Source: Polaromonas vacuolata (GTDB taxonomy: Bacteria; Pseudomonadota; Gammaproteobacteria; Burkholderiales; Burkholderiaceae_C). From it: a DNA stretch of 64,000 nucleotides. The DNA is taken from assembly GCF_012584515.1 (NCBI RefSeq), contig NZ_CP051461.1:1979501-2043500 (forward strand). Direction: 5' to 3'. The position numbers were made by a program, and so were the translations under genes. Shown in pieces: positions 1-64,000 of the stretch (position 1 is the first letter of the stretch; the number at the start of each line of letters is the position of its first letter). Below the pieces are notes generated by a model. The model worked only from the letters and a program-made list of their open reading frames with translations, did no database searches and was not told where the DNA came from.

Positions 1-2
1 TT

Positions 3-146
3 GTTGGCGGCATGATCATAGGTTTTGCCGAAAGCTTTGGGGCGTATTACATCTCAACGGACTACAAAGACATCATCGCCTTCATGCTGTTAGTAGTGAT
101 TTTGTCGTTTCGCCCACAGGGCCTGTTTACCAAGGGAGTGCGCTAA
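3..146 (+). CDS. livH: LivH-type branched-chain amino-acid ABC permease, C-terminal end (partial)
   Basis: Only the last 47 codons are present; the gene begins upstream of the window. The readable tail contains the pattern GGMIIGFAESFGA, a hydrophobic stretch and the C-terminal RPQGLF motif typical of LivH permeases of LIV-type importers. LivH pairs with LivM to form the inner-membrane channel. The stop lies 2 bases before the start of the livM-type gene, so the two are translationally linked and belong to one operon with the ATPases and binding protein that follow. Family assignment rests on this tail plus the gene order. Confidence 0.85.
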   Translation, partial: VGGMIIGFAESFGAYYISTDYKDIIAFMLLVVILSFRPQGLFTKGVR

Positions 147-148
147 GC

Positions 149-1111
149 ATGGCAAACCTTAAAGGCAAACTGGGCTGGCTGCTGCTCATTAGCGTAGGCT
201 TGGCGTTTCCTTGGCTGGCCGGGAACGACTATTACTTGACGGTTATGAGTACGGCCTATATTTTTGCAATTGCAACGATTGGCCTTAACTTGATTACCGG
301 CTACACCGGTCAACTCAATTTAGCGCATAGCGGCTTTATGGCTGTGGGTGCTTATACCGTCGGTATTCTCACCGTCGACTATCACTTCACATTCTGGGCA
401 GCGTTCGCGCTGTCGGGTGTGGTCGCCGCAGCACTCGGGTTTTTTATAGGACTTGTGTCGCTGCGCTTAAAAGGTCATTACTTTTCTATCTTCACGCTGT
501 GCGTGGGCTACATCATGTTTTTAGTGATTGAAAAGTGGGATGGCCTGACACACGGAACTGTGGGTATTTTGGGCATTCCAGCGCCCGAAGCTATTGGTTC
601 TATAACTTTCACCACGCCACTGGCGCTTTACTACTTAGTCTTTTTCTGGCTAGTAGTGGGTATGTGGGCGATGCGACGGATTGTCAATTCACTGCTAGGC
701 CGTACCTTTATAGCAATACGCAACGGTGACGAACTGGCGGAATCCTTGGGCATAAACTTAATGCGCAACAAGGTGTTGGCCTTTATGTTGTCGGTTTTTT
801 ATGCCGGCATGGCCGGTGGTCTCTATGCTGGTTTTGTGCGCTTTATCGGCCCAAGCATAGCCGGCGTAGAACACACTTTTGACATGACCATGTACATGTT
901 GGTTGGCGGTCTGGGCACGCTAATTGGCCCACTCTTGGGCGCACTAACAGTGCCTTGGCTAACCCAGTATCTGCAGTTTTTGCAAGAATACCGATTCATT
1001 GTGTTCGGCCCTATCTTGGTATTACTGGTTATTTTTGTTCCCAATGGCATCGTCGGCAGCTATCTTGCTTGGCGCACGCGTCGCACTGATTTGAAGGGCA
1101 AGAATGCTTAA
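149..1111 (+). CDS. livM: LivM-type branched-chain amino-acid ABC permease
   Basis: Inner-membrane permease of a LIV-type (HAAT) importer, 320 residues, with about 8-9 hydrophobic segments along its length. The conserved LivM stretch GLNLITGYTGQLNLAHSGF sits near residues 46-64, and the permease loop region with RNGDELAESLGIN lies near residue 190, where it would contact the ATPase. The C-terminal half has the usual GGLGTLIGPLLGA motif. It starts 2 bases after the livH stop and overlaps the livG-type gene by 8 bases, so these genes are co-translated. The substrate could be branched-chain amino acids or another small amide or carboxylate; sequence alone does not settle this. Confidence 0.9.
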   Translation: MANLKGKLGWLLLISVGLAFPWLAGNDYYLTVMSTAYIFAIATIGLNLITGYTGQLNLAHSGFMAVGAYTVGILTVDYHFTFWAAFALSGVVAAALGFFIGLVSLRLKGHYFSIFTLCVGYIMFLVIEKWDGLTHGTVGILGIPAPEAIGSITFTTPLALYYLVFFWLVVGMWAMRRIVNSLLGRTFIAIRNGDELAESLGINLMRNKVLAFMLSVFYAGMAGGLYAGFVRFIGPSIAGVEHTFDMTMYMLVGGLGTLIGPLLGALTVPWLTQYLQFLQEYRFIVFGPILVLLVIFVPNGIVGSYLAWRTRRTDLKGKNA

Positions 1112-1868
1112 GATTGATCACCTCACCATACGCTTTGGCGGTTTGGCTGCTGTCAATGATGTCAGCACCATCATCGAAGAAGGAAAAATTAACGCCATCA
1201 TCGGGCCTAATGGCGCTGGTAAAACGACGTTTTTCAACTTAATTAGCTGCGTCTATAAACCCACTTCAGGCACCATCACTTTAGACGGACGCGACGTAAC
1301 ATCCCTGCGTACCGACCAAGTTGCCCGTCTCGGCGTAGCGCGTACTTTTCAGACGACGTCGCTGTTTAACGGGGCAACCGTACTCGACAACCTCATCGTT
1401 GGCCACCGCTTGCGCACGCGCTCAGGCTTGCTCGATGTGCTGTGCAACTCTAGCCGGCTCAGGGAAGAAGAACGCATCTGCCGCGAAAAAGCCCGCGATG
1501 CGCTTGACTTTGTGAGCCTCTCACACATTGCCAACCGACTAGCCGGCGACATTACCCAGGAAGAACGAAAACGCGTAGCTTTTGCACTAGCGCTGGCCAC
1601 CGACCCCAAGCTGCTGCTGCTAGATGAGCCAGCCGGCGGCTTAAACCCAGAAGAGACGCTGGGCTTGGCTGAGTTGATACGAAAAATGGTTAGTCACGGT
1701 CTAACGGTGTGCTTGATAGAACACAAAATGAACATGATCATGAGCCTAGCCGACAAAATTTTGGTGCTTAACTATGGCGAAAAAATCGCTGAAGGAACAC
1801 CTGCAGAGATTCGCGCGAACCCAGCGGTGATCGATGCTTACTTAGGGAGCGACCATGCTGGCATTTGA
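1104..1868 (+). CDS. livG: LivG-type ABC transporter ATP-binding protein
   Basis: Cytoplasmic ATPase of the importer, 254 residues. Walker A is GPNGAGKTT near residue 34, Walker B is LLLLDEPAGGL near residue 170, and the switch histidine lies in CLIEHKMNM. The region where the ABC signature (LSxGQ) should be reads ITQEERKR, so the canonical glycine is absent; related LIV ATPases also vary here, and the partner LivF keeps a normal LSGGQ. The C-terminal IAEGTPAEIRANPAVIDAYLG is typical of LivG. It overlaps livM by 8 bases and livF by 14. Confidence 0.88.
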   Translation: MLKIDHLTIRFGGLAAVNDVSTIIEEGKINAIIGPNGAGKTTFFNLISCVYKPTSGTITLDGRDVTSLRTDQVARLGVARTFQTTSLFNGATVLDNLIVGHRLRTRSGLLDVLCNSSRLREEERICREKARDALDFVSLSHIANRLAGDITQEERKRVAFALALATDPKLLLLDEPAGGLNPEETLGLAELIRKMVSHGLTVCLIEHKMNMIMSLADKILVLNYGEKIAEGTPAEIRANPAVIDAYLGSDHAGI

Positions 1869-2562
1869 GAATTTATCGCTACGCTACGGCAGTTTTTTGG
1901 CCTTAGACGGCGTGACAATGCATGTAAAAGAAGGCGAGTTGGTGGTTCTTTTAGGCGCAAACGGCGCCGGTAAAAGTTCGATTTTTTTAACCGCCAGTGG
2001 CATCCATAAAGCTGCCGGTGGCAGCATTCGCTATGGTGACAAAGAACTCGTAGGAATGCGTGCATCACAAATCGTTGAAGCCGGTGTGGTGCAGTGCCCT
2101 GAGGGACGCAAGTTGTTTCCCGGCATGTCGGTGCTGAAAAATTTAATGCTGGGCGCTTATGTTCACAGACGTGATCCAGCGCCGAGTAAACGCATGTTGG
2201 AAGAAGTGCTTGCACTGTTTCCGATTCTTGCGGAGAAAAAAGACGATCCAGCAGGCTCACTCAGCGGTGGTCAACAACAAATGGTGGCCATTGGCCGCGC
2301 CATGATGGGCCGGCCCAAAGTGCTGCTGCTCGATGAGCCGTCGCTAGGTTTGGCGCCACTGGTGATCAAGCAAATGTTTGAAGTCATACAAAAAATCAAT
2401 CAGTCCGGTACGACCGTGATGCTTGCAGAGCAAAACGCATTTGCCGCACTCAAGATCGCTCACCGCGCCTATGTCATAGAAAGCGGACGCATCGTGATGG
2501 AGGGCGACCCAGAAAAGTTACTCGCCGATGACACGATACGCAAAGCCTACATAGGCACCTAA
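1855..2562 (+). CDS. livF: LivF-type ABC transporter ATP-binding protein
   Basis: Second ATPase of the LIV-type importer, 235 residues. Walker A GANGAGKSS is near residue 34, the signature LSGGQQQMVAIGRA near 138, and Walker B LLLLDEPSLGLAP follows. PEGRKLFPGMSVLKNL is the hallmark LivF segment after the Q-loop. It overlaps livG by 14 bases. After the stop there is a short AT-rich gap with imperfect AACTAAGC-like direct repeats before the binding-protein gene. LivF forms the nucleotide-binding dimer with LivG; here LivF carries the consensus signature motif while LivG does not. Confidence 0.9.
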   Translation: MLAFENLSLRYGSFLALDGVTMHVKEGELVVLLGANGAGKSSIFLTASGIHKAAGGSIRYGDKELVGMRASQIVEAGVVQCPEGRKLFPGMSVLKNLMLGAYVHRRDPAPSKRMLEEVLALFPILAEKKDDPAGSLSGGQQQMVAIGRAMMGRPKVLLLDEPSLGLAPLVIKQMFEVIQKINQSGTTVMLAEQNAFAALKIAHRAYVIESGRIVMEGDPEKLLADDTIRKAYIGT

Positions 2563-2623
2563 GCAACTTAGCAACTAAGCGACTAAGCACTTTTCTTTTT
2601 TTCACACCCAGGAGACAAAACCC

Positions 2624-3808
2624 ATGAGAAAAAACCCATCAGCTTCAAAGCTGCCTTCACGCCTGCGTATGTCGGCGCTTATTCTGGCTTGTGCAACCCT
2701 CACAGCCGGCCCCGTATTAGCGCAAGAAATTGTCAAAATCGGCTACTCTGGTCCACTCTCAGGTGGTGCTGCTCAGTACGGTAAAAACGTGCTCGATGGC
2801 GCGCTGATGGCGATTAACGAAGTCAATGCGACGAATCCAGAAATCGCAGGCAAAAAAGTCAAGTTCGAGATGGTCTCACTAGACGATAAATATAGCCCGA
2901 GTGAAACCGCCATCAACGCCCAGCGTCTGGTGCAGCAGTACAAAACCGCAGCTATATTGGTACCGCATTCAGGCGGTATTTTCGCCTTGCAAACGACTAA
3001 CGAAGCGCAAAAATACCTGCTGCTGGCGTATAGCAGCGTGCCGCAAATCACCAACCGCGGCAACAAACTGACGCTGCGAATTCCGCCAGAGTTCACCTCT
3101 TACATCAAGCCTTTTTCGGCATACTTGATGACACGCTACGGCAAGAAGATCGCTTTGATCGGTGCCGACCACGATTACGCCAAAGCTTGGGTTGCAGCCT
3201 TTAAACCCGCATGGGAAGCCGCTGGCGGCACGGTTGTGGCAGAAAACCCCATGTCTTACAACCGCGCGACCGACTTCTACAGCGGCGTGAGCAAAGCTTT
3301 AGCGGCCAAACCTGACGTGTTGTTTGTTGGCGGCGCTTCTGAGCCGACTGGCTTAGTCGTCAAACAAGCCCGCGAATTAGGTTTTAAAGGCGGCTTTTTC
3401 GTCATCGATCAAGCCAAGCTTGACGAAATGGCAAAAGTGACCGGTGGCTACGGCGCTCTTGAAGGTGCGATTGGCGTGCTGCCAGTGGTGGATGACCCAG
3501 CGCCTGAGATGAAAGACTTTGTTGTTCGCTTCCACAAGATTTACCCTAACCGTGATCCAGGCTCTGAAGTGGTCTGGAACTACACCGCCATCCACGCCAC
3601 GTTGCAAGCTATGAAATTAGCTGGCACTACGACCGATGCAGTCGCCATTCGTGCCCAACTGCAAAACGGTTACAAAGCCTTGAGCTCTGCACAAAATCCT
3701 GGCGGTGTAACCGGCGTTGACGCACAAGGCGGAACCATCACGGTCACTCGTGGCGGCGCTGTTGAAAACGGCAAAGTTAAGGTCATAGAGACCCCGGCTG
3801 CTAAGTAA
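2624..3808 (+). CDS. livK: Periplasmic binding protein of the LIV-type importer
   Basis: Type-1 periplasmic binding protein (Peripla_BP_6 family), 394 residues. An N-terminal signal peptide of about 33 residues ends GPVLAQ before EIVKIGYSGPLSGG, the usual first strand of the mature domain. The start is supported by AGGAGA about 10 bases upstream. The protein captures the ligand and docks on the LivHM permease. It is the last gene of the operon and is followed by a strong terminator hairpin. Similarity is to branched-chain amino-acid binding proteins, but this family also binds amides, urea and aromatic acids. Confidence 0.88.
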   Translation: MRKNPSASKLPSRLRMSALILACATLTAGPVLAQEIVKIGYSGPLSGGAAQYGKNVLDGALMAINEVNATNPEIAGKKVKFEMVSLDDKYSPSETAINAQRLVQQYKTAAILVPHSGGIFALQTTNEAQKYLLLAYSSVPQITNRGNKLTLRIPPEFTSYIKPFSAYLMTRYGKKIALIGADHDYAKAWVAAFKPAWEAAGGTVVAENPMSYNRATDFYSGVSKALAAKPDVLFVGGASEPTGLVVKQARELGFKGGFFVIDQAKLDEMAKVTGGYGALEGAIGVLPVVDDPAPEMKDFVVRFHKIYPNRDPGSEVVWNYTAIHATLQAMKLAGTTTDAVAIRAQLQNGYKALSSAQNPGGVTGVDAQGGTITVTRGGAVENGKVKVIETPAAK

Positions 3809-3828
3809 GCATCTTCATAGTCATTGAG

Positions 3829-3870
3829 ATACCGGTTGTTTGCCGCTTGCGGCGCAACCGGTATTTTTTT
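3829..3870 (+). terminator. Rho-independent terminator of the liv operon
   Basis: ATACCGGTTG (3829-3838) pairs perfectly with CAACCGGTAT (3855-3864) and is followed by a run of T to 3870. It lies 20 bases after the binding-protein stop. Confidence 0.88.
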
Positions 3871-4023
3871 GTCTGCTAACAGAAGGTCTCTCACCTTAAC
3901 GAAGGCGTTGCAAACGCTCTTTTGGAAGCGCAATTTATAACAGTAGTAACGCCAAAAATATCGTCTGAATTTTTAGCGCCCTACTCATGTAAGACTACTC
4001 CGATTTATGCCGGCTAAATCACA

Positions 4024-5226
4024 TCACCAATTCACATCCCGATCCGGCGTCGCGCTGATTCGGTGAATGGACAAATCTGCACCGTCGAACTCTTCTTCTT
4101 GCGTCATGCGTAAACCCATAGTGGCTTTAAGAATACCGTAGACTAAAAATCCTGAAAGCAAAGCCCAAGCCACACCCATCAAGCTGCCAATCACCTGCGC
4201 ACCAAGGCTGACTCCTCCTAAACCGCCAAACGCTTTGCTGCCAAAAATACCAGCAGCAATACCGCCCCAAAGACCACATAAGCCGTGCAGCGGCCAGACG
4301 CCAAGCACATCATCAATCTTCCATTTGTTTTGAGTCAGTGTGAACATCACCACAAACACTGCGCCGGCTATACCGCCAACCACCAATGCGCCCAGCGGAT
4401 GCATTAAGTCGGAACCGGCACAGACTGCAACTAGTCCAGCCAAAGGGCCGTTGTAGACAAAGCCGGGATCGTTCTTACCAAGAACTAACGCAACCAGTGT
4501 GCCGCCCACCATCGCCATGACGGAGTTAACAGCCACCAAGCCTGAAATTTTATCTATGGTTTGTGCGCTCATGACATTAAAGCCAAACCATCCAACCGTT
4601 AGCACCCAAGCGCCTAGCGCAAGAAAGGGAATGCTTGATGGTGGATGAGCCGAGACACCACCATCTTTGCGATAGCGGTTGTTTCGTGCACCAAGCAATA
4701 TCACTGCCGGCAGCGCCAGCCAACCGCCGACAGCATGCACGACGATAGAGCCGGCAAAATCATGAAACTCAGCGCCGGTCAAAGACTTAATCCAAGCTTG
4801 GACACCAAAGTGTTGGTTCCAAACTATGCCTTCAAAGAAGGGGTAGACAAAGCCGACTATGACAGCCGTTGCTATGAGTTGTGGGTAGAACTTTGCCCGC
4901 TCCGCAATACCGCCCGAAATAATGGCGGGAATCGCGGCAGCAAAGGTCAGTAAAAAGAAGAACTTGACCAGCTCATAGCCATTTTTTGCGGCCAACTCTT
5001 CTGCACCCATGAAAAAATGCGTGCCATAAGCCACGCCATAACCGACTGCAAAATAAACCACGGTAGAGACTGAGAAGTCAGCCAGTATTTTCACCAAGGC
5101 GTTGACCTGATTCTTTTTTCTGACCGTCCCGAGTTCGAGAAAAGCAAAACCTGCGTGCATGGCGAGCACCATGATGGCGCCCAACAGAATGAACAAGACA
5201 TCTGAGCCCTGTTTTAGTGCTTCCAT
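4024..5226 (-). CDS. amtB: Ammonium transporter (Amt/AmtB family)
   Basis: Inner-membrane ammonium channel, 400 residues, with about 11 membrane segments. The twin-histidine pore motif is visible: His in SIVVHAVGG (about residue 164) and His in PLHGLCG (about 314), with the conserved Asp of DFAGS just before the first. GWFGFN and SGGIAERAKF are further family hallmarks. I chose the ATG at 5226, preceded at good spacing by AAAAGGA, over a TTG six codons upstream. There is no signal peptide and no glnK next to it, unlike many proteobacterial glnK-amtB pairs. A sigma-54-like promoter lies upstream, implying nitrogen-limitation control. Confidence 0.93.
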   Translation of the reverse strand: MEALKQGSDVLFILLGAIMVLAMHAGFAFLELGTVRKKNQVNALVKILADFSVSTVVYFAVGYGVAYGTHFFMGAEELAAKNGYELVKFFFLLTFAAAIPAIISGGIAERAKFYPQLIATAVIVGFVYPFFEGIVWNQHFGVQAWIKSLTGAEFHDFAGSIVVHAVGGWLALPAVILLGARNNRYRKDGGVSAHPPSSIPFLALGAWVLTVGWFGFNVMSAQTIDKISGLVAVNSVMAMVGGTLVALVLGKNDPGFVYNGPLAGLVAVCAGSDLMHPLGALVVGGIAGAVFVVMFTLTQNKWKIDDVLGVWPLHGLCGLWGGIAAGIFGSKAFGGLGGVSLGAQVIGSLMGVAWALLSGFLVYGILKATMGLRMTQEEEFDGADLSIHRISATPDRDVNW

Positions 5227-5268
5227 AAATTCCTTTTCGAGCAATTACTTTAAATTTGGTGCGATATT

Positions 5269-5291
5269 GTGCAATTTATTTTAAATTGCAC
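5269..5291. promoter_or_regulatory. Perfect inverted repeat between the sigma-54 promoter and amtB
   Basis: GTGCAATTTA (5269-5278), a TTT spacer, then TAAATTGCAC (5282-5291): a perfect 10-base inverted repeat near the predicted transcription start. It resembles a dimeric regulator site but sits downstream of the -12 element, so an activator (enhancer) role is unlikely. It could be an operator or a leader hairpin. Confidence 0.5.
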
Positions 5292-5299
5292 CAATTACA

Positions 5300-5315
5300 A
5301 GCAATTTTTGCGCCA
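5300..5315 (-). promoter_or_regulatory. Sigma-54-type (-24/-12) promoter upstream of amtB
   Basis: On the minus strand the sequence is TGGCGC-AAAAA-TTGCT, matching consensus TGGCAC-N5-TTGCW with one change and exact 10-base spacing between the invariant GG and GC. It lies about 75 bases before the amtB start. Sigma-54 control by NtrC is the established mode for ammonium transporter genes. Confidence 0.7.
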
Positions 5316-5410
5316 GAAATGTGCTTTTGAATGCACTGAAAACACTCTTTTTTAAAAAAGCTTTTTTAGATTTTTGTAATCAGAGAAATATTTAGCTGGC
5401 GGACAACTGG

Positions 5411-5442
5411 GCAAAAAAAAAGCGAGCTTTTAACCCGCTTTT
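5411..5442 (-). terminator. Terminator of the Bug-family gene
   Basis: On the minus strand a 7-base stem AAAAGCG/CGCTTTT (5436-5442 with 5418-5424) is followed by a T run (A run 5413-5421 on the plus strand). It is about 50 bases beyond the stop of the gene at 5491. Confidence 0.7.
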
Positions 5443-5490
5443 ATACAAACTGACGCCGCTCGCTTCAGCACCAGTCTGACTTGAAGCAAG

Positions 5491-6477
5491 CTAATCGATT
5501 TTTGCGCCCGAGTCCTTCACCACTTTTGTCCACTTGGTGATTTCAGCTTTTTGATGTGCGGCAAGTTGCTCAGGCGTTGAGCCGATTGGCTCTAAGCCAA
5601 GGTCAAGCAAACGCTTGGCGACCGCTGGTGACTTAATGATTTTGCTGACCTCTAATTGCAGCTTATCAATAATTGGCTTGGGCGTATTAGCCGGTGCAAA
5701 AAGTGCAAACCAAGAAACCGCTTCAAAGCCGGGCAAACCAGACTCGGAAATGGTGGGAATGTCCGGTGCCGCTGGCGAACGCTGCAAGCTGGTCACACCC
5801 AGTGCGCGCAGTTTTCCCTCCCGAATGAGGGGCAAACTAGACGGCAAATTATCAAACATCATGGTCACCCGACCACCGAGCAAATCGGGAATAGCGGTCG
5901 CCCTGCCCTTGTAGGGAATGTGCGTCATATCAATGCCGGTCATGGTTTTAAACAACTCGCCAGAAATATGAATAGAGGTGCCAGTGCCCGATGAAGCGAA
6001 ATTCATCTTGCCCTCTTTTTTGCCCAGCGCAATAAAGTCTTTGAGATTTTTAGCCGGTGAATCGTTGTTCACCACCAGTACATTTGGCGTTGAGGCCAGC
6101 AGAGTAATTGGGGTGAAGTCCTTGACCATGTCATACGGCATCGAAGCGTAAATAGCACCATTAATGGAGTGCGTGCCCACCGTGCCAACCACAATGTTGT
6201 AGCCATCAGGTGCTGACCTTGCCACATAGTCTGAGCCAATATTACCGCCGCCACCGGGCTTATTTTCAACGATCACACTCTGGCCCCAAGCAGTTGTCAA
6301 ACGTTCGGCCAAAATGCGTGCCAGCGTATCAGGTGCGCCGCCGCTGCTAAAAGTAACAATGATGTGAATCGGCTTGGCAGGATAGGCTGACGCATTACTA
6401 GTTTGTGCGATTACGGATGCAGCAGCGCTAATAGCAAGCAGTGTCAAACCAGCACGAAAAATCAATTTTTTCAGCAT
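5491..6477 (-). CDS. Tripartite tricarboxylate transporter binding protein (Bug/TctC family)
   Basis: Periplasmic carboxylate-binding protein, 328 residues. The signal peptide ends near SVIAQ, followed by the family start YPAKPIHIIVTFSSGGAPDT. The conserved Bug stretches VENKPGGGGNIGSDYVA and HIPYKGRATAIPDLLGG are both present. Such proteins deliver carboxylates to TctAB permeases, but most Burkholderiales encode many orphan copies, and no tctA or tctB is seen here. It diverges from the SDR gene, and an HMG-CoA-lyase-like gene follows; together they could form a small acid-catabolism cluster, but the ligand cannot be named. Confidence 0.88.
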   Translation of the reverse strand: MLKKLIFRAGLTLLAISAAASVIAQTSNASAYPAKPIHIIVTFSSGGAPDTLARILAERLTTAWGQSVIVENKPGGGGNIGSDYVARSAPDGYNIVVGTVGTHSINGAIYASMPYDMVKDFTPITLLASTPNVLVVNNDSPAKNLKDFIALGKKEGKMNFASSGTGTSIHISGELFKTMTGIDMTHIPYKGRATAIPDLLGGRVTMMFDNLPSSLPLIREGKLRALGVTSLQRSPAAPDIPTISESGLPGFEAVSWFALFAPANTPKPIIDKLQLEVSKIIKSPAVAKRLLDLGLEPIGSTPEQLAAHQKAEITKWTKVVKDSGAKID

Positions 6478-6664
6478 CTTATCTTTCGGTAAACCTTCAT
6501 TGTGAATAGCTTAGAGGCCTAAGGTAGAGAGGGTTTTCCAGTGTCTCTGACTCGACAAGTCATTGACAGTTAAGCCTCTAAATTAGAGGGCTAAATTTTT
6601 TAAACAACACCTGAACAAACGTCGCTGAAATGCGGCCATTCAGATTGATGAAAGTGTGCTGAAA

Positions 6665-7438
6665 ATGAGTGTTAAAAAACTGTTTGACCTGACTGGCCAA
6701 GTCGCGCTGATAACCGGCGGCTCGCGCGGCTTAGGCCTGCAAATGGCGGAGGCCTTGGGCGAGATGGGTGCCAAGCTAGCCATCACAGCGCGTAAAGCAG
6801 ATGAGTTGGAAGCGGCCAAAATTCATCTTGAGGCCATGGGCTATGAAGTTCAAACCTTGGTCTGCGACTTGTCTAAGTTCGACCAAATACCGGGCTTGGT
6901 AGACCAAGTGCTGGCACGCTACAAAAGCATTGATATTTTGGTTAATAACGCAGGTGCTACTTGGGGTGCAAAAGCTGAAGATTATCCCGATGCAGCGTGG
7001 CACAAAGTAATGGATTTAAATGTCAGCGCACCGTTTTTCTTATCCCGCGAAGTCGGCAAGCGCTGCATGATTCCGAATGGGCGTGGCAGCATTATCGTCA
7101 CCGCTTCAGTCGCCGGTCTTAAAGGCACGCCACCAGGCATGCACACGATTGCCTACAACACCTCAAAAGCAGCGGCAATTAATTTTGCCCGCACACTGGC
7201 CTCGGAATGGGGCCATTACGGCATTCGCGTGAACGCAATTTGCCCGGGCTTTTTTCACAGCAAACTCGCCAGTGGCTTAATAGAAAAACTAGGCGCTGAA
7301 CTGATTGACCGGTCTCCGCTGCGGCGTATTGGCGGCGACGAAGATCTAAAAGGCGCAGTGGTATTTCTGGCTTCAGATGCCTCTAGGCATATCACGGGTC
7401 AAGCTTTGGTGGTTGACGGTGGAGCGAGCATTATTTAA
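6665..7438 (+). CDS. SDR-family NAD(P)-dependent oxidoreductase
   Basis: Classical short-chain dehydrogenase, 257 residues from the ATG at 6665 (a GTG three codons upstream is also open). The cofactor motif TGGSRGLG is at about residue 16-23, NNAG near 95, catalytic Ser in TASVAG near 147, and YNTSK (Tyr-x3-Lys) near 164. The C-terminal GQALVVDGG closes the fold. It is likely a beta-hydroxyacyl or polyol dehydrogenase; residues after TGxxxGxG do not clearly fix NAD versus NADP. It converges on an HMG-CoA-lyase-like gene, which makes a role in acyl-CoA or organic acid breakdown plausible but unproven. Confidence 0.88.
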   Translation: MSVKKLFDLTGQVALITGGSRGLGLQMAEALGEMGAKLAITARKADELEAAKIHLEAMGYEVQTLVCDLSKFDQIPGLVDQVLARYKSIDILVNNAGATWGAKAEDYPDAAWHKVMDLNVSAPFFLSREVGKRCMIPNGRGSIIVTASVAGLKGTPPGMHTIAYNTSKAAAINFARTLASEWGHYGIRVNAICPGFFHSKLASGLIEKLGAELIDRSPLRRIGGDEDLKGAVVFLASDASRHITGQALVVDGGASII

Positions 7439-7480
7439 TCAGCTTAAGAACACGCCTTTGCAGGCGGTGGAAAAACTTTT

Positions 7481-8437
7481 CTAAATCCTGCCCTGCGCCC
7501 TAGCGCGGGTCTGCTCAAAATCAGCCGGCGTTTCATAGCGTCGGTCTGATTTACCCGCTTTGAGCACATAGCCTGGAACGCCATGGCCAACCAAACCTGG
7601 CATTTGCGCGGCGCACGCTAGCAATGCATCGAGGTCAACGCCACTGCTGTAGCCCATGCTCTCAAGCATATGGGTCAAGTCTTCGGTGCAAATATTCCCT
7701 GTCGCGCCCGGCGCATAAGGGCAGCCACCAAGTCCGCCAAGAGACGCATCAAAATGATCAATTCCAGCCGCTAAACCGGGCAATACATTGGCCAATCCCA
7801 TGCCGCGCGTATTGTGAAAATGCAGCGTGATTTCAACCCCATGCCAGCGCTCGACCAAGCCTTGGCAGATGCGTTCTACCTGCGCTGGATTGGCCATGCC
7901 AGTGGTGTCGCATAGCGTGATTCTGCCTACGCCCTGCTCTTTAACAAACCAGTCGCCCAAAGCCAAAACCTCGGCCACCGGCACATCGCCTTCCATGGGG
8001 CAACCGAAGGCAGTGGATATCGACAAATTAATCGCACTTTGACCTTCGGCAAGACGGCAGATATCAGCGAGCACGCGGCGCGACTGCTGGCGCGTCATGC
8101 GGGTATTGCACAGATTGTGCGTCTCGCTGGCTGACATAACCAGATTGAGTTCATCAGCCTTGCATTCGAGTGCGCGTTCAGCGCCACGCATATTCGGCAC
8201 CAGTGCAGCGTAACAAACGCCGGGTAAGCGCTCGATTTGGCAGAGCACCATTTCGGCATCGCGCAGCGCAGGTATAGCCTTAGGAGAAGTAAAAGATGTG
8301 ACCTCGATTTTGTGCAGGCCGGTGCGTGATAAGGCGTTGATCATGCGCACTTTGTCTTCGGTTGCGACAAATTGACTTTCAATCTGCAGGCCGTCACGCA
8401 TGGCCACGTCGTGAACATAAATTCGTCTTGGCGTCAT
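7481..8437 (-). CDS. Hydroxymethylglutaryl-CoA lyase family protein
   Basis: TIM-barrel HMGL-like enzyme, 318 residues. VAMRDGLQ near residue 10-17 carries the catalytic Arg-Asp, HFHNTRGMG carries the metal-binding histidines, and GGLGGCPYAPGATGN holds the catalytic cysteine loop diagnostic of HMG-CoA lyases. The family cleaves (S)-HMG-CoA to acetoacetate and acetyl-CoA in leucine breakdown; related members act on citramalyl-CoA or similar. No other leucine-degradation genes (liuABD) are adjacent, so the exact substrate is open. It converges with the SDR gene, 42 bases between stops. Confidence 0.85.
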   Translation of the reverse strand: MTPRRIYVHDVAMRDGLQIESQFVATEDKVRMINALSRTGLHKIEVTSFTSPKAIPALRDAEMVLCQIERLPGVCYAALVPNMRGAERALECKADELNLVMSASETHNLCNTRMTRQQSRRVLADICRLAEGQSAINLSISTAFGCPMEGDVPVAEVLALGDWFVKEQGVGRITLCDTTGMANPAQVERICQGLVERWHGVEITLHFHNTRGMGLANVLPGLAAGIDHFDASLGGLGGCPYAPGATGNICTEDLTHMLESMGYSSGVDLDALLACAAQMPGLVGHGVPGYVLKAGKSDRRYETPADFEQTRARAQGRI

Positions 8438-8616
8438 CAGCTAATCTTTCATTGAGGGGTCGAAAACAGAACCGTATTTTTGACATTACCTTAGCACTTT
8501 CTACAGCAAACGCGGAACACATCTAGACCAATAAGCGCTGAGTCAGGCATTAAAATGCAAGGTTAAGCTAAGTACTTAGCGCCGAGCAGACGTCAACAAC
8601 AGCCAAGGTATATCGA

Positions 8617-9015
8617 ATGAAATTTTTAATCCGTCTGTTTTTTAAAACAGTGCGAACCGTGATGGGACCGCTATTACTAATTTGGGAAATCATCAAACGC
8701 CCAAAGCCGATGCACAGACAAGCCGCACTGCAAGCCAAGGTCGACAACGAATGCCGTGATCTTGCGCTGTTTCAATTCAAGACTTGCCCGTTTTGCATGA
8801 AGATCAGGCAAGAAATGCACCGCTTGTCTTTACCGATTGAGCGCCGTGATGCGCAGCACGATGCAGCGAATCGAACCGCATTAATAGCCGGCGCTGGCTC
8901 AGCCAAAGTACCCTGCTTAAAAATTACCAACGCCAAGGGCAAGGTCGAGTGGTTAACAGACTCAAAAGCCATCATCAGTTATTTACGCGGTCGATTTGAA
9001 AACGCTGGAATTTAA
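8617..9015 (+). CDS. Glutaredoxin / GST-N-domain protein with membrane anchor-like N-terminus
   Basis: 132-residue protein. After a hydrophobic N-terminus (about residues 1-25) there is a thioredoxin-fold domain with the redox motif CPFC near residue 57-60, the cis-Pro segment KVPCLKI near 97, and LTDSKAIISYL near 113. This is the glutaredoxin/GST-N layout; the two cysteines suggest dithiol chemistry with glutathione. AAGG about 8 bases before the ATG supports the start. The N-terminal hydrophobic stretch suggests membrane attachment. No operon partner is evident. Confidence 0.8.
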   Translation: MKFLIRLFFKTVRTVMGPLLLIWEIIKRPKPMHRQAALQAKVDNECRDLALFQFKTCPFCMKIRQEMHRLSLPIERRDAQHDAANRTALIAGAGSAKVPCLKITNAKGKVEWLTDSKAIISYLRGRFENAGI

Positions 9016-9104
9016 ATAATTTTAAAACGCAATAGTTTGTGTCTACGCCTAGATATCGCCTAATTTGTGCATAAATAAAAACCTCAATTGAAAGGATTTT
9101 TATC

Positions 9105-9293
9105 ATGTCTGACATCGCAAATATTCAAACTGAAAATGTTGCCTACGTGGCACCGCAAAAAAACCCAGCCGTCAGTTTTGGCGGCGATCGCGATGGCTCT
9201 AAGGCCGGTGCACCAGAGATGGCGCCGCCACAACCACCGCCGGTCTCCAAGCCAACCGCGACTATTGGCAACAACATCAACACCACCGCATAA
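9105..9293 (+). CDS. Small Pro-rich hypothetical protein
   Basis: 62-residue ORF with a good ribosome binding site (GAAAGGA about 8 bases before ATG). The sequence has no hydrophobic segment and is rich in Pro, Ala and Asn, with a PPQPPP run near residue 43, so it is probably unstructured and cytosolic. I do not recognise a family. The ribosome site and the placement in an otherwise empty gap support it being real. Confidence 0.5.
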   Translation: MSDIANIQTENVAYVAPQKNPAVSFGGDRDGSKAGAPEMAPPQPPPVSKPTATIGNNINTTA

Positions 9294-9361
9294 GCCAGGC
9301 GTGCATTGCGTCTCAAGAGCGATGGGCTTGAGACCTAGCAGCAGTGCTATGCTGCGCAACC

Positions 9362-9922
9362 ATGATTATTCACAATCCACCGCGTCTTATTTGCTTTAAC
9401 AAGCCTTATGGCGTGCTGAGCCAATTCACACCTGAAGGGCGCTGGCAAGGTTTGGCGGATTTCATTCGTATTCCAGAAGTTTATGTAGCCGGCCGGTTAG
9501 ACGCCGACAGCGAAGGACTGCTGCTGCTCACCAACGATGGAAAGCTACAAGCGCGCATCAGTGACCCGCGCTTTAAAATGGAAAAAACCTATTGGGTGCA
9601 AGTTGAAGGCATTCCCGACGAGAGCGCTTTGTCGGCTTTGCGAGAAGGTGTGATGCTCAAAGACGGCATGACACTACCAGCATCTGCACAAGCTATAGAT
9701 ACGCCGCCAGTGTGGCTGCGTGAGCCGCCGGTTAGGATTCGCCAAGCTATACCCACAGCCTGGATTTCACTGGGTATTCGCGAAGGCCGTAATCGCCAAG
9801 TGCGGCGCATGACTGCCGCTGTTGGCTTTCCCACGCTGCGTTTAATACGTGCCGCTATTGGCCCCTACTCACTGGAGGGCTTGGCCTTGGGTACTTGGAG
9901 AGATGCTATAGAAATTATGTAG
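9362..9922 (+). CDS. rluE: 23S rRNA pseudouridine synthase, RsuA/RluE type
   Basis: 186-residue enzyme of the RsuA family. The catalytic motif GRLDADSEGLLLLTNDG near residue 42 contains the nucleophile Asp, and EGRNRQVRRM near 140 is the second family signature. It lacks an N-terminal S4 domain, matching RluE (pseudouridine 2457 of 23S rRNA in E. coli) rather than RsuA or RluB. I start it at the ATG at 9362, giving MIIHNPPRLICFNKPYG; a GTG six codons upstream is less likely. The gene stands alone and converges on a cytochrome gene. Confidence 0.88.
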   Translation: MIIHNPPRLICFNKPYGVLSQFTPEGRWQGLADFIRIPEVYVAGRLDADSEGLLLLTNDGKLQARISDPRFKMEKTYWVQVEGIPDESALSALREGVMLKDGMTLPASAQAIDTPPVWLREPPVRIRQAIPTAWISLGIREGRNRQVRRMTAAVGFPTLRLIRAAIGPYSLEGLALGTWRDAIEIM

Positions 9923-9940
9923 GCAAGTGCGCTAAGCCGA

Positions 9941-10279
9941 TTATTTCGGCATAGTCACTTCAATTTTAAAAGCGGAGTACCAAGCTGATAAATCATTAAT
10001 ATCTTTATCGCTCAAAGGTTTGGCAATAATGCTCATGACTTGATGTGAGCGTTTGCCGCTGCGGTAATGTAGCAGCTGCTCCTGCAAATAGATTTCCGAT
10101 TGACCGGCTAGATTAGGCGCTTCAATCATGGTGGAAATCCCATTTTGACCGTGGCACACCACACACTGCGCAGACTTAATTTTACCCGCTTCGATATCGC
10201 CAGCTTGCGCCCATTGCAGTGGACTAATGATTAAAAATAGCGCTGCTGTTAACTTCAATATTCGCATTATTAATTTCAT
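9941..10279 (-). CDS. Small class I c-type cytochrome
   Basis: 112-residue periplasmic protein with a signal peptide ending about WAQAG. The heme-attachment motif is CVVCH near residue 39-43, followed by APNLAGQ and a candidate Met ligand in QVMSIIAKPLSD, the layout of c553-like cytochromes. It lies 62 bases downstream of a PQQ-type sugar dehydrogenase gene on the same strand and is a natural electron acceptor for it. A terminator hairpin sits between them, so the cytochrome would get read-through or its own promoter. Confidence 0.85.
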   Translation of the reverse strand: MKLIMRILKLTAALFLIISPLQWAQAGDIEAGKIKSAQCVVCHGQNGISTMIEAPNLAGQSEIYLQEQLLHYRSGKRSHQVMSIIAKPLSDKDINDLSAWYSAFKIEVTMPK

Positions 10280-10287
10280 TTCATTTC

Positions 10288-10318
10288 AAAAAAATGGGGC
10301 GATTAAAAAACCGCCCCA
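10288..10318 (-). terminator. Terminator between the sugar dehydrogenase and cytochrome genes
   Basis: Stem TGGGGCG (10295-10301) with CGCCCCA (10312-10318), followed on the minus strand by seven T (A run 10288-10294). It lies just after the dehydrogenase stop and before the cytochrome start. Confidence 0.8.
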
Positions 10319-10341
10319 CAGCTTGGGTTGCCCAGGCCTTA

Positions 10342-11622
10342 TCAGTTGGAGTAGGTCACGCGGTAAATTGCGCCAGCATAATCATCAGAGATCAGCATAG
10401 AGCCATCCTTGAGCATGGCCACATCGACGGGACGACCAATATAGGTTCCAGTTTCAGGACTGAGCCAGCCTTCTGCGAAGACTTCAGATTTCTCACCCGA
10501 ACCATTTGGTTTGAGTGAGACAAAATTAATCAGCGCGCCGCTGGCTGGTGAGCGATTCCAAGAGCCATGGGCCGCGACAAAAATACCGCCTTGGTATTTA
10601 GCCGGGAACATTTTTCCGCTATAAAAAGCCATGCCGAGCTGAGCTTGGTGTGCTGGAAATTCAACTTCCGGAAAAACTGCATTAGCCGGCTCTTTCATGT
10701 CCTTAAGGTCTGGCGCGGCGGCACTGCCCGCCACTTTGTAATGACCATTCCAATACGGATAGCCAAAGTGTTGACCGACTTTAGTCGAGCGATTGAGCTC
10801 GCCGGGTGGAATTTCATTGCCAAGACCATCGGTCTGGTTGTCAGTCCACCACAAGCTGCCGTCTTTCGGGTTGAAGTCTTGACCAACAGAATTACGCACG
10901 CCGCGGGCAAAGATTTCCCGGCCGCTGCCATCCATATTCATACGTACGATAGCGCCAACACCTTGACGATCAAGCTCTACGTATTTGTCAACTGGTGGCA
11001 CATTAAACGGCTGACCGACGGTGATGTAGAGCTTGTTATCCGGGCCAACTCGGCAAGTGCGTGCGCCGTGGTTGTAAGACTCGAATTCGACCGGAACGAG
11101 TTTGCCTTGTGGCACGATTTCGCCAACAGCGACATCCGGGCCTTCATAGAAAAACTCAGCCGCAGGGAAGCTCAGCACTCGGTTGTGTTCAGCAATTACC
11201 AGCACACCGTCTTTAGTCCAGCAAACGCCATTCGGATTTTTAAAAGACAGTGAGGGTGCGAAAGCCTTAACCTCGGTGGCTTCGCCGCCATTATTTCTAT
11301 CGGTCACTGCCCAAACTCTGGTCTTGCGGGTGCCAACAAACAGCATATTCGTCGATGGTGCAACCGCCATGTGACGGGCATCTGGCACTACCGCGTAGAG
11401 ATCAATCTTAAAGCCCGGTGGCATTTTGATTTTCTTCAGATTGGCGCGCAACGCGTCTGCATTTTTTCCGGTTTGCGGAACTAATGGGATATCTAAATCC
11501 GTAGTTGCCACCTTCATTTGCTTCAAATTGCTAAGCGTGCCATCTGCACTTTGAGCACCCGCTTGCATAGCGAATACGCAAAGGCTGCTTAAAAAAGCAA
11601 CCCGGATTTTTGTTAATTTCAT
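10342..11622 (-). CDS. PQQ-dependent sugar/sorbosone dehydrogenase family protein
   Basis: 426-residue exported protein with a signal peptide ending about AGAQS. The body is a six-bladed beta-propeller of the soluble glucose dehydrogenase/L-sorbosone dehydrogenase family. Visible hallmarks are PPGFKIDLYA near residue 68, SYNHGARTCRVGPDNKLYITVG with a candidate catalytic His, RGVRNSVGQDFNPKDGSLWWTDN, and HGSWNRS near 355. These enzymes oxidise aldose sugars or related alcohols in the periplasm with PQQ and pass electrons to a cytochrome, here probably the small one downstream. No PQQ synthesis genes are in the window, and the substrate is unknown. Confidence 0.85.
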   Translation of the reverse strand: MKLTKIRVAFLSSLCVFAMQAGAQSADGTLSNLKQMKVATTDLDIPLVPQTGKNADALRANLKKIKMPPGFKIDLYAVVPDARHMAVAPSTNMLFVGTRKTRVWAVTDRNNGGEATEVKAFAPSLSFKNPNGVCWTKDGVLVIAEHNRVLSFPAAEFFYEGPDVAVGEIVPQGKLVPVEFESYNHGARTCRVGPDNKLYITVGQPFNVPPVDKYVELDRQGVGAIVRMNMDGSGREIFARGVRNSVGQDFNPKDGSLWWTDNQTDGLGNEIPPGELNRSTKVGQHFGYPYWNGHYKVAGSAAAPDLKDMKEPANAVFPEVEFPAHQAQLGMAFYSGKMFPAKYQGGIFVAAHGSWNRSPASGALINFVSLKPNGSGEKSEVFAEGWLSPETGTYIGRPVDVAMLKDGSMLISDDYAGAIYRVTYSN

Positions 11623-11951
11623 TTTGTCTCACCTTTTTTATTTAAAAATACAAGCTAGCTATTTACTGGAAATACTCACCAACAGTTATCTTATTCAAAA
11701 TGTAAGTTGATGATCTAAGCCAATCCCAGTGAAAACCCTTAAGCAAAGGTGAAAACACGCGTTAATTTGTAACTATTTGCTCGTATTTCTAAGTGCTATT
11801 TTTTTCATACTTTTGTGGTTCGTTAGGTCTTAACAAAGTGATGGTCAGCATGGTTTAACTCCACTTAAGGCACACGGCGGCTGATGGCAGCTTGAACATG
11901 CAAGGCGTAAATCAAGCCAGCGAATAGGCACTTGTAAGGAGATGACTGGTT
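11623..11951. other. Intergenic region, no gene recognised
   Basis: About 330 bases between the aldolase stop and the dehydrogenase start, both minus-strand genes. It must hold the dehydrogenase promoter. I see only very short ORFs and no clear hairpin or repeat. Confidence 0.5.
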
Positions 11952-12761
11952 TTAATAGGCAGCATTGATGCGGTTTGCTGTTAGGCGATGGTCACTGGTT
12001 TCGCGAAACGCATTGGCAAGTTGCCGCGCTGCATTCGCATAGACCAGCACATCAACACCGACCGCTACAAAAGTGCAACCCAGCTCAAGATAACGGCGAG
12101 CCAGTGCGTTGTCTGAAGTCAGCGTACCGGCAGCCTTGCCCGAAGCGACTATGGTCACAATCGCTGCCTCAATCGCCGCTTGCACCTCAGGGTGTGCCGG
12201 GTTGGAGCGGTGGCCCATTGACGCAGCTAAATCAGCCGGGCCGATAAATACACCGTCGACACCGTCTACCGCACAAATTGCCGCTAGATTTTTGAGCGCT
12301 AAAACACTTTCCGCTTGAACCAGTAAACAGACTTCGCTGTCCGCTACATCCATGTAATCGCTGCGCGCGTTCCAGCGCGAGGCGCGTCCCACGGCACTGC
12401 CCACACCCCGAACGCCCTGCGGGGGATAACGCACTGCCGCAGCCATAGCGCTGGCCTGCTCCGCAGTCTCGACCATGGGAATGAGTAGCGTCTGCGCGCC
12501 AATGTCGAGTAACTGCTTGATCAGCGCCACATCACCCTCAACAGCTCGAACAACCGCATGCGCCGGGTAAGCCGCTAAAACCTGTAGCTGAGCCAGCGTG
12601 CTGCGCACATCATTGGGTGCGTGCTCACCATCAATCAGCAGCCAATCGAAGGCTGCGCTGGCGCTGACTTCAGCCAGATAAGCATCAGCCATGGATAACC
12701 ACAATCCGATTTGTGGACGACGCGCTAACAGCGCTGATTTAAAAAGATTACCGGATGCCAT
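11952..12761 (-). CDS. HpcH/HpaI-family aldolase
   Basis: Class II, metal-dependent TIM-barrel aldolase, 269 residues. [14 protein letters not shown] near residue 39 carries the catalytic His, [12 protein letters not shown] and [10 protein letters not shown] hold the phosphate- or substrate-binding Arg, and [16 protein letters not shown] near 171 holds the metal-binding Asp. Known members cleave 2-keto-3-deoxy-glucarate, 4-hydroxy-2-oxo-heptanedioate or similar to pyruvate plus an aldehyde. There is no homoprotocatechuate cluster around it, so the substrate is not fixed. It lies 76 bases downstream of the PPTase gene on the same strand. Confidence 0.87.
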
Positions 12762-12837
12762 GAAGTGTCCTTGTAAAAATCACACAGCGCATTGCACGCA
12801 AGTGATTCGATTCATTGTCACCTAGCTTGATTTCTAG

Positions 12838-13470
12838 TTATTCTATTGCGCACAATTCAAATGACAATGACTGCGCGCGCGCCACCGCACCAACAAAACC
12901 CGCTGGCAATTGCAGATCAGAAAATTGACACGATTGAATTTTCAAGTCCAAAGCAAAGCGCCATTCTTCCAAACCCAGCCCAAGGCATTTCAAGCCAGCT
13001 TCGATGCGCGTCCACTCATGGGAGAAAGCGATCATTTGTTCCGCCGCTTTATTACTCGCTATACGCTTATAGGCGGCTTGGCCCAGATAGTCTTTTGCCA
13101 GCGTGTGCCAATCGAAATCTTGCGGTACTTGCATCAAGTCGACTCCAACCGGCGCTGACCAGTCCAGCACCGCAATAGATAAACCCGGTTGGTGGCTAAA
13201 AGATAAAAACAGCTTAGGCAAAGGAGCCGGCATCGAAACGTGCAGCGGCTGACCAGCAATAGAAGCAATAGAAATTGCGCTTGGCGCAAGTTTGTAAAGC
13301 GCCGCTAAAAATGCTGTGACTGCCGCACGCAGTTCAATCCGTGCGACCTCACGCTTAGCGCTTTTGGGCACAGCCAGACTAATCACCAACAGATCTAGAT
13401 CAGGTTTAACAGCCTCAATCTGCGCAATCGATAAGGGCCAAGAATGAACGGTTAGCCGCTCTACAAGCAT
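12838..13470 (-). CDS. 4'-phosphopantetheinyl transferase (Sfp type)
   Basis: 210-residue enzyme that moves phosphopantetheine from CoA to the serine of carrier-protein domains. The family motifs are visible: PVGVDL (metal-binding Asp) in the middle and WTRIEAGLKCLG about 55 residues later, matching (W/F)xxxEAxxK. I prefer the ATG at 13470, 14 bases after the NRPS stop, over a TTG at 13521 that would overlap the NRPS. Being the next gene on the strand, it is almost certainly co-transcribed with the NRPS and primes its carrier domain. Confidence 0.85.
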   Translation of the reverse strand: MLVERLTVHSWPLSIAQIEAVKPDLDLLVISLAVPKSAKREVARIELRAAVTAFLAALYKLAPSAISIASIAGQPLHVSMPAPLPKLFLSFSHQPGLSIAVLDWSAPVGVDLMQVPQDFDWHTLAKDYLGQAAYKRIASNKAAEQMIAFSHEWTRIEAGLKCLGLGLEEWRFALDLKIQSCQFSDLQLPAGFVGAVARAQSLSFELCAIE

Positions 13471-13484
13471 GGCCGCCGAGAGAT

Positions 13485-16400
13485 TCAAAATTGCGCCGGA
13501 GCAGCCGGGCAACCGCGCCAAGCACTGGCCGCAGGAATCACTTCACCCTTCATGACCAAAGTCAGCGCACCTAATTTTGCGTTGTCCACGACCACAGCGC
13601 TGTAGAGCACGCAGCTGCGAGGCCCCATATAAACGCGGCTGCCAATAGTGACGTGATCGACCTTCATGACTCGGTCTTCAAACAAATGGGTTTGCGGGCA
13701 AGCCAATGCATTCAATTCGCTGTAGTCGCCAATTTTTACGCAATCGAACTCAGTGATATCGGTGGTGTCAAGATAAACGCCGCGCCCAATCTTGGCGCCC
13801 AACAAGTTTAGAACTAGCGGCAGCCACGGCGTGCCGCGCAGATAGCGCAAGAAGTTAGGCACGGCAATTCCTTCATAAAGATTGGTCACCGCTTCTGAGA
13901 ACCAGACGAACGGTGTCCACATCGGTACGCTGCGTTTTTTGTAGCGAAACACCAGTAACCACTTGAGCATGGCAACGAAGAAGAACGTACCTATGCCGTA
14001 GGCCAAGCCAGCAATTGCCAAGTAATAAACCACGCGAATCCACAAACCATCAGAGGCCAAAGGCATGACGCCCAGCACCACAGTAAAACCCACAGCGATC
14101 ACAAAGGCGTGCGGCGTGATGATGCGAAACGCCTCCACCGTGCCGCGTCCTAAGCGGCGCAATAACGATGGATTAAAGGTCAGGTGCTCATCGAAACATT
14201 GCACTGCTTCGCGCGCTGGCAAATTAATAGGCGGCGAGCCCAACCATGTATCACCATCGCGCATGACGGCGTTGGCTGGTGCCGAGGAATGCACACCAAT
14301 CAATACATTTTCTGGCAATAAAGTGCCATCAGGAATGTAAGCACCGTTGCCAACAAAGCTACGCCGAGAAATCACGGTCGGCCGTAGCGTCATCCAGCCC
14401 GCATCGATTTTCTCGTCGCCCAGCATGACGGCGTCCGCAATAAAAGACTCGTCACCAAGCGTGAGCATATCGGGCACCAAGCCGAGCGCGGTGGATATTT
14501 CTGCGCCTCGGCCGACTTTGGCACCCAATAATCGATACCAAAATGGCGCGTAAACAGTGGCGTAAACGCCGTGTAAAACGCTAAGGCTGGACTCTTGAAT
14601 CTGGTTCACCAGCCATTTGGCGCAATACAAATTGCTGTGCACCGGCCAGCTCCCAGGTTTCATACGCGGCAACACTAGCCAACGCACACCAGCCGAGAGC
14701 AACACGGTGCAGACAATTAACAAAGCCGTGGCGGGAAAAGCCAGCAAAAAGTATTTCACCAGTTGCTCAGTCACAGCGCCTTGCGGGATTGGCGCTAAAC
14801 CATCCGAGCCGTCGATTAAATCTATCAGTATGAAACTGGGGAAAACCGGCAGAAAAAATAACGTGGTGATGACAAGCGCACCGCACAGAAAAAATATCGC
14901 TTCAAGCACATGTCGCAGCTTTGAGACGACTGGGCGCGGCTGGTTCGAAGCGGGATCAAAAGCCCCAATATCAAGCGCCGGTGAGCCACTAAACACACGC
15001 CCTGCCCCAACTTGCATACCGTCGCTCAAGGCCGATTGACCCTCTAAATGGCCGAGTGCGCCAATCTCAGTATTGCCTTCTAAGACCGCGTAAGAAGACA
15101 CGTTCGCGTCAATTCCAATTTTGATAGTCCCAAGATGCAGCACACCGTGCTCAACCCGCGCATTTTCAAAATTAACTGCATTGCCAATACTGGCACCGTC
15201 GCCAATCTCTAAAAGATCGGCGACACGCAAAGTACCAGAACCAATCATCACATCCCGACCAATCTTCGCGCCCAGTGCGCGCAGCCACCAGGTGTAGAGT
15301 GATGAGCCGTTAAGCATATAAGTCGGCGCCGCCTCAATCATGCGGTCGGCCAACCACCAACGGTAATAAGTCAGGCCCCAAAGTGGATAACGGCCCGCCT
15401 TTAATCTGCCGGCAACCATCCATTTAGCCGCAATCGCCAGCACAAAAGTCAACAAGGTCGCGAGCAAAAAAGCACCAGTCGATGCGGCAATCGCAAAGGT
15501 GATGGACTGGTCTGCGTCGCCGGTATAAAAGTGATAGGTGAAAAACGGTGCTAACCACTGGGCCATGTGCAACGTCACCAACAGCGGTATGACTGCTGCC
15601 TGGGCTAAGCCGCAACGCCAGCGCTTTAAAGCTGACGGCGGCGTCCATTGGGTATTGACGGGCGGCAGCGCATCATGATCCAGCGCCAGCACTTGAGCAA
15701 TCCGGCCAATGATGCGATTTTGATAGATGTCACGCACCGTGACATGTGCAAAACGCGCATCGGCTCGCAAGGCCGACGCTAGCCTTGCTGCAAATAAAGA
15801 ATGGCCGCCAAGATCAGTGAAGAAATCTGCATTGCGGCGTATCGGTTGCCCAGGAAAAAGCTTCGCCAAAGCGGAAAACAAGGCTTTTTCAGTATCCGTA
15901 TCGGGCTGATCCGAGGCCGTCACATCACCAACAAATTGCGTCAGCGGACGCGCTTTCAAAGCCTTGCGGTCAATCTTTCCTGAAGTCAGGCGCGGCATTT
16001 CAGTGAGTAACTCAAACACACTCGGCACCATGTAGTTGGGTAAGGCAGAGGCTAAAGCGCTGCGCAACCAGGCCACGGCGGGTGGTTGATCAATGCTTTG
16101 CGGCACGAGAAAAGCCAGCAATTGATCAATACCATTTTCAGAGCGCAGCACAACGGCAGCCGCACCAACACCGGCTTGCTGAGACAGCACGGCCTCGATC
16201 TCACCTAGCTCAACCCGAAAGCCGCGAATCTTGACCTGGTCGTCAGTGCGACCCAAACACTCCACAAGTCCATCGGGCAATATGCGCGCTAAGTCACCGG
16301 TTCGGTAAAGTCGGCCCGGCTCAGCACTCGGAGCCCAAGGATTGAGCAGAAACTTGTCGGCAGTTAAATCCGCCCGACCGAGATAACCCTGAGACAAGCC

Positions 16401-17489
16401 AGGCCCGGTAATACACAGCTCACCGACCTCGCCCATAGGCATGATTTGCAGCGGCCCTTCAGCAGTGGCGTTAATCACCAGCATGCCGTAATTGGGCAGT
16501 GGCCGGCCAATCGTGACAGGGGTGTCCGGATAAAGCTCAGCCAAGCTTGCCGATACGGTGGTTTCCGTAGGGCCATAGGTATTAAAAAGTTGCCGGCCTT
16601 CACGCCACCAGCGTTTAACCAGCGGCTGAGGACAAATTTCGCCGCCCAAATTAATCAAGCGCAGGCTGCTGACATCGCGATTAAACAAAGCCAGCAGCGT
16701 CGGAACTGCATGCAGCACAGTAATTGCATTGTCTGACAAGGCCAGCGGTATTGCTTCAGGATCAGACGCAATTTGACTAGGCGCGATCCAGACGCTGGCG
16801 CCGACCAAGTAACTAATCCATATCTCTTCAAAAGACATGTCAAAGGCCAATGAAAAACCTTGGTAGACACGATCGCTTGCGGTCACACCAAGCAAGGCAT
16901 TTTCACTGCGTAAAAAGTGGCAAATACTGCCGTGGTTAATGACTATGCCTTTGGGTTTGCCGGTAGACCCTGAGGTGTAGATGACATAAGCGGGATGACT
17001 GGGCAATAAATCTACGCGTCTGCGCAAGTCCAGTTGAGACTGCTCGCTCAAAACTTCTGCAGTCCAGACCGGACAACTGCATTCGTCAAGTCGGGGCTTA
17101 AAAATTTCGCAGCTCACAACTCCAGCCGCATTAGCATCCAACAGACAGACCAAAATCCGCTCAACAGGCGTATCGGCGTCAAAGGCTAACCAAGCTGCAC
17201 CGGCCTTGCTAATGGCCAGTTGCATGACCAAAAGCTCAATACCGCGCGGCAACCACAGGCCGATAATTTGACCCGGCACAATCCCCGAAGCTATCAGGTG
17301 TGAAGCTGCCAGGTCGGCCCTATTGTTGAGTTCTAAATAACTCAAGCTGTAGGAGCCAAATAACAACGCCGTCTGTGCTGGCGTGCGCTCAGCTGTCGCT
17401 TCAAACAAATCGGCTAAGGACTCGTCACGAATTAACTCAGGACGGTGTTGACCTTGTAGAAAACTGTCGACTAAAACTTCATTTCTCAT
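13485..17489 (-). CDS. Membrane NRPS, Pls-like: adenylation, carrier, six membrane segments and three left-handed-helix domains
   Basis: 1334 residues. Residues about 20-515 are an adenylation domain (YTSGSTGKPKG 171-181, FDMSFEE 216-222, NTYGPTET 303-310, YRTGDL 395-400, GKIDRK 504-509). A carrier domain follows with LGGHSL and the pantetheine Ser at 564. There is no condensation or thioesterase domain. Instead three repeats follow, each two membrane segments (about 628-690, 860-935, 1122-1175) plus a soluble left-handed beta-helix module opening with LGAK(I/V)GR at 739, 988 and 1229. This is the layout of epsilon-poly-lysine synthetase (Pls) and the NRPS C-terminal-domain family. By alignment to GrsA, specificity positions read D217, M218, E221, H260, I279, L281, T304, V312, S313, K505; the acidic E221 would suit a basic amino acid, but that is inference. 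A PPTase follows directly. Confidence 0.9.
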   Translation of the reverse strand: MRNEVLVDSFLQGQHRPELIRDESLADLFEATAERTPAQTALLFGSYSLSYLELNNRADLAASHLIASGIVPGQIIGLWLPRGIELLVMQLAISKAGAAWLAFDADTPVERILVCLLDANAAGVVSCEIFKPRLDECSCPVWTAEVLSEQSQLDLRRRVDLLPSHPAYVIYTSGSTGKPKGIVINHGSICHFLRSENALLGVTASDRVYQGFSLAFDMSFEEIWISYLVGASVWIAPSQIASDPEAIPLALSDNAITVLHAVPTLLALFNRDVSSLRLINLGGEICPQPLVKRWWREGRQLFNTYGPTETTVSASLAELYPDTPVTIGRPLPNYGMLVINATAEGPLQIMPMGEVGELCITGPGLSQGYLGRADLTADKFLLNPWAPSAEPGRLYRTGDLARILPDGLVECLGRTDDQVKIRGFRVELGEIEAVLSQQAGVGAAAVVLRSENGIDQLLAFLVPQSIDQPPAVAWLRSALASALPNYMVPSVFELLTEMPRLTSGKIDRKALKARPLTQFVGDVTASDQPDTDTEKALFSALAKLFPGQPIRRNADFFTDLGGHSLFAARLASALRADARFAHVTVRDIYQNRIIGRIAQVLALDHDALPPVNTQWTPPSALKRWRCGLAQAAVIPLLVTLHMAQWLAPFFTYHFYTGDADQSITFAIAASTGAFLLATLLTFVLAIAAKWMVAGRLKAGRYPLWGLTYYRWWLADRMIEAAPTYMLNGSSLYTWWLRALGAKIGRDVMIGSGTLRVADLLEIGDGASIGNAVNFENARVEHGVLHLGTIKIGIDANVSSYAVLEGNTEIGALGHLEGQSALSDGMQVGAGRVFSGSPALDIGAFDPASNQPRPVVSKLRHVLEAIFFLCGALVITTLFFLPVFPSFILIDLIDGSDGLAPIPQGAVTEQLVKYFLLAFPATALLIVCTVLLSAGVRWLVLPRMKPGSWPVHSNLYCAKWLVNQIQESSLSVLHGVYATVYAPFWYRLLGAKVGRGAEISTALGLVPDMLTLGDESFIADAVMLGDEKIDAGWMTLRPTVISRRSFVGNGAYIPDGTLLPENVLIGVHSSAPANAVMRDGDTWLGSPPINLPAREAVQCFDEHLTFNPSLLRRLGRGTVEAFRIITPHAFVIAVGFTVVLGVMPLASDGLWIRVVYYLAIAGLAYGIGTFFFVAMLKWLLVFRYKKRSVPMWTPFVWFSEAVTNLYEGIAVPNFLRYLRGTPWLPLVLNLLGAKIGRGVYLDTTDITEFDCVKIGDYSELNALACPQTHLFEDRVMKVDHVTIGSRVYMGPRSCVLYSAVVVDNAKLGALTLVMKGEVIPAASAWRGCPAAPAQF

Positions 17490-17838
17490 CTAGTGGGCTT
17501 AAAAAAATAAGCCAACATTTTCATAATTCGGCCTTGTCAATTGAATTGTGCGCAACTTACACACTTAGTGATCATAAACAAAGCGAAACGATTTTAAGTT
17601 TTGAATCGTTACAACATTAAGTTGTAAATTTTTTACGCCTCATGCTTTGGATTGTCTTTTCTTAAGCGGTAGATAAATGACTCTTTGGTCACTCGACAAA
17701 CACTGCGGATAGGACTTTCCAAAAATCGTCATTACCAGTAGCAAAGACTAGACAACGACTCTAGAAATTGAATACATTATATCAATAGTTGTCACAAAAT
17801 AAATCACTAAACTAAACTTAAAAATAACGACATAACCC
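17490..17838. other. Divergent intergenic region between the NRPS and transport loci
   Basis: About 350 AT-rich bases that must hold the NRPS promoter (minus strand) and any promoter for the rightward genes. A short inverted repeat GGCTTA/TAAGCC (17496-17513) lies next to the NRPS start. No gene or tRNA is seen. Confidence 0.5.
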
Positions 17839-18102
17839 GTGTTCAAACAAACTGATTCACTCAAACCCTTTCGAGCCCACTTGTTCAAACATGACAGGCG
17901 GGCGATGTTTCTAACAGGTGCCAGCCTATTAGTCGCTACGGTTGGATATTTTTACCTTAGGCAGCGCAAGAAGTGTCAAAAGAAAGTTTTATCGACTTCA
18001 AATTGTGTAGCACCAGAAAGCGATTTTTTTGATTCGGCCCTACCTTTATCTGAAGATCAACTGCAGACATTAGATCTACAGACCGGAACGGCTATGTATT
18101 AA
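17839..18102 (+). CDS. Small single-span membrane protein, hypothetical
   Basis: 87 residues from a GTG start. Residues about 23-40 (MFLTGASLLVATVGYFYL) form one hydrophobic segment preceded by HDRRA, giving a twin-arginine look, and followed by a basic patch and an acidic tail. No family is recognised, and no good ribosome site precedes the GTG, so the true start or even the reality of the gene is uncertain. It lies between the NRPS and a binding-protein pseudogene. Confidence 0.33.
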   Translation: MFKQTDSLKPFRAHLFKHDRRAMFLTGASLLVATVGYFYLRQRKKCQKKVLSTSNCVAPESDFFDSALPLSEDQLQTLDLQTGTAMY

Positions 18103-18116
18103 CGATCACTGCACAA

Positions 18117-18167
18117 ACCACCCACCACCCACCACCCATTTCTGCCAGCTCAGTTCTGCCAGCTCAG
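18117..18167. repeat. Two adjacent short tandem repeats
   Basis: ACCACCC is repeated three times in perfect tandem (18117-18137), and a 14-base unit TTCTGCCAGCTCAG is repeated twice in perfect tandem (18140-18167). Both lie just upstream of the binding-protein pseudogene start. Confidence 0.85.
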
Positions 18168-18187
18168 TTACCACCATACACAGTTTT

Positions 18188-18674
18188 ATGAAACCACGCT
18201 TTAAATCTAAAAGCTGTCGATTAATAGCCAACGTTTTATGTCTAGCGGGATGGCTGGCCTCTACCACTACAACTGCCAATGCTGACTTAATTGAACAAAT
18301 AAAGCAGCGTGGAATCATTGTGGTTGGCGTCAAAAAAGATGTTCCGCTGTGGGGTTTTAAAAATACCACTAATGGGCGTATAGAGGGACTTGAGCCGGAT
18401 CTGGCAGAAGACATTGCGCGCCGACTTGGCGTTAAGTTGGAACTTCGTGGCCTAAGCACGGATGAGCGCATACCCGCGTTACAAAGCGAGCGAATTGACG
18501 TCTTAATCGCAACCCTGTCGCATACGCAAGAGCGTGAAAAATTAATGACCTTAGTCGCGCCAGACTACTACGCATCTGGAGTAAGTGTTTTGGCTAAAAA
18601 GCGCGATAAATTTAACGTGTGGGATGATTTAAGAAACCGGCGAATTTGCAGCCGCAGAGGTGCTTTTTATAACC
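18188..18674 (+). pseudogene. Polar amino-acid binding protein, 5' part, split by IS30 element
   Basis: N-terminal part of a family-3 extracellular solute-binding protein. The signal peptide ends about ANADL, followed by KQRGIIVVGVKKDVPLWGF and RIDVLIATLSHTQER, which are lobe-1 hallmarks. The reading frame runs to FYN and then enters the transposon, giving a premature stop at 18691. Removing the element and one copy of the ACC target repeat joins this part in frame to 19767-20188: 487 + 422 = 909 bases, 303 codons, restoring FYNRLITVKYG. A binding protein of this type feeds polar amino acids to an ABC permease. Confidence 0.88.
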
Positions 18675-18699
18675 CGCGGATTCAAGTCTGAAGTGCAAC
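18675..18699 (+). repeat. Left inverted repeat of the IS30 element
   Basis: Twenty-five bases beginning CGCGGATTCAAG and ending TGAAGTGCAAC; pairs with the right end with mismatches only at positions 1, 13 and 14. Confidence 0.9.
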
Positions 18700-18775
18700 T
18701 TTGAAACTAACCGGACGGGTGGGTGAGATGTGAGAGCATCCAAGCTTCCCGACCACCAAGTCAAAGTTGCCCAGA

Positions 18776-19732
18776 ATGATTTACACACACCTCACCCGTG
18801 ACGAACGTTACCAGATTGCAATCCTCGCCAAAGCAAACTTCAATCAAAGTGAAATTGCAAAAATGATGGACCGTGATAAATCGAGCATCAGCCGTGAGTT
18901 GCGTCGTAACCGCGGTCTACGAGGCTATCGCCCTAAGCAGGCAAATGACAAAGCCCAAGAACGTAGACTTGCCTGCGCCAACAGTCCTAGAGTTGCTGAC
19001 TCGACATGGGCTGTAGTGGAGGAAAAGTTGGCTGAGGCTTGGAGCCCCGAACAAATCAGCGGCCACCTCGAAGCTCGATGCCAACCCGGTGTTAGCTATG
19101 AGAGCATTTACCAGTACATCTACGCTGACAAACGCGCGGGCGGCAGCTTGCATAAAACACTGCGTTGCCAGAAGACGCGAAAAAAACGCAGCAGCGGCCG
19201 TGAACGGCGCGGCACCATCTCTCGCCAGGTCTCAATAGAACTGCGACCCGCCATCGTGCTTGAGCGTGCGCGCTTTGGCGACTGGGAGGCTGATCTGGTG
19301 ATTGGTGCCGGGCAGAAGCAAGCCCTAGTGACGATTAACGAGCGTGTCTCTCGGTATTCAATAATTTTCCACGTGCCATTCAAAACAGCGCAAGCCGTAG
19401 GGGACGCGTTAATCACTTTACTTAAACCATTCGCTCATTGCGTGCACACACTCACGACAGATAACGGCAAGGAATTTTCTCAGCATGAACGAATAGCTTC
19501 TGCGCTGAGTGCAGATTTCTTTTTCGCCCATCCATACGCCTCGTGGGAGCGTGGGGCAAACGAGAATATGAACGGTTTGATTCGCCAGTTTTTCCCAAAG
19601 GGGATGCGCTTTAATTGCATCACCGACGATGACATTGCTTTAGCGATGCACAGGCTCAATCATCGTCCTAGAAAATGTTTGGGGTATCGAACACCGCATC
19701 AGGTTTTTATGGAAGAGTTAAAGTCCAACTAA
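18776..19732 (+). CDS. IS30-family transposase
   Basis: 318 residues from the ATG at 18776 (a TTG three codons earlier is in frame). The N-terminal helix-turn-helix region reads LTRDERYQIAILAK and KSSISRELRRN, typical of IS30. The DDE catalytic core is visible: Asp in DWEADLVIG, Asp in TTDNGKEF, and Glu in WERGANENMNGLIRQFFPKG. The length is normal and the frame uninterrupted, so the enzyme is likely functional. It binds the inverted repeats at both ends of the element. Confidence 0.95.
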   Translation: MIYTHLTRDERYQIAILAKANFNQSEIAKMMDRDKSSISRELRRNRGLRGYRPKQANDKAQERRLACANSPRVADSTWAVVEEKLAEAWSPEQISGHLEARCQPGVSYESIYQYIYADKRAGGSLHKTLRCQKTRKKRSSGRERRGTISRQVSIELRPAIVLERARFGDWEADLVIGAGQKQALVTINERVSRYSIIFHVPFKTAQAVGDALITLLKPFAHCVHTLTTDNGKEFSQHERIASALSADFFFAHPYASWERGANENMNGLIRQFFPKGMRFNCITDDDIALAMHRLNHRPRKCLGYRTPHQVFMEELKSN

Positions 19733-19738
19733 CACGCT

Positions 19739-19763
19739 GTTGCACTTCAAGCTTGAATCCGCC
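19739..19763 (-). repeat. Right inverted repeat of the IS30 element
   Basis: Reverse complement begins GGCGGATTCAAG and ends TGAAGTGCAAC. It starts 6 bases after the transposase stop. Confidence 0.9.
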
Positions 19764-19766
19764 ACC

Positions 19767-20188
19767 GCCTTATAACTGTGAAGTACGGCATTAATTTAGT
19801 TGCCCTCTACAACAACCAAGCCTCTATTAATGCACTGGGTGACGGTCGTTGTGACGGCTTACTCTACGACGACACCAATATCGTTGCACTGCTGCAAACC
19901 ACGCGCTGGAGCAGTGACCATGAAATGCGACTGCCAACACTTTATGTCACACCATGGTCAATTGCACTGAGATCACAAGAACACGGCAGTGCTTTTGAAC
20001 GACTCATTTCTGATGCAATAGTTGATTGGCATAGAACCGGTCAATTATTAGAACTTGAGCGACATTGGAAAATCCCCGCATCGAGCTTTGCGCTCAAACA
20101 CAATCAAATTTGGAATCAAAAAAAAACTGACGGTACTTATTTCTGTGGAGAAAAACTCAACCCAGATACACCAAAGGAATGTCGATGA
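19767..20188 (+). pseudogene. Polar amino-acid binding protein, 3' part, after IS30 insertion
   Basis: C-terminal part of the split solute-binding protein. Reading continues in frame from the insertion point: KYGINLVALYNNQ, then DGRCDGLLYDD (the conserved hinge region of family-3 binding proteins) and VDWHRTGQLLELERHWKIP near the end. It has no start signal of its own beyond the IS junction. Its stop codon overlaps the methyltransferase start as ATGA, so the two were translationally coupled before the insertion. Confidence 0.88.
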
Positions 20189-20985
20189 ATGTGCCCGAAC
20201 CACTGGGCGAAAGCGATCTTCGCGCAACCTACGATAGCTACTTCGCGTCGAAGGAATATCAACAGCGCTATCCACACCCCAACATTGGAACGCTGGCATT
20301 TTTGCAGCGCCATGTCATGGGGCAATGTCAAAAAATTCTTGATGTGGGATGCGGCGATGGACGCTATGCCATCCCTATTTTGCAAGGCTGCAATGCTAAT
20401 GTCACAGGCTGCGATATTTCCGCTGCAGCGTTGAAGTCATTTCGCGATACAGCAGCAGCGCAGGCTATTTCTGATGCGCGGTTTGAGCTGCTGCATCATT
20501 CAGTTGAACAGATACATCAAAACAAATATTTTGACGCCATGCTGATGATTTTTGGCGTGCTAAGCCACATTAAAAAAAGTAATGCTCGTAAAGCCATGTT
20601 GCAAAAATTAAGGCAACTGGCTAAACCTAACTGCAAACTTATTTTGTCAGTTCCCAGCATTTGGCGGCGCAGACCTTGGGACTTGTTGGCATCAGCTTTT
20701 CATCATGACAGCATGCTTTGGGGGGACATCAGTTTTAACCGAACTATTGCAGGTAAAACCCAAACCTTTCCGTATCACTTGTATAGCGTGAGCACGCTGA
20801 GGCTAGAGCTTAAACAAGCCGGTTGGCACTTAGTAGCGTGTGAAGCAGAAAGTTTGTTCCCAGAGTGGCTAGTTACCCAACACGAACGACTTGGAAAAAT
20901 TGATCATTTTGCCCAACGTCTACTGCCAGCTTCGTTGGGGTACGGCATTCGGGCGATGGCGGTTGCTGTTGAGGGGAGCGAATAA
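20185..20985 (+). CDS. Class I SAM-dependent methyltransferase
   Basis: 266 residues. Motif I is ILDVGCGDGRYAIPIL near residue 51, followed by acidic GCDIS at the end of strand 2 and ILSVPSIWRRRPWDLL later. I use the ATG at 20185, which overlaps the preceding stop as ATGA and has AAGGA six bases upstream; an ATG at 20179 is too close to that site. The substrate is unknown; the fold resembles Methyltransf_11/25 enzymes acting on small molecules or lipids. It sits inside an amino-acid transport locus, so its product may be linked to the transported compound. Confidence 0.8.
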   Translation: MNVPEPLGESDLRATYDSYFASKEYQQRYPHPNIGTLAFLQRHVMGQCQKILDVGCGDGRYAIPILQGCNANVTGCDISAAALKSFRDTAAAQAISDARFELLHHSVEQIHQNKYFDAMLMIFGVLSHIKKSNARKAMLQKLRQLAKPNCKLILSVPSIWRRRPWDLLASAFHHDSMLWGDISFNRTIAGKTQTFPYHLYSVSTLRLELKQAGWHLVACEAESLFPEWLVTQHERLGKIDHFAQRLLPASLGYGIRAMAVAVEGSE

Positions 20986-20987
20986 CT

Positions 20988-22675
20988 TTGAAGAACGCTA
21001 AATCGTGTGAAATCTTAAATTGCAGACGATTCGTCACCATTTTCAGATTTTTGTTTAGCCCAAGTTTTTTTCTTAGCGTGCTCGCACTAAGCCTGCTTGT
21101 GATGGTGAGGCCATTAATGGGCGAGACTTTGGCACAAATCAAAAAACGTGGCGAAATCATAGTCGGCGTAAAAACTGACTACCCACCATTCGGTCAGCTA
21201 ACGCCTGATGGGGAGATGCAAGGTTTAGAGCACGACTTGGCACAAGACTTAGCCAATCGAATTGGTGTGAAGCTAAAACGCGTGAGTGTGACGGGTGCTA
21301 ACCGATTACAAAAACTCGAAGAAGGCACGGTTGATATTTTGATTGCTACTTTGGGCGACACCGCTGAGCGCCGCAAAGTTAGTGCCTTAGTTGAACCCGG
21401 TTATTACCAGTCTGGCGCTACTTTACTGGCACGTCCACTTTCAAACTTAAAGAGCTGGCAAGACCTTCAGGGTAAAACCGTATGTATTTCGCAGGGCGGA
21501 TATTTCAACGCTTCAATGGCGCAAATGTATTTATTTACGCCACTCACATTTGACACGCCAGGCCAAGCCAAGCTCGCCTTACGAGATGGGCGTTGCATCG
21601 GCTATTTGTTTGACAACATAGCAGCATGGACAGAGTTACAAAAGCCTGAGTGGTCGGATTATCAAGTTTTATTGCCCGCAGAAAAAGTCGTGACCTGGCG
21701 ATTGCAATGCCAAGATCAGCTCAAACAAACGCCTTAGGACAAGTCATAAGCGACACCGTTATAGATTGGCATAGAAACGGATTTTTATTGGCATTAGAGA
21801 AAAAATGGAAACTTTCTGCATCGCCTTATCTCAGTAATATGCACAAACTGTGGTCACAAAAAACTGCTGACGAAACGGCCTATATATGCACAAAAAATAA
21901 GCATGGTTTTTTTCCTGTGCAATGTCAAACCCGCAGCTTGGTTGCAGCACACACACAAGAAAGCAAAGCCACGCGACAAATAGGTTTATATTTTAAAGAA
22001 TTCAGCGGTATAGACCTAAGCTTTATCTATGACGACTATGACAGACAACGATTTTTAACAGGTCTTGAAGGCACTGTTTTCTTAATGCTCTCAACACTTA
22101 TTTTAAGTTTACTTTTAGGAATAGGTGGCGCATTCGTTGTGGAGTCGAATCAAAAAATTTCTAAATATATGGTGCAATTAATCTCTGTTTATGCAGGTAT
22201 GACGCCACCACTTTTACAAATTTATCTGCTTTTATTTGGTGTCGGCAGTCTTTTGAGAGAGTTGTTTGAGCTGCAACTGAGCACATGGTTGGTTGTCGTA
22301 TTTTGTCTAAGTCTTTACACCGCTTCTTCAGTCATGCGTGCAGTGCTGGAATCATGCCAACATTTACGTATTGACAGACCAAATTTTCGCCTGCGGGTGA
22401 GCTCTCACCTGAGCATTGCACAGGCCTACGAAGGCGCGGCTGGATCAATCAGCGCATCCTTAATTAACGTCTCAAAAGCAAGCATGATCGCTTCAGCCAT
22501 TGCAGTCCCCGAGCTGCTCTCTGCGACGACGTCAATCATGTTGGACAGTGGCAATGTCAGCGAGATGATGAATACTTTACTCGTGACCTTCGTCGTACTC
22601 ATCGCCTTAACCAATCGCTTGATTAAAACCTTAGAAAATAAACTGCGGGAAAAAGCGGCAGAAATTTATGAGTGA
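20988..22675 (+). pseudogene. Binding-protein/permease fusion of a polar amino-acid ABC importer, frameshifted
   Basis: Residues about 35-300 form a family-3 binding domain (KKRGEIIVGVKTDYPPFG, DGRCIGYLFDN) and the rest a His/Glu/Gln-type permease (about 5 membrane segments, EGAAGSISASLINVSKASM near the coupling loop). The frame breaks near 21697-21699: VVTW runs into LQCQDQ and stops at 21737, while the shifted frame continues IAMPRSAQ... to 22675. Adding one base (TGGCG to TGGGCG) gives 1689 bases, 563 codons, and restores WAIAMPRS, matching WSIALRS of the neighbouring binding protein. It is either a true pseudogene or a sequence error. Confidence 0.82.
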
Positions 22676-23306
22676 GATGTCAGCGTTAATCAAATGGACA
22701 CCCTTTTTATTGGGTGGCTTTGTCTGGAATATTGTGATTGGTGTTTTAGCCATGACGATAGGCTCGTTACTTGGCGTAGTGCTGGCCAGCTTGCGTCTGT
22801 CAGATAAAAAATGGCTCAGAAACATCAGTTATGGACTGACAACGCTGAGCTGCAATGTGCCCACTATTGTGTTTCATTTTTACTTGGTGATTATGCTGCC
22901 CAGCGATTGGGCGATACCGGGACTTGAGTGGACGATTAATTTTCCCGCTTGGCTAAAAGCATCCTTGGCCTTAGCTATCGCCGTATTGGGTTTTACTTCT
23001 AATAATTTAATGATTGCCCTGCGTCAATGGCGTGCTGGGAATCACGCCGCAGCGATGCTGTTTATTCCCGCATGGATTAACTATATGCTGATCATCATCA
23101 TGGCATCTAGTACAGCGTCAATTATTGGTGTTAGCGAAATACTTAGTCGCTGTAATATCGTCATCTCTGCAAGTAATTACGGCAGTGATGGCCGGCTGAT
23201 GCTACCGGTATATTTGTATGTGAGTATGATTTTTTTAAGCTTTTGTTATCCACTCAATTGCTTGATGAAAAAACTCCAGTCATACCTTCGCGAAAAGTAC
23301 GTCTAA
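22668..23306 (+). CDS. Polar amino-acid ABC transporter permease
   Basis: 212-residue inner-membrane permease with about five hydrophobic segments. It is the second membrane half of the importer whose first half is fused to a binding domain upstream. The coupling-loop region reads RQWRAGNHAAAMLFIPAWINYML, a weak match to the canonical EAA loop. It overlaps the fusion gene by 8 bases, so the two are co-translated. No ATPase gene follows, so the system would need one from elsewhere. With its partner frameshifted, it is probably non-functional at present. Confidence 0.78.
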   Translation: MSEMSALIKWTPFLLGGFVWNIVIGVLAMTIGSLLGVVLASLRLSDKKWLRNISYGLTTLSCNVPTIVFHFYLVIMLPSDWAIPGLEWTINFPAWLKASLALAIAVLGFTSNNLMIALRQWRAGNHAAAMLFIPAWINYMLIIIMASSTASIIGVSEILSRCNIVISASNYGSDGRLMLPVYLYVSMIFLSFCYPLNCLMKKLQSYLREKYV

Positions 23307-23313
23307 GACTTAG

Positions 23314-23337
23314 TTTTAGTTTTAGTTTTAGTTTTAG
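23314..23337. repeat. TTTTAG tandem repeat
   Basis: Four perfect copies of TTTTAG follow the permease stop closely, preceded by a partial TTAG. A simple-sequence repeat in the gap before the next gene. Confidence 0.85.
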
Positions 23338-23520
23338 TCGCTTATTTGCAGCAAAAACTGATCTGCAATATTTTTCAGACACGAGCTGTCAACGCTTTAT
23401 GAGCGCAAACTCAAAAATCTAAGCCATCAAAGTATTTTGGAAGTGTGAGTTATAGTGAAAAAAGCTGTGTCCAGCTTGGCAGGCTTGGCCTGTTCCCATT
23501 CATTAAAGAACTGATACAAC

Positions 23521-24447
23521 ATGCTCCAATCCGCAATCGAAGTTATGCCGCGCGACCTCAGCGCATACAAAACCGGTAACACCGGCATTGACTATGTGCA
23601 CCGCTTCGAGTCGGGCAAACCCGGCCCACATGTGATGATTAACGCATTGACACATGGCAATGAATTTTGCGGCATGACAGCTGCTTGCCACTTGTTAGAC
23701 ACCGGCTTGCGCCCACTGCTAGGCACTTTAACGATCAGCTTTGCCAATGTCCAAGCCTATGAAACCTTTAACCCAGAGAGTCCGTTCGAGTCTCGCTTAA
23801 TCACCCACAATCTCAACCGTGTTTGGTCTAGCCAATGGTTAGATGGAAATGAAGACAGCAGCGAGCTGCGCCGCGCTCGCGAAATGCGACCAGCTGTCGC
23901 AGCAGCCGATCACATACTAGACATACATTCAACCAGCCAAGATGTTGTCCCCTTTTGGGTCTATCCCGGCTTTGCTCGCAACGCCGCCGTAGCTATGGCC
24001 TTGCCCAGTCCTGGCGTTCATTTGGTCATGCCCAGCGGTATGAACTCTGGCACGCCACTGATTCAACACGGTCAACATGGAAAAGCCACCGGCAGCGGTA
24101 CTGCCATGGTGGTGGAATGCGGTCAGCATTTCTTGCAAGCTACTGGCGACCTCGCCATAAAAATCAGCCTAGACTATCTCGCTCATTTTGGATTGATTCA
24201 ACAACGCCTAGAATCAACCACGCCGCAACGCCGCTTTGAATTGATAAGTACACATGTCATTGCAAATGATGACTTTGTATTTAGCCGGCCAGTAGTTGGT
24301 TTCGAGACCTTCGCGAATGGCGAACTCATAGCCACAGATGGCGACCAAGAAGTACGCTCACCTTGCGATGACTGTACTATTTTCATGCCTGCACGCAGTG
24401 TCAAAGTCGGTCATGAAGGTGTTTACTTAACGCGGCCGCTGAACTGA
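23521..24447 (+). CDS. Succinylglutamate desuccinylase/aspartoacylase-family deacylase
   Basis: 308-residue zinc carboxypeptidase-like enzyme (AstE/AspA fold). Zinc ligands are His and Glu of THGNEFCG near residue 42 and His of DIHSTS near 138; the catalytic Glu lies in MVVECGQH near 198. The family cleaves N-acyl amino acids to an acid and an amino acid. No arginine succinyltransferase (ast) genes are nearby, so this is not the classic AST operon. The substrate is therefore an unspecified N-acyl amino acid or amide. Confidence 0.82.
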   Translation: MLQSAIEVMPRDLSAYKTGNTGIDYVHRFESGKPGPHVMINALTHGNEFCGMTAACHLLDTGLRPLLGTLTISFANVQAYETFNPESPFESRLITHNLNRVWSSQWLDGNEDSSELRRAREMRPAVAAADHILDIHSTSQDVVPFWVYPGFARNAAVAMALPSPGVHLVMPSGMNSGTPLIQHGQHGKATGSGTAMVVECGQHFLQATGDLAIKISLDYLAHFGLIQQRLESTTPQRRFELISTHVIANDDFVFSRPVVGFETFANGELIATDGDQEVRSPCDDCTIFMPARSVKVGHEGVYLTRPLN

Positions 24448-24621
24448 TGCCGCGCGTGGCTTAAGCCACGTTTGATTGGCGGCGCAAACTTGTCTTTAGA
24501 TAAAATCTGTCCAGGCAAGCGCCAACTGTTGTTGTATAAAAATTAACTTGCCCAATTACGCGGCTAATTAATCAACACGGCCGCCAGCATCAATAACTCG
24601 CTTAACGAAGGAATATCATTC

Positions 24622-25059
24622 ATGGGGTTTTTTCTAGTCGCGCTGCAATTTTCATTGCTACTGCTACTGGCCAACTTAGCTGCACCAAATGTTGCGCAAG
24701 GCCAAATACCAGCCGGTGCATTACTGCTGGCGCTAAGCTCACTAGCCTTAATGGGCTGGACACTGATGCATAACCGTATCGGTAATTTCAACTTTCGCCC
24801 CATGCCCAAACCAGAAGGTCAACTAATCACAAGTGGACCGTATCGCTGGATTAGACACCCCATGTACACGGCGGCCTTGCTAGGCGCCTCAGCCATGGTA
24901 TGGACTGGCAACTTGTTGCCTGGCTTGTTGCTGTGGTTTGCATTGGCCAATGTACTGCTGCTAAAGTGCCGTCTGGAAGAGCGCTGGATGATCTTGCAAC
25001 ATCCCGATTACGCTAACTACGTGCTCCGCACTAAGCGATTTATCCCCGGTTTGATTTGA
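24622..25059 (+). CDS. Isoprenylcysteine carboxyl methyltransferase-family membrane protein
   Basis: 145 residues with about four hydrophobic segments. The ICMT/PEMT signature is clear in the second half: GPYRWIRHPMYTA near residue 71, then EERWM and YxxYxxxTKRFIPGL at the C-terminus. Bacterial members are membrane methyltransferases of unknown substrate. It stands alone; GAAGGAATA precedes the ATG by about 10 bases. Confidence 0.8.
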   Translation: MGFFLVALQFSLLLLLANLAAPNVAQGQIPAGALLLALSSLALMGWTLMHNRIGNFNFRPMPKPEGQLITSGPYRWIRHPMYTAALLGASAMVWTGNLLPGLLLWFALANVLLLKCRLEERWMILQHPDYANYVLRTKRFIPGLI

Positions 25060-25078
25060 AGATTAATAGGTTTAATGG

Positions 25079-25101
25079 GCTGAGTGAAGACTCAGCGTTT
25101 T
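25079..25101 (+). terminator. Probable terminator of the ICMT-family gene
   Basis: GCTGAGT (25079-25085), loop GAAG, ACTCAGC (25090-25096), then GTTTT. The T run is short. Confidence 0.5.
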
Positions 25102-25140
25102 AGCCAGTTATCTGAAAAATTGGATTGGGCACTAGAAACT

Positions 25141-25178
25141 AAAAAGCCCCGCATTACTTTGAAAGTAAAACGAGGCTT
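25141..25178 (-). terminator. Terminator downstream of the tRNA-Lys genes
   Basis: On the minus strand an AAGCCTCG...CGGGGCTT hairpin with an inner stem (TTACTTTCAAAGTAA) is followed by TTTTT. It lies about 40 bases past the second tRNA. Confidence 0.65.
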
Positions 25179-25218
25179 ATACAACTTATGCACAACAAGC
25201 GCATAAGTTGCAAGTGAC

Positions 25219-25294
25219 TGGTGGGTCCTGCGGGGGTCGAACCCACGACAAACGGATTAAAAGTCCGCTGCTCTACCAACTGAGCTAAGGACCC
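25219..25294 (-). tRNA. tRNA-Lys (anticodon TTT)
   Basis: Cloverleaf with acceptor stem GGGTCCT/AGGACCC, D-arm AGCTCAGTTGGTAGAGC, anticodon loop CTTTTAA, T-arm GTGGGTTCGACCCCC, discriminator A and an encoded CCA end (25219-25221). Decodes AAA/AAG. It is identical to the neighbouring tRNA-Lys except in the acceptor stem. Confidence 0.97.
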
Positions 25295-25321
25295 AAAATG
25301 GATAAACCATTAAGAGTTAAA

Positions 25322-25397
25322 TGGTGGGATGTGCGGGGGTCGAACCCACGACAAACGGATTAAAAGTCCGCTGCTCTACCAACTGAGCTAACATCCC
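25322..25397 (-). tRNA. tRNA-Lys (anticodon TTT), second copy
   Basis: Same body as the copy at 25219-25294, but the acceptor stem is GGGATGT/ACATCCC, so all base pairs are kept through compensated changes. CCA is encoded (25322-25324). It lies 27 bases upstream of the other copy on the same strand, so the two are probably one transcript. Confidence 0.97.
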
Positions 25398-25475
25398 AAA
25401 TTTTCTCTCTATTTAGACATCTTTAAAGAAGTCCAGCCTCAAATTATAGCGTGCTTTATCGGCTCTTTTTAAAAA

Positions 25476-26423
25476 TCAATCGGCTATTTTCCCAAGCACC
25501 CAACCAGCAGCGCAAATACCAAAAGTTGCGGTGACGCTGACCACAGATCCATAGCCATGACAATTGAGACTATTGTCGCTTTGAACAAAGCTTTGATCAT
25601 CGTTTTGAGACGCCGCAATAGGCATAACAAATTCCTTATCTTCTAGCGCCTGATCGCTAGCCAAAATATTCTCGTCAATTAATGCTCGAGCCGCTGGTGC
25701 TGGGCGCGCCACGGCTTCGCGGCTAAACACACAATTGACACCGATTTTTCCTTTACGTGCAGCACCTTGCTCTTTGCGCAAGCGGTAGCGCAACTGGGCT
25801 AACAATGGGTCGTGCGTGGTCAAGGACAAATCTTCAATATCGACCTTGTGCGCTTCGCGTTTTCCACCAGCTGCGCCGACTGAGATGAAATGCAGCTTTG
25901 CATCAGCATTTTGAGACGCATTAAATTGCAGCGCCCAAGCCGCCATGGCGGTCTTAGCGCGCACTTGGTCACAGGCATCAATCACCGCAATACCGGCACC
26001 GCTTTGACCTTGAACTCTGCCCAATTGGGCTATTGCTGGCCAGTTGCTGGCGTCTACAAATTCTTCAATACAGCGCACATCGCAGTCGGGATTGATCTGC
26101 GCAATCCGTTCCCGCATAGCTTGGACTTTGGCTTGGCCTAACGTGCTGTCTAAGGCGTGAATTTGACGATTAATGTTGGACTCGGCGATATTATCCAAAT
26201 CGATTAAAGTTAAGCGTGCCACTCCACTGCGCGCCAACGCCTCAGCAGCCCAAGAACCGACACCGCCCAAGCCAACCACGACCACGTGGGCAGCTCTTAT
26301 TTTGCTGGCGCCAGCCACGCCATAAAGACGCGCCAAGCCATTAAAGCGGCGTTCTAAGTCCGCATCAGGTAACGGATTTTGATGATTAGATAAGCTCATG
26401 TTGAGGTTTGAGTCATGCGCCAA
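25476..26423 (-). CDS. tcdA: tRNA threonylcarbamoyladenosine dehydratase (TcdA/CsdL family)
   Basis: 315-residue E1-like enzyme that uses ATP to cyclise t6A37 of tRNA to ct6A. ERRFNGLARLYGVAG precedes the nucleotide-binding VVVGLGGVGSWAAEAL near residue 48; NINRQIHAL near 84 carries the E1-type Arg. SVGAAGGKREAHKVDIEDL and the C-terminal NCHGYGSVVSVTATFG are typical TcdA stretches. A later in-frame ATG at 26399 (MSLSNHQ) could be the true start, since homologues rarely have the first eight residues. It is downstream of cpoB on the same strand. Confidence 0.88.
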   Translation of the reverse strand: MAHDSNLNMSLSNHQNPLPDADLERRFNGLARLYGVAGASKIRAAHVVVVGLGGVGSWAAEALARSGVARLTLIDLDNIAESNINRQIHALDSTLGQAKVQAMRERIAQINPDCDVRCIEEFVDASNWPAIAQLGRVQGQSGAGIAVIDACDQVRAKTAMAAWALQFNASQNADAKLHFISVGAAGGKREAHKVDIEDLSLTTHDPLLAQLRYRLRKEQGAARKGKIGVNCVFSREAVARPAPAARALIDENILASDQALEDKEFVMPIAASQNDDQSFVQSDNSLNCHGYGSVVSVTATFGICAAGWVLGKIAD

Positions 26424-26622
26424 ACTTGAAACTTCAGAGCGGAAAAACTCACCGCCACTTTAATAGCCATTGATGCCATCGTGAACCGCAAAACCTGCGG
26501 TGTCAGTGCGCTGACTGCGCTGCTTGAAAAAATATTCATGAGAGGATTTTAGGCGCGAAAAAAAGCGACCTAAGAGCGCCGATGAAAACGCTTTTGGCCG
26601 CACAGGAACAATTACAACTAAA

Positions 26623-27435
26623 TTATTTCAACTGAGCCAGTCGAGTTTTAGCCACGCCGGCCGCTTCAGACTGAGGATAAACCTTAAGAATATCTTCAAA
26701 CGTTTTACGCGCGCCCTTGCCGTCTTTGAGTTCGACCTGGCAATTAGCAATCGACAGAGCAGCTTCCGATGCACGTAAATGCGCAGGCGCTACTGACAGC
26801 AAAGCCTTGAAGTTAACAATCGCATCTTTGTAATTGCGCAGCGCGTACTGCGCATTGCCCAACCAAAAAAGTACTGATGGCTTGTAGCCGCTGTTAGGGT
26901 AACGCTTGTCAAAATTTATGAAAGCAATCTGCGCAGCAGCAAATTCTCCTTGCCTAAGACTAGCTAGGGCCGCATCAAAATCGCGCACTTCAGCGGGTGC
27001 CGCAATAAATTCTTGACCGTCAACCAGCACCTTGGAAGGCTCGAATTTCTTCATACGCTCTTCCACCCCTAAAGCCATGTCTTTTTGCTGACGCTGCAGC
27101 TCAGAGACGGTACGGGCAAGTTGCTCATCTTGACCACGTTGCTTGGCCAAGTCGATACGCAGCATCTCGATCTGATTGGAAAGGTCAAGCAGGCTGCGCC
27201 GAAACGCAGCATTGTCATCAGTAGATTTTTTAACTTCGTCGCTCAAACGTTGCGCCGACAAATCGGATTTTTGACGCAGCTCTAAAATCGCTCGGCGCGC
27301 TTCGTCGTCCTCCAAGAGACCGGCATGGGCAGCTAAAGCGAACATGCTGGTCACCATACCAGCGACCAAGCTGCGTTTTGCTGAAAGAATAAATTTACCT
27401 TGCTGCAAGGACATAGCGACCGCCTTAAATTTCAA
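26623..27435 (-). CDS. cpoB: Cell division coordinator CpoB (YbgF), Tol-Pal system
   Basis: 270-residue periplasmic protein with a long N-terminal signal region ending about AAHAG. Residues about 40-130 form a heptad-rich coiled coil (trimerisation domain), and residues about 150-270 hold TPR repeats (FWLGNAQYALRNYKDAIVNFKALL, SIANCQVEL). In E. coli CpoB links TolA and peptidoglycan synthase PBP1B during constriction. It follows pal by 30 bases in the order tolB-pal-cpoB, the normal order in proteobacteria. Confidence 0.9.
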   Translation of the reverse strand: MKFKAVAMSLQQGKFILSAKRSLVAGMVTSMFALAAHAGLLEDDEARRAILELRQKSDLSAQRLSDEVKKSTDDNAAFRRSLLDLSNQIEMLRIDLAKQRGQDEQLARTVSELQRQQKDMALGVEERMKKFEPSKVLVDGQEFIAAPAEVRDFDAALASLRQGEFAAAQIAFINFDKRYPNSGYKPSVLFWLGNAQYALRNYKDAIVNFKALLSVAPAHLRASEAALSIANCQVELKDGKGARKTFEDILKVYPQSEAAGVAKTRLAQLK

Positions 27436-27465
27436 AAATCTGCTTATAAATGCGTCAAGTTTGGA

Positions 27466-28011
27466 TTAACGGTAGTTGATTTCAGCGCGGCGATTTTTGG
27501 CCAATGCATCTTCGTCTGTACCCACAACAGCTGGCTTTTCTTTACCAAAACTCACCGCTTCAACCTGTGCATCGCTCACACCCATCAAACCCAAATCACG
27601 GCGAACCGCTTCGGCACGTTTTTGACCCAGTGCTAAATTGTATTCACGGCCACCACGCTCGTCGGTATTACCTTCAATAACCAGCTTGCGTCCTTTGTTA
27701 GCCGCTAAGAAGTTGGCGTGGGCTTGAATCACGGATTGAAATTCAGGTTTGACGGTGAAGCTGTCGTAATCAAAATAAATTATTCTTGCCACATTGGCTG
27801 GACCTGCGCCTGAGCCAGCGGTGCTGCCAAGCTGAACTGGCTCGACACCGCGGTTGGCTACGCCAGAAGCGTTACCGCCTGCGCCAGCCGCATTGGCGCT
27901 GGTACCCAAACTCTCGACCGGTGCTTCATTGAGTTTGACCCCGGAACTGCAAGCCACCAGAGCGGACGACAACAAAATGGCAGAAAAAATTGAATAAAGT
28001 GAGCGTTTCAT
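27466..28011 (-). CDS. pal: Peptidoglycan-associated lipoprotein Pal
   Basis: 181 residues from the ATG at 28011, which puts the lipobox LVAC at residue 19-22 after a short signal peptide; upstream in-frame starts would bury it. The OmpA-like domain carries IIYFDYDSFTVKPEF and EGNTDERGGREYNLALGQKRA, the peptidoglycan-binding motif with its Asp and Arg. Pal anchors the outer membrane to the wall and binds TolB. The mature N-terminus has a Gly/Ala/Asn-rich linker of about 40 residues. It lies between tolB and cpoB. Confidence 0.95.
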   Translation of the reverse strand: MKRSLYSIFSAILLSSALVACSSGVKLNEAPVESLGTSANAAGAGGNASGVANRGVEPVQLGSTAGSGAGPANVARIIYFDYDSFTVKPEFQSVIQAHANFLAANKGRKLVIEGNTDERGGREYNLALGQKRAEAVRRDLGLMGVSDAQVEAVSFGKEKPAVVGTDEDALAKNRRAEINYR

Positions 28012-28215
28012 GGTGTTCCAAAAAGAGAAGTAAGAAGAAAAACTGCGAGCTTTAACACCAACAGACAGAAAGACAAGAGACAAAAAGAGAAACAAGAAAT
28101 AAAGCGATTAAGTAAAGAAATTAATCCTCAAAGGAAATCGAAAGCGTTTCTTAACTCTTCATTAGGTTTAGAGCGTTGAACTTTATCAACAGAGCTTAAC
28201 GCACCAGCAAAACAC

Positions 28216-29517
28216 TTAGCGCATGAATGGACCCCAATCGGGCTCACGAATATCACCACCAGCACCGGCGAGCCGAGTTTTAATCTTGCCGTCAAGCGTG
28301 GTCGTCATTAACGATTCACGGCCTTGCTGGTTAGTCGCAAAAACAATTAAGCGACTATTGGGTGCAAAGCTAGGACTTTCATCCGAAGATGTATCAGTGA
28401 TTTGCGCGACATTACCAGTGGCTAACTCCATCACCTGTAATTTAAAGGCACCACTCACGCGCGAGATAAAGGCCAGCCAGCGACCGTCAGGACTGAGTGC
28501 TGGCGAGATGTTGTAGTTACCGTTAAAGGTCACGCGTTCAGCGTTAGAACCGGTCGGACTCATTCGGTAAATTTGTGGCGCACCGCCGCGGTCACTGACG
28601 AAATAAATATATTTACCATCAGGCGAGTAAGCCGGTTCGGTATCAATACTAGAGGTTTGGGTTAAGCGGCGCGGCTCTCCGCCGTTAGCGTCCAACACAT
28701 ATAGCTGGGAGCCACCATCGCGGCTTAAAGTGGCTACAACCTGTCGACCGTCCGGTGACCAAGCCGGCGCGCTGTTAGAGCCGCGAAAGTTAGCCAACAA
28801 ACGACGCTTGCCGGTCGCCACATCATGCGAATAAATCACTGGTTTACGCGATTCAAAAGACACATAGGCCAATTGCGTGCCACTAGGCGACCAAGCCGGA
28901 GAAATGATGGGTTCTGGGCTAGCCAGTGCGGACTGCGCATTTTCACCATCGGCGTCAGCTATCCACAAGGTGTAGCGCTTGCCGCTCTTAGTCACATAAG
29001 CAATACGGGTGGAAAAAATACCTTTTTCACCGGTCAATTTCTCATATACAAAGTCGGCAATGCGGTGCGCTGACAAACGCAGATCGGCACTGCTAGCGGC
29101 AAAGCTTTGGCCGCCAAGATCGATGCCGCGCACCACATCCCAGAGCCTGAGACGCACATCAAAGCGGCCATCGGCAAGAGACGTAACGCTGCCAGTCACA
29201 AGCGAATCTGCGCCTTTTAACCGCCACTGCGCGAGGTCAGGCCTAGTGGTTTCATCGGCAGCAAAGCCGCTGGTATCGACACTACGAAAAATACCGCTTC
29301 GTGCCAAGTCGGCCATCACTATACTGCCAATTTTTTGCGGCGACTGTGCTTCGCCGCGAAAGGCGGCCACAGCTACCGGCATCTGGGTCAGGCCAACGCC
29401 GCTGACTTCAATTCGGAACTGTGCCAGTGCCGGCGCTGAGCTGATGACGCCACCAACGCAAAGCAAGGCCAGCATGGAGCGTCGGGGGAAACTGATTGCT
29501 TGGGGGGTAGTACTCAT
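28216..29517 (-). CDS. tolB: Tol-Pal system protein TolB
   Basis: 433-residue periplasmic protein with a signal peptide ending about PALAQ. The N-terminal alpha/beta domain (FRIEVSGVGLTQMPVAV) is followed by a six-bladed propeller with repeated SPDG(R/K) motifs (PAWSPDGRQVV, PAYSPDGKYIYF, PALSPDGRWLAF). It binds Pal and the TolA side of the envelope machine. tolQ, tolR and tolA, which normally precede it, are absent; two glycosyltransferase genes stand there instead, 43 bases upstream. The 204-base gap before pal contains no obvious gene. Confidence 0.95.
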   Translation of the reverse strand: MSTTPQAISFPRRSMLALLCVGGVISSAPALAQFRIEVSGVGLTQMPVAVAAFRGEAQSPQKIGSIVMADLARSGIFRSVDTSGFAADETTRPDLAQWRLKGADSLVTGSVTSLADGRFDVRLRLWDVVRGIDLGGQSFAASSADLRLSAHRIADFVYEKLTGEKGIFSTRIAYVTKSGKRYTLWIADADGENAQSALASPEPIISPAWSPSGTQLAYVSFESRKPVIYSHDVATGKRRLLANFRGSNSAPAWSPDGRQVVATLSRDGGSQLYVLDANGGEPRRLTQTSSIDTEPAYSPDGKYIYFVSDRGGAPQIYRMSPTGSNAERVTFNGNYNISPALSPDGRWLAFISRVSGAFKLQVMELATGNVAQITDTSSDESPSFAPNSRLIVFATNQQGRESLMTTTLDGKIKTRLAGAGGDIREPDWGPFMR

Positions 29518-29560
29518 AAGAATTTGTGTTCAATTTAGATTCATAGTGACGGGTGATTTT

Positions 29561-30403
29561 TCATTGCAACACGCTAATGCGAACGGACTCTGCAACAGAG
29601 ATTTGCGCGAGGCCTTTTGTAGCCATTACTAAGTCGGTCTGCATGCGCTGGGACACAACTTTATGGTTACTAGACTCATGGTCTCTGGCGTTTTCGCTGT
29701 GCCATAAATGATAAACCTCAGTCGCAAAAAAACCGTCTTTTCGGCATATGCCAAGGTGACTCAAGCGTAGCACTAGGTCGGCATCTTCATGACCCCAGCC
29801 GGTAAAGCTCTCGTCAAAACCATTCGCAGCAAGCATGTCCGCACGCCAAACGCCCATATTGCAACTGCGTATTCCACGCCAGATAAAACCTTGTTTTACC
29901 CTAAAAAGGGAACTCGGCCAGCCCAGAAAATGCAACAGTTTGTTTGCATCACCTGAAATTCTGGCTTTAATCCAAAACCACAGCCTCTGATGCGGCAATA
30001 CAATTTTTTCGGCCAGCACTTTATTAGTCAAACGTTCACTGAGTAAGACGCGACTGCCATTTACAAACATTCCAGACTCAGCCAAACGTTGGTGCGACTG
30101 GACAAAATGGTGATTAGGCACGCAGTCACCATCAAGAAAAATGAGATAGTCTCCGGTAGCCTGACTGATAGCTAAATTACGCGCCGCCGCTGCGGTAAAA
30201 CCTATATCTGGGTGCCAAATATGACGAACAGGGCAGTTAAAGACGGGGCAGTTTTTTTTAAGCATATCGACTTGCTCAGGGCGCGAGCCGTCATCCGCAA
30301 TTAACACCTCGTGCCCTGCCCCGCATTGATCCGCTAGCGACGTAAGAACAGCCAACAAAGCATCGACTCGGTTGTAGGTCAAGACGATAAAACTAATTGT
30401 CAT
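29561..30403 (-). CDS. Family-2 glycosyltransferase with galactosyltransferase-type C-terminus
   Basis: 280 residues. The GT-A fold starts with ISFIVLTYNRVDALLAVL; the metal-binding DxD is LDGDCVP near residue 95. FTGWGHEDADLVLRL near 218 is the conserved ED(x)D stretch of the Glyco_transf_7C domain, seen in chondroitin- and galactosyl-type transferases. It probably adds a hexose or hexosamine to a surface glycan. It is 23 bases downstream of another family-2 gene, so they are one unit, and 43 bases ahead of tolB. Confidence 0.85.
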   Translation of the reverse strand: MTISFIVLTYNRVDALLAVLTSLADQCGAGHEVLIADDGSRPEQVDMLKKNCPVFNCPVRHIWHPDIGFTAAAARNLAISQATGDYLIFLDGDCVPNHHFVQSHQRLAESGMFVNGSRVLLSERLTNKVLAEKIVLPHQRLWFWIKARISGDANKLLHFLGWPSSLFRVKQGFIWRGIRSCNMGVWRADMLAANGFDESFTGWGHEDADLVLRLSHLGICRKDGFFATEVYHLWHSENARDHESSNHKVVSQRMQTDLVMATKGLAQISVAESVRISVLQ

Positions 30404-30426
30404 GGCTGATTTTTTTAGGAAAATAT

Positions 30427-31209
30427 TTAATTCGGATCTCGACTCGGTATAGCGTTCTGCTCTGTTTGACGCTGCATTAGCCAGAGCTTTAGATAGCGGT
30501 AATAGCTGCCCTCGGCATTTGATATCGCCAACGCCAAACCCATGCTGCCATCAAGAAAACCGCGGCGCAAAATATAGCTACGCAGAAAAGTCCACAAGCC
30601 ATGAAGCAAAGCAGTCACAGGCGTTGCGGTTTTATTTTGTGATTGCATACGCTCTGCACCCGCACTGGAGTAGTGGTTGACCTTGCTCAGCACGCTTTCA
30701 AAATTGATAAAGCTGTGGTGTAGCAAATGTGCTTTGAGCTGACCAACTTGAGATTTTGTGATTAATCTTTCATGCACTTTGTCGTTAGAAAAATCCGCAA
30801 CGCCGCGTTTAAAAAGTCGTGTCACACGATCGGGATACCAGCCTGAATGGCGTATATATTGACCGCAATAACTAGAAAGCCGAGGAAAGTCATAGACATC
30901 GAATTGCGGCGCAGCCAAAGCCGCCAGAATTTGCTCGCGTAATTCAGGCGTGACGATTTCATCGGCGTCAATTGACAGCACCCAGTCCCCGGTGCTTAAA
31001 GCCAACGCACGATTTTTTTGGATGCCAAAGCCTTGCCAGTCTGTGGACTGCGTGACTTCCGCCCCTAGCTCACGGGCTATCTCGCAGGTGGCATCGCTGC
31101 TGCCAGAGTCCAGCACCACACATTGGTCTGCAAACGAGAGTGCTTGCAAACAAGTTTGAATGTTGTGGGCTTCGTTTTTTGTAATAACAATGACTGAAAG
31201 ACTTGCCAA
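30427..31209 (-). CDS. LPS core glycosyltransferase, WaaE/LgtF-type (family 2)
   Basis: 260 residues. SLSVIVITKNEAHNIQTCL opens the GT-A fold; LDSGSSDATCEIA and LSIDADEIVTPEL (DxD) are the signature motifs of KdtX/WaaE beta-1,4-glucosyltransferases, which add glucose to heptose I of the LPS inner core. The region VHERLITKSQVGQLKAHLLH and YSSAGAERM also fit that family. It is divergent from the O-antigen ligase gene, 143 bases away. The acceptor assignment is from family knowledge. Confidence 0.83.
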   Translation of the reverse strand: MASLSVIVITKNEAHNIQTCLQALSFADQCVVLDSGSSDATCEIARELGAEVTQSTDWQGFGIQKNRALALSTGDWVLSIDADEIVTPELREQILAALAAPQFDVYDFPRLSSYCGQYIRHSGWYPDRVTRLFKRGVADFSNDKVHERLITKSQVGQLKAHLLHHSFINFESVLSKVNHYSSAGAERMQSQNKTATPVTALLHGLWTFLRSYILRRGFLDGSMGLALAISNAEGSYYRYLKLWLMQRQTEQNAIPSRDPN

Positions 31210-31352
31210 GGACTCCCCTTTGAGACGCTATTGAAAGCCTGTCCTTGAGGATGGGCGGTAAATTAATCCAGAATCTAAAGCATAGCAGAGGCATATAAAG
31301 GCTTGACTGGTGATGCATTGATAATGCTCTATCTCAGTCGTCAAGGTCATTC

Positions 31353-32621
31353 ATGCTCATGGGGGAAAAAATCAACCTTCGGTTGACCATTATTTGTGCC
31401 GCAGCCGCTAGTGTTGGCCTGTCGATGGCTTTTATCAGTATCTTTAAATTTCTGTTGCTGCTTTGCGGCTTGACTGTTTTATTCAAAGCTTGGCGCCTAA
31501 GCAGCATCAAAATACCGCCAGTATTGCTTGGAAAAGCCACTCCCATTGCCATCATGCTGGTGTTGGCAGCGTTTGCAATAAGCCTTGCATGGACGATTGC
31601 GCCCATAGACCAGGCGTTTGGTAGTTTGGCTAAGTACGCTAAGTTACTAATCATTATTTTCATCATGTGCTTGATACGCAGCAGGCGCGAAGCCCTTTTG
31701 GCCGCAGCATGGTTTGCCGGGTCACAATTATTTTTAGTCTTAGGCGCTTGGGCTTTATATCTTGGAATACCGATTCCATGGGCCAGCTCAAAAATGGCCA
31801 TGACTGAATATGCCGTTTTTTCTACCTATCTAGACCAAGGCATTATGAGTGCGGTGTTTGCCTTGCTCTGCTGGCACTTGCGCAGTTTAGTGCCAGGCCG
31901 ATATGGCCCTGGCCTTGCCATAGGTGTTGGGGTTTTATCGCTAGGCAGTGTGCTGTTTGTTTTAAGTGGCAGAAGCGGTCACTTGGTGGCTATCGCAGGT
32001 CTGTCACTGGCCATCATGTGGGAGCTGCCGAAACGATTTCGGGTCTTAGTGGTGACACTACCTTTTTTGCTTGCCGCATTGCTGTTTGCCACATCAGAAA
32101 AAGTACGCGAGAGATTGACGGTTGTTCAAAGCGAAGTGCAGGCCTACTCAAGCACAGCGCAAAGCAACACTTCATCTGGCTTACGGCTAATGATGTGGCG
32201 TTATGCTTCGATAATGATCGAGCAACACCCAGCCAGAGGCTTAGGCTCTGGCAGTTGGACCACTGAGTACAACCGCCTACAGCACGCTGACAACCCTAGC
32301 TTTGAAAACATTCAACCGATGGGGAACCCGCACCAAGAGTATCTACTCTGGGGGCTGCAGCTTGGCATAGGCGGCATTTTGCTGTTTTTAGGCTTAATGC
32401 TAAGCATACTTAGAGATTCGCTGCGTATGGCTGATAAATATAGGCGCGCACTGCAAACTTGTCTCGCAGGTTTAGCGGTCGCTTGTCTTTTTAATTCGTC
32501 TCTTTACGACGCTTTGATTGGCGACTTTTTCTGTATGACCTTAGGCTTATTACTCGCCTTGGGCGCTAATTACAAACCCAAAGTGCTCAGCGCTCAAGTA
32601 TCCAGAGTAAGCCCCGCATGA
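31353..32621 (+). CDS. O-antigen ligase family membrane protein (WaaL/Wzy_C type)
   Basis: 422 residues with about ten membrane segments. The large periplasmic loop contains SSGLRLMMWRYA and the catalytic-type stretch GLGSGSWTTEYNRL followed by NPHQEYLLWGLQLG, the Wzy_C pattern with its conserved His (NPHQEYL). Members either ligate undecaprenol-linked O-antigen to lipid A-core (WaaL) or polymerise repeat units (Wzy); the neighbouring msbA and core transferases favour ligation. AAGG six bases before the ATG supports the start. Its stop overlaps the msbA start (ATGA). Confidence 0.83.
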   Translation: MLMGEKINLRLTIICAAAASVGLSMAFISIFKFLLLLCGLTVLFKAWRLSSIKIPPVLLGKATPIAIMLVLAAFAISLAWTIAPIDQAFGSLAKYAKLLIIIFIMCLIRSRREALLAAAWFAGSQLFLVLGAWALYLGIPIPWASSKMAMTEYAVFSTYLDQGIMSAVFALLCWHLRSLVPGRYGPGLAIGVGVLSLGSVLFVLSGRSGHLVAIAGLSLAIMWELPKRFRVLVVTLPFLLAALLFATSEKVRERLTVVQSEVQAYSSTAQSNTSSGLRLMMWRYASIMIEQHPARGLGSGSWTTEYNRLQHADNPSFENIQPMGNPHQEYLLWGLQLGIGGILLFLGLMLSILRDSLRMADKYRRALQTCLAGLAVACLFNSSLYDALIGDFFCMTLGLLLALGANYKPKVLSAQVSRVSPA

Positions 32622-34375
32622 CGACAGACATCGCAAAAACAAACGCCAAGCTCTCGATTCGGCAAAGATTCAAACGTGTCTGGCCGTATTTTAAAAATGC
32701 CAAAAGTGCTTGGGCGCTGGCAATAGGTGCAACCATCGTGGCTTCGGCAACCGAGCCATTTGTGCCGGCCTTATTAAAGCCACTGTTAGACCGTGGTTTT
32801 AAACCTGACGGTTTGGAGCTGTGGATGGTTCCGGTGTCTTTGATAGCGCTTTTTACGGTGCGTGGTGTGTCTGGTTTTTTGGCGCAATACGCACTGGCCA
32901 GAGTCACTAACGATGGCCTGCACTCTTTGCGGCGGGCAATGTTTGCCAAGCTTTTAAGTGCGCGTTTAACGCTGTTTTCTGACCAGTCCTCCAGCGCCAT
33001 TGCCAACACCGTTGTGTATGAGGTGTTTAACGGCTCGTCTATGTTGATGAACGCGCTGTTAAAACTCGCGCGCGATCTACTCACCTTGCTGGCATTGATT
33101 AGTTATTTAATCTTTTTAAACTGGAAACTCATGCTGGTGGTGGGACTGTTATTTCCAGCGGTCGCACTGGTCATACAGTTCCTCACGCGACGTTTATACC
33201 GACTCGCCAAGCAAAGCCAAACCGCGACCGATGAGCTAGCTTATGTGGTCGAAGAAAATGTGCTGGCCCACCGCGATGTACGCTTGCATGGGGCGCAATC
33301 GCTACAAGCTACGCGCTTTGATCTGCTCAGCGATGCGCTGCACAGCCTGTCGATGAAGTCCACCGCAGCATATGCCAGCATGAGTGCGATTACTCAAATA
33401 CTCGCATCTATGGCACTGTCGGCAGTGATATCAATCGCTATTTTGCAAGGCTCAGAAAACACCACCACGGTGGGCGGATTTGTGGCTTTTGTAACCGCCA
33501 TGCTACTGCTCATTTCACCTATTAAAAGTCTCTCAGACGGCGCCACGCCCATCACACGCGGACTGGCCGCCTTAGAGCGCGGGCTGGACATGATTGACCT
33601 AATAGAAGATGAAACCAGCGGTGACTTCAAGCTTGAAAGAGCCAAAGGCGAAATCAAATTCACCGATGTTGCCGTGCGCTATAAGACTGACGCCCCAGCT
33701 GCCGTCGACGCCATCAATTTAACCATTAAAGCCGGTCAAACCGTGGCTTTAGTGGGCAGTTCAGGCTCTGGAAAAACCACCTTAGTTAATTTATTACCGC
33801 GTTTTGTTGACCTCACAGGCGGCAGTATTTTGCTCGATGGTCACGAGCTGCGTGAATGGGATTTAAATTGCCTACGCAGTCAATTTTCGGTGGTCAGCCA
33901 ACACGTGGTGATGATCAACAGCACTATCGCATTTAATGTCGCACTTGGCCAAACCATAGACCGAGAAAAAGTAGTGCAATGTCTGCAAGCTGCAAACCTA
34001 GGCCAACTACTCGCCGACATGCCGCAAGGCATAGATTCAATGCTCGGACACAATGCGATGCAGCTCTCGGGCGGTCAGCGTCAACGCTTAGCAATTGCAC
34101 GCGCACTTTATAAAGATGCCCCTATCGTCATTTTGGACGAAGCCACCTCAGCCCTTGATACTGAGTCTGAGCAAGCGGTTCAAGTCGCTATGAAAAGCCT
34201 GCTCAAAGACCGAACATCACTCATCATTGCGCATAGGCTGACCACGATTCAACACGCAGACTGTATTGTCATGATGAGCGCAGGCAAAATAATTGAGACC
34301 GGTAATCATGCCGAATTACTGGCACAAAACGGTGCTTATGCCCATTTGTATCGCCTTGGATTTTCAAATACCTAA
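32618..34375 (+). CDS. msbA: Lipid A export ATP-binding/permease protein MsbA
   Basis: 585-residue homodimeric ABC exporter that flips lipid A-core across the inner membrane. Six membrane segments occupy residues about 20-300; the ATPase domain has Walker A GSSGSGKTT near residue 385, the signature LSGGQRQRLAIARAL near 485, and Walker B PIVILDEATSALD. The length matches E. coli MsbA (582). It is translationally coupled to the ligase gene upstream, a sensible pairing since both act on lipid A-core. Confidence 0.92.
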   Translation: MTTDIAKTNAKLSIRQRFKRVWPYFKNAKSAWALAIGATIVASATEPFVPALLKPLLDRGFKPDGLELWMVPVSLIALFTVRGVSGFLAQYALARVTNDGLHSLRRAMFAKLLSARLTLFSDQSSSAIANTVVYEVFNGSSMLMNALLKLARDLLTLLALISYLIFLNWKLMLVVGLLFPAVALVIQFLTRRLYRLAKQSQTATDELAYVVEENVLAHRDVRLHGAQSLQATRFDLLSDALHSLSMKSTAAYASMSAITQILASMALSAVISIAILQGSENTTTVGGFVAFVTAMLLLISPIKSLSDGATPITRGLAALERGLDMIDLIEDETSGDFKLERAKGEIKFTDVAVRYKTDAPAAVDAINLTIKAGQTVALVGSSGSGKTTLVNLLPRFVDLTGGSILLDGHELREWDLNCLRSQFSVVSQHVVMINSTIAFNVALGQTIDREKVVQCLQAANLGQLLADMPQGIDSMLGHNAMQLSGGQRQRLAIARALYKDAPIVILDEATSALDTESEQAVQVAMKSLLKDRTSLIIAHRLTTIQHADCIVMMSAGKIIETGNHAELLAQNGAYAHLYRLGFSNT

Positions 34376-34393
34376 AACTTTTTTTGTCTTTAA

Positions 34394-34424
34394 AGCAAGC
34401 CTGCACAAATGCTGTGGGCTTGCT
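34394..34424. terminator. Inverted repeat after msbA
   Basis: AGCAAGCC (34394-34401) pairs perfectly with GGCTTGCT (34417-34424). It lies 19 bases past the msbA stop, but no T run follows on either strand, so it is a weak terminator or a processing hairpin. Confidence 0.45.
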
Positions 34425-34666
34425 GGACAAGTCATTTATCTTTAAATGGGTTCATGCTTAATTTAGACCTGTAGCAATAAAAAATTACACGCACAGACAA
34501 TAGCTAAAAAAATCAGGCTGAAGATTAAAAATCAACCTTAAACAACTTTAGTCTGTGTTAAAAACATTTTCAGCACTGCAACGTTTATTGACTATGACGT
34601 TAGCAAAACAGCGTGAGTTGATTGGACGCAAACGAAACGCATACGCAAAAAAGATAGGGCGACCGT

Positions 34667-35836
34667 CTAAATTTTGTCTGAATTTGAAGCTGCAAAATAA
34701 AGCTTCTCTTGATCCCGTGCTATCTCACTCCACTCAAAACGTGTGGCGAATTTACGCGCGGCCTGACCTAAAGAGTTACGCAAACTTTCACTCTGACAAA
34801 TTTCTCGCAAGGCGGCAGTTAGTGCGGAAACGTCGCGTGGATTCTCTAGTAGCAGTGCATTGACCTTATCTTTAAGCATTCCGGAAATGCCGCAATAACT
34901 TTCACTGCTCACCACCACTGGCAAACCAAAAGCCATGGCTTCTAAAACTACCATGGCAAAAGTATCTTCTAGCGTGGGATGGACCAAGCAATCAGCCGCC
35001 TGATAAGCCGGCCCGACGTCGTTCAAGCTGCCCAGGAAAAACACCCGCTGCTCTAGTCCGGCTTGCTGCGCTTGAAGTTTGAATTGCGGCAACTGTTTGG
35101 AATGACCGACCACCGCTAAAACAGTGTCATCAGGCAACAGGCGCAAAGCTTGAATCAATGCTGGCAAGCCTTTTTTTCGCATGTCATTGGCCACCAACAA
35201 AAAACAAAAACGTTCTTGCGGTAAGCCTAGCGCGTGTCTTGCGTTAGCGCGAACACCCGCTAACTGAGGATAGGGATGCAAGCGTACCCCGGGTGTGATG
35301 ACGCTGCACATGCTGGCCGCTTGGGGATAGGTTGCTATAAAGATTTCTTCTAAGCTAGATGATGTGAGCACAACGGCGCGTCCGACTTGAGGTGCATAGC
35401 GAAGTTTTTCCAATCCTAAATACACCAACAACCTTGGACTGGTAAGAACTTTTATCCATCGCATAACAAGTCTAAAACCACTGCGAGCGTGAAAAAGATT
35501 GTGCTTGACTGGCAACACATGCACGGTCTGCACCGCGCCATGCCAAGTGTTTTCATGTGAGTGCACAACATCAAAACCTTTGCGTGTCGCCCACCAAGTC
35601 GAAGTTGCGAACCAGAGCTGATTAAACCAACGCGGTCGCCGCAAAGGCATGCTGACGTGGTGGTAGGTTACGTCTGGCCAGTCATGGTCTGTGCTTTGTG
35701 AGAAAACATGAATCTCGTGGCGACTGGCGAGCTCTTCAACCAGCGAGGTCGAGTAGCGCTCAGCACCGCCTGAGCGAGATGAAAAATGCCGGTTTAAAAC
35801 TGCAATACGCAATCGTTTGTGACTGGCTTTTAGCAT
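34667..35836 (-). CDS. Family-4 glycosyltransferase (WaaG-like)
   Basis: 389 residues, GT-B fold. N-terminal RIAVLNRHFSSRSGGAERYS is close to WaaG/LPS glucosyltransferase I starts; the C-terminal donor-binding stretch is HPTLEDTFAMVVLEAMAFGLPVVVS near 287, with the E-x7-E type retaining motif. It probably adds a sugar to the LPS core or a related glycan. It lies 5 bases downstream of a polysaccharide deacetylase gene and appears to be the last gene of the long minus-strand operon that starts at purD. Confidence 0.87.
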   Translation of the reverse strand: MLKASHKRLRIAVLNRHFSSRSGGAERYSTSLVEELASRHEIHVFSQSTDHDWPDVTYHHVSMPLRRPRWFNQLWFATSTWWATRKGFDVVHSHENTWHGAVQTVHVLPVKHNLFHARSGFRLVMRWIKVLTSPRLLVYLGLEKLRYAPQVGRAVVLTSSSLEEIFIATYPQAASMCSVITPGVRLHPYPQLAGVRANARHALGLPQERFCFLLVANDMRKKGLPALIQALRLLPDDTVLAVVGHSKQLPQFKLQAQQAGLEQRVFFLGSLNDVGPAYQAADCLVHPTLEDTFAMVVLEAMAFGLPVVVSSESYCGISGMLKDKVNALLLENPRDVSALTAALREICQSESLRNSLGQAARKFATRFEWSEIARDQEKLYFAASNSDKI

Positions 35837-35841
35837 CGTGC

Positions 35842-36591
35842 TTATCGCCCATCCTCATAAGAAGTCAGTAACTTGAGCAAAAAATGCGCCAGCGTGGTGG
35901 AACGAACAATGCTCACGCGCGGCAACGCCAGCATGTCTGCACCGGCATGACAGCGACTGCGCGCTGTGGTGGTGCTGGCGCTAAAACCATGCTGACGCGC
36001 CATCTCAAGGTGAGTGTTTTTATACTCGCCATAGGGATAGCAAAATTGCGTGACGGATGTCTGCAACATAGTTTCAAGATCGCTACGCCCCAGCGCAATC
36101 TCAGCGCTACTGGCTGCGTCATCTAATGCAGTCAAATGAACATGACTGCGCGTGTGAGAACCAATTTCTTGCCCAGCTGCAACCCATTGCCGCATTTGCC
36201 CTGCGTCCATTAGCGCGGTTTGTGCGATACCAGTTTTAAGATCCCAACTATTGGTCTGACCGGCTTGGCTACTCACGGCATAACAAGTAGAACTAAATCC
36301 ATGACGCTGCAAAACAGGCAAGGCATCGGTTAGATTGTTTAAGTAGCCGTCGTCAAACGTAATGCCCACCACCTTGCCATGACGCTCGCCGCGCAAATAC
36401 GGTTCAAGTGCCGTCATAGACAGACCTTGATAACCCAAAATTTTGAGCAGCAGCATTTGCCGCGCAAAAGCTGACGGCGCTACATACAGGCTGCGAAACG
36501 CACTTCCGCTTGGGCTGCCTTTTTCTGGCGCCACGGCGATCTGGTGATAGACCAATATTGGTATTGGACTGGCGTTTTTGGTAACAGTCAT
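35842..36591 (-). CDS. Polysaccharide deacetylase (NodB domain)
   Basis: 249 residues. Motif 1 is GITFDDGYLNN (catalytic Asp and first metal Asp) near residue 76, motif 2 HTRSH near 148 supplies the two metal-binding His, and FCYPYGEYK near 190 is motif 3. This is a carbohydrate esterase family 4 enzyme that removes N-acetyl groups from glycans. There is no signal peptide, so it may act on a cytoplasmic lipid-linked sugar, consistent with the glycosyltransferase 5 bases downstream. It lies 11 bases after rng. Confidence 0.87.
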   Translation of the reverse strand: MTVTKNASPIPILVYHQIAVAPEKGSPSGSAFRSLYVAPSAFARQMLLLKILGYQGLSMTALEPYLRGERHGKVVGITFDDGYLNNLTDALPVLQRHGFSSTCYAVSSQAGQTNSWDLKTGIAQTALMDAGQMRQWVAAGQEIGSHTRSHVHLTALDDAASSAEIALGRSDLETMLQTSVTQFCYPYGEYKNTHLEMARQHGFSASTTTARSRCHAGADMLALPRVSIVRSTTLAHFLLKLLTSYEDGR

Positions 36592-36602
36592 AAGAGCCTA
36601 AA

Positions 36603-38075
36603 TCAAAGCAAAACGATGTCGTATTGTTCCTGCGCCATGCTGGCTTCGGCTTGCAGCGAAATCGGCTTACCGATAAATTCACTCAACCCCGCTAGGTGTT
36701 GACTTTCTTCGTCGAGAAAAATTTCAATCACTTTGGGGCAGGCGATCACGCGAAATTCACGCGGATTGAACTGCCTGGCTTCGCGCAAAATTTCACGCAA
36801 GATGTCGTAACTCACGCTGCGTGCGGTCTTGACCACACCTTTGCCCAAGCAAGCTTGGCAGGGTTCACAAAGCTGTTGGGCCAGTGATTCACGGGTGCGC
36901 TTACGTGTCATCTCTAACAATCCGAGCGCAGAAAAACCATTCGCAGATGTTTTGATGCGGTCGCGTGCGAGTTGTTTTTTAAATTCGGCCAGCACCGCAT
37001 CGCGGTGGTTTTCTTTGAGCATGTCGATAAAGTCGACGATCACAATACCGCCTAAATTGCGAAGCCGTAATTGGCGCGCGATAGCTTGTGAGGCTTCGAG
37101 ATTGGTTTTGTAAATCGTCTCATCAAAATTACGCGCGCCGACAAAACCACCGGTATTGACGTCTACCGTGGTCAGTGCTTCTGTCTGGTCGATGATGAGG
37201 TAGCCGCCAGACTTAAGGTCAACGCGGCGACCTAAAGCTTTGGCAATGTCTTCATCAATATTGAAGAGATCAAAAATTGGCCGCTCACCGGCATAGAGTT
37301 GTAATTTCGGCAGTGTCGATGGCATGAACTCAGTAGCGAAGCTGGTGAGTTTTTCAAACTGTTCACGCGAATCAATACGTATGGTTTGCGTGCCCTCGAC
37401 CACCATATCGCGTAGCACTCGTTGCAACAAATTAAGGTCTTGATGCAAAACCGAAGCTGGCGGTAAGCGCAGCGAAGCTTGCTTGATGCGAGTCCAGGTT
37501 TTACGAAGGTAGGCAATATCTTCGGCTAACTCGCTGTCGCTGGCTTCTTCTGCATTGGTGCGTAATATGAAACCGCCACCCAACTCACCGGCCAAGGTTT
37601 GAACACGTTGGCGCAAAACCTCACGTTGATTGGGTGGAATTTTTTGCGACACGCCGATGTGATTGTCCTGCGGTAAAAAAACTAGCAAGCGACCCGCAAT
37701 ACTGATTTGTGCGGTGAGCCGTGCACCTTTCGTGCCAATAGGGTCCTTGAGCACTTGCAGCATCAGAGACTGGCCTTCAAAAACCTGCTTTTCTATAGGT
37801 TTGAGAGGCGCGGATGCTGCATCTTGATCAGCATGACGGCTGTTAATGCTGCTCATCAAGTCGGCCACATGTAAGAAGGCCGCTTTTTCTAAACCGATAT
37901 CTATAAAGGCCGATTGCATGCCCGGCAAGACGCGCACAACTTTGCCTAAATAGACATTGCCGACTAAGCCGCTCTCTAGTGAGCGTTCAACCTGCAATTC
38001 TTGCAATGCGCCGTATTCAATGACGGCGACGCGGGTTTCTTGTGGTGACCAATTAATCAGTATGTCTTGTTGCAT
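36603..38075 (-). CDS. rng: Ribonuclease G
   Basis: 490 residues, matching E. coli RNase G (489). An N-terminal S1 domain (GNVYLGKVVRVLPGMQSAFIDIGLEKAAFLHVAD) is followed by the RNase E/G catalytic core with metal-binding Asp residues in VTTVDVNTG/ALTTVDVNTGGFVG and IVIVDFIDML, and a Cys-rich zinc-link CEPCQACLGKG near residue 400. It lacks the long RNase E scaffold tail. It matures 16S rRNA 5' ends and decays some mRNAs. It is 18 bases downstream of maf in the operon. Confidence 0.95.
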   Translation of the reverse strand: MQQDILINWSPQETRVAVIEYGALQELQVERSLESGLVGNVYLGKVVRVLPGMQSAFIDIGLEKAAFLHVADLMSSINSRHADQDAASAPLKPIEKQVFEGQSLMLQVLKDPIGTKGARLTAQISIAGRLLVFLPQDNHIGVSQKIPPNQREVLRQRVQTLAGELGGGFILRTNAEEASDSELAEDIAYLRKTWTRIKQASLRLPPASVLHQDLNLLQRVLRDMVVEGTQTIRIDSREQFEKLTSFATEFMPSTLPKLQLYAGERPIFDLFNIDEDIAKALGRRVDLKSGGYLIIDQTEALTTVDVNTGGFVGARNFDETIYKTNLEASQAIARQLRLRNLGGIVIVDFIDMLKENHRDAVLAEFKKQLARDRIKTSANGFSALGLLEMTRKRTRESLAQQLCEPCQACLGKGVVKTARSVSYDILREILREARQFNPREFRVIACPKVIEIFLDEESQHLAGLSEFIGKPISLQAEASMAQEQYDIVLL

Positions 38076-38093
38076 GGATTGGATAAATCGCGA

Positions 38094-38699
38094 TTAAATG
38101 TTCAAACCGGCCGCCGTCAGCAACAATGCGCATTCGCGCAACGGCAAGCCCATGATGCCAGTGTAGCTGCCGCTGATGCGGCTGATATAAAGCGCCGCCC
38201 TGCCCTGAACAGCGTAAGAGCCGGCCTTTCCGAGTGGCTCGCCCGTAGCAACGTAGGCTTGAATTTGGCGCTCAGTCATGTCGGCAAAATTAACTTGTGA
38301 AATACAAAGGCCGGCATGGCGCGCGCCGAGTGGACTTTGCACCGCCACAGCGGTGAGCACTTTATGGGCTTTGCCTGAGAGCGCGCTAAGCATGCTGACC
38401 GCGTCTGCATCATCTTCGGGTTTTCCAAAGATACGTCTTCCCAAAGCCACCGTAGTGTCAGCACAAAGAATCGGTGCAGCGGGAAGTTTTAAACGCTTGA
38501 GACGCGCTAGCGCCGCGTCGAGTTTTAAACCCGTGACGCGCATAACATAAGCCGCAGGGGCTTCGTTTTTAAGCACTCTTTCAAGTGCCTCGGCGTCTTC
38601 ATTCGGCTCCGGCAACAACAACTCGTAGCTAACGCCTAGTTGCTCAAGCAGTTGCCGGCGCCTTGGACTTTGTGAGGCGAGGTAGATAAATTGAGCCAT
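38094..38699 (-). CDS. maf: Maf-family nucleoside triphosphate pyrophosphatase
   Basis: 201 residues. The Maf signature LASQSPRRRQLLEQLG is at residue 7-22, and ILCADTTVALGRRIFGKPEDD near 99 carries the catalytic Asp region. This enzyme hydrolyses non-canonical nucleotides such as 7-methyl-GTP, or dTTP/UTP, depending on subgroup; I cannot separate YceF from YhdE types with confidence, though the RRR and DTTVALG pattern resembles YceF. It lies between rlmH and rng with 9-18 base gaps. Confidence 0.92.
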   Translation of the reverse strand: MAQFIYLASQSPRRRQLLEQLGVSYELLLPEPNEDAEALERVLKNEAPAAYVMRVTGLKLDAALARLKRLKLPAAPILCADTTVALGRRIFGKPEDDADAVSMLSALSGKAHKVLTAVAVQSPLGARHAGLCISQVNFADMTERQIQAYVATGEPLGKAGSYAVQGRAALYISRISGSYTGIMGLPLRECALLLTAAGLNI

Positions 38700-38708
38700 G
38701 CTAAATCC

Positions 38709-39176
38709 TTATTCACGGTGGTAAGGATGGTTGATGGTGATACTCCAAGCCCGATAAAGCTGCTCAATGAGTAGCACTCTGACCATGGCATGCGGCAAGG
38801 TCAAGTCTGATAAGCGAATTCGTTCATGGGCGGCACGCTTAAAGCCAGCATCTAAGCCGTCTGGGCCACCAATCACAATGGCCACATCATCGCCCGACAA
38901 TTGCCAGGCTTTTAGCCTCTCTGCCAGCGCCATCGTGGTGACAGCCGTGCCGCGTTCGTCTAAGGCAACTATGTGCGTGCCACGCGCTATAGCGCCTTCA
39001 ATACGGGTCTTTTCTGCAAGCAGCAAGTTATCCAATGTTTTGGAGGCACGCGGCTCTGTTTTGACAGCTTTTAACTCGACTTTTAATTCGGGCGGAAACC
39101 GCTTGGCATAGTCGTCGTAAGCCGTCTGCGCCCAATCGGGCACTTTCTGGCCTACGGCTACTATCGTCAGTCTCAT
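38709..39176 (-). CDS. rlmH: 23S rRNA (pseudouridine1915-N3)-methyltransferase RlmH
   Basis: 155 residues of the SPOUT/trefoil-knot family. VIGGPDGLD near residue 101 and [20 protein letters not shown] at the C-terminus are the SAM-binding knot motifs, and the length equals E. coli RlmH (155). It methylates position 1915 in helix 69 of 23S rRNA on assembled 70S ribosomes. Its start overlaps the rsfS stop by 4 bases, a conserved pairing in bacteria. Confidence 0.96.
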
Positions 39177-39964
39177 GACTTGTCGACTAGGGGTTTCTTA
39201 GCTGCAGTTTTGGTGGCGGTGGTTTTGGCAGCGACTTTTTTCGCAGGTGCTTTAGCAGCAACCGTTTTTACAGCAACTTTTTTAACTGCTGGTGCTTTAT
39301 CAGCAGCAGTTTTGGCTGGGGCACGAGTAGCTCTAGCGGGTTTGCTTGGCTCTTCAAGAACTTCAGCTTCATTGCGCTTTGCCGTCCAGTCGCTGGTCTT
39401 GCCCAAACGACCGATATAGCCTGGCTCATGGTCACGCACAGGTGCTTTAACCAACACTTTGGCAGCTGGCTTAGCGCGACCTTTTGCGGTTTTTGCGGCT
39501 ACTTTTTTAGCCGCAACTTTCACTACTGGTGCCGGCTCTGCTTTTACTTCAGGCTTTGAAGCCTTAACTAACGGGGCAGCAGAACCCAACTTGAGCTTGA
39601 TTGGCTTTTCACCCCAGAGCTCTTCAAGGTGATAGTACTGACGAATCGTCGGCTGCATGATGTGAGCCACAGCTGAGCCGCAGTCAACAATAATCCATTC
39701 GCCGTTGGCTTCGCCTTCGACGCGGGGTTTGCTAAAACCAGCGTCACGTACCGCATCGCGCACGCTGGCGGCGAGGGCTTTGGTCTGGCGGTTAGAGGTT
39801 CCCGAGGCGATGATCACGCGCTCAAAAAGCGAGGTAATGTGCTCGGTGTCAAACACTTGGATATCCTGCGCCTTGACGTCTTCCAGGCCATCGATGATGG
39901 CACGCTGGAGTTTCTGCACATCTTTTTTCTCAAGTGTGTTGGTGGGTTTAGGCGTAGAAGTCAT
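39173..39964 (-). CDS. rsfS: Ribosomal silencing factor RsfS with long Lys/Ala-rich tail
   Basis: 263 residues from the ATG at 39964 (an earlier in-frame start adds 31 non-conserved residues). Residues about 13-120 are the RsfS/Iojap domain, with [35 protein letters not shown] and YYHLEELWG; RsfS binds L14 and blocks subunit joining in starvation. Normal RsfS ends near residue 105-120. Here about 140 more residues follow with repeated KVAAKK-like and PAKT-like units, resembling histone H1-type tails, strongly basic. Between the core and tail there is a non-repetitive stretch with [14 protein letters not shown]. Its 4-base overlap with rlmH marks one operon. Confidence 0.93.
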
Positions 39965-39996
39965 GCAGTGCTTTGTGTGTTCGAAAGAGTAAAAAT

Positions 39997-40650
39997 TTAA
40001 CTGACAGTGTAGAGATGATGCTGTGAAATATAACGCGCAACAGCCTCTGGGACCCAATCGCTAAGATCGGGGTTTTCCCCGGTGCTTGCGGCGACGAGTT
40101 CACGAATCTGGGTAGCAGTTTGGGCCATGGGGGGCATTGATAGGCTTAAAAAACCTTGCCTGGACATGCTTGGCGACGCGTTGAGCGAGGCTGTAAAAAC
40201 ATCAAGCTGGGCTTGGGAAGCTGCAGATATTGCACGATCAGCTACGCAGATTATAGCAATTCTTAGGATCTCCTCCCAACGCTGCCAATGCGTGAACGCA
40301 GCGCACTGATCAGTACCAATAATTAAGCAAAGTTGTGCCTCTGGATTTGCCGCCTGTAGCGCCTCTAAAGTGTCAATCGTGAAACTTGACCCCGTGCGAT
40401 TGAGCTCGGTCTCATCGACCACCACACCAGGCATTTTCTCAAACGCTAACTTGACCATTGCAAGTCTATGTTCTGCGTCGCTCAGCACGCGACTCTTATG
40501 CCAGGCTTTACCGGTGGGCACTATATGTAGCTCGGTCAAATCGAGCGTTTCTAGCGCTACTTTAGCCATTGCAATATGGGCTAAATGCGGCGGATCGAAC
40601 GCGCCGCCGAACATACCGATTCGCCGCCTTATCGCTGCGCTCACAGCCAT
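39997..40650 (-). CDS. nadD: Nicotinate-nucleotide adenylyltransferase
   Basis: 217 residues from the ATG at 40650. [20 protein letters not shown] near residue 10 contains the nucleotidyltransferase (H/T)xGH-type site, here [12 protein letters not shown] and ATQIREL are further NadD motifs. It makes deamido-NAD from nicotinate mononucleotide and ATP in NAD synthesis. Upstream in-frame starts are possible but would overlap hemF by 85 bases; the chosen start overlaps by 10 bases. Confidence 0.93.
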
Positions 40651-41567
40651 TCCCGCCGGGGTAAGAAGTCGCTGTAGAGGCTTTGCTCGGGCGAGCCGGG
40701 TAAAACCGGCCGCTGGTAAGACCAACTCGCAAGAGGCGGCATGGACATGAGTATGGATTCTGTGCGTCCACCCGACTGCAAACCAAAATGCGTGCCTCTA
40801 TCCCACACCAAATTGAACTCAACATAACGACCACGCCGATAAAGCTGAAACTCGCGTTCACGCTCACCATAAGCCATGTGTTGCCGCTTATGCACTATCG
40901 GTAAATAGGCAAGCAAAAAAGCATTCGCCACACTTTGCAGCATGGCAAAGCTGCGCTGAGGCCCTAGCTCTTGGAAGTCATCAAAGAAAATACCGCCTAT
41001 GCCGCGCTGCTCGTTGCGATGCTTGAGGTAAAAATATTCATCGCACCACTTTTTAAAGCGCGGATATTTATCTTCGCCAAAGGGCAATAAAGCGTCTTTG
41101 CAGGTTTGGTGAAAATGCACGGCATCTTCTTCGAAACCGTAATAAGGCGTGAGATCCATGCCGCCACCAAACCAGCACACTGGCTCACCACCATTCACCG
41201 GTGTAGCCACAATCATGCGCACATTCATATGCACCGTCGGCACATAGGGATTGCGCGGATGAAACACCAGCGACACGCCCAGCGCTTCGAACGGTGCACC
41301 AACTAATTCAGGGCGGTGAGCGGTTGCGGAAGCTGGTAGACGCACACCCCTGACATGCGAGAAACCACAACCGGCGCGTTCAAAAACGGATCCCTGCTCA
41401 AGAATGTTGGTAATTCCATTGCCTTGCAGTTGCTCGCCCGGCTCTTTATGCCAGGCATCAGCGACAAAATCGTGACCGTCAAGCCCGCTAACTGCCGCCA
41501 CAATACGTGACTGAAGACTTAGTAAAAAAGCGCGTGCGCCCAGTGTGAGTGCATCGGCTTGTGTCAT
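40641..41567 (-). CDS. hemF: Oxygen-dependent coproporphyrinogen III oxidase
   Basis: 308 residues, like E. coli HemF (299). [16 protein letters not shown] near residue 100, [22 protein letters not shown] near 131 with its cluster of acidic and His residues, and the C-terminal [12 protein letters not shown] with PGSPE are diagnostic. It decarboxylates coproporphyrinogen III to protoporphyrinogen IX using O2 in heme synthesis. Its start overlaps the purD stop as ATGA. Confidence 0.96.
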
Positions 41568-42868
41568 ATTTTAATGGCTCTCCAGCCTATGTCTTTGCGG
41601 TATTGCGCGCCATTAAAGTGAATCTCATGGGCTACTTCATAAGCGCGCTGTTGCGCAGCTTTTACCGTGCTACCCAGAGCGGTAACGCACAGAACACGCC
41701 CACCGCTGGTCAAGGTAGAACTCCCCTGCGCTTGGGTGGCGGCGTGAAATACCATGCTATCCGGAGCTGGACCATCTTTAGACACCGGCAGGCCAGCAAT
41801 CACATCGCCTTTGCGTGGCTGCAATGGGTAACCATGGGCCGCCATGACAACGCCAAGAGCCGGCCTTCTGTCCCATTCAAGGGTGAAATCTGCCAAGCCA
41901 CCAGAAGTAGCAGCCAGCATGACCTCTAGCAAATCGGTTTTGAGTCGCATCATGATGGGCTGGGTTTCGGGGTCACCCATGCGGCAATTAAATTCCAGCG
42001 TTTTGGGGTTACCTTGGGCATCAATCATCAGCCCAGCGTAGAGGAAACCCGTAAACGGTATGCCGTCTTTTTCCATGCCCTTGATAGTCGGCAAAATAAT
42101 CTCACGCATGGCTTTGGCATGCACTTCAGGCGTAACTACTGGAGCCGGTGAATACGCACCCATGCCGCCGGTGTTAGGGCCCATGTCACCATCGAGCAGG
42201 CGTTTGTGGTCTTGGCTAGTCGCCAGCGCAGTGACGTTTTTGCCGTCACACATGACGATAAAGCTGGCTTCTTCGCCGACCAAAAACTCTTCAATCACGA
42301 CGCGCGCGCCGCCCTCGTTATGCGTCACGCCCAGAGGGTTAAAACTCGGCTCGGTGGCCAGCATAAAGTCAATCGCCTCATGCGCCTCAGCCAAGGTCAT
42401 AGCCACGACTACGCCTTTGCCAGCCGCTAAGCCATCGGCTTTAACGACTATAGGCACGCCCTTGACATCGATGTAGGCGTGGGCAGCTGTTGCGTCGGTG
42501 AAAGTTTCGTATTCAGCCGTGGGAATGGCGTGGCGCTTCATAAAGGCTTTGGAGAAAGCCTTAGAGCTCTCAAGCTGTGCTGCTGCCTTGGTCGGGCCAA
42601 ATATGCGCAGACCGTGGGCTCTGAACTCATCGACAATGCCAGCAGCCAGAGGTTGCTCTGGACCAACAACGGTTAGGCTGATTTTATTTTCCAGCGCCCA
42701 TTCACGCAGCGCGACGACATCGGTGATGTTGAGGTTTTCAAGCCGCGCATCGAGCGCCGTTCCGCCATTGCCGGGTGCGACAAAAACCGAGCCTACTCGG
42801 GGTGACTGGGAGAGTTTCCAAGCCAACGCATGCTCTCGGCCGCCGCCGCCTACTACTAATACTTTCAT
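41564..42868 (-). CDS. purD: Phosphoribosylamine-glycine ligase (GAR synthetase)
   Basis: 434 residues. The N-terminal [17 protein letters not shown] and [10 protein letters not shown] are the ligase start; the ATP-grasp core includes [18 protein letters not shown] near 140, and [16 protein letters not shown] near 284 holds metal-binding residues. It makes GAR from phosphoribosylamine, glycine and ATP, the second step of purine synthesis. It is the first tightly linked gene of the operon through rng, 71 bases after yebC, which may share its transcript. Confidence 0.96.
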
Positions 42869-42939
42869 TGAATTTCCCGTTTTTTTAAAACTGTTTTGCT
42901 AGCTTGTTTGAACTTGTGAATCACCGAGGGCAAAGCCGC

Positions 42940-43662
42940 TCAGGATAATGCTGCGTTGTGGTAAAGGGCCTGGGTGTCGTCTAAGTCTTCGAGTATGTCT
43001 AACAAATGCTGCATTTTGGCCGAGTCTTCTGGACTTAACTCAATGCTGTTATCGGCGCGCATGGTGATTTCAGCGACTTCGGGAATCAGACCTGCCACTT
43101 CTAAGGCTTGCTTGATACGTTCAAAGTCAGTGTAAGAAGTCAGCACTTCGATAGCGCCTTCATCATCAGCGATGACGTCTTCGGCGCCAGCTTCCAATGC
43201 AACTTCCATGACTTTTTCTTCATTCGTGCCTGGGGCAAAAACAAATTGACCGCAGTGCTTGAACTGAAACGCTACCGAGCCTTCGGTGCCCATGTTGCCG
43301 CCATGTTTAAGGAAAGCATGGCGTACTTCTGCCACAGTGCGTACACGGTTGTCAGTCATACAGTCCAAAATAATGGCTGCGCCACCTATGCCGTAGCCTT
43401 CGTAGCGAACTTCTTCGTAGCTCACGCCTTCTAAGTTGCCGGTGGCCTTGTCAACGCCGCGCTTGACGTTTTCGGCCGGCATATTAGCGGACTTGGCTTT
43501 TTCGATTGCTAAACGCAGACGCGGGTTAACGCTTAAGTCACCGCCGCCCATGCGAGCGGCAACCATGATCTCGCGCATCACGCGAGTCCAGATGCGCTGG
43601 CGTTTTTCGTCCTGCCTGCCCTTGCGGTGCTGAATATTTGCCCATTTACTATGACCTGCCAC
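42940..43662 (-). CDS. yebC: YebC/PmpR-family regulatory protein
   Basis: 240 residues from a GTG start with AAGGG 9 bases upstream. [21 protein letters not shown] at the N-terminus, [21 protein letters not shown] and [14 protein letters not shown] are hallmark stretches of the family. Members act as DNA-binding regulators (PmpR in Pseudomonas) or help translation of proline-rich stretches. It precedes purD by 71 bases. Confidence 0.94.
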
Positions 43663-43826
43663 AAGCTAATCCCTTCAGAGTTGGATTAATTGATTTAATC
43701 CAGTGACTGCATTTTACTTTTTCATTTCCGCCTTCTTTAAAGCGGCTCAATACGCGCCGATTCTCGCCTCGTTGCAAGGTCTAATGCGTGGACTACTGAA
43801 TTAACTGAGGTTAAGCTCCTCGCACA

Positions 43827-43845
43827 GCGCCGCGCATCGCGGCGC
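43827..43845. promoter_or_regulatory. Strong hairpin in the upp leader
   Basis: GCGCCGCG (43827-43834), loop CAT, CGCGGCGC (43838-43845): a perfect 8-base all-G/C stem, 29 bases before the upp ATG. No T run follows on the plus strand, so it is a leader structure rather than a standard terminator. Confidence 0.55.
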
Positions 43846-43874
43846 AGTCAAATACCTACCTAAAGCAAGAAAAT

Positions 43875-44504
43875 ATGCGCAATGTACACCACATCACCCA
43901 CCCTTTAGTGCAGCACAAACTGACCTTGATGCGCCGTAGTGATGCATCAACCACCACCTTTAGAACCTTGCTCAACGAGGTATCTAGTCTGATGGCCTAT
44001 GAAGTTACACGCGATATGCCGCTGCAAGATGTCGAGGTGCAAACCCCACTCGAGACCATGACTGGCCAAATGATTGATGGCAAAAAACTGGTTTTTGTAT
44101 CGATATTGCGCGCCGGCAATGGCATTTTGGAAGGCATGCTTAGCGTGGTGCCGGGTGCGCGCATAGGTCACGTCGGCCTGTACCGCGACCCGACCACGCT
44201 AGAGCCCGTTGAGTACTACTTTAAAATGCCGCAAGAAATGGCGGAGCGCGACATCATCATCGTCGACCCTATGCTGGCGACCGGCAATTCAGCGATCGCA
44301 GCTGTCACGCGCTTAAAGCAACTCAAGCCCAAGTCGATTAAATTCGTTTGCCTACTGACCTGCCCAGAAGGCTTAGCGGCAATGGGTAAAGCCCACCCAG
44401 ATGTAGACATCTATACCGCAGCGATTGACCGCGAACTCAGTGAGCACGGCTACATTTTGCCGGGTCTGGGCGATGCCGGAGACCGTATTTTTGGCACCAA
44501 ATAA
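43875..44504 (+). CDS. upp: Uracil phosphoribosyltransferase
   Basis: 209 residues, like E. coli Upp (208). The PRPP-binding motif is [14 protein letters not shown] near residue 129, and [17 protein letters not shown] at the C-terminus binds uracil. [13 protein letters not shown]-like [12 protein letters not shown] near 74 is also conserved. It salvages uracil to UMP. A GC-rich hairpin lies in its leader. The trhO gene follows 22 bases later and may be co-transcribed. Confidence 0.96.
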
Positions 44505-44526
44505 CGTATCCAATTCCGCTTGAAAA

Positions 44527-45474
44527 ATGTCTGAATTTCTAACAGCTGCGCTGTATAAATTTGTTGAGCTTCCCGATTACGCAGAACTGCAGGCGCCACT
44601 GCTTGAATGCTGCCAAGCCAATGGCGTCAAAGGCACACTGCTGTTAGCGCCAGAAGGCATTAACGGCACTATTGCCGGCCTTGCCGAAAACGTTAATGCT
44701 GTGCTGGCTTGGCTACGCCTAGACGCCCGTTTCAAAGCACTTGAGCACAAACAAGCTTGGGCTAAACACATGCCGTTTTACCGCATGAAGGTCAGGCTCA
44801 AACGTGAAATCGTCACCCTTGGTGTGCCGGATGTACATCCGGCGCTAATGGCCGGCGAGTATGTCAAACCAGAAAATTGGAACGCTTTACTGGCTCAACC
44901 CGGCGTGGTGCTAGTCGATACGCGCAACGATTACGAGGTGAGCATAGGCACATTTGAAGGCGCTGTTAATCCAGCAACGCAAAGTTTTTCAGACTTACCC
45001 GATTGGGTGGAACAAGAAATGCAAGCCGGCGGAAAACTCGCCGAAACCGATGGCGTAAAACCGCGCGTCGCGATGTTTTGCACCGGCGGAATTCGCTGTG
45101 AAAAATCCACCGCACTGCTGCGATCACGTGGGTTTACAGAGGTCTATCACTTAGAGGGCGGAATTCTTAAATACTTAGAAACCGTGCCGGCAGCGCAAAG
45201 CACTTGGCATGGCGAATGCTTTGTATTTGACGAGCGTGTATCCGTCGGTCATGGCCTTCAAGTGGGCAAATTTTCGCTGTGCCGGTCGTGTCGCGATCCC
45301 TTGAGCGAGCATGATCGCCAGTCGCCGCTCTATGAGCTAGGTGTGAGCTGCTCCCACTGCCATGCAAAAACCAGCGAATTACAAAAGCAAGGTTACCGCG
45401 AACGTCAGCGACAAGTTGATCTGGCCGATGCGCGGCAGCAGGCGCATATTGGTGTGACACAGAGTCAATCTTGA
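44527..45474 (+). CDS. trhO: tRNA uridine(34) hydroxylase TrhO (rhodanese-domain)
   Basis: 315 residues. An N-terminal acylphosphatase-like domain (LLLAPEGINGTIAG) precedes a rhodanese domain with the active-site loop MFCTGGIRCEKSTALL near residue 179 (catalytic Cys). A C-terminal zinc-like Cys set follows (CRSCRDPLS and CSHCHAKT). TrhO (YceA) oxygenates uridine 34 of tRNAs on the way to cmo5U or mo5U. The gene is downstream of upp. Confidence 0.92.
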   Translation: MSEFLTAALYKFVELPDYAELQAPLLECCQANGVKGTLLLAPEGINGTIAGLAENVNAVLAWLRLDARFKALEHKQAWAKHMPFYRMKVRLKREIVTLGVPDVHPALMAGEYVKPENWNALLAQPGVVLVDTRNDYEVSIGTFEGAVNPATQSFSDLPDWVEQEMQAGGKLAETDGVKPRVAMFCTGGIRCEKSTALLRSRGFTEVYHLEGGILKYLETVPAAQSTWHGECFVFDERVSVGHGLQVGKFSLCRSCRDPLSEHDRQSPLYELGVSCSHCHAKTSELQKQGYRERQRQVDLADARQQAHIGVTQSQS

Positions 45475-45602
45475 ACTGCTGGACTGGGTAGTAAAAACGT
45501 TTCTCTGCGAAAACTAACTACGCAAAAAAACCTATTTACTTGCTTAGTCAACTTCGATGTAGACGACTAAAACACCAATCCAAATGCTTTACATTGAGTC
45601 TT

Positions 45603-46307
45603 ATGCCTCTTGCCAACAGCAATACTTCACTGCCCATTCTTTACTCCTTTCGCCGCTGCCCTTATGCGATGCGGGCGCGAATGGCGCTCGCTGTGAGCGC
45701 TCAAACATGTGAACTGCGCGAAGTACTTTTGCGCGATAAGCCACCCGAGCTAATCGCCGCATCAGCTAAAGCCAGTGTGCCGGTACTGATTCTTCCCCAT
45801 GGTGAAGTGCTGCACGAAAGCTTAGACGTAATGTTGTGGGCGCTGCATCAGCACGACCCACAGCACTGGCTAAGGCCTGAGCTTGGTGACATGGCGAGCA
45901 TGTTGGGTTTGATAGCGCATAACGACGGCAACTTTAAGCGCCAGCTAGACCGCTATAAATACCCGCACCGTTTTGCTCTCGAGGCTGGAGATGATTTACT
46001 GCGGTTTGCAGAAAGTAATCGTGACAGCGCTGCGCTCTGGCTTTCATCACTTAACGCCGATCTTGACAAACACCAAGGCTGGCTGTTTGGTGCAAGGCCA
46101 AGTCTGGCTGATATAGCGTTGTTGCCTTTTGTACGGCAATTTGCACACACGGATGACGCTTGGTTTGCGCAGCGACCGTGGCACGCATTAATCGATTGGT
46201 TAGCGACTTGGGAGACGAGCGAATTATTCGCAGCGGTAATGGAGAAATATCCGCGCTGGTGTAGCGAGCAACGCGGGGTGTCGATCTGGCCTAAATCTGC
46301 GGCGTAA
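45603..46307 (+). CDS. Glutathione S-transferase family protein
   Basis: 234 residues from the ATG at 45603 (a TTG 21 codons upstream is unlikely). The N-terminal thioredoxin fold has YSFRRCPYAMRARMAL near residue 14 with a single Cys, and SVPVLILPHGEVLHESLDVM (cis-Pro and Glu/Ser glutathione contacts) near 59. The helical C-terminal domain contains RPSLADIALLPFVRQF, the conserved N-capping motif. The substrate is not known. Its 3' end overlaps sbcB (opposite strand) by 17 bases. Confidence 0.85.
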   Translation: MPLANSNTSLPILYSFRRCPYAMRARMALAVSAQTCELREVLLRDKPPELIAASAKASVPVLILPHGEVLHESLDVMLWALHQHDPQHWLRPELGDMASMLGLIAHNDGNFKRQLDRYKYPHRFALEAGDDLLRFAESNRDSAALWLSSLNADLDKHQGWLFGARPSLADIALLPFVRQFAHTDDAWFAQRPWHALIDWLATWETSELFAAVMEKYPRWCSEQRGVSIWPKSAA

Positions 46308-47754
46308 TTTCTTCGGCGTAATCTTGCAAAGCCGACAAAATCTGCTCGCCTCGCGCATCTGCCGTTTCTTGCAAGTTCTCTAAGCTCTCAAGCAAAGCGT
46401 CAACATTGCGCGCCCCACCCTCCCCGTCCAGCAGCTTGGCCGTACGATAAGCTTCCCACCGCTGGTCCTCCTCAGGGCTCAAGGTATCGGGGAAGTTGCG
46501 TGCTCGATAGCGAAACAGCAATTCTGGCAAACGCTCATCGTCAAAACTGCCGCGACTCATGGCCAGCTTTTGCGGCGAGAGCTCAAGCAATTCATTCAAG
46601 CGATGCCTATCGTTGTTGCCAACAAACCCACCGTACAAGTCTTCATCCACATCTGGTCTTGGTAGAACTTCACGCTCAAAGACATCAGGCCAGATAGCGC
46701 TCATGTCTGGCAAACCTGCTGCAATCGCGGCGTGGCTGTGAACCAGATCTAAATCAACACCCCATTTAGTTGCCAACTCAGGCCGCAGAATTTTTAAAGT
46801 GCGCACAACCATAGGCGATTTATTCAGGTGTATGGACTTAATTGGCAGACGCGTGATGCCTTCCGGTAAATCTGCACTTTTGGTAAACATGCGCTGACGC
46901 AGTGTGGCCAAGTCAAGTAAAGCTAGCTCGCTAGGGTCTTGATTCAAATCCCAAGCCAGCAACTCGTTCTTATTAGTCGGATGCATGGCCAGCGGCCACA
47001 TGATGGCCATACAGCCACGCTCTGGCGAGAACATGCCTGAAACGTGCAAAAACGGTTGTGCCAAATGCGGGCGTGTGGGCAGGCCAAGCTCTGCTGCGAC
47101 ACGGTCTTTTTTGTGCAAACCTAGACAAAAATCAAACAGCTTGGGCTGTGCTTGACGTATCAGTCTAGCTAACGCGATGGTGGCGCGCACGTCGGACAGC
47201 GCGTCATGTGCAGCCTCATGCAGCAAGCCGTTAGCTCGCGCTAAATCAACCAACTTAAAGCTCGGTCTGCCGTCTTCCTTTAACGGCCACTTAATGCCTT
47301 CGGGCCTCAAGGCATAGCACATACGAGTCACATCCAGTAAATCCCAGCGACCACAGCCGTTTTTCCATTCCCGCGCATAGGGGTCAATCAAGTTACGCCA
47401 AAACAAGTGGCGAGTGACTTCATCGTCAAAGCGTATGGTGTTATAGCCCACACCTATGCTGCCAGGCTGACCTAACCATTGCTCTATTTGAGCGGCAAAA
47501 CTATGTTCGGGCAGACCTTCAGACAAACAAAGTTGTGGTGTGATGCCGGTGATCAAGCAGGATGCGGGATCCGGAAAATAGTCGTTGGCGGGCTGACAGT
47601 AAATCATTAGCGGCTCGCCAATTTCATTGAGCTCTGCATCGGTGCGAATGGCGGCGAATTGACACGGCCTGTCGCGCCTCGTGTTTAGACCAAAAGTCTC
47701 ATAGTCGTGCCAGACAAAAGTATGCGAAGGCTTGCGTGTAGAGAGGTTTGTCAT
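46291..47754 (-). CDS. sbcB: Exodeoxyribonuclease I
   Basis: 487 residues, like E. coli ExoI (475). FVWHDYETFGLN near residue 13 supplies the Asp and Glu of the DEDD exonuclease core; NTIRFDDEVTRHLFWRN is a second motif with Asp, and HDALSDVRATIALARL near 178 the third. It degrades single-stranded DNA 3' to 5' in mismatch repair and recombination. It has no neighbours on its strand close enough for an operon and converges with a GST gene. Confidence 0.95.
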   Translation of the reverse strand: MTNLSTRKPSHTFVWHDYETFGLNTRRDRPCQFAAIRTDAELNEIGEPLMIYCQPANDYFPDPASCLITGITPQLCLSEGLPEHSFAAQIEQWLGQPGSIGVGYNTIRFDDEVTRHLFWRNLIDPYAREWKNGCGRWDLLDVTRMCYALRPEGIKWPLKEDGRPSFKLVDLARANGLLHEAAHDALSDVRATIALARLIRQAQPKLFDFCLGLHKKDRVAAELGLPTRPHLAQPFLHVSGMFSPERGCMAIMWPLAMHPTNKNELLAWDLNQDPSELALLDLATLRQRMFTKSADLPEGITRLPIKSIHLNKSPMVVRTLKILRPELATKWGVDLDLVHSHAAIAAGLPDMSAIWPDVFEREVLPRPDVDEDLYGGFVGNNDRHRLNELLELSPQKLAMSRGSFDDERLPELLFRYRARNFPDTLSPEEDQRWEAYRTAKLLDGEGGARNVDALLESLENLQETADARGEQILSALQDYAEEITPQI

Positions 47755-47816
47755 GCGGCTTGGAGTGTTGGGACCATGCGGTCTTATAACCGATGTCTGG
47801 GGACTGGTATTTTTGT

Positions 47817-47852
47817 CTCAAAAAAAAGGCCGGCAGCGTGATGCTGCCGGCC
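47817..47852 (-). terminator. Terminator of clpA
   Basis: Perfect 10-base stem GGCCGGCAGC (47828-47837)/GCTGCCGGCC (47843-47852), loop GTGAT, with a T run on the minus strand (A run to 47827). About 45 bases past the clpA stop. Confidence 0.9.
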
Positions 47853-47896
47853 CTTTGGGACAAATATGAAATTACAGACTTGTCAAAGCCAAGTGT

Positions 47897-50239
47897 TTAA
47901 CTCGGTTCAGCTGCCGGCTCTGCCGCTTCCGGCTTGGACTTACTTTCCTTTTTAGGCAGCGGCTGAATGTCGAGCTGAACTTCGCCATTTTCTATGCCCT
48001 TCTCATCCGTCGTGACCAGCATGTCTACTGTTAAACGGCCACCATCGGTCAGTCGTCCAAACAGCAGCTCATCGGCCAATGCACGGCGAATCGTGTCTTG
48101 AATCAAGCGCTGCATTGGACGCGCACCCATCAATGGATCGAAGCCTTTTTTACCCAGATAAGTGCGCAAGGTATCGGTGAAAGTGACCTCGACTTTTTTC
48201 TCAGCCAATTGGGTTTCGAGTTGCAACAAGAACTTGTCAACCACACGCAAGATGACCGTCGAGTCAAGCGCTTTGAAGCTCACCGTCGCATCAAGGCGGT
48301 TACGGAACTCAGGTGTGAACAGGCGCTTGATGTCAGCCATCTCGTCGCCAGATTCACGAGGATTGGTAAAGCCAATCGTTGCCTTATTTATGGTTTCCGC
48401 ACCCGCATTGGTGGTCATAACGATGATGACATTGCGGAAGTCTGCTTTGCGTCCGTTGTTGTCGGTCAGCGTGCCGTGGTCCATCACCTGCAGCAAGACA
48501 TTGAAAATGTCCGGATGGGCTTTTTCAATCTCATCGAGCAATAAAACGCAATGCGGCTTCTTAGTCACAGCTTCTGTCAGCAGACCACCTTGGTCAAACC
48601 CGACATAGCCGGGCGGTGCGCCAATCAGGCGGCTAACCGCATGACGTTCCATGTACTCAGACATATCAAAGCGGATCAGCTCAATGCCCATGATGTAGGC
48701 TAATTGCTTAGCCGCTTCGGTCTTGCCCACGCCCGTAGGACCCGAGAACAAGAAGGAGCCGATTGGCTTGTCATCTTTACCCAAGCCTGAACGTGCCATT
48801 TTGACGGCGCTGGCGAGTACTTCCAGAGCTTTGTCTTGACCAAAAACCACGCTTTTGAGATCTCGCTCAAGTGTTTTGAGCTTGCCACGGTCATCGTTAG
48901 AGACATTAGCGGGTGGAATACGGGCAATTTTTGCCACGATATCTTCAACTTCTGTCTTGGTGATGATCTTTTTACGCTTAGATGGCGGCAAGATACGCTG
49001 TGCAGCACCGGCCTCATCGATCACATCGATTGCTTTATCAGGCAGGTGACGGTCGTTGATGTACTTTGCACTGAGCTCTGCCGCAGCTTGCAGCGCAGCC
49101 AAAGCGTATTTCACGCCGTGATGTTCTTCAAAACGCGATTTCAGACCTTTGAGAATGTCTATAGTTTCCTGCACCGAAGGCTCGACCACGTCCACTTTTT
49201 GGAAGCGACGTGAAAGGGCAGCGTCTTTCTCAAAGATACCGCGATACTCGGTAAAGGTTGTCGCGCCTATGCATTTAAGCTGACCCGAACTGAGCGCAGG
49301 CTTGAGCAAATTCGACGCGTCTAACGTACCGCCAGAGGCAGCGCCAGCACCTATCAGGGTGTGGATTTCGTCAATAAACAGAACGCCATTTGGCTTGTCT
49401 TTGAGGGCTTTGAGCACGCCCTTAAGACGCTGCTCGAAATCTCCACGGTATTTGGTACCAGCCAGCAAAGCGCCCATGTCTAGTGAGTAGACCTGTGCTT
49501 CTGCCAAAATTTCAGGCACATCTTTTTGCGTGATGCGCCAAGCCAAGCCCTCGGCAATCGCAGTCTTGCCAACGCCGGCTTCACCGACTAGTAATGGATT
49601 ATTTTTACGCCGGCGGCAAAGAATTTGGATAACGCGCTCGACCTCGAAATGGCGCCCGATAAGCGGATCAATCTTGCCTTCTTTAGCGAGTTGGTTCAGG
49701 TTTTGAGTGTAGAGCTCAAGCGGTGAAGCTTTCTCGTTTTTCTCACTACCTTCTTCGTTCTCGCTAGCTGACTCGCCAGCTTTGGTAGGCTCTGGTGGAT
49801 CGGTCTTTTTAATACCGTGGGCAATGAAATTGACCACATCCAGACGCGTCACGCCTTGCTGATGGAGATAGTAAACAGCGTGCGAGTCTTTCTCGCCGAA
49901 AATAGCCACCAGCACATTTGCGCCTGTGACTTCTTTCTTGCCGTTGCCAGTAGATTGCACATGCATGATGGCGCGCTGAATCACGCGCTGAAAGCCCAGC
50001 GTGGGCTGGGTATCAACATCATCTGAGCCGGCTACTTGCGGGGTGTTGTCTTTAATAAAATTGCTAAGAGCCTTACGCAAGTCATCAACATTGGCGGAGC
50101 AGGCACGCAGTACTTCTGCGGCGCTGGGGTTATCCAGCAGGGCCAACAACAAATGCTCTACTGTGATGAACTCGTGGCGCTGCTGGCGCGCTTCGACGAA
50201 GGCCATGTGCAAGCTAACTTCTAATTCCTGGGCGATCAT
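47897..50239 (-). CDS. clpA: ATP-dependent Clp protease ATPase subunit ClpA
   Basis: 780 residues (E. coli 758). An N-terminal Clp repeat domain (residues 1-145) is followed by AAA+ module 1 with Walker A GEAGVGKT near 216 and Walker [11 protein letters not shown], and AAA+ module 2 with GPTGVGKT near 500 and [15 protein letters not shown]. The IGF loop ([13 protein letters not shown] near 620) is the ClpP-docking site. The C-terminus is a charged Pro/Glu/Lys tail about 25 residues longer than in E. coli. It unfolds substrates for ClpP, with ClpS as adaptor from the gene just upstream. Confidence 0.96.
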
Positions 50240-50330
50240 TGATTTTCCTTTCGGCTTGCTATGTGAATACTGAGATGACGGATGGGATTGAGGATTGATT
50301 CATAATTATTTTAAATATGGGTCATATTGC

Positions 50331-50702
50331 TCACAATTCAATGGGCTCGCTGACACACTGAAGAGGATGACCATTTTTTCTAGACGCTTCGGTAACTTGG
50401 TCAACTTTGGTAGCCGCAACATCGCGCGAAAACACACCGCATATTCCTTTGCCATCTAGATGAATTTTGAGCATGATCTGCGTCGCAGTTTCCATGTCCT
50501 TATTAAAAAATTCCTGAATCACCATCACAACGAACTCCATAGGGGTGTAGTCGTCGTTGAGGAGTACCACTTGGTACATCTGAGGGGGCTGAGTCTTAAG
50601 CGGTAAACGCTCGAGTACAACTGCGTCACCACCGCGCCCATCATCGGGTTTAGTAAGCGGCACAGAAGGTGGCGTTGGAGTCTTGGGGGGTTTGGTTACC
50701 AT
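50331..50702 (-). CDS. clpS: ClpS protease adaptor
   Basis: 123 residues from the ATG at 50702; in-frame ATGs at 50711 and 50720 are alternatives with no clear ribosome-site winner. [25 protein letters not shown] in the middle and VSEPIEL-like C-terminus are diagnostic. ClpS delivers N-degron substrates (Phe, Leu, Trp, Tyr N-termini) to ClpA; Asp-Asp of NDDYTPMEF line the binding pocket. The N-terminal 35 residues are Pro- and Lys-rich and flexible, as in homologues. It lies 91 bases upstream of clpA. Confidence 0.94.
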
Positions 50703-50844
50703 AAAAATCATTCTATCCATCGCCAAAGTACTGTGCATAGTGTGGGGTGATGTAGGTTAAGGATACAGCTGATGCTGATCTAAACTAATTCAAGGCTTTT
50801 GAGCTAGCAAGATTTAACAAAAAAGAATTACGCATCATGAGGCC

Positions 50845-50880
50845 AAAAAAAACCGCCGCGGAAACTACTTCCGGGCGGTT
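50845..50880 (-). terminator. Terminator of icd
   Basis: AACCGCC...GGCGGTT arms (50851-50857 with 50874-50880) with an inner GCGGAA/TTCCGG-like pairing, followed on the minus strand by eight T. Located about 25 bases past the icd stop. Confidence 0.82.
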
Positions 50881-50904
50881 GGACTGCAGAGCAGACCGGG
50901 AAAA

Positions 50905-52158
50905 TTACAGATGATCAATCATGACGTCGCCGAAACCGGAGCAGCTAACTTGGGTAGCGCCTTCCATGAGGCGAGCAAAGTCATAGGTGACTTTCTTGGA
51001 GTTAATTGAACGTTCCATGGACTTGATCATCAAGTCAGCAGCTTCTGTCCAACCCATGTGGCGCAGCATCATTTCGGCCGACAAGATGAGTGAGCCTGGA
51101 TTCACATAGTCTTTACCTGCGTATTTTGGTGCAGTACCGTGCGTGGCTTCAAACATGGCGATGGTGTCGCTCAAGTTTGCACCGGGAGCAATGCCAATGC
51201 CGCCAACTTGGGCTGCCAAGGCATCAGAGACATAGTCGCCATTGAGGTTGAGCGTGGCAATCACGCTGTACTCGGATGGACGCAACAAAATTTGCTGCAA
51301 AAATGCATCAGCAATTACGTCCTTGATGATGATTTCTTTACCAGTCTTTGGATTTTTGAACTGGCACCATGGGCCACCGTCAATCAATTCAGCGCCAAAT
51401 TCAGTTTGTGCCAGTGCGTAAGCCCAATCACGGAAACCACCTTCGGTGAATTTCATGATGTTGCCCTTGTGCACAATGGTCACGCTTGGCTTGTCATTGT
51501 CGATAGCATATTGAATGGCTTTGCGCATCAAACGCTCAGTACCTTCGCTGGAGACTGGTTTAATGCCAATGCCTGAAGTTTCTGGAAAACGGATCTTAGT
51601 CACGCCCATCTCATCTTGCAGGAACTTAATCAGCTTTTTAGCTTTGTCGCTGCCAGACTCAAATTCGATACCTGCATAGATGTCTTCCGAATTTTCACGG
51701 AAGATGACCATATTGGTTTTATGCGGCTCTTTGACGGGCGAAGGCACGCCAGCGAAATACTGGATTGGGCGCAAGCAAACGAACAAATCGAGCTGCTGAC
51801 GTAAGGCTACGTTAAGGCTACGGATACCGCCGCCTACAGGAGTGGTCAAAGGACCTTTAATCGAGACAACGTAGTCGCGCACTGCGCTAAGGGTTTCTTC
51901 CGGTAGCCAAACGTCAGGGCCATAGACTTTGGTTGACTTTTCGCCAGCGAAAACTTCCATCCAATGAATTTTTTTCTTACCGGCATAAGCCTTGGCAACA
52001 ACGGCATCAACCACTTTGATCATCACAGGGGTTATGTCTACGCCAGTGCCATCGCCTTCGATGAAGGGAATGATTGGCTCATTAGGCACATTGAGTGAAT
52101 TGTCGGCGTTAACCGTGATTTTTTGGCCCTGTGCAGGAACCTTTATATGCTGATACAT
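50905..52158 (-). CDS. icd: Isocitrate dehydrogenase (NADP+)
   Basis: 417 residues from the ATG at 52158, matching E. coli Icd (416) in length; a start 14 codons upstream is in frame but not conserved. [18 protein letters not shown] opens the fold, and [13 protein letters not shown] near 145 contains the substrate-binding Ser that Icd kinase phosphorylates in relatives (here SLNVALRQ). [17 protein letters not shown] holds metal-binding Asp residues. It makes 2-oxoglutarate and NADPH in the citrate cycle. The NADP-specific K and Y contact region ([19 protein letters not shown]) is present. Confidence 0.95.
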
Positions 52159-52368
52159 GTGCGAGAGTCTCCAGTTAGCCTGAGCGGAGTACATGTTCAT
52201 CCGCTTCTAGCAGTTTCAGTGATAACTTATAAATTCTAGTCGTAAACACAAACAGTAAAAAAATATGTACACCGGCTGTCAACCGAATGAGAACTGACCT
52301 CGTTACATTAACAGCTTCGAAATTTCGAAGTAGTTTTTTCTAACAACGTTATTTCAGGAAATATCCAA

Positions 52369-52662
52369 ATGAACAAAATCCTTGCTGTCTTGATCTCTGG
52401 TCTGTTTGCTGCTGGTGCATTTGCACAAGCTCCTGCTGTTAAAGCTTCTGCTGCTGCTCCTGCAAAAGCAATGGCTGCTCCAGCTGTTAAAGCTGAAGCT
52501 GCTCCAATGGCTAAAGCCGAAGCCGCTCCAATGGCAAAATCTTCGATGGCTAAAGCTGAAAAGCCAGCTAAAGCACCAAAAATGACTAAAGAAGAAAAAG
52601 CTGCCGCTAAAAAAGCAAAAGCTGAAGCCGCTCCTGCTGCTAAAGCATCTGCTGCTAAGTAA
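52369..52662 (+). CDS. Small exported Ala/Lys-rich repetitive protein
   Basis: 97 residues. A clear signal peptide (MNKILAVLISGLFAAGAFA, cut before QAPAV) precedes a mature region made almost only of Ala, Lys, Pro, Met, Glu and Ser, with repeated AEAAPMAK and PAVKA-like units and a KMTKEEKAAAKKAK segment near the end. It would be a soluble, highly basic, probably disordered periplasmic peptide. AGGAA lies about 9 bases before the ATG, and a strong terminator follows 20 bases after the stop, so it is an independent, likely well-expressed gene. No function is known to me. Confidence 0.78.
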   Translation: MNKILAVLISGLFAAGAFAQAPAVKASAAAPAKAMAAPAVKAEAAPMAKAEAAPMAKSSMAKAEKPAKAPKMTKEEKAAAKKAKAEAAPAAKASAAK

Positions 52663-52680
52663 TTCTTAGCGCCTAAGAAT

Positions 52681-52705
52681 AAAAGCCCGCCTTGGCGGGC
52701 TTTTT
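52681..52705 (+). terminator. Terminator after the Ala/Lys-rich gene (possibly bidirectional)
   Basis: AAAAGCCCGC (52681-52690), CTTG loop, GCGGGCTTTTT (52695-52705). Perfect stem, with T on the plus strand and T on the minus strand, so it could also serve betA. Confidence 0.9.
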
Positions 52706-52759
52706 GCATTGCGAAGCGGTTATTGACAAACGTCATAAAAATGATGCAAGCGCTACCGA

Positions 52760-54433
52760 TCAAGAATGCGTTAGCGACATAGGTTCAACTTTAAAGTAAG
52801 CCGCTTGGCTACGCTGCAACGGTGAACGTCCGCGGATGAGGTCTGCAATTTTCTCCGCAATCATGACAGTGGGAGCATTTAAGTTGCCAGTGACAATCTG
52901 CGGCATGATGGACGCGTCCACCACACGCAGAGCTTGTATTCCGTGCACACGGCCCTGCGCATCAACCACGGCCATGTCGTCATAGCCCATGGCATTGCTG
53001 CCGCAAGGATGGTAGGAAGTCTCGGCGTTTTGACGCACAAATTCATCCAACTCAGCATCGGTCTGCACGCCCTCACCCGGGCTGATTTCTTTACCGGTGT
53101 AAGCCGCCATCGCAGGCTGGCGCATGATCTCACGGGTGATCCGAATCCCGGTGCGAAATTCAGTCCAGTCTTGCTCGGTCGACATGTAGTTAAACAAAAT
53201 GCTGGGGTGATCATGTGGGTCTTTTGAGCGCAGGTGAACATGACCTCGGCTAGGTGAACGCATGGAACCCATATGCGCCTGAAAGCCATGAACCTTAATT
53301 GGTTTGCTACCGTTGTAGTTGATAGCTATCGGCAAAAAATGGTACTGAATATTCGGCCAATCAAACTTCTCAGATGAGCGAATAAATCCACCGGCTTCAA
53401 ACTGGTTACTGGCACCCATGCCGCTGTTTAGAAACAACCATTGCGCGCCAATCGCAGGCTGATTCATTAGTTTGAGAGAATCCACTACAGAGACTGGTTG
53501 AAGACATTCATATTGCTGGTAGACCTCTAAGTGGTCCTGCAAATTAGCGCCAACACCCGGCAAGTCATGAATGACGGCTATGTCGAGACCACGCAATAAG
53601 TCGCCGGGACCAACACCAGAGCGCTGCAGAATCTGCGGTGAAGCAATTGCGCCAGAGCACAACAAGACTTCGCGCTTAGCACTGACGTTCTGCGGTTGAT
53701 CTTTGTGTAGATAGGCCACGCCTACAGCACGCAGACCAGAAAAAATAATACGGTCAGTCACCGCATGCGTGACTATGGTTAAGTTAGGCCGGTGTTTGGC
53801 CTGATCTAAGTAACCACGCGAGGTGCTGGCACGCCGACCTTCTGGCGTCGTCGTTCGGTCCATGGGACCAAAACCCTCTTGCTGATAACCGTTCAGATCG
53901 TCGGTGCGCGGATAGCCCGCTTGCACACCGGCTTCGCACATCGCTTCAAACAAAACGTTGTTGCCCGCTTTCGGAGTGGTCACGCTTAATGGACCGCTGT
54001 CCCCGTGATAGTCATTAGCGCCAATATCGCGCGTTTCGGCTTTTCTAAAATACGGCAGGCAATCGGCGTAAGACCAGTCCTCTAGTCCAGCGCGTTGCGC
54101 CCAACCGTCATAGTCCATGGCGTTGCCGCGTATGTAGCACATGCCGTTAATGAGAGATGAGCCGCCTAAGCCCTTGCCGCGACCGCACTCCATGCGGCGG
54201 TTGCCCATATGCGGTTCGGGTTCAGTTTCATAGGCCCAGTTATAGCGCTTGCCTTGCAGCGGAAAAGCTAAAGCAGCTGGCATTTGGGTGCGGAAATCAA
54301 ACCGGTAGTCTGGGCCGCCAGCTTCTAGCAGCAGCACGCTAACGTCAGCGTCTTCGCTCAGACGTGCGGCCAGCACATTACCGGCTGAGCCTGCGCCAAT
54401 AATGATGTAGTCGTATTGAGCTTGTTTAGTCAT
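52760..54433 (-). CDS. betA: Choline dehydrogenase (GMC oxidoreductase)
   Basis: 557 residues, like E. coli BetA (556). The FAD motif [16 protein letters not shown] near residue 13 and [18 protein letters not shown] near 83 are GMC signatures; the catalytic His lies in [10 protein letters not shown] near 466, and a second conserved [15 protein letters not shown] is near 520. It oxidises choline to betaine aldehyde at the inner membrane. It is the last gene of the choXWV-betBA operon, 32 bases downstream of betB. Confidence 0.92.
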
Positions 54434-54465
54434 AGTGTTAATTCTTTCTGCGATAGCTTGAGCAT

Positions 54466-55938
54466 TTAAAACACCGAGGCGTAATCACCCAGTTCTACTT
54501 GAATAGACTTGTTACGGGTGTAGTGGCGCAAGGTCTCCTGACCGTTTTCGCGTCCAACGCCGGACTGTTTATAGCCGCCCACTGGCATCTCGGCGGCGGA
54601 TTCGCCCCATGTATTAATCCAGCAAATTCCAGCATCTAGTTGATGAATCACGCGGTGCGCACGATTAAGGTCGGCAGTCATCAAGCCTGCGGCTAGACCG
54701 TAAGGTGTGTTGTTGGCTCGGAAAATAACCTCGGCTTCATCTTCAAAGCCCAAAATACACATGACTGGGCCAAAAACCTCTTCCTTGACCATGGTCATGT
54801 CATCACTGCAATCCGTAAAAACCGTCGCTTGCACAAAAGAGCCTTGTCCCAATACGCCACTCATTTCGCGCTCGCCACCAATCAGCAGTTTGGCGCCTTG
54901 GGACTTGCCCAATTTGATGTAACGCAGCACGTTTGCCATGTGAGCCGCGCTCACTAACGGACCAAAATTGGTATCCATGACTTGCGGATCGCCCATGCGA
55001 ATACGGCGTACGCGTTCTAGTACTTTGCTTTCAAAACTGGCTTTAACGGATTGATGCACGAACACTCGGGTTGCGTTGGTGCAGACCTGGCCTGAACTAT
55101 AGAAGTTGGCCATCATGGCTACGTCGGCGGCTCTGTCCAAATCGGCATCGGCAAACACGATCAGAGGCGACTTACCGCCTAACTCCATAGTCACTTCTTT
55201 CAGCGTAGAGCTAGACGCGCTGGCCATCACTTTTTTGCCCGTTACAGTGCCACCGGTAAAGGAAATTTTCTCAATACCAGCGTGTTCCGTCAGCCAAGTG
55301 CCTACGCTGGCACCGGGACCATTGAGTACGTTAAATACGCCATCTGGCAGACCCGCTTCGGTGTAGATTTCAGCCAACTTTAAAGTGCTCAGTGGCGTGA
55401 ACTCACTGGGTTTGAAGACCATGGCGTTGCCAGCAGCCAATGCTGGCGCCGATTTCCAAAGCGCGATTTGTATCGGGTAATTCCATGCGCCAATACCAGC
55501 CACAACGCCTAATGGCTCGCGGCGGGTGTAGACAAAAGAGTTAGCGCGCAGCGGCACTTGTAGGCCTTCAATACTGGGCGCTAGGCCAGCGTAATACTCC
55601 AGCACATCGGCGCCGGTCACAATATCTACAAAGCGAGTTTCAGACACGGGTTTACCGGTATCTAAGGTTTCTAAATCTGCGAGTTCATCGTTGCGTTCAC
55701 GCAAAATCTCGACCGCCCGGCGCAGCACTCGGCTGCGCTCCATCGCCGTAAAAGCGGCCCACACACGCTGACCTTTTGTGGCGCTGGCAACGGCTCGTTC
55801 TACGTCTTGTTGCGACGCAGCTTGTACCTGCGCTAAAACTTCGCCAGTGGCAGGATTCAGGGTTGTAAAGACTTCACCGCTGGTGGCGTCTACGCGCGCA
55901 CCGTGGATATAAAGTTGTTGAATTGAAATTGCGGGCAT
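54466..55938 (-). CDS. betB: Betaine aldehyde dehydrogenase
   Basis: 490 residues, matching E. coli BetB. NAD-aldehyde dehydrogenase fold: PWNYPIQI-like [20 protein letters not shown] near 154, catalytic Glu in [12 protein letters not shown] near 252, catalytic Cys in [13 protein letters not shown] near 286, and [14 protein letters not shown] near the end. It oxidises betaine aldehyde to the osmoprotectant glycine betaine with NAD(P)+. It lies between choV and betA on the same strand. Confidence 0.92.
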
Positions 55939-56004
55939 CTCAGGCCTCCTAAAAAATTAAATCGATGGATGCCGGTAAGGGGATGCCGACCGGCATGTGG
56001 GTCA

Positions 56005-57183
56005 TCAGCCCATGGCTTTGCCTAGCAAGGCGTGGTAGAGCTCGCGGTCACCGAGAATACCGACCACCTTATCTCCTTGACGCAGCATTATTTTTTGACC
56101 GGTTTGGTAGCGAATTTGAACCGCGTCACGCATGCCGATATCGGCATTCACCAATGTAGGCAGCGATTGCAAAGCCTCCAATGGCTCACCGCTTGTCCAA
56201 GATTGCGGAGGCAACACTCGATCGCCACGGCGCAAGCGCTCAAGCCCTCCTTGCTGATTTAGCGTGAGCCATATGTCTCCTTGATCATCGAGACAAATCT
56301 CGCCGCCTTGAGTATCACAAGCCTCAATCGGACGCATCAAGCTATGGCCGCTGAGCACATTCAAGGGATTGGTATGCGCGACGAATGAACGCACATAGTC
56401 GTCAGCTGGACTTAAAACAATTTCTTCCGGCTTGCCCCGCTGAACAATCACTCCACCTTTCATGATGGCAATATGAGTGCCTATCTTTAGCGCCTCATCT
56501 AAGTCGTGGCTGACAAACACTATGGTCTTGTTTAGCTTGTGTTGCAGTTCCAGCAACTCGTTCTGTAAGCCTTGGCGGATTAAAGGATCAAGTGCCGAGA
56601 AAGGCTCATCCATTAACAAAATATCAGCATCCATTGCCAACGCACGCGCCAAGCCCACGCGCTGTTGCATGCCGCCGGACAACTCGTCCGGTCGCTTGTC
56701 TCGCCACTGCGTCAAGCTCACCAACTCTAGCTTTTCGTTGACCAGTTTTTTACGCTCGGCGGACGGGCGACCTTGCATTTCTAGACCGAAGCTAATGTTC
56801 TCCGCTACTGTCAGCCAAGGCATTAAAGCGAACTTTTGAAACACCATGGCGATACGCTTGGTGCGCATAGCTTTAAGCATAGCGGCCGAGCAGTTGGCGA
56901 TATCAACTTCAGCGCCTTCATGCTCAATTAGTAGCCGGCCGCGGCTGACGGTATTTAAACCGTTAATACAACGCAGCAAACTCGATTTACCTGAGCCCGA
57001 CAGTCCCATCAGCACGCAAATCTCGCCACGCTGCACGGTTAGGTTGGCGTTTTGAACACCGACGGTTTGTCCGGTCTGCTTAAAAATCTCATCGCGTGTC
57101 AGTCCTTGGTCCAACAAGTCCAGCGCAACTTTCGGCTGCGGTGAAAAAACGACGTCTACGTTTTCAATATTGATCATGCTCAT
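56005..57183 (-). CDS. choV: Choline/glycine-betaine ABC transporter ATP-binding protein
   Basis: 392 residues from the ATG at 57183, whose ATG overlaps the permease stop as ATGA. Walker A GLSGSGKSS is near residue 60, the signature LSGGMQQRVGLARAL near 166, and Walker B LLMDEPFSALDPL follows, with the FVSHDLDEALKIG switch His. A C-terminal region of about 130 residues resembles a weak CBS pair (GDKVVGILGDRELY), as in ProV/OpuAA. It powers choline import. An ORF start 12 codons earlier is in frame but less likely. Confidence 0.88.
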   Translation of the reverse strand: MSMINIENVDVVFSPQPKVALDLLDQGLTRDEIFKQTGQTVGVQNANLTVQRGEICVLMGLSGSGKSSLLRCINGLNTVSRGRLLIEHEGAEVDIANCSAAMLKAMRTKRIAMVFQKFALMPWLTVAENISFGLEMQGRPSAERKKLVNEKLELVSLTQWRDKRPDELSGGMQQRVGLARALAMDADILLMDEPFSALDPLIRQGLQNELLELQHKLNKTIVFVSHDLDEALKIGTHIAIMKGGVIVQRGKPEEIVLSPADDYVRSFVAHTNPLNVLSGHSLMRPIEACDTQGGEICLDDQGDIWLTLNQQGGLERLRRGDRVLPPQSWTSGEPLEALQSLPTLVNADIGMRDAVQIRYQTGQKIMLRQGDKVVGILGDRELYHALLGKAMG

Positions 57184-58022
57184 TGCGCACCTCCCCGGCT
57201 GGGTATGCGCTGCTTGCAAACGCGGTCAAGAATAATAGCTAGCAGCACGATGGCCAGACCGGCTTCAAAGCCAACAGCAATATCTGCAGTGTTCAAAGCG
57301 CGCACAACCGGTTTGCCAAGACCGTCAGCGCCAACCAAAGCCGCCACCACCACCATGGACAAGGACAACATAATGCATTGCGTTATACCGGCCGAGATAC
57401 TCGGCATGGCATGCGGCAACTCAATGCGCATTAACAGTTGATGGCGTGAGCAGCCAAAGGCTTTGCCCGCGTCCATGAGTTCTGCAGGCACATCATGAAT
57501 GCCGAGATAGGTCAGACGAATAGGTGCTGCGACGGCAAAAACGACCGTCGAAATTAAGCCTGGAACAACGCCCAAACCAAACAAAGTCAAGGTTGGAATC
57601 AAGTAGACAAAAGTAGGCACCGTCTGCATCAGATCCAGCAGTGGTTGCATAACCGTATAAAAGACCGGTTTATGTGCGGCATAAATACCCAGCGGTACGC
57701 CTATCAGCACACAAACAAAGGTGGCGAACAGCACTTGTGCCAACGTCTCTATTGTTTCTTGCCAATAACCTAAGTTCAAAATCAAGAGAAATGAAGCGAC
57801 TACAAACAAGGTCAGCATCCATTTACGCTGGATTAGGTGGGCCAACAAACCAAATAAGCCTATCAACACCAACGGGTTGAGCCAAAGCAAACCGTCTGTG
57901 ACGGTATGAATGCTGGTTTCAAGTACGTCGGCGAAAGTATCAAAGTAGTCGGCCCCGTGAAGAGTCAGCCAATCAACGAAGTCAGCCATAACCTCGCCCA
58001 GCGGAATTTTGTAATTATTCAT
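57180..58022 (-). CDS. choW: Choline ABC transporter permease
   Basis: 280 residues with about seven hydrophobic segments. The permease coupling-loop region reads AGKAFGCSRHQLLMRIELPHAMPSISAGITQ near 188-218, the usual ProW/OpuAB pattern (EAA loop). QTVPTFVYLIPTLTLFGLG precedes it. It forms the membrane channel with choV; the stop overlaps the choV start. A strong hairpin with a T run lies just upstream, between choX and choW. Confidence 0.88.
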   Translation of the reverse strand: MNNYKIPLGEVMADFVDWLTLHGADYFDTFADVLETSIHTVTDGLLWLNPLVLIGLFGLLAHLIQRKWMLTLFVVASFLLILNLGYWQETIETLAQVLFATFVCVLIGVPLGIYAAHKPVFYTVMQPLLDLMQTVPTFVYLIPTLTLFGLGVVPGLISTVVFAVAAPIRLTYLGIHDVPAELMDAGKAFGCSRHQLLMRIELPHAMPSISAGITQCIMLSLSMVVVAALVGADGLGKPVVRALNTADIAVGFEAGLAIVLLAIILDRVCKQRIPSRGGAQ

Positions 58023-58030
58023 AATATTTA

Positions 58031-58064
58031 AAAAAATCGCCCACTCGCGCTTCGTGAGTGGGCG
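58031..58064 (-). terminator. Intra-operon terminator-like hairpin between choX and choW
   Basis: Perfect 9-base stem CGCCCACTC (58038-58046)/GAGTGGGCG (58056-58064), followed on the minus strand by a T run (A run 58031-58036). It lies just before the choW start at 58022 and after the choX stop at 58134, so it probably lets only part of the choX transcripts read through. Confidence 0.75.
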
Positions 58065-58133
58065 GGAGCGCCTTGACGCTAAGAAGTTGCCAACGTGCGG
58101 CCCTCAGCACGCTGTGGTTTTACGGCGCTAGTC

Positions 58134-59069
58134 TTATTTAGCAAGCGCAGTTTTCACGGCTTTCAAACCTGGCTTACCGTCAAAAGTGGTGACACCAGAT
58201 AACCAAGCATCTAAGGCCATGGGGTTGGCCTTGAGCCAGACTTTGGCGGCTTGAGCTGGCGTTTTGTCACCATTGAGCACAGCATCCATCAAGAAATTCT
58301 CAGCCTTGAGGGTAAAAGCCAAATTGGTTAGCAGCTTGCCGACGTTGGCACATTCTTGAACGTAGCCTTTGCGCACGTTGGTGAAAATAGTTGCGCCGCC
58401 TAAATTCGGGCCAAACACATCGTCACCGCCTTCAAGATATTTGATCTTGAAGCGGCTATTCATGGGATGCGGCTCCCAACCCAGAAACACTACCCATTTA
58501 TTGCGACGCTCAGCGCGTTGCACTTGTGAAAGCATGCCCGCTTCGCTGGACTCGACAATTTTGAAGCTACCCAGTCCAAACATGTTTTTATCAATCATGC
58601 CTTGAATCAAACGGTTGCCGTCGTTACCGGGCTCGATACCGTAGATTTTTCCACCCAGCTTATCTTCAAACTTGGCGATATCGGAGAAAGTCTTTAAACC
58701 AGCTTCGTAAGCTTCGGCAGAAACTGCCAAGGTGTACTTAGCGCCTTCTAAATTAGCACGCACGGTTTCTACACTGCCGTTATCGCGGTAGGCCTTGATA
58801 TCGGCTTCCATTGTCGGCATCCAATTGCCCAAAAACACGTCGATGTCATTGTTCTCAAGCGACTTGTAAGTCACAGGAACAGAGGTCAAATCGGTTGTGG
58901 TGGTGTAGCCCAAAGACTTTAAAACAGTGCTGGTCAATGCAGTGGTCACCGTGATGTCTGTCCAGCCTACGTCGGCAAAGCGCACAGCTTTGCAAGAGGC
59001 CGGCTCGCCCGCATGGGCGAACAGAGGCAGGCAAAGGGCTGCCAGCAGCATGGAACTGGAAATTTTCAT
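58134..59069 (-). CDS. choX: Choline-binding periplasmic protein ChoX
   Basis: 311 residues. The signal peptide ends about FAHAG, then CKAVRFADVGWTDITVT. Conserved aromatic residues that box the trimethylammonium group are visible: Trp of VGWTD, Trp of GNWMPTM, Trp of LGWEPHPM, in the order seen in ChoX. The length and motifs fit choline rather than glycine-betaine binders. It is the first gene of the choXWV-betBA operon, with a terminator-like hairpin after it to keep its level above that of the permease. Confidence 0.9.
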   Translation of the reverse strand: MKISSSMLLAALCLPLFAHAGEPASCKAVRFADVGWTDITVTTALTSTVLKSLGYTTTTDLTSVPVTYKSLENNDIDVFLGNWMPTMEADIKAYRDNGSVETVRANLEGAKYTLAVSAEAYEAGLKTFSDIAKFEDKLGGKIYGIEPGNDGNRLIQGMIDKNMFGLGSFKIVESSEAGMLSQVQRAERRNKWVVFLGWEPHPMNSRFKIKYLEGGDDVFGPNLGGATIFTNVRKGYVQECANVGKLLTNLAFTLKAENFLMDAVLNGDKTPAQAAKVWLKANPMALDAWLSGVTTFDGKPGLKAVKTALAK

Positions 59070-59546
59070 TGGAGAGGTCCTGTAGAGTTGAATGCATTAG
59101 AAAGATCTGAGGACCTTTGGTGACAATCAATAAGAGGTTGTAGGGAAGTCAATCCCCATAAAGTTCGGCGCTTAGGCCAGACGAAATAGAGCGTCAAATG
59201 ATGCGCAAGGCAAAGGAAAATGCACTGTACGAAATAATCACGACTTAAATAACTTCAAATATTATCAATCAGGGCAAACTTTTTGCCAGGATGAAATCTC
59301 CATCATTCCTGTAGTCTTTAGCCGATGATTTCGCTCTGACGTCAATTGGGCATCAATTGGAGCATCAAATACATATTTCGCAGGCCCAATATCTAAACTG
59401 TAAAGCTATATTTTAAAAAAATTCATTAAAAAAAATTTGAATATGGTTTTTTAAGTTTGAGGTTAGACAACAGCTGCACACTTTCTGACTTTTGCGAGGC
59501 ACTCAGACACAGCCTCCAGTCATCTAACTCAACACCCCCTCATCAC
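59070..59546. other. Intergenic region upstream of choX, no gene
   Basis: About 480 AT-rich bases. It must hold the choX promoter. I see no betI-like regulator, no ORF of note and no strong repeat. Confidence 0.5.
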
Positions 59547-59750
59547 TCAACTATTTATATCAACACCTAATTTTGCAAGCTTTGATGCAAACGAATCTCT
59601 GCGTTTTACGGCCTTTGCCGCCGTATCAACCGCCGCTTGAATCGCCTTGGGGCCTTTTGCATTGACGAGCTTTATAAGACTTAGCTTGTGGGCAGCATCT
59701 GCTTGCGACCTTTTGTAAGTAGCAATGAGTTCGGCATGGGCTTGATTCAC
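59547..59750 (-). CDS. Small hypothetical protein
   Basis: 67 residues from a GTG preceded by AAAAAGG at 7-base spacing. It is basic, Ala/Lys-rich and predicted to be mostly helical (HAELIATYKRSQADAAHKL, KAIQAAVDTAAKAVKRR), without a signal peptide or membrane segment. I do not recognise it. The good ribosome site and position in a gap support it. Confidence 0.48.
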   Translation of the reverse strand: MNQAHAELIATYKRSQADAAHKLSLIKLVNAKGPKAIQAAVDTAAKAVKRRDSFASKLAKLGVDINS

Positions 59751-59909
59751 AAAAAACCTTTTTATTTAAAACATTATTTTCGTCGCTTTTGCTTTCGTCA
59801 CGACCGCTTGTACAAAGCGAAAAAAATTCAAACGGATTTAAATTTATTCATACCTAGCAATAAGACCAATACCTACGCACAAGACAAACGAGGCGATCGC
59901 CAAGATCGT

Positions 59910-60767
59910 TCAGAGAAGAATTATTTCTGCATCACCGCTCAAAATCGGCTGACACAGTATTTTGTAACTATCGGCATCGAAGCCGCCAGCTACAACATCC
60001 AATTTAACCGCATCAGCTGCGTTGCTTACGCTACCCAAATAACACCAATTGCGAATCACATGGATTTGACAGTCAGTAGCATCCCGCTCAATTAAGCCGA
60101 TGGCGCCGGGATAAGGCCAGCAATTCACGCGTAAACCCTCGAGGCTGGTAAAGAGTCTTATGCGGTGTGCCTCTTCGCTCTCATTGCCGCAGCAAACGCC
60201 TGCGCATTGCTTGAGCATGGCACGAAAGCAGGCGCGCCCAAGATTGAGCTTTTCCAGTCCCAAGGCGGCATAACAAAGGCTGTGTTTGTCAGCAAGATTA
60301 CGCAGCATTTCAAGGGCTCAGTGACGGCTAGCAAACAGTCCATACAACATAGGCTCAGCCGCGAAGTTAAGGTCGTTGGAGTAAACCACCTCGGGCAAAC
60401 CTTGCACGATTCGAAGCGAGCAAAGTCGCTTAATTCGCCTTAGTTTTTTGTTTATCAAAGGCTGCTGCTGCTTAATCAAACTGGCTTCTAACAAAAGAGC
60501 ACCAATTTCTCCGACAGTGCGGATAAAACTGATTCTGCGAGTTTGTCTTAAGAGACTGGCTTCTTCTGCATTGCGCAGGTGAGAAAGCACCCGACTGCGC
60601 AGGTTAACACTTTTGCCGATGTAAAGCGGTAAATCACCCTCTTCACCGTGGAACACATAAACGCCGGGCGCAGACGGTAAATCACCAATGGCTTCGCGCA
60701 AATGACTAGGGTATTGATAGCCAAGCGATTGATCAAAGTCGGGATGACGCCGTGCAGGAATTTGCAC
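59910..60767 (-). pseudogene. cho: Excinuclease Cho (UvrC-like GIY-YIG nuclease), broken by an in-frame stop
   Basis: Full reading length is 286 codons, like E. coli Cho (295 residues). Residues about 33-110 hold the GIY-YIG domain (PGVYVFHGEEGDLPLYIGKSVNLRSRV, Arg and GALLLEASLI with catalytic Glu). After LFASRH a TGA stop (60318-60320) breaks the frame; the same frame then continues ALEMLRNLADKHSLCYAALG, CFRAMLKQCAGVCCGNES, exactly as in intact Cho. Only one base change separates TGA from a sense codon. The N-terminal half (149 residues) might still be made, but the C-terminal part would be lost. Cho cuts damaged DNA on the 3' side. Confidence 0.85.
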
Positions 60768-61279
60768 GACTTAGACTTGTGAAGGTTTAATAAATACAAG
60801 CATTGGACGGTAAATTTTCAAGACTTCAACATCATTAAAAGAAAGACTAAGCCAATTGGTAATGTAAGCCTTGATTTTGATGAGTGCAGCGCACAGAGCC
60901 ATTGCCTTAATCTCCTAGTCAATTGCAAACATTGCATGACGCTCTCTTAAAAAAATAATTGTGTGCGTGGCAAATTAGTCAATTTTTACACCACAAGTCT
61001 AGCGATTGGAGTCACTCAAAGATGGTTGACTGCATGAATAAATACAGATTGAACGATTATTAAACTTGACAACCTACAAACAAAAAAAAGTGAAAATAAT
61101 TTTCACCGAAGCTTAAATTGCAACCATCAGTTTGTGCCAATGAAAAAATCTATGTCTCAGCCTCATGCTCAAGGCAATAAAAAACAAGTTAGTTCTTACA
61201 AATGCATCACGTACGGCTCGTGGTACTCTGAAGTTCGAGTTATTTGAAGATTGAGCTAATTTATGGCAGGCCACAAGAA
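60768..61279. other. Intergenic region between cho and the hydrolase gene
   Basis: About 510 AT-rich bases with no convincing gene on either strand. The perfect palindrome at 61090-61106 is the only structured element noted. Confidence 0.5.
61090..61106. promoter_or_regulatory. Perfect 17-base palindrome upstream of the hydrolase gene
   Basis: GTGAAAAT-A-ATTTTCAC, two perfect 8-base arms around a central A, about 175 bases before the gene start. A possible operator for a dimeric regulator; no regulator gene is adjacent. Confidence 0.4.
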
Positions 61280-62026
61280 ATGCTCCACATGATAGAACAT
61301 CACTTTGATATCCACACAGCCGACGGTTTGATGAACACCTTTGTGGTTCATCCAGACGAAGGCGGGCCTTATCCCGTGATTCTGTTTTATATGGACGCCC
61401 TAGGTAAGCGTGAAGAGCTGCACGATATGGCGCGGCGCTTTGCAGCCGTAGGTTATTTTGTCGTCTTGCCCAATCTTTACTACCGACGCGACCGCGATTT
61501 TTGCTTGCAAGAACGAACCGAAGCAGCAATGACCGCAATGTTCACCTTGATGGGTTCGCTCAATGCGGCCACAACAGCCTGTGACACAGGTGCAATGCTA
61601 GAGTTTATTGGCACACAGCCACAAGCTGATGCGCGCCGTGTTGGCGCAGTAGGCTATTGCATGAGTGGCCCCTTCGTCATGTGGGCCGCAGCCACATTTC
61701 CTCAGCGTTTACAGTGTATTGCGTCCATTCACGGAGCCAATATGGCAACAAAAGCACCGGATTCACCGCACTTGATGGCGCCTCTGATTGATTGTGAAAG
61801 TTATTTTGCCTGCGCTGAGATTGACAAGTGGGCTCCTCCGGCGGACATCGCACAGTTGCAGGATGCGCTTCAAAAATCCGGTACTCCACACCGAATAGAG
61901 TGGTACCCGGCAGTCGAACACGGCTTTGTATTTCCGCTGCGAATGGGCATCTACAACAAAGCAGCTGCAGAACGCCATTGGGAGCGGTTATTCAGCCTTT
62001 TTGAGAGAAATCTCAAAGTGATTTGA
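61280..62026 (+). CDS. Dienelactone hydrolase-family alpha/beta hydrolase
   Basis: 248 residues. I start at the ATG at 61280 (61289 is also plausible; the TTG at 61244 is not). The nucleophile loop is GYCMSGPFVMW near residue 133 with Cys, as in dienelactone hydrolase, and EHGFVFP near 214 supplies the His; the acid residue lies between. The N-terminal HFDIHTADGLMNTFVVHP fits the family. Natural members open lactones or hydrolyse small esters; the substrate is unknown. It stands alone, with a palindrome in its upstream gap. Confidence 0.82.
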   Translation: MLHMIEHHFDIHTADGLMNTFVVHPDEGGPYPVILFYMDALGKREELHDMARRFAAVGYFVVLPNLYYRRDRDFCLQERTEAAMTAMFTLMGSLNAATTACDTGAMLEFIGTQPQADARRVGAVGYCMSGPFVMWAAATFPQRLQCIASIHGANMATKAPDSPHLMAPLIDCESYFACAEIDKWAPPADIAQLQDALQKSGTPHRIEWYPAVEHGFVFPLRMGIYNKAAAERHWERLFSLFERNLKVI

Positions 62027-62870
62027 AGACCAATTCTTCGGGGCAACTTTGTGTAAAACCGATTTTTTTGAAAAACATCAAAAGCTAGAGCAAAACAAAA
62101 TCTGGCCTACAACGCTGACAGGGTCATGCCACGGTTTTTAGGTTCACTCAAGCTTAAGTGCCCGTTAAATTTTCGCGCACACTCAACAAATTCGACAGCG
62201 CAAACATAGCCACGAGCTGGGCGAGTGCTTGGTCAACAAGGGCGAAGCAATCAAACGGGCATCCATCTACCTACGTACCAGTCTCGAGCAATAGGCCGTA
62301 CGCAATCAGGATCGCATTCACCACACTCAAGGTTTACGCGACTAATTTGTGGGTCTACAGATGGTTGCGAAAACGCAGAATGGTACGCTCGTCGAACAGA
62401 CGCCTAAACGCTTGCGGCTGCGCAAAATTTCGGCACAGCCGTATGACAAAGAAGAATTCTTTTATGGCGAGATCGGAGAGCGAAAACCACTGCTGCATGA
62501 AGTGAATACGCCGCATAGTTTGCTAACTAAATGGTGGCCGCCCGGTCCTCGGCAGTAATAGGGTGCAATGCGTTCGATCAGCGCAGTGTATAAAACCACC
62601 TGATCCATTTATTCCAAGAACACTTAATGACGTATTTTTTGTTTTCTTAACGTTCTGTTTGAGCTTAAGGCTAGCTTGTTTTATGACAATTTTTTTTAGG
62701 CCGAAGCTAACTGTAATAAGACGACCGGCGGAGTTGTGGAGCCTGACCATAAAACTTATTGCTCTGCGAGTCAGAATTAAATAGCCACATTTCCAACCAA
62801 AAGCGTACACTGAATATATCAAAAATTATCTATTTTTATCATTTTTTGGATAAATTCAAGGATAGCTATT
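62027..62870 (+). other. Gap with apparent decayed coding sequence
   Basis: Between the hydrolase and the sensor gene no intact gene is convincing. One plus-strand frame (62211-62558) reads as protein-like text, HELGECLVNKGEAIKRAS, then two stops (near 62292 and 62343), then KRLRLRKISAQPYDKEEFF and GEIGERKPLLHE up to 62558. This looks like a gene remnant with in-frame stops, but I cannot name the family. Overlapping ORFs in other frames look like noise. Confidence 0.4.
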
Positions 62871-64000
62871 ATGGTCATTGCATCAGTTCCGGATTCGGAA
62901 GAATACCGCCTACTAGCTCTTGAACAGCTCGAAATTCTTGATTCGCAGGCTGAGGAAGGTTTTGACTCTTTAGTCAAGGCGGCTGCTTTAGTGTGTGAAG
63001 TACCTGTGTGCTTAATAAGTCTTGTCGATAAACATCGCCAATGGTTTAAATCAAATTTCGGCTTTTCTAATTTCACGGAAACGCCACGAGACATTGCATT
63101 TTGTGCACATACGATTTTGCAAGATGGTCTACTTGAGGTTAAAAACGCCCTAAAAGATAAACGGTTTTACGATAACCCTTTAGTTCTTGGCGATCCGCAT
63201 TTTCAGTTTTATGCTGGTGCCCCTCTGGTCTTGTCTGGTGGCGCACGTGTGGGAACGCTCTGCATTTTTGACCGTGAACCGCGCACGCTTAATCAAAATC
63301 AAAAGCAAGTTCTATTGCAATTAGCTAAGACTGCGAGTCAGCTGATGGAGTTGCGCGCCACTGCTCGCAACAACGAGATTAATTCTGCACAGTTTCGAGA
63401 TCTGAGTAGCGCCTCGCCAATGGGTATTTTTGCGACTGATCTACTAGGCATTTGCACCTACAACAATGCCGCTTGGCTTAAGATTTTTAATATTTCATTA
63501 AAGCAAAGTATTGGATCCAACTGGGCCGCTAGCATCCATCCCGAAGATGCGCCAATAGTTTTCGAACAATGGCAGGCCTTTGCTGAGAAAGGTGAAGTAT
63601 TTGATGCCGAGTTCCGCATACAGCCAATAGGAGGAGATCTTCGCGTCGTGCATAGTAGTGCGAGCAAGATTATGAATTCGCAAGGCAAGCACACTGGCTA
63701 TGTAGGAGCAGTCAAAGACATTACGAAACAGTCTCTTGTCGGATACGCCAATCACTCCTTGTTAGGCATGATCAAAAAGCACTTTATGGTCGCGGTGGTC
63801 GATTTGTCGGGTCACATAACTGATGTGAATGACGCGTTTTGTGATTTCAATGGCTACTCGCGCGCAGAGTTAATAGGCCAACACCACAACTTGTTGAACT
63901 CAAGCTCACACCCCGAATCACTTTTTGCAGAAAGGTGGCTAAAAGTAGAGCAAGGTGAGTCATGGCAAGGTGAAATTTCATACTGCAAAAAAAATGGAAA
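62871..64000 (+). CDS. GAF-PAS-PAS sensor protein (partial, runs off the window)
   Basis: At least 376 residues from the ATG at 62871, with AAGGATA about 8 bases upstream; the 3' end is outside the window. Residues about 25-165 form a GAF domain (CEVPVCLISLVDKHRQWF, RDIAFCAHTIL, FYAGAPLVLSGGARVGTLCIFD), then two PAS domains (SPMGIFATDLLGICTYNNAA near 180; VAVVDLSGHITDVNDAFCDFNGYSRAELIG near 308). Each PAS ends in a PAC-like stretch (HTGYVGAVKDITKQ). Such arrays usually continue into a GGDEF, EAL or histidine kinase domain; which one is not visible here. Confidence 0.88.
   Translation, partial: MVIASVPDSEEYRLLALEQLEILDSQAEEGFDSLVKAAALVCEVPVCLISLVDKHRQWFKSNFGFSNFTETPRDIAFCAHTILQDGLLEVKNALKDKRFYDNPLVLGDPHFQFYAGAPLVLSGGARVGTLCIFDREPRTLNQNQKQVLLQLAKTASQLMELRATARNNEINSAQFRDLSSASPMGIFATDLLGICTYNNAAWLKIFNISLKQSIGSNWAASIHPEDAPIVFEQWQAFAEKGEVFDAEFRIQPIGGDLRVVHSSASKIMNSQGKHTGYVGAVKDITKQSLVGYANHSLLGMIKKHFMVAVVDLSGHITDVNDAFCDFNGYSRAELIGQHHNLLNSSSHPESLFAERWLKVEQGESWQGEISYCKKNG

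Follow-up and report, generated by a model that had tools for sequence, protein, structure and literature searches.

The window (the whole stretch of 64,000 nucleotides analysed here, from Polaromonas vacuolata) carries on its minus strand a 1334-codon ORF for a membrane nonribosomal peptide synthetase (NRPS) and, with its ATG at 13470, 14 bases downstream of the synthetase stop codon (13485-13487), an ORF of 210 residues for a phosphopantetheinyl transferase (PPTase) (Table 1). The synthetase is a full-length member of the Pls/PosA family; its match to TIGR02353 lies above the cut-off of 423.1 bits and spans profile positions 2-695 of 695. The genes next to it encode the PPTase and an HpaI aldolase, and a peptidase gene, which belongs to the actinobacterial pls context and is not a strict criterion, is absent there. 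Among the wider neighbours, 3 of 14 window genes group with genes of relatives, at one or two loci each, in a comparison with the neighbours of at least 120 residues of 80 relatives. In five stretches of related genomes, four of them on short contigs, the synthetase was matched in all five and the PPTase in four; 17 other window genes gave no match in any. A larger gene cluster around the pair was rejected on these grounds, and since the neighbours rarely recur in relatives, the unit is described here as two genes.

Table 1. Predicted features of the two-gene unit, with positions in the window
Feature	Position	Strand	Evidence
Pls/PosA-family single-module NRPS, 1334 aa (predicted delta-poly-L-ornithine synthetase)	13485..17489	-	TIGR02353, 819.5 bits; PosA-identical code; tree
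Linked 4'-phosphopantetheinyl transferase, 210 aa	12838..13470	-	PF01648, 29.9 bits (cut-off 25); adjacency in relatives; co-occurrence
Adenylation domain, about residues 9-512	15954..17465	-	TIGR01733 and AMP-binding matches; residues 9-416 align to PosA 8g95 (505 bits)
Residues 217-313, nine of ten specificity positions (D217, M218, E221, H260, N280, G282, T304, V312, S313)	16551..16841	-	Alignment to PosA; positions as published for PosA
Codon of carrier serine S564 (DLGGHS), predicted phosphopantetheine site	15798..15800	-	Serine in 86/86 aligned proteins
C-terminal domain (TIGR02353), residues 629-1329, six hydrophobic segments in three pairs	13503..15605	-	Profile match; hydropathy
Beta-helix module C1, residues 701-860	14910..15389	-	Self-alignment against shuffles; Pfam LbH_EIF2B below cut-off
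Beta-helix module C2, residues 951-1100, with invariant N1048	14190..14639	-	Conservation; self-alignment; Pfam Hexapep, 28.5 bits (cut-off 27)
Beta-helix module C3, residues 1186-1334, with invariant T1220, E1247, Q1266, H1268 and D1272	13488..13934	-	Conservation; self-alignment
Codon of H1268, sole C-terminal-domain histidine kept in 40/40 family members; proposed catalytic base	13686..13688	-	Conservation

Domain organization of the synthetase

At E 0.001, the Pfam scan reported four families in the synthetase (AMP-binding, AMP-binding_C, Hexapep and LbH_EIF2B, the last below its own cut-off), and neither a carrier domain nor a condensation or thioesterase domain. The carrier was assigned from the D-L-G-G-H-S motif and from NRPS profile matches spanning this motif. 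The TIGR01733 match of the adenylation domain scores 382.2 bits, and the best solved relative of the synthetase, 8g95, is one of the PosA domain structures 8G95-8G98, three of which have L-Orn, D-Orn or L-Lys bound (PMC10522769). In the C-terminal domain, a simple hydropathy threshold marks the pairs 632-650/674-692, 865-883/914-932 and 1128-1146/1157-1175. Two 19-mers of the adenylation domain (75-93 and 112-130) also exceed this threshold. The three modules are related to one another, with pairwise Smith-Waterman scores of 110, 80 and 78 (top of 500 shuffles: 50, 43 and 48), so that hydropathy and module self-alignment together give the family layout of six predicted membrane segments paired around three related modules.

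Most of this had been described in an earlier note on this DNA, namely the spacing of the two ORFs, the single adenylation and carrier domains, the three repeats of paired membrane segments plus a beta-helix module, and the absence of condensation and thioesterase domains, and these points are borne out. Its LGAK(I/V)GR motifs were found at residues 739 and 988 as given; the third lies at 1230 and not at 1229. The reading of a Pls-type membrane NRPS that probably makes a cationic homopolymer is likewise supported by E221, by the three related modules and by the full-length match in the TIGR02353 search that the note had proposed.

Eight residues of the C-terminal domain (Q630, W712, N1048, T1220, E1247, Q1266, H1268 and D1272) are the same in all 40 proteins compared, down to the most distant one, which shares about 25% identity with the window protein; the annotated Streptomyces pls (L122) keeps H1268 and the seven others. 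A sequence search for solved relatives of this domain gave 32 matches at E values of 1 or less, the best at 0.0011; most are hexapeptide acyltransferases or gamma-carbonic anhydrases, and no solved polymerising domain is among them. No report on catalytic residues of the Pls/PosA C-terminal domain was found among the literature titles listed. Kito et al. 2013 is, by its title, a study in which the three tandem domains were mutated. The PDAP paper mentions a few universally conserved residues in C1-C3 and places them in its supplement. The invariant residues named here may already have been noted or tested in one or the other.

Adenylation pocket and relationship to PosA

A gap-free alignment of residues 213-314 with PosA 8g95 gives the pocket code D-M-E-H-N-G-T-V-S-K, with N280 and G282 at positions 5 and 6 and K505 as the tenth. 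The code read in the earlier note, D-M-E-H-I-L-T-V-S-K, was off by one at these two positions; the acidic E221 to which it drew attention is present in the corrected code. The comparison with synthetases of known product that the note suggested was made with the published Acinetobacter PosA code (PMC10522769) and with the A. baumannii record L119, and the published code, that of a delta-poly-L-ornithine synthetase (PMC10522769), is identical at 10 of 10 positions. The published contacts D217, M218, E221, T304 and S313 are therefore kept.

Of the 440 relatives that a single scan confirmed for the synthetase, 80 were kept, all 66-76% identical to it. Aligned with five more loci and the window protein (86 proteins in all), they have the exact PosA code in 84 cases, the exceptions being L058, with S at 304, and L011, which is incomplete there. 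That many bacteria have PosA-like codes had already been noted (PMC10522769). In a tree of 40 proteins, made by a quick method without bootstrap and with some long outer branches, 27 rows with D-M-E-H-N-G-(T/S)-V-S-K lie on one side of a branch with an SH-aLRT of 100; 25 of these have T, L058 and L111 have S, and both the window and the A. baumannii proteins are included. Full-length comparison with L119 gives 53.8% identity over residues 9-1331, and the domain order of PosA is that of the window protein. The nearest tree group outside the PosA code is formed by family members with D-L-E-D codes (Azospirillum L120 and Rhizobium L121), which differ from the window code and are counted as unique signatures (PMC10522769). 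Sphingomonas L124 matches the code at nine of ten positions and still falls, on a long branch, apart from the group that the PosA and D-L-E-D rows form, which indicates that a near-identical code is possible elsewhere in the family.

The linked phosphopantetheinyl transferase

An adjacent PPTase gene is found in 61 of the 80 kept relatives, directly after the synthetase in 60 and directly before it in one (L104), where the upstream PPTase is of a generic kind; in the other 19, there is none within the flanks examined. Among 61 related genomes, matches of more than 200 bits to the linked kind occur in five of the six with the synthetase and in none of the 55 without it. The link is not essential to the synthetase. 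Unlike the window, the A. baumannii posA record has no PPTase annotated beside it, and a profile search detected none within its 4 kb flanks. Of 18 loci at greater distance (L111-L128), some of which have short flanks, only two showed a PPTase, Rhizobium by profile and Sphingomonas by annotation; none is annotated next door in Azospirillum L120. The Rhizobium gene also lies downstream, 8 bases away, and its product keeps G-V-D-I-E and W-V-A-K-E-A, unlike the window PPTase. Among the literature titles listed, no report linking a PPTase gene to a Pls/PosA-type synthetase was found, and the one passage that came up on such a link concerns a different system. A term search of the PosA paper found neither 'PPTase' nor 'gene neighborhood'; there, Sfp served to load PosA in vitro (PMC10522769).

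The window PPTase has the catalytic Asp D128 and the motif Glu E174 (numbered from a TTG start). It lacks the second metal acid of G-x-D-x-E, where M stands instead, and the K of W-x-x-K-E-A, where I stands instead, and neither residue is present in any of 64 linked copies (L104 excluded). In 38 unlinked PPTases, the second metal acid was found in 36 and the motif lysine in 27. The absent acid separates the linked kind better than the absent lysine, which is a weaker mark because 11 of the 38 unlinked enzymes lack the lysine too.

Predicted product and proposed working of the pair

Code identity, tree grouping and 53.8% identity make delta-poly-L-ornithine a better prediction than epsilon-poly-L-lysine, and we give a probability of roughly 0.85 to the reading that the synthetase belongs to the Pls/PosA family, groups with PosA and has delta-poly-L-ornithine as its predicted product. 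The PosA adenylation domain itself shows modest activity with L-lysine and low activity with L-Arg and L-His, so that the product here is a prediction. That the protein is an epsilon-poly-L-lysine synthetase, Pls proper, seems very unlikely. The likeness to that enzyme drawn in the earlier note holds for family and layout, E221 would fit a basic side chain and PosA does activate lysine modestly; the closest characterised relative, however, is PosA. Identity to the annotated Streptomyces pls (L122) is only 32.9%, the D-A-E-S-code rows are placed elsewhere in the tree than the PosA-code group, and position 218, which is tied to chain length and at which Ala is the Pls criterion (PMC10522769), is Ala in Streptomyces Pls and Met in the window. 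Moreover, a PPTase and an aldolase gene adjoin the window synthetase, whereas pls is followed by an M1 peptidase gene in Streptomyces, a peptidase gene being the pls context in Corynebacterium and Streptomyces (PMC8117764). Activation of another diamino acid or of arginine, yielding a different homopolymer, is likewise very unlikely: the family does include diaminopropionate, diaminobutyrate and beta-lysine pockets and one that activates arginine modestly, but the window code is that of PosA throughout and keeps contacts shown to be important by published mutants (PMC10522769).

Compatible with delta-poly-L-ornithine synthesis, although unlikely, is that the PPTase-like neighbour is degenerate or repurposed and that the carrier is activated in trans. 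The linked PPTase might be inactive or altered, given that it lacks an acid and a lysine that are widespread among other PPTases, and in 17 of the 19 genomes without an adjacent PPTase, a weaker PPTase match of generic appearance lies elsewhere in the genome. Against this, all 66 aligned copies have retained the aspartate, the tryptophan and the motif glutamate, and 65 of them the second lysine; in alignment, human PPTase shows G-I-D-I-M as well. Apart from the linked gene, the host genome has a single PF01648 match, a frame of 140 residues (64.6 bits) that we take for AcpS. On balance, the PPTase encoded downstream is probably the activator of the S564 carrier. Self-sufficiency of the pair, which the earlier note had suggested, may hold, as the linked PPTase is common in close relatives and co-occurs with the synthetase, but its predicted active site is unusual.

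We propose that the two genes form a unit that makes a cationic homopolymer with isopeptide links, most probably delta-poly-L-ornithine. As suggested by the PosA-identical code, the adenylation domain would activate L-ornithine with ATP and load it on the phosphopantetheine arm of S564, an arm that linkage and co-occurrence suggest would be attached by the PPTase. The membrane-bound C-terminal domain, with its three fused beta-helix modules, would then join the ornithine carried on S564 to an acceptor, either free ornithine or the growing, non-covalently held chain, through the acceptor's side-chain amine. A review describes the polymerase mechanism as 'not completely understood' (PMC9205021). 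From conservation, one of three pseudo-equivalent sites may be catalytic, formed by H1268 with D1272, Q1266 and E1247, and we hold a single site at H1268 to be slightly less probable than an even chance. More tentative, and rather doubtful as a whole, is the wider picture in which Burkholderiales and their kin would have a dedicated PPTase subfamily with a rebuilt metal site (mostly D-x-M/L/V for D-x-E, and no motif lysine), serving this one carrier of a delta-poly-L-ornithine synthetase whose polymerase would consist of beta-helix acyltransferase modules fused into a pseudo-trimer, with only the H1268 site catalytic.

The synthetase thus belongs to a known family, and it is the partner PPTase that is unusual. 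If the delta-poly-L-ornithine reading is right, the host and its relatives would join the predicted poly-ornithine makers. Chemically made delta-poly-L-ornithine inhibited three yeasts (PMC10522769), and an antifungal role is therefore conceivable for the product. The reading names one predicted substrate, one activating enzyme encoded alongside and one histidine as the candidate for catalysis, and the unusual PPTase, if active, may be a carrier-specific tool.

Family membership and predicted substrate

In this study, we find that the protein encoded at the head of the gene pair matches TIGR02353, the NCBIfam equivalog-domain model 'Pls/PosA family non-ribosomal peptide synthetase', over residues 629-1329 and profile positions 2-695 of 695 (819.5 bits, cut-off 423.1); it also scores above the cut-off of the NCBIfam adenylation-domain model. 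The earlier note's reading of a Pls-like membrane NRPS is thus borne out, as is its statement that condensation and thioesterase domains are missing, since Pfam finds neither in the synthetase. There was no Pfam match to a carrier model. Hydropathy of the C-terminal half gives six segments in three pairs, and the three beta-helix modules (C1, C2, and C3), already proposed as repeats, align with one another far above shuffled sequences (for no pair did any of 500 shuffles reach the observed score). PosA, the Acinetobacter baumannii delta-poly-L-ornithine synthetase, and Pls, the epsilon-poly-L-lysine synthetase, are described as built in this way (PMC10522769; PMC9205021).

Features of the gene pair and its surroundings, in window coordinates
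Feature	Coordinates	Strand	Length or remark
Pls/PosA-family synthetase	13485-17489	minus	1334 residues
Linked PPTase, ATG start	12838-13470	minus	210 residues
Linked PPTase, alternative TTG start (ORF listing)	12838-13521	minus	longer, runs into synthetase
Family-3 solute-binding protein	18188-18691	plus	167 residues
IS30-family transposase	18767-19732	plus
Related solute-binding protein	20988-21737		249 residues
ORF	21650-22675	plus	341 residues
ORF overlapping the preceding one	22668-23306	plus	212 residues
tRNA-Lys	25219-25294	minus	tandem pair, identical anticodon
tRNA-Lys	25322-25397	minus	tandem pair, identical anticodon

Residues 213-314 align with PosA without gaps, and the D-M-x-x-E motif lies at 217-221, matching the published PosA numbering. 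The pocket code, D-M-E-H-N-G-T-V-S-K, is identical to that of PosA at all ten positions; the isoleucine and leucine that the earlier note had placed in it lie one position short, at residues 279 and 281. In the available account of PosA, D217 and E221 variants had zero activity, T304A and S313A lost activity 33-fold and 183-fold, M218A raised lysine use nearly tenfold, and L-ornithine was preferred to L-lysine more than 160-fold (PMC10522769). Taken with the identical code, these data lead us to predict L-ornithine as the substrate. The cationic-polymer system proposed before stands in kind, and a narrower prediction of its product is possible than was thought.

Relatives and distribution

A genome scan confirmed 440 relatives of the synthetase, the best-matching named ones coming from Polaromonas and Rhodoferax, which makes the host a probable Comamonadaceae-like betaproteobacterium. 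The best 80 of the 440 (66-76% identical) are mostly betaproteobacterial; the exceptions include one Pseudomonas and one contig that carries the label Eremiobacterota. The exact PosA code occurs in 84 of 86 aligned proteins, namely the window protein, the best 80 relatives and five loci from genomes related to the host (two of these, L010 and L013, being apparent repeats of L034 and L051); as the 80 were picked by similarity, this uniformity speaks for the close group and not for the whole family. Other codes appear in a wider set of 41 rows, in which the window and 22 of the 85 loci are joined by 18 more distant ones. Azospirillum, Rhizobium and one further genome have D-L-E-D-I-G; Streptomyces pls, one Rhodococcus and two further genomes have D-A-E-S-I-G; D-F-E types occur in a second Rhodococcus, Streptomyces, Streptantibioticus, Paenarthrobacter and one further genome; and Sphingomonas has D-M-E-H-N-G-T-V-T-K. 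A tree of 40 proteins (fragment L118 left out), built by a quick method and with several long outer rows, has a branch of SH-aLRT 100 that separates the 27 rows with D-M-E-H-N-G-(T/S)-V-S-K, the window and A. baumannii included, from the rest. The Sphingomonas row, on a long branch, falls outside both this group and the D-L-E-D rows.

The distribution of the family is patchy. Counting the host (3.84 Mb, single contig), the synthetase exceeds the family cut-off in 6 of 61 related genomes and in 8 of 370 class genomes at least 90% complete. Within the genus it passes in 4 of 36 genomes (G001-G036) besides the host (G003, G010, G019, and G021), and none of the other window genes tested is shared with the synthetase flanks examined there, making it a patchy trait in the genus. 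The G003 match is split into two separate pieces (L011 and L131), as would result from a broken gene or a faulty assembly.

Elsewhere in the window, the shorter solute-binding protein gene ends 75 bases before the transposase gene and may have been cut short by the IS30-family insertion. The two overlapping ORFs had no Pfam match at E 0.001.

Proposed polymerization by the C-terminal domain

As far as the available text goes, epsilon-poly-L-lysine synthetase joins the loaded amino acid to a freely diffusing acceptor, the chain never being covalently bound (PMC9205021), and in the model of PosA the three beta-helices pack together as a single, roughly threefold-symmetric domain (PMC10522769). 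Eight polar or aromatic residues are invariant in the 40 C-terminal domains compared, of which the most distant is about 25% identical to the window protein: Q630, W712, N1048, T1220, E1247, Q1266, H1268 and D1272. H1268, the sole histidine among the eight, sits in C3, and hexapeptide acyltransferases usually employ a histidine as base. On these grounds we propose that the C3 site alone may be catalytic; C1 and C2 would then be structural or chain-holding.

The linked PPTase

The earlier note was right to stress the PPTase, whose ATG lies 14 bases past the synthetase stop. Among the 80 relatives, a PPTase directly follows the synthetase on the same strand in 60 (overlapping or at most about 110 bases apart) and just precedes it in one (L104, 4-base overlap); none was found in the flanking DNA covered in the other 19. 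The A. baumannii record differs in having no adjoining PPTase annotated, nor any by profile within 4 kb, and in Streptomyces an M1 peptidase gene follows pls. In 17 of the 19 genomes whose synthetase has no PPTase beside it, a PPTase match is present at another place, scoring 74.5 bits or less. A profile of the linked kind exceeded 200 bits in five of the 61 related genomes, incomplete drafts among them, and all five bear the synthetase; in the sixth synthetase genome (G043) the match reached only 41 bits and was about 40 kb distant. No match above 75 bits was seen in the 55 genomes without a synthetase. Because linked copies went into the profile, their high scores are expected and this absence is the informative part.

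The linked kind retains G-x-D, the tryptophan, the motif glutamate and, except in one copy, the second lysine (residue numbers in the PPTase alignment follow the TTG-start form). Neither the lysine before the motif glutamate nor the glutamate two residues past the aspartate occurs in the window protein or in any of 64 linked copies, of which 60 come from the scan and four from related genomes (two of the four being apparent repeats). Among 38 unlinked PPTases the lysine is present in 27 and the glutamate in 36, and the PPTases adjoining the Rhizobium and Sphingomonas synthetases differ from the linked kind in having the ordinary lysine. The human PPTase, an active enzyme, also aligns with G-I-D-I-M, so replacement of the acid is by itself no proof of inactivity.

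At L104 (2810-7554, on a contig labelled Candidatus Eremiobacterota), the PPTase preceding the PosA-code synthetase is of the generic kind, with both lysine and glutamate. This synthetase groups with an Oxalobacteraceae protein (SH-aLRT 98), which makes gene transfer or a binning error possible.

We found no published description of the linked, unusual PPTase among the literature matches listed. With PosA characterized in 2023 (PMC10522769), the system is better known than was first implied, and the synthetase is a sound member of an established family, with an unusual PPTase linked to it.
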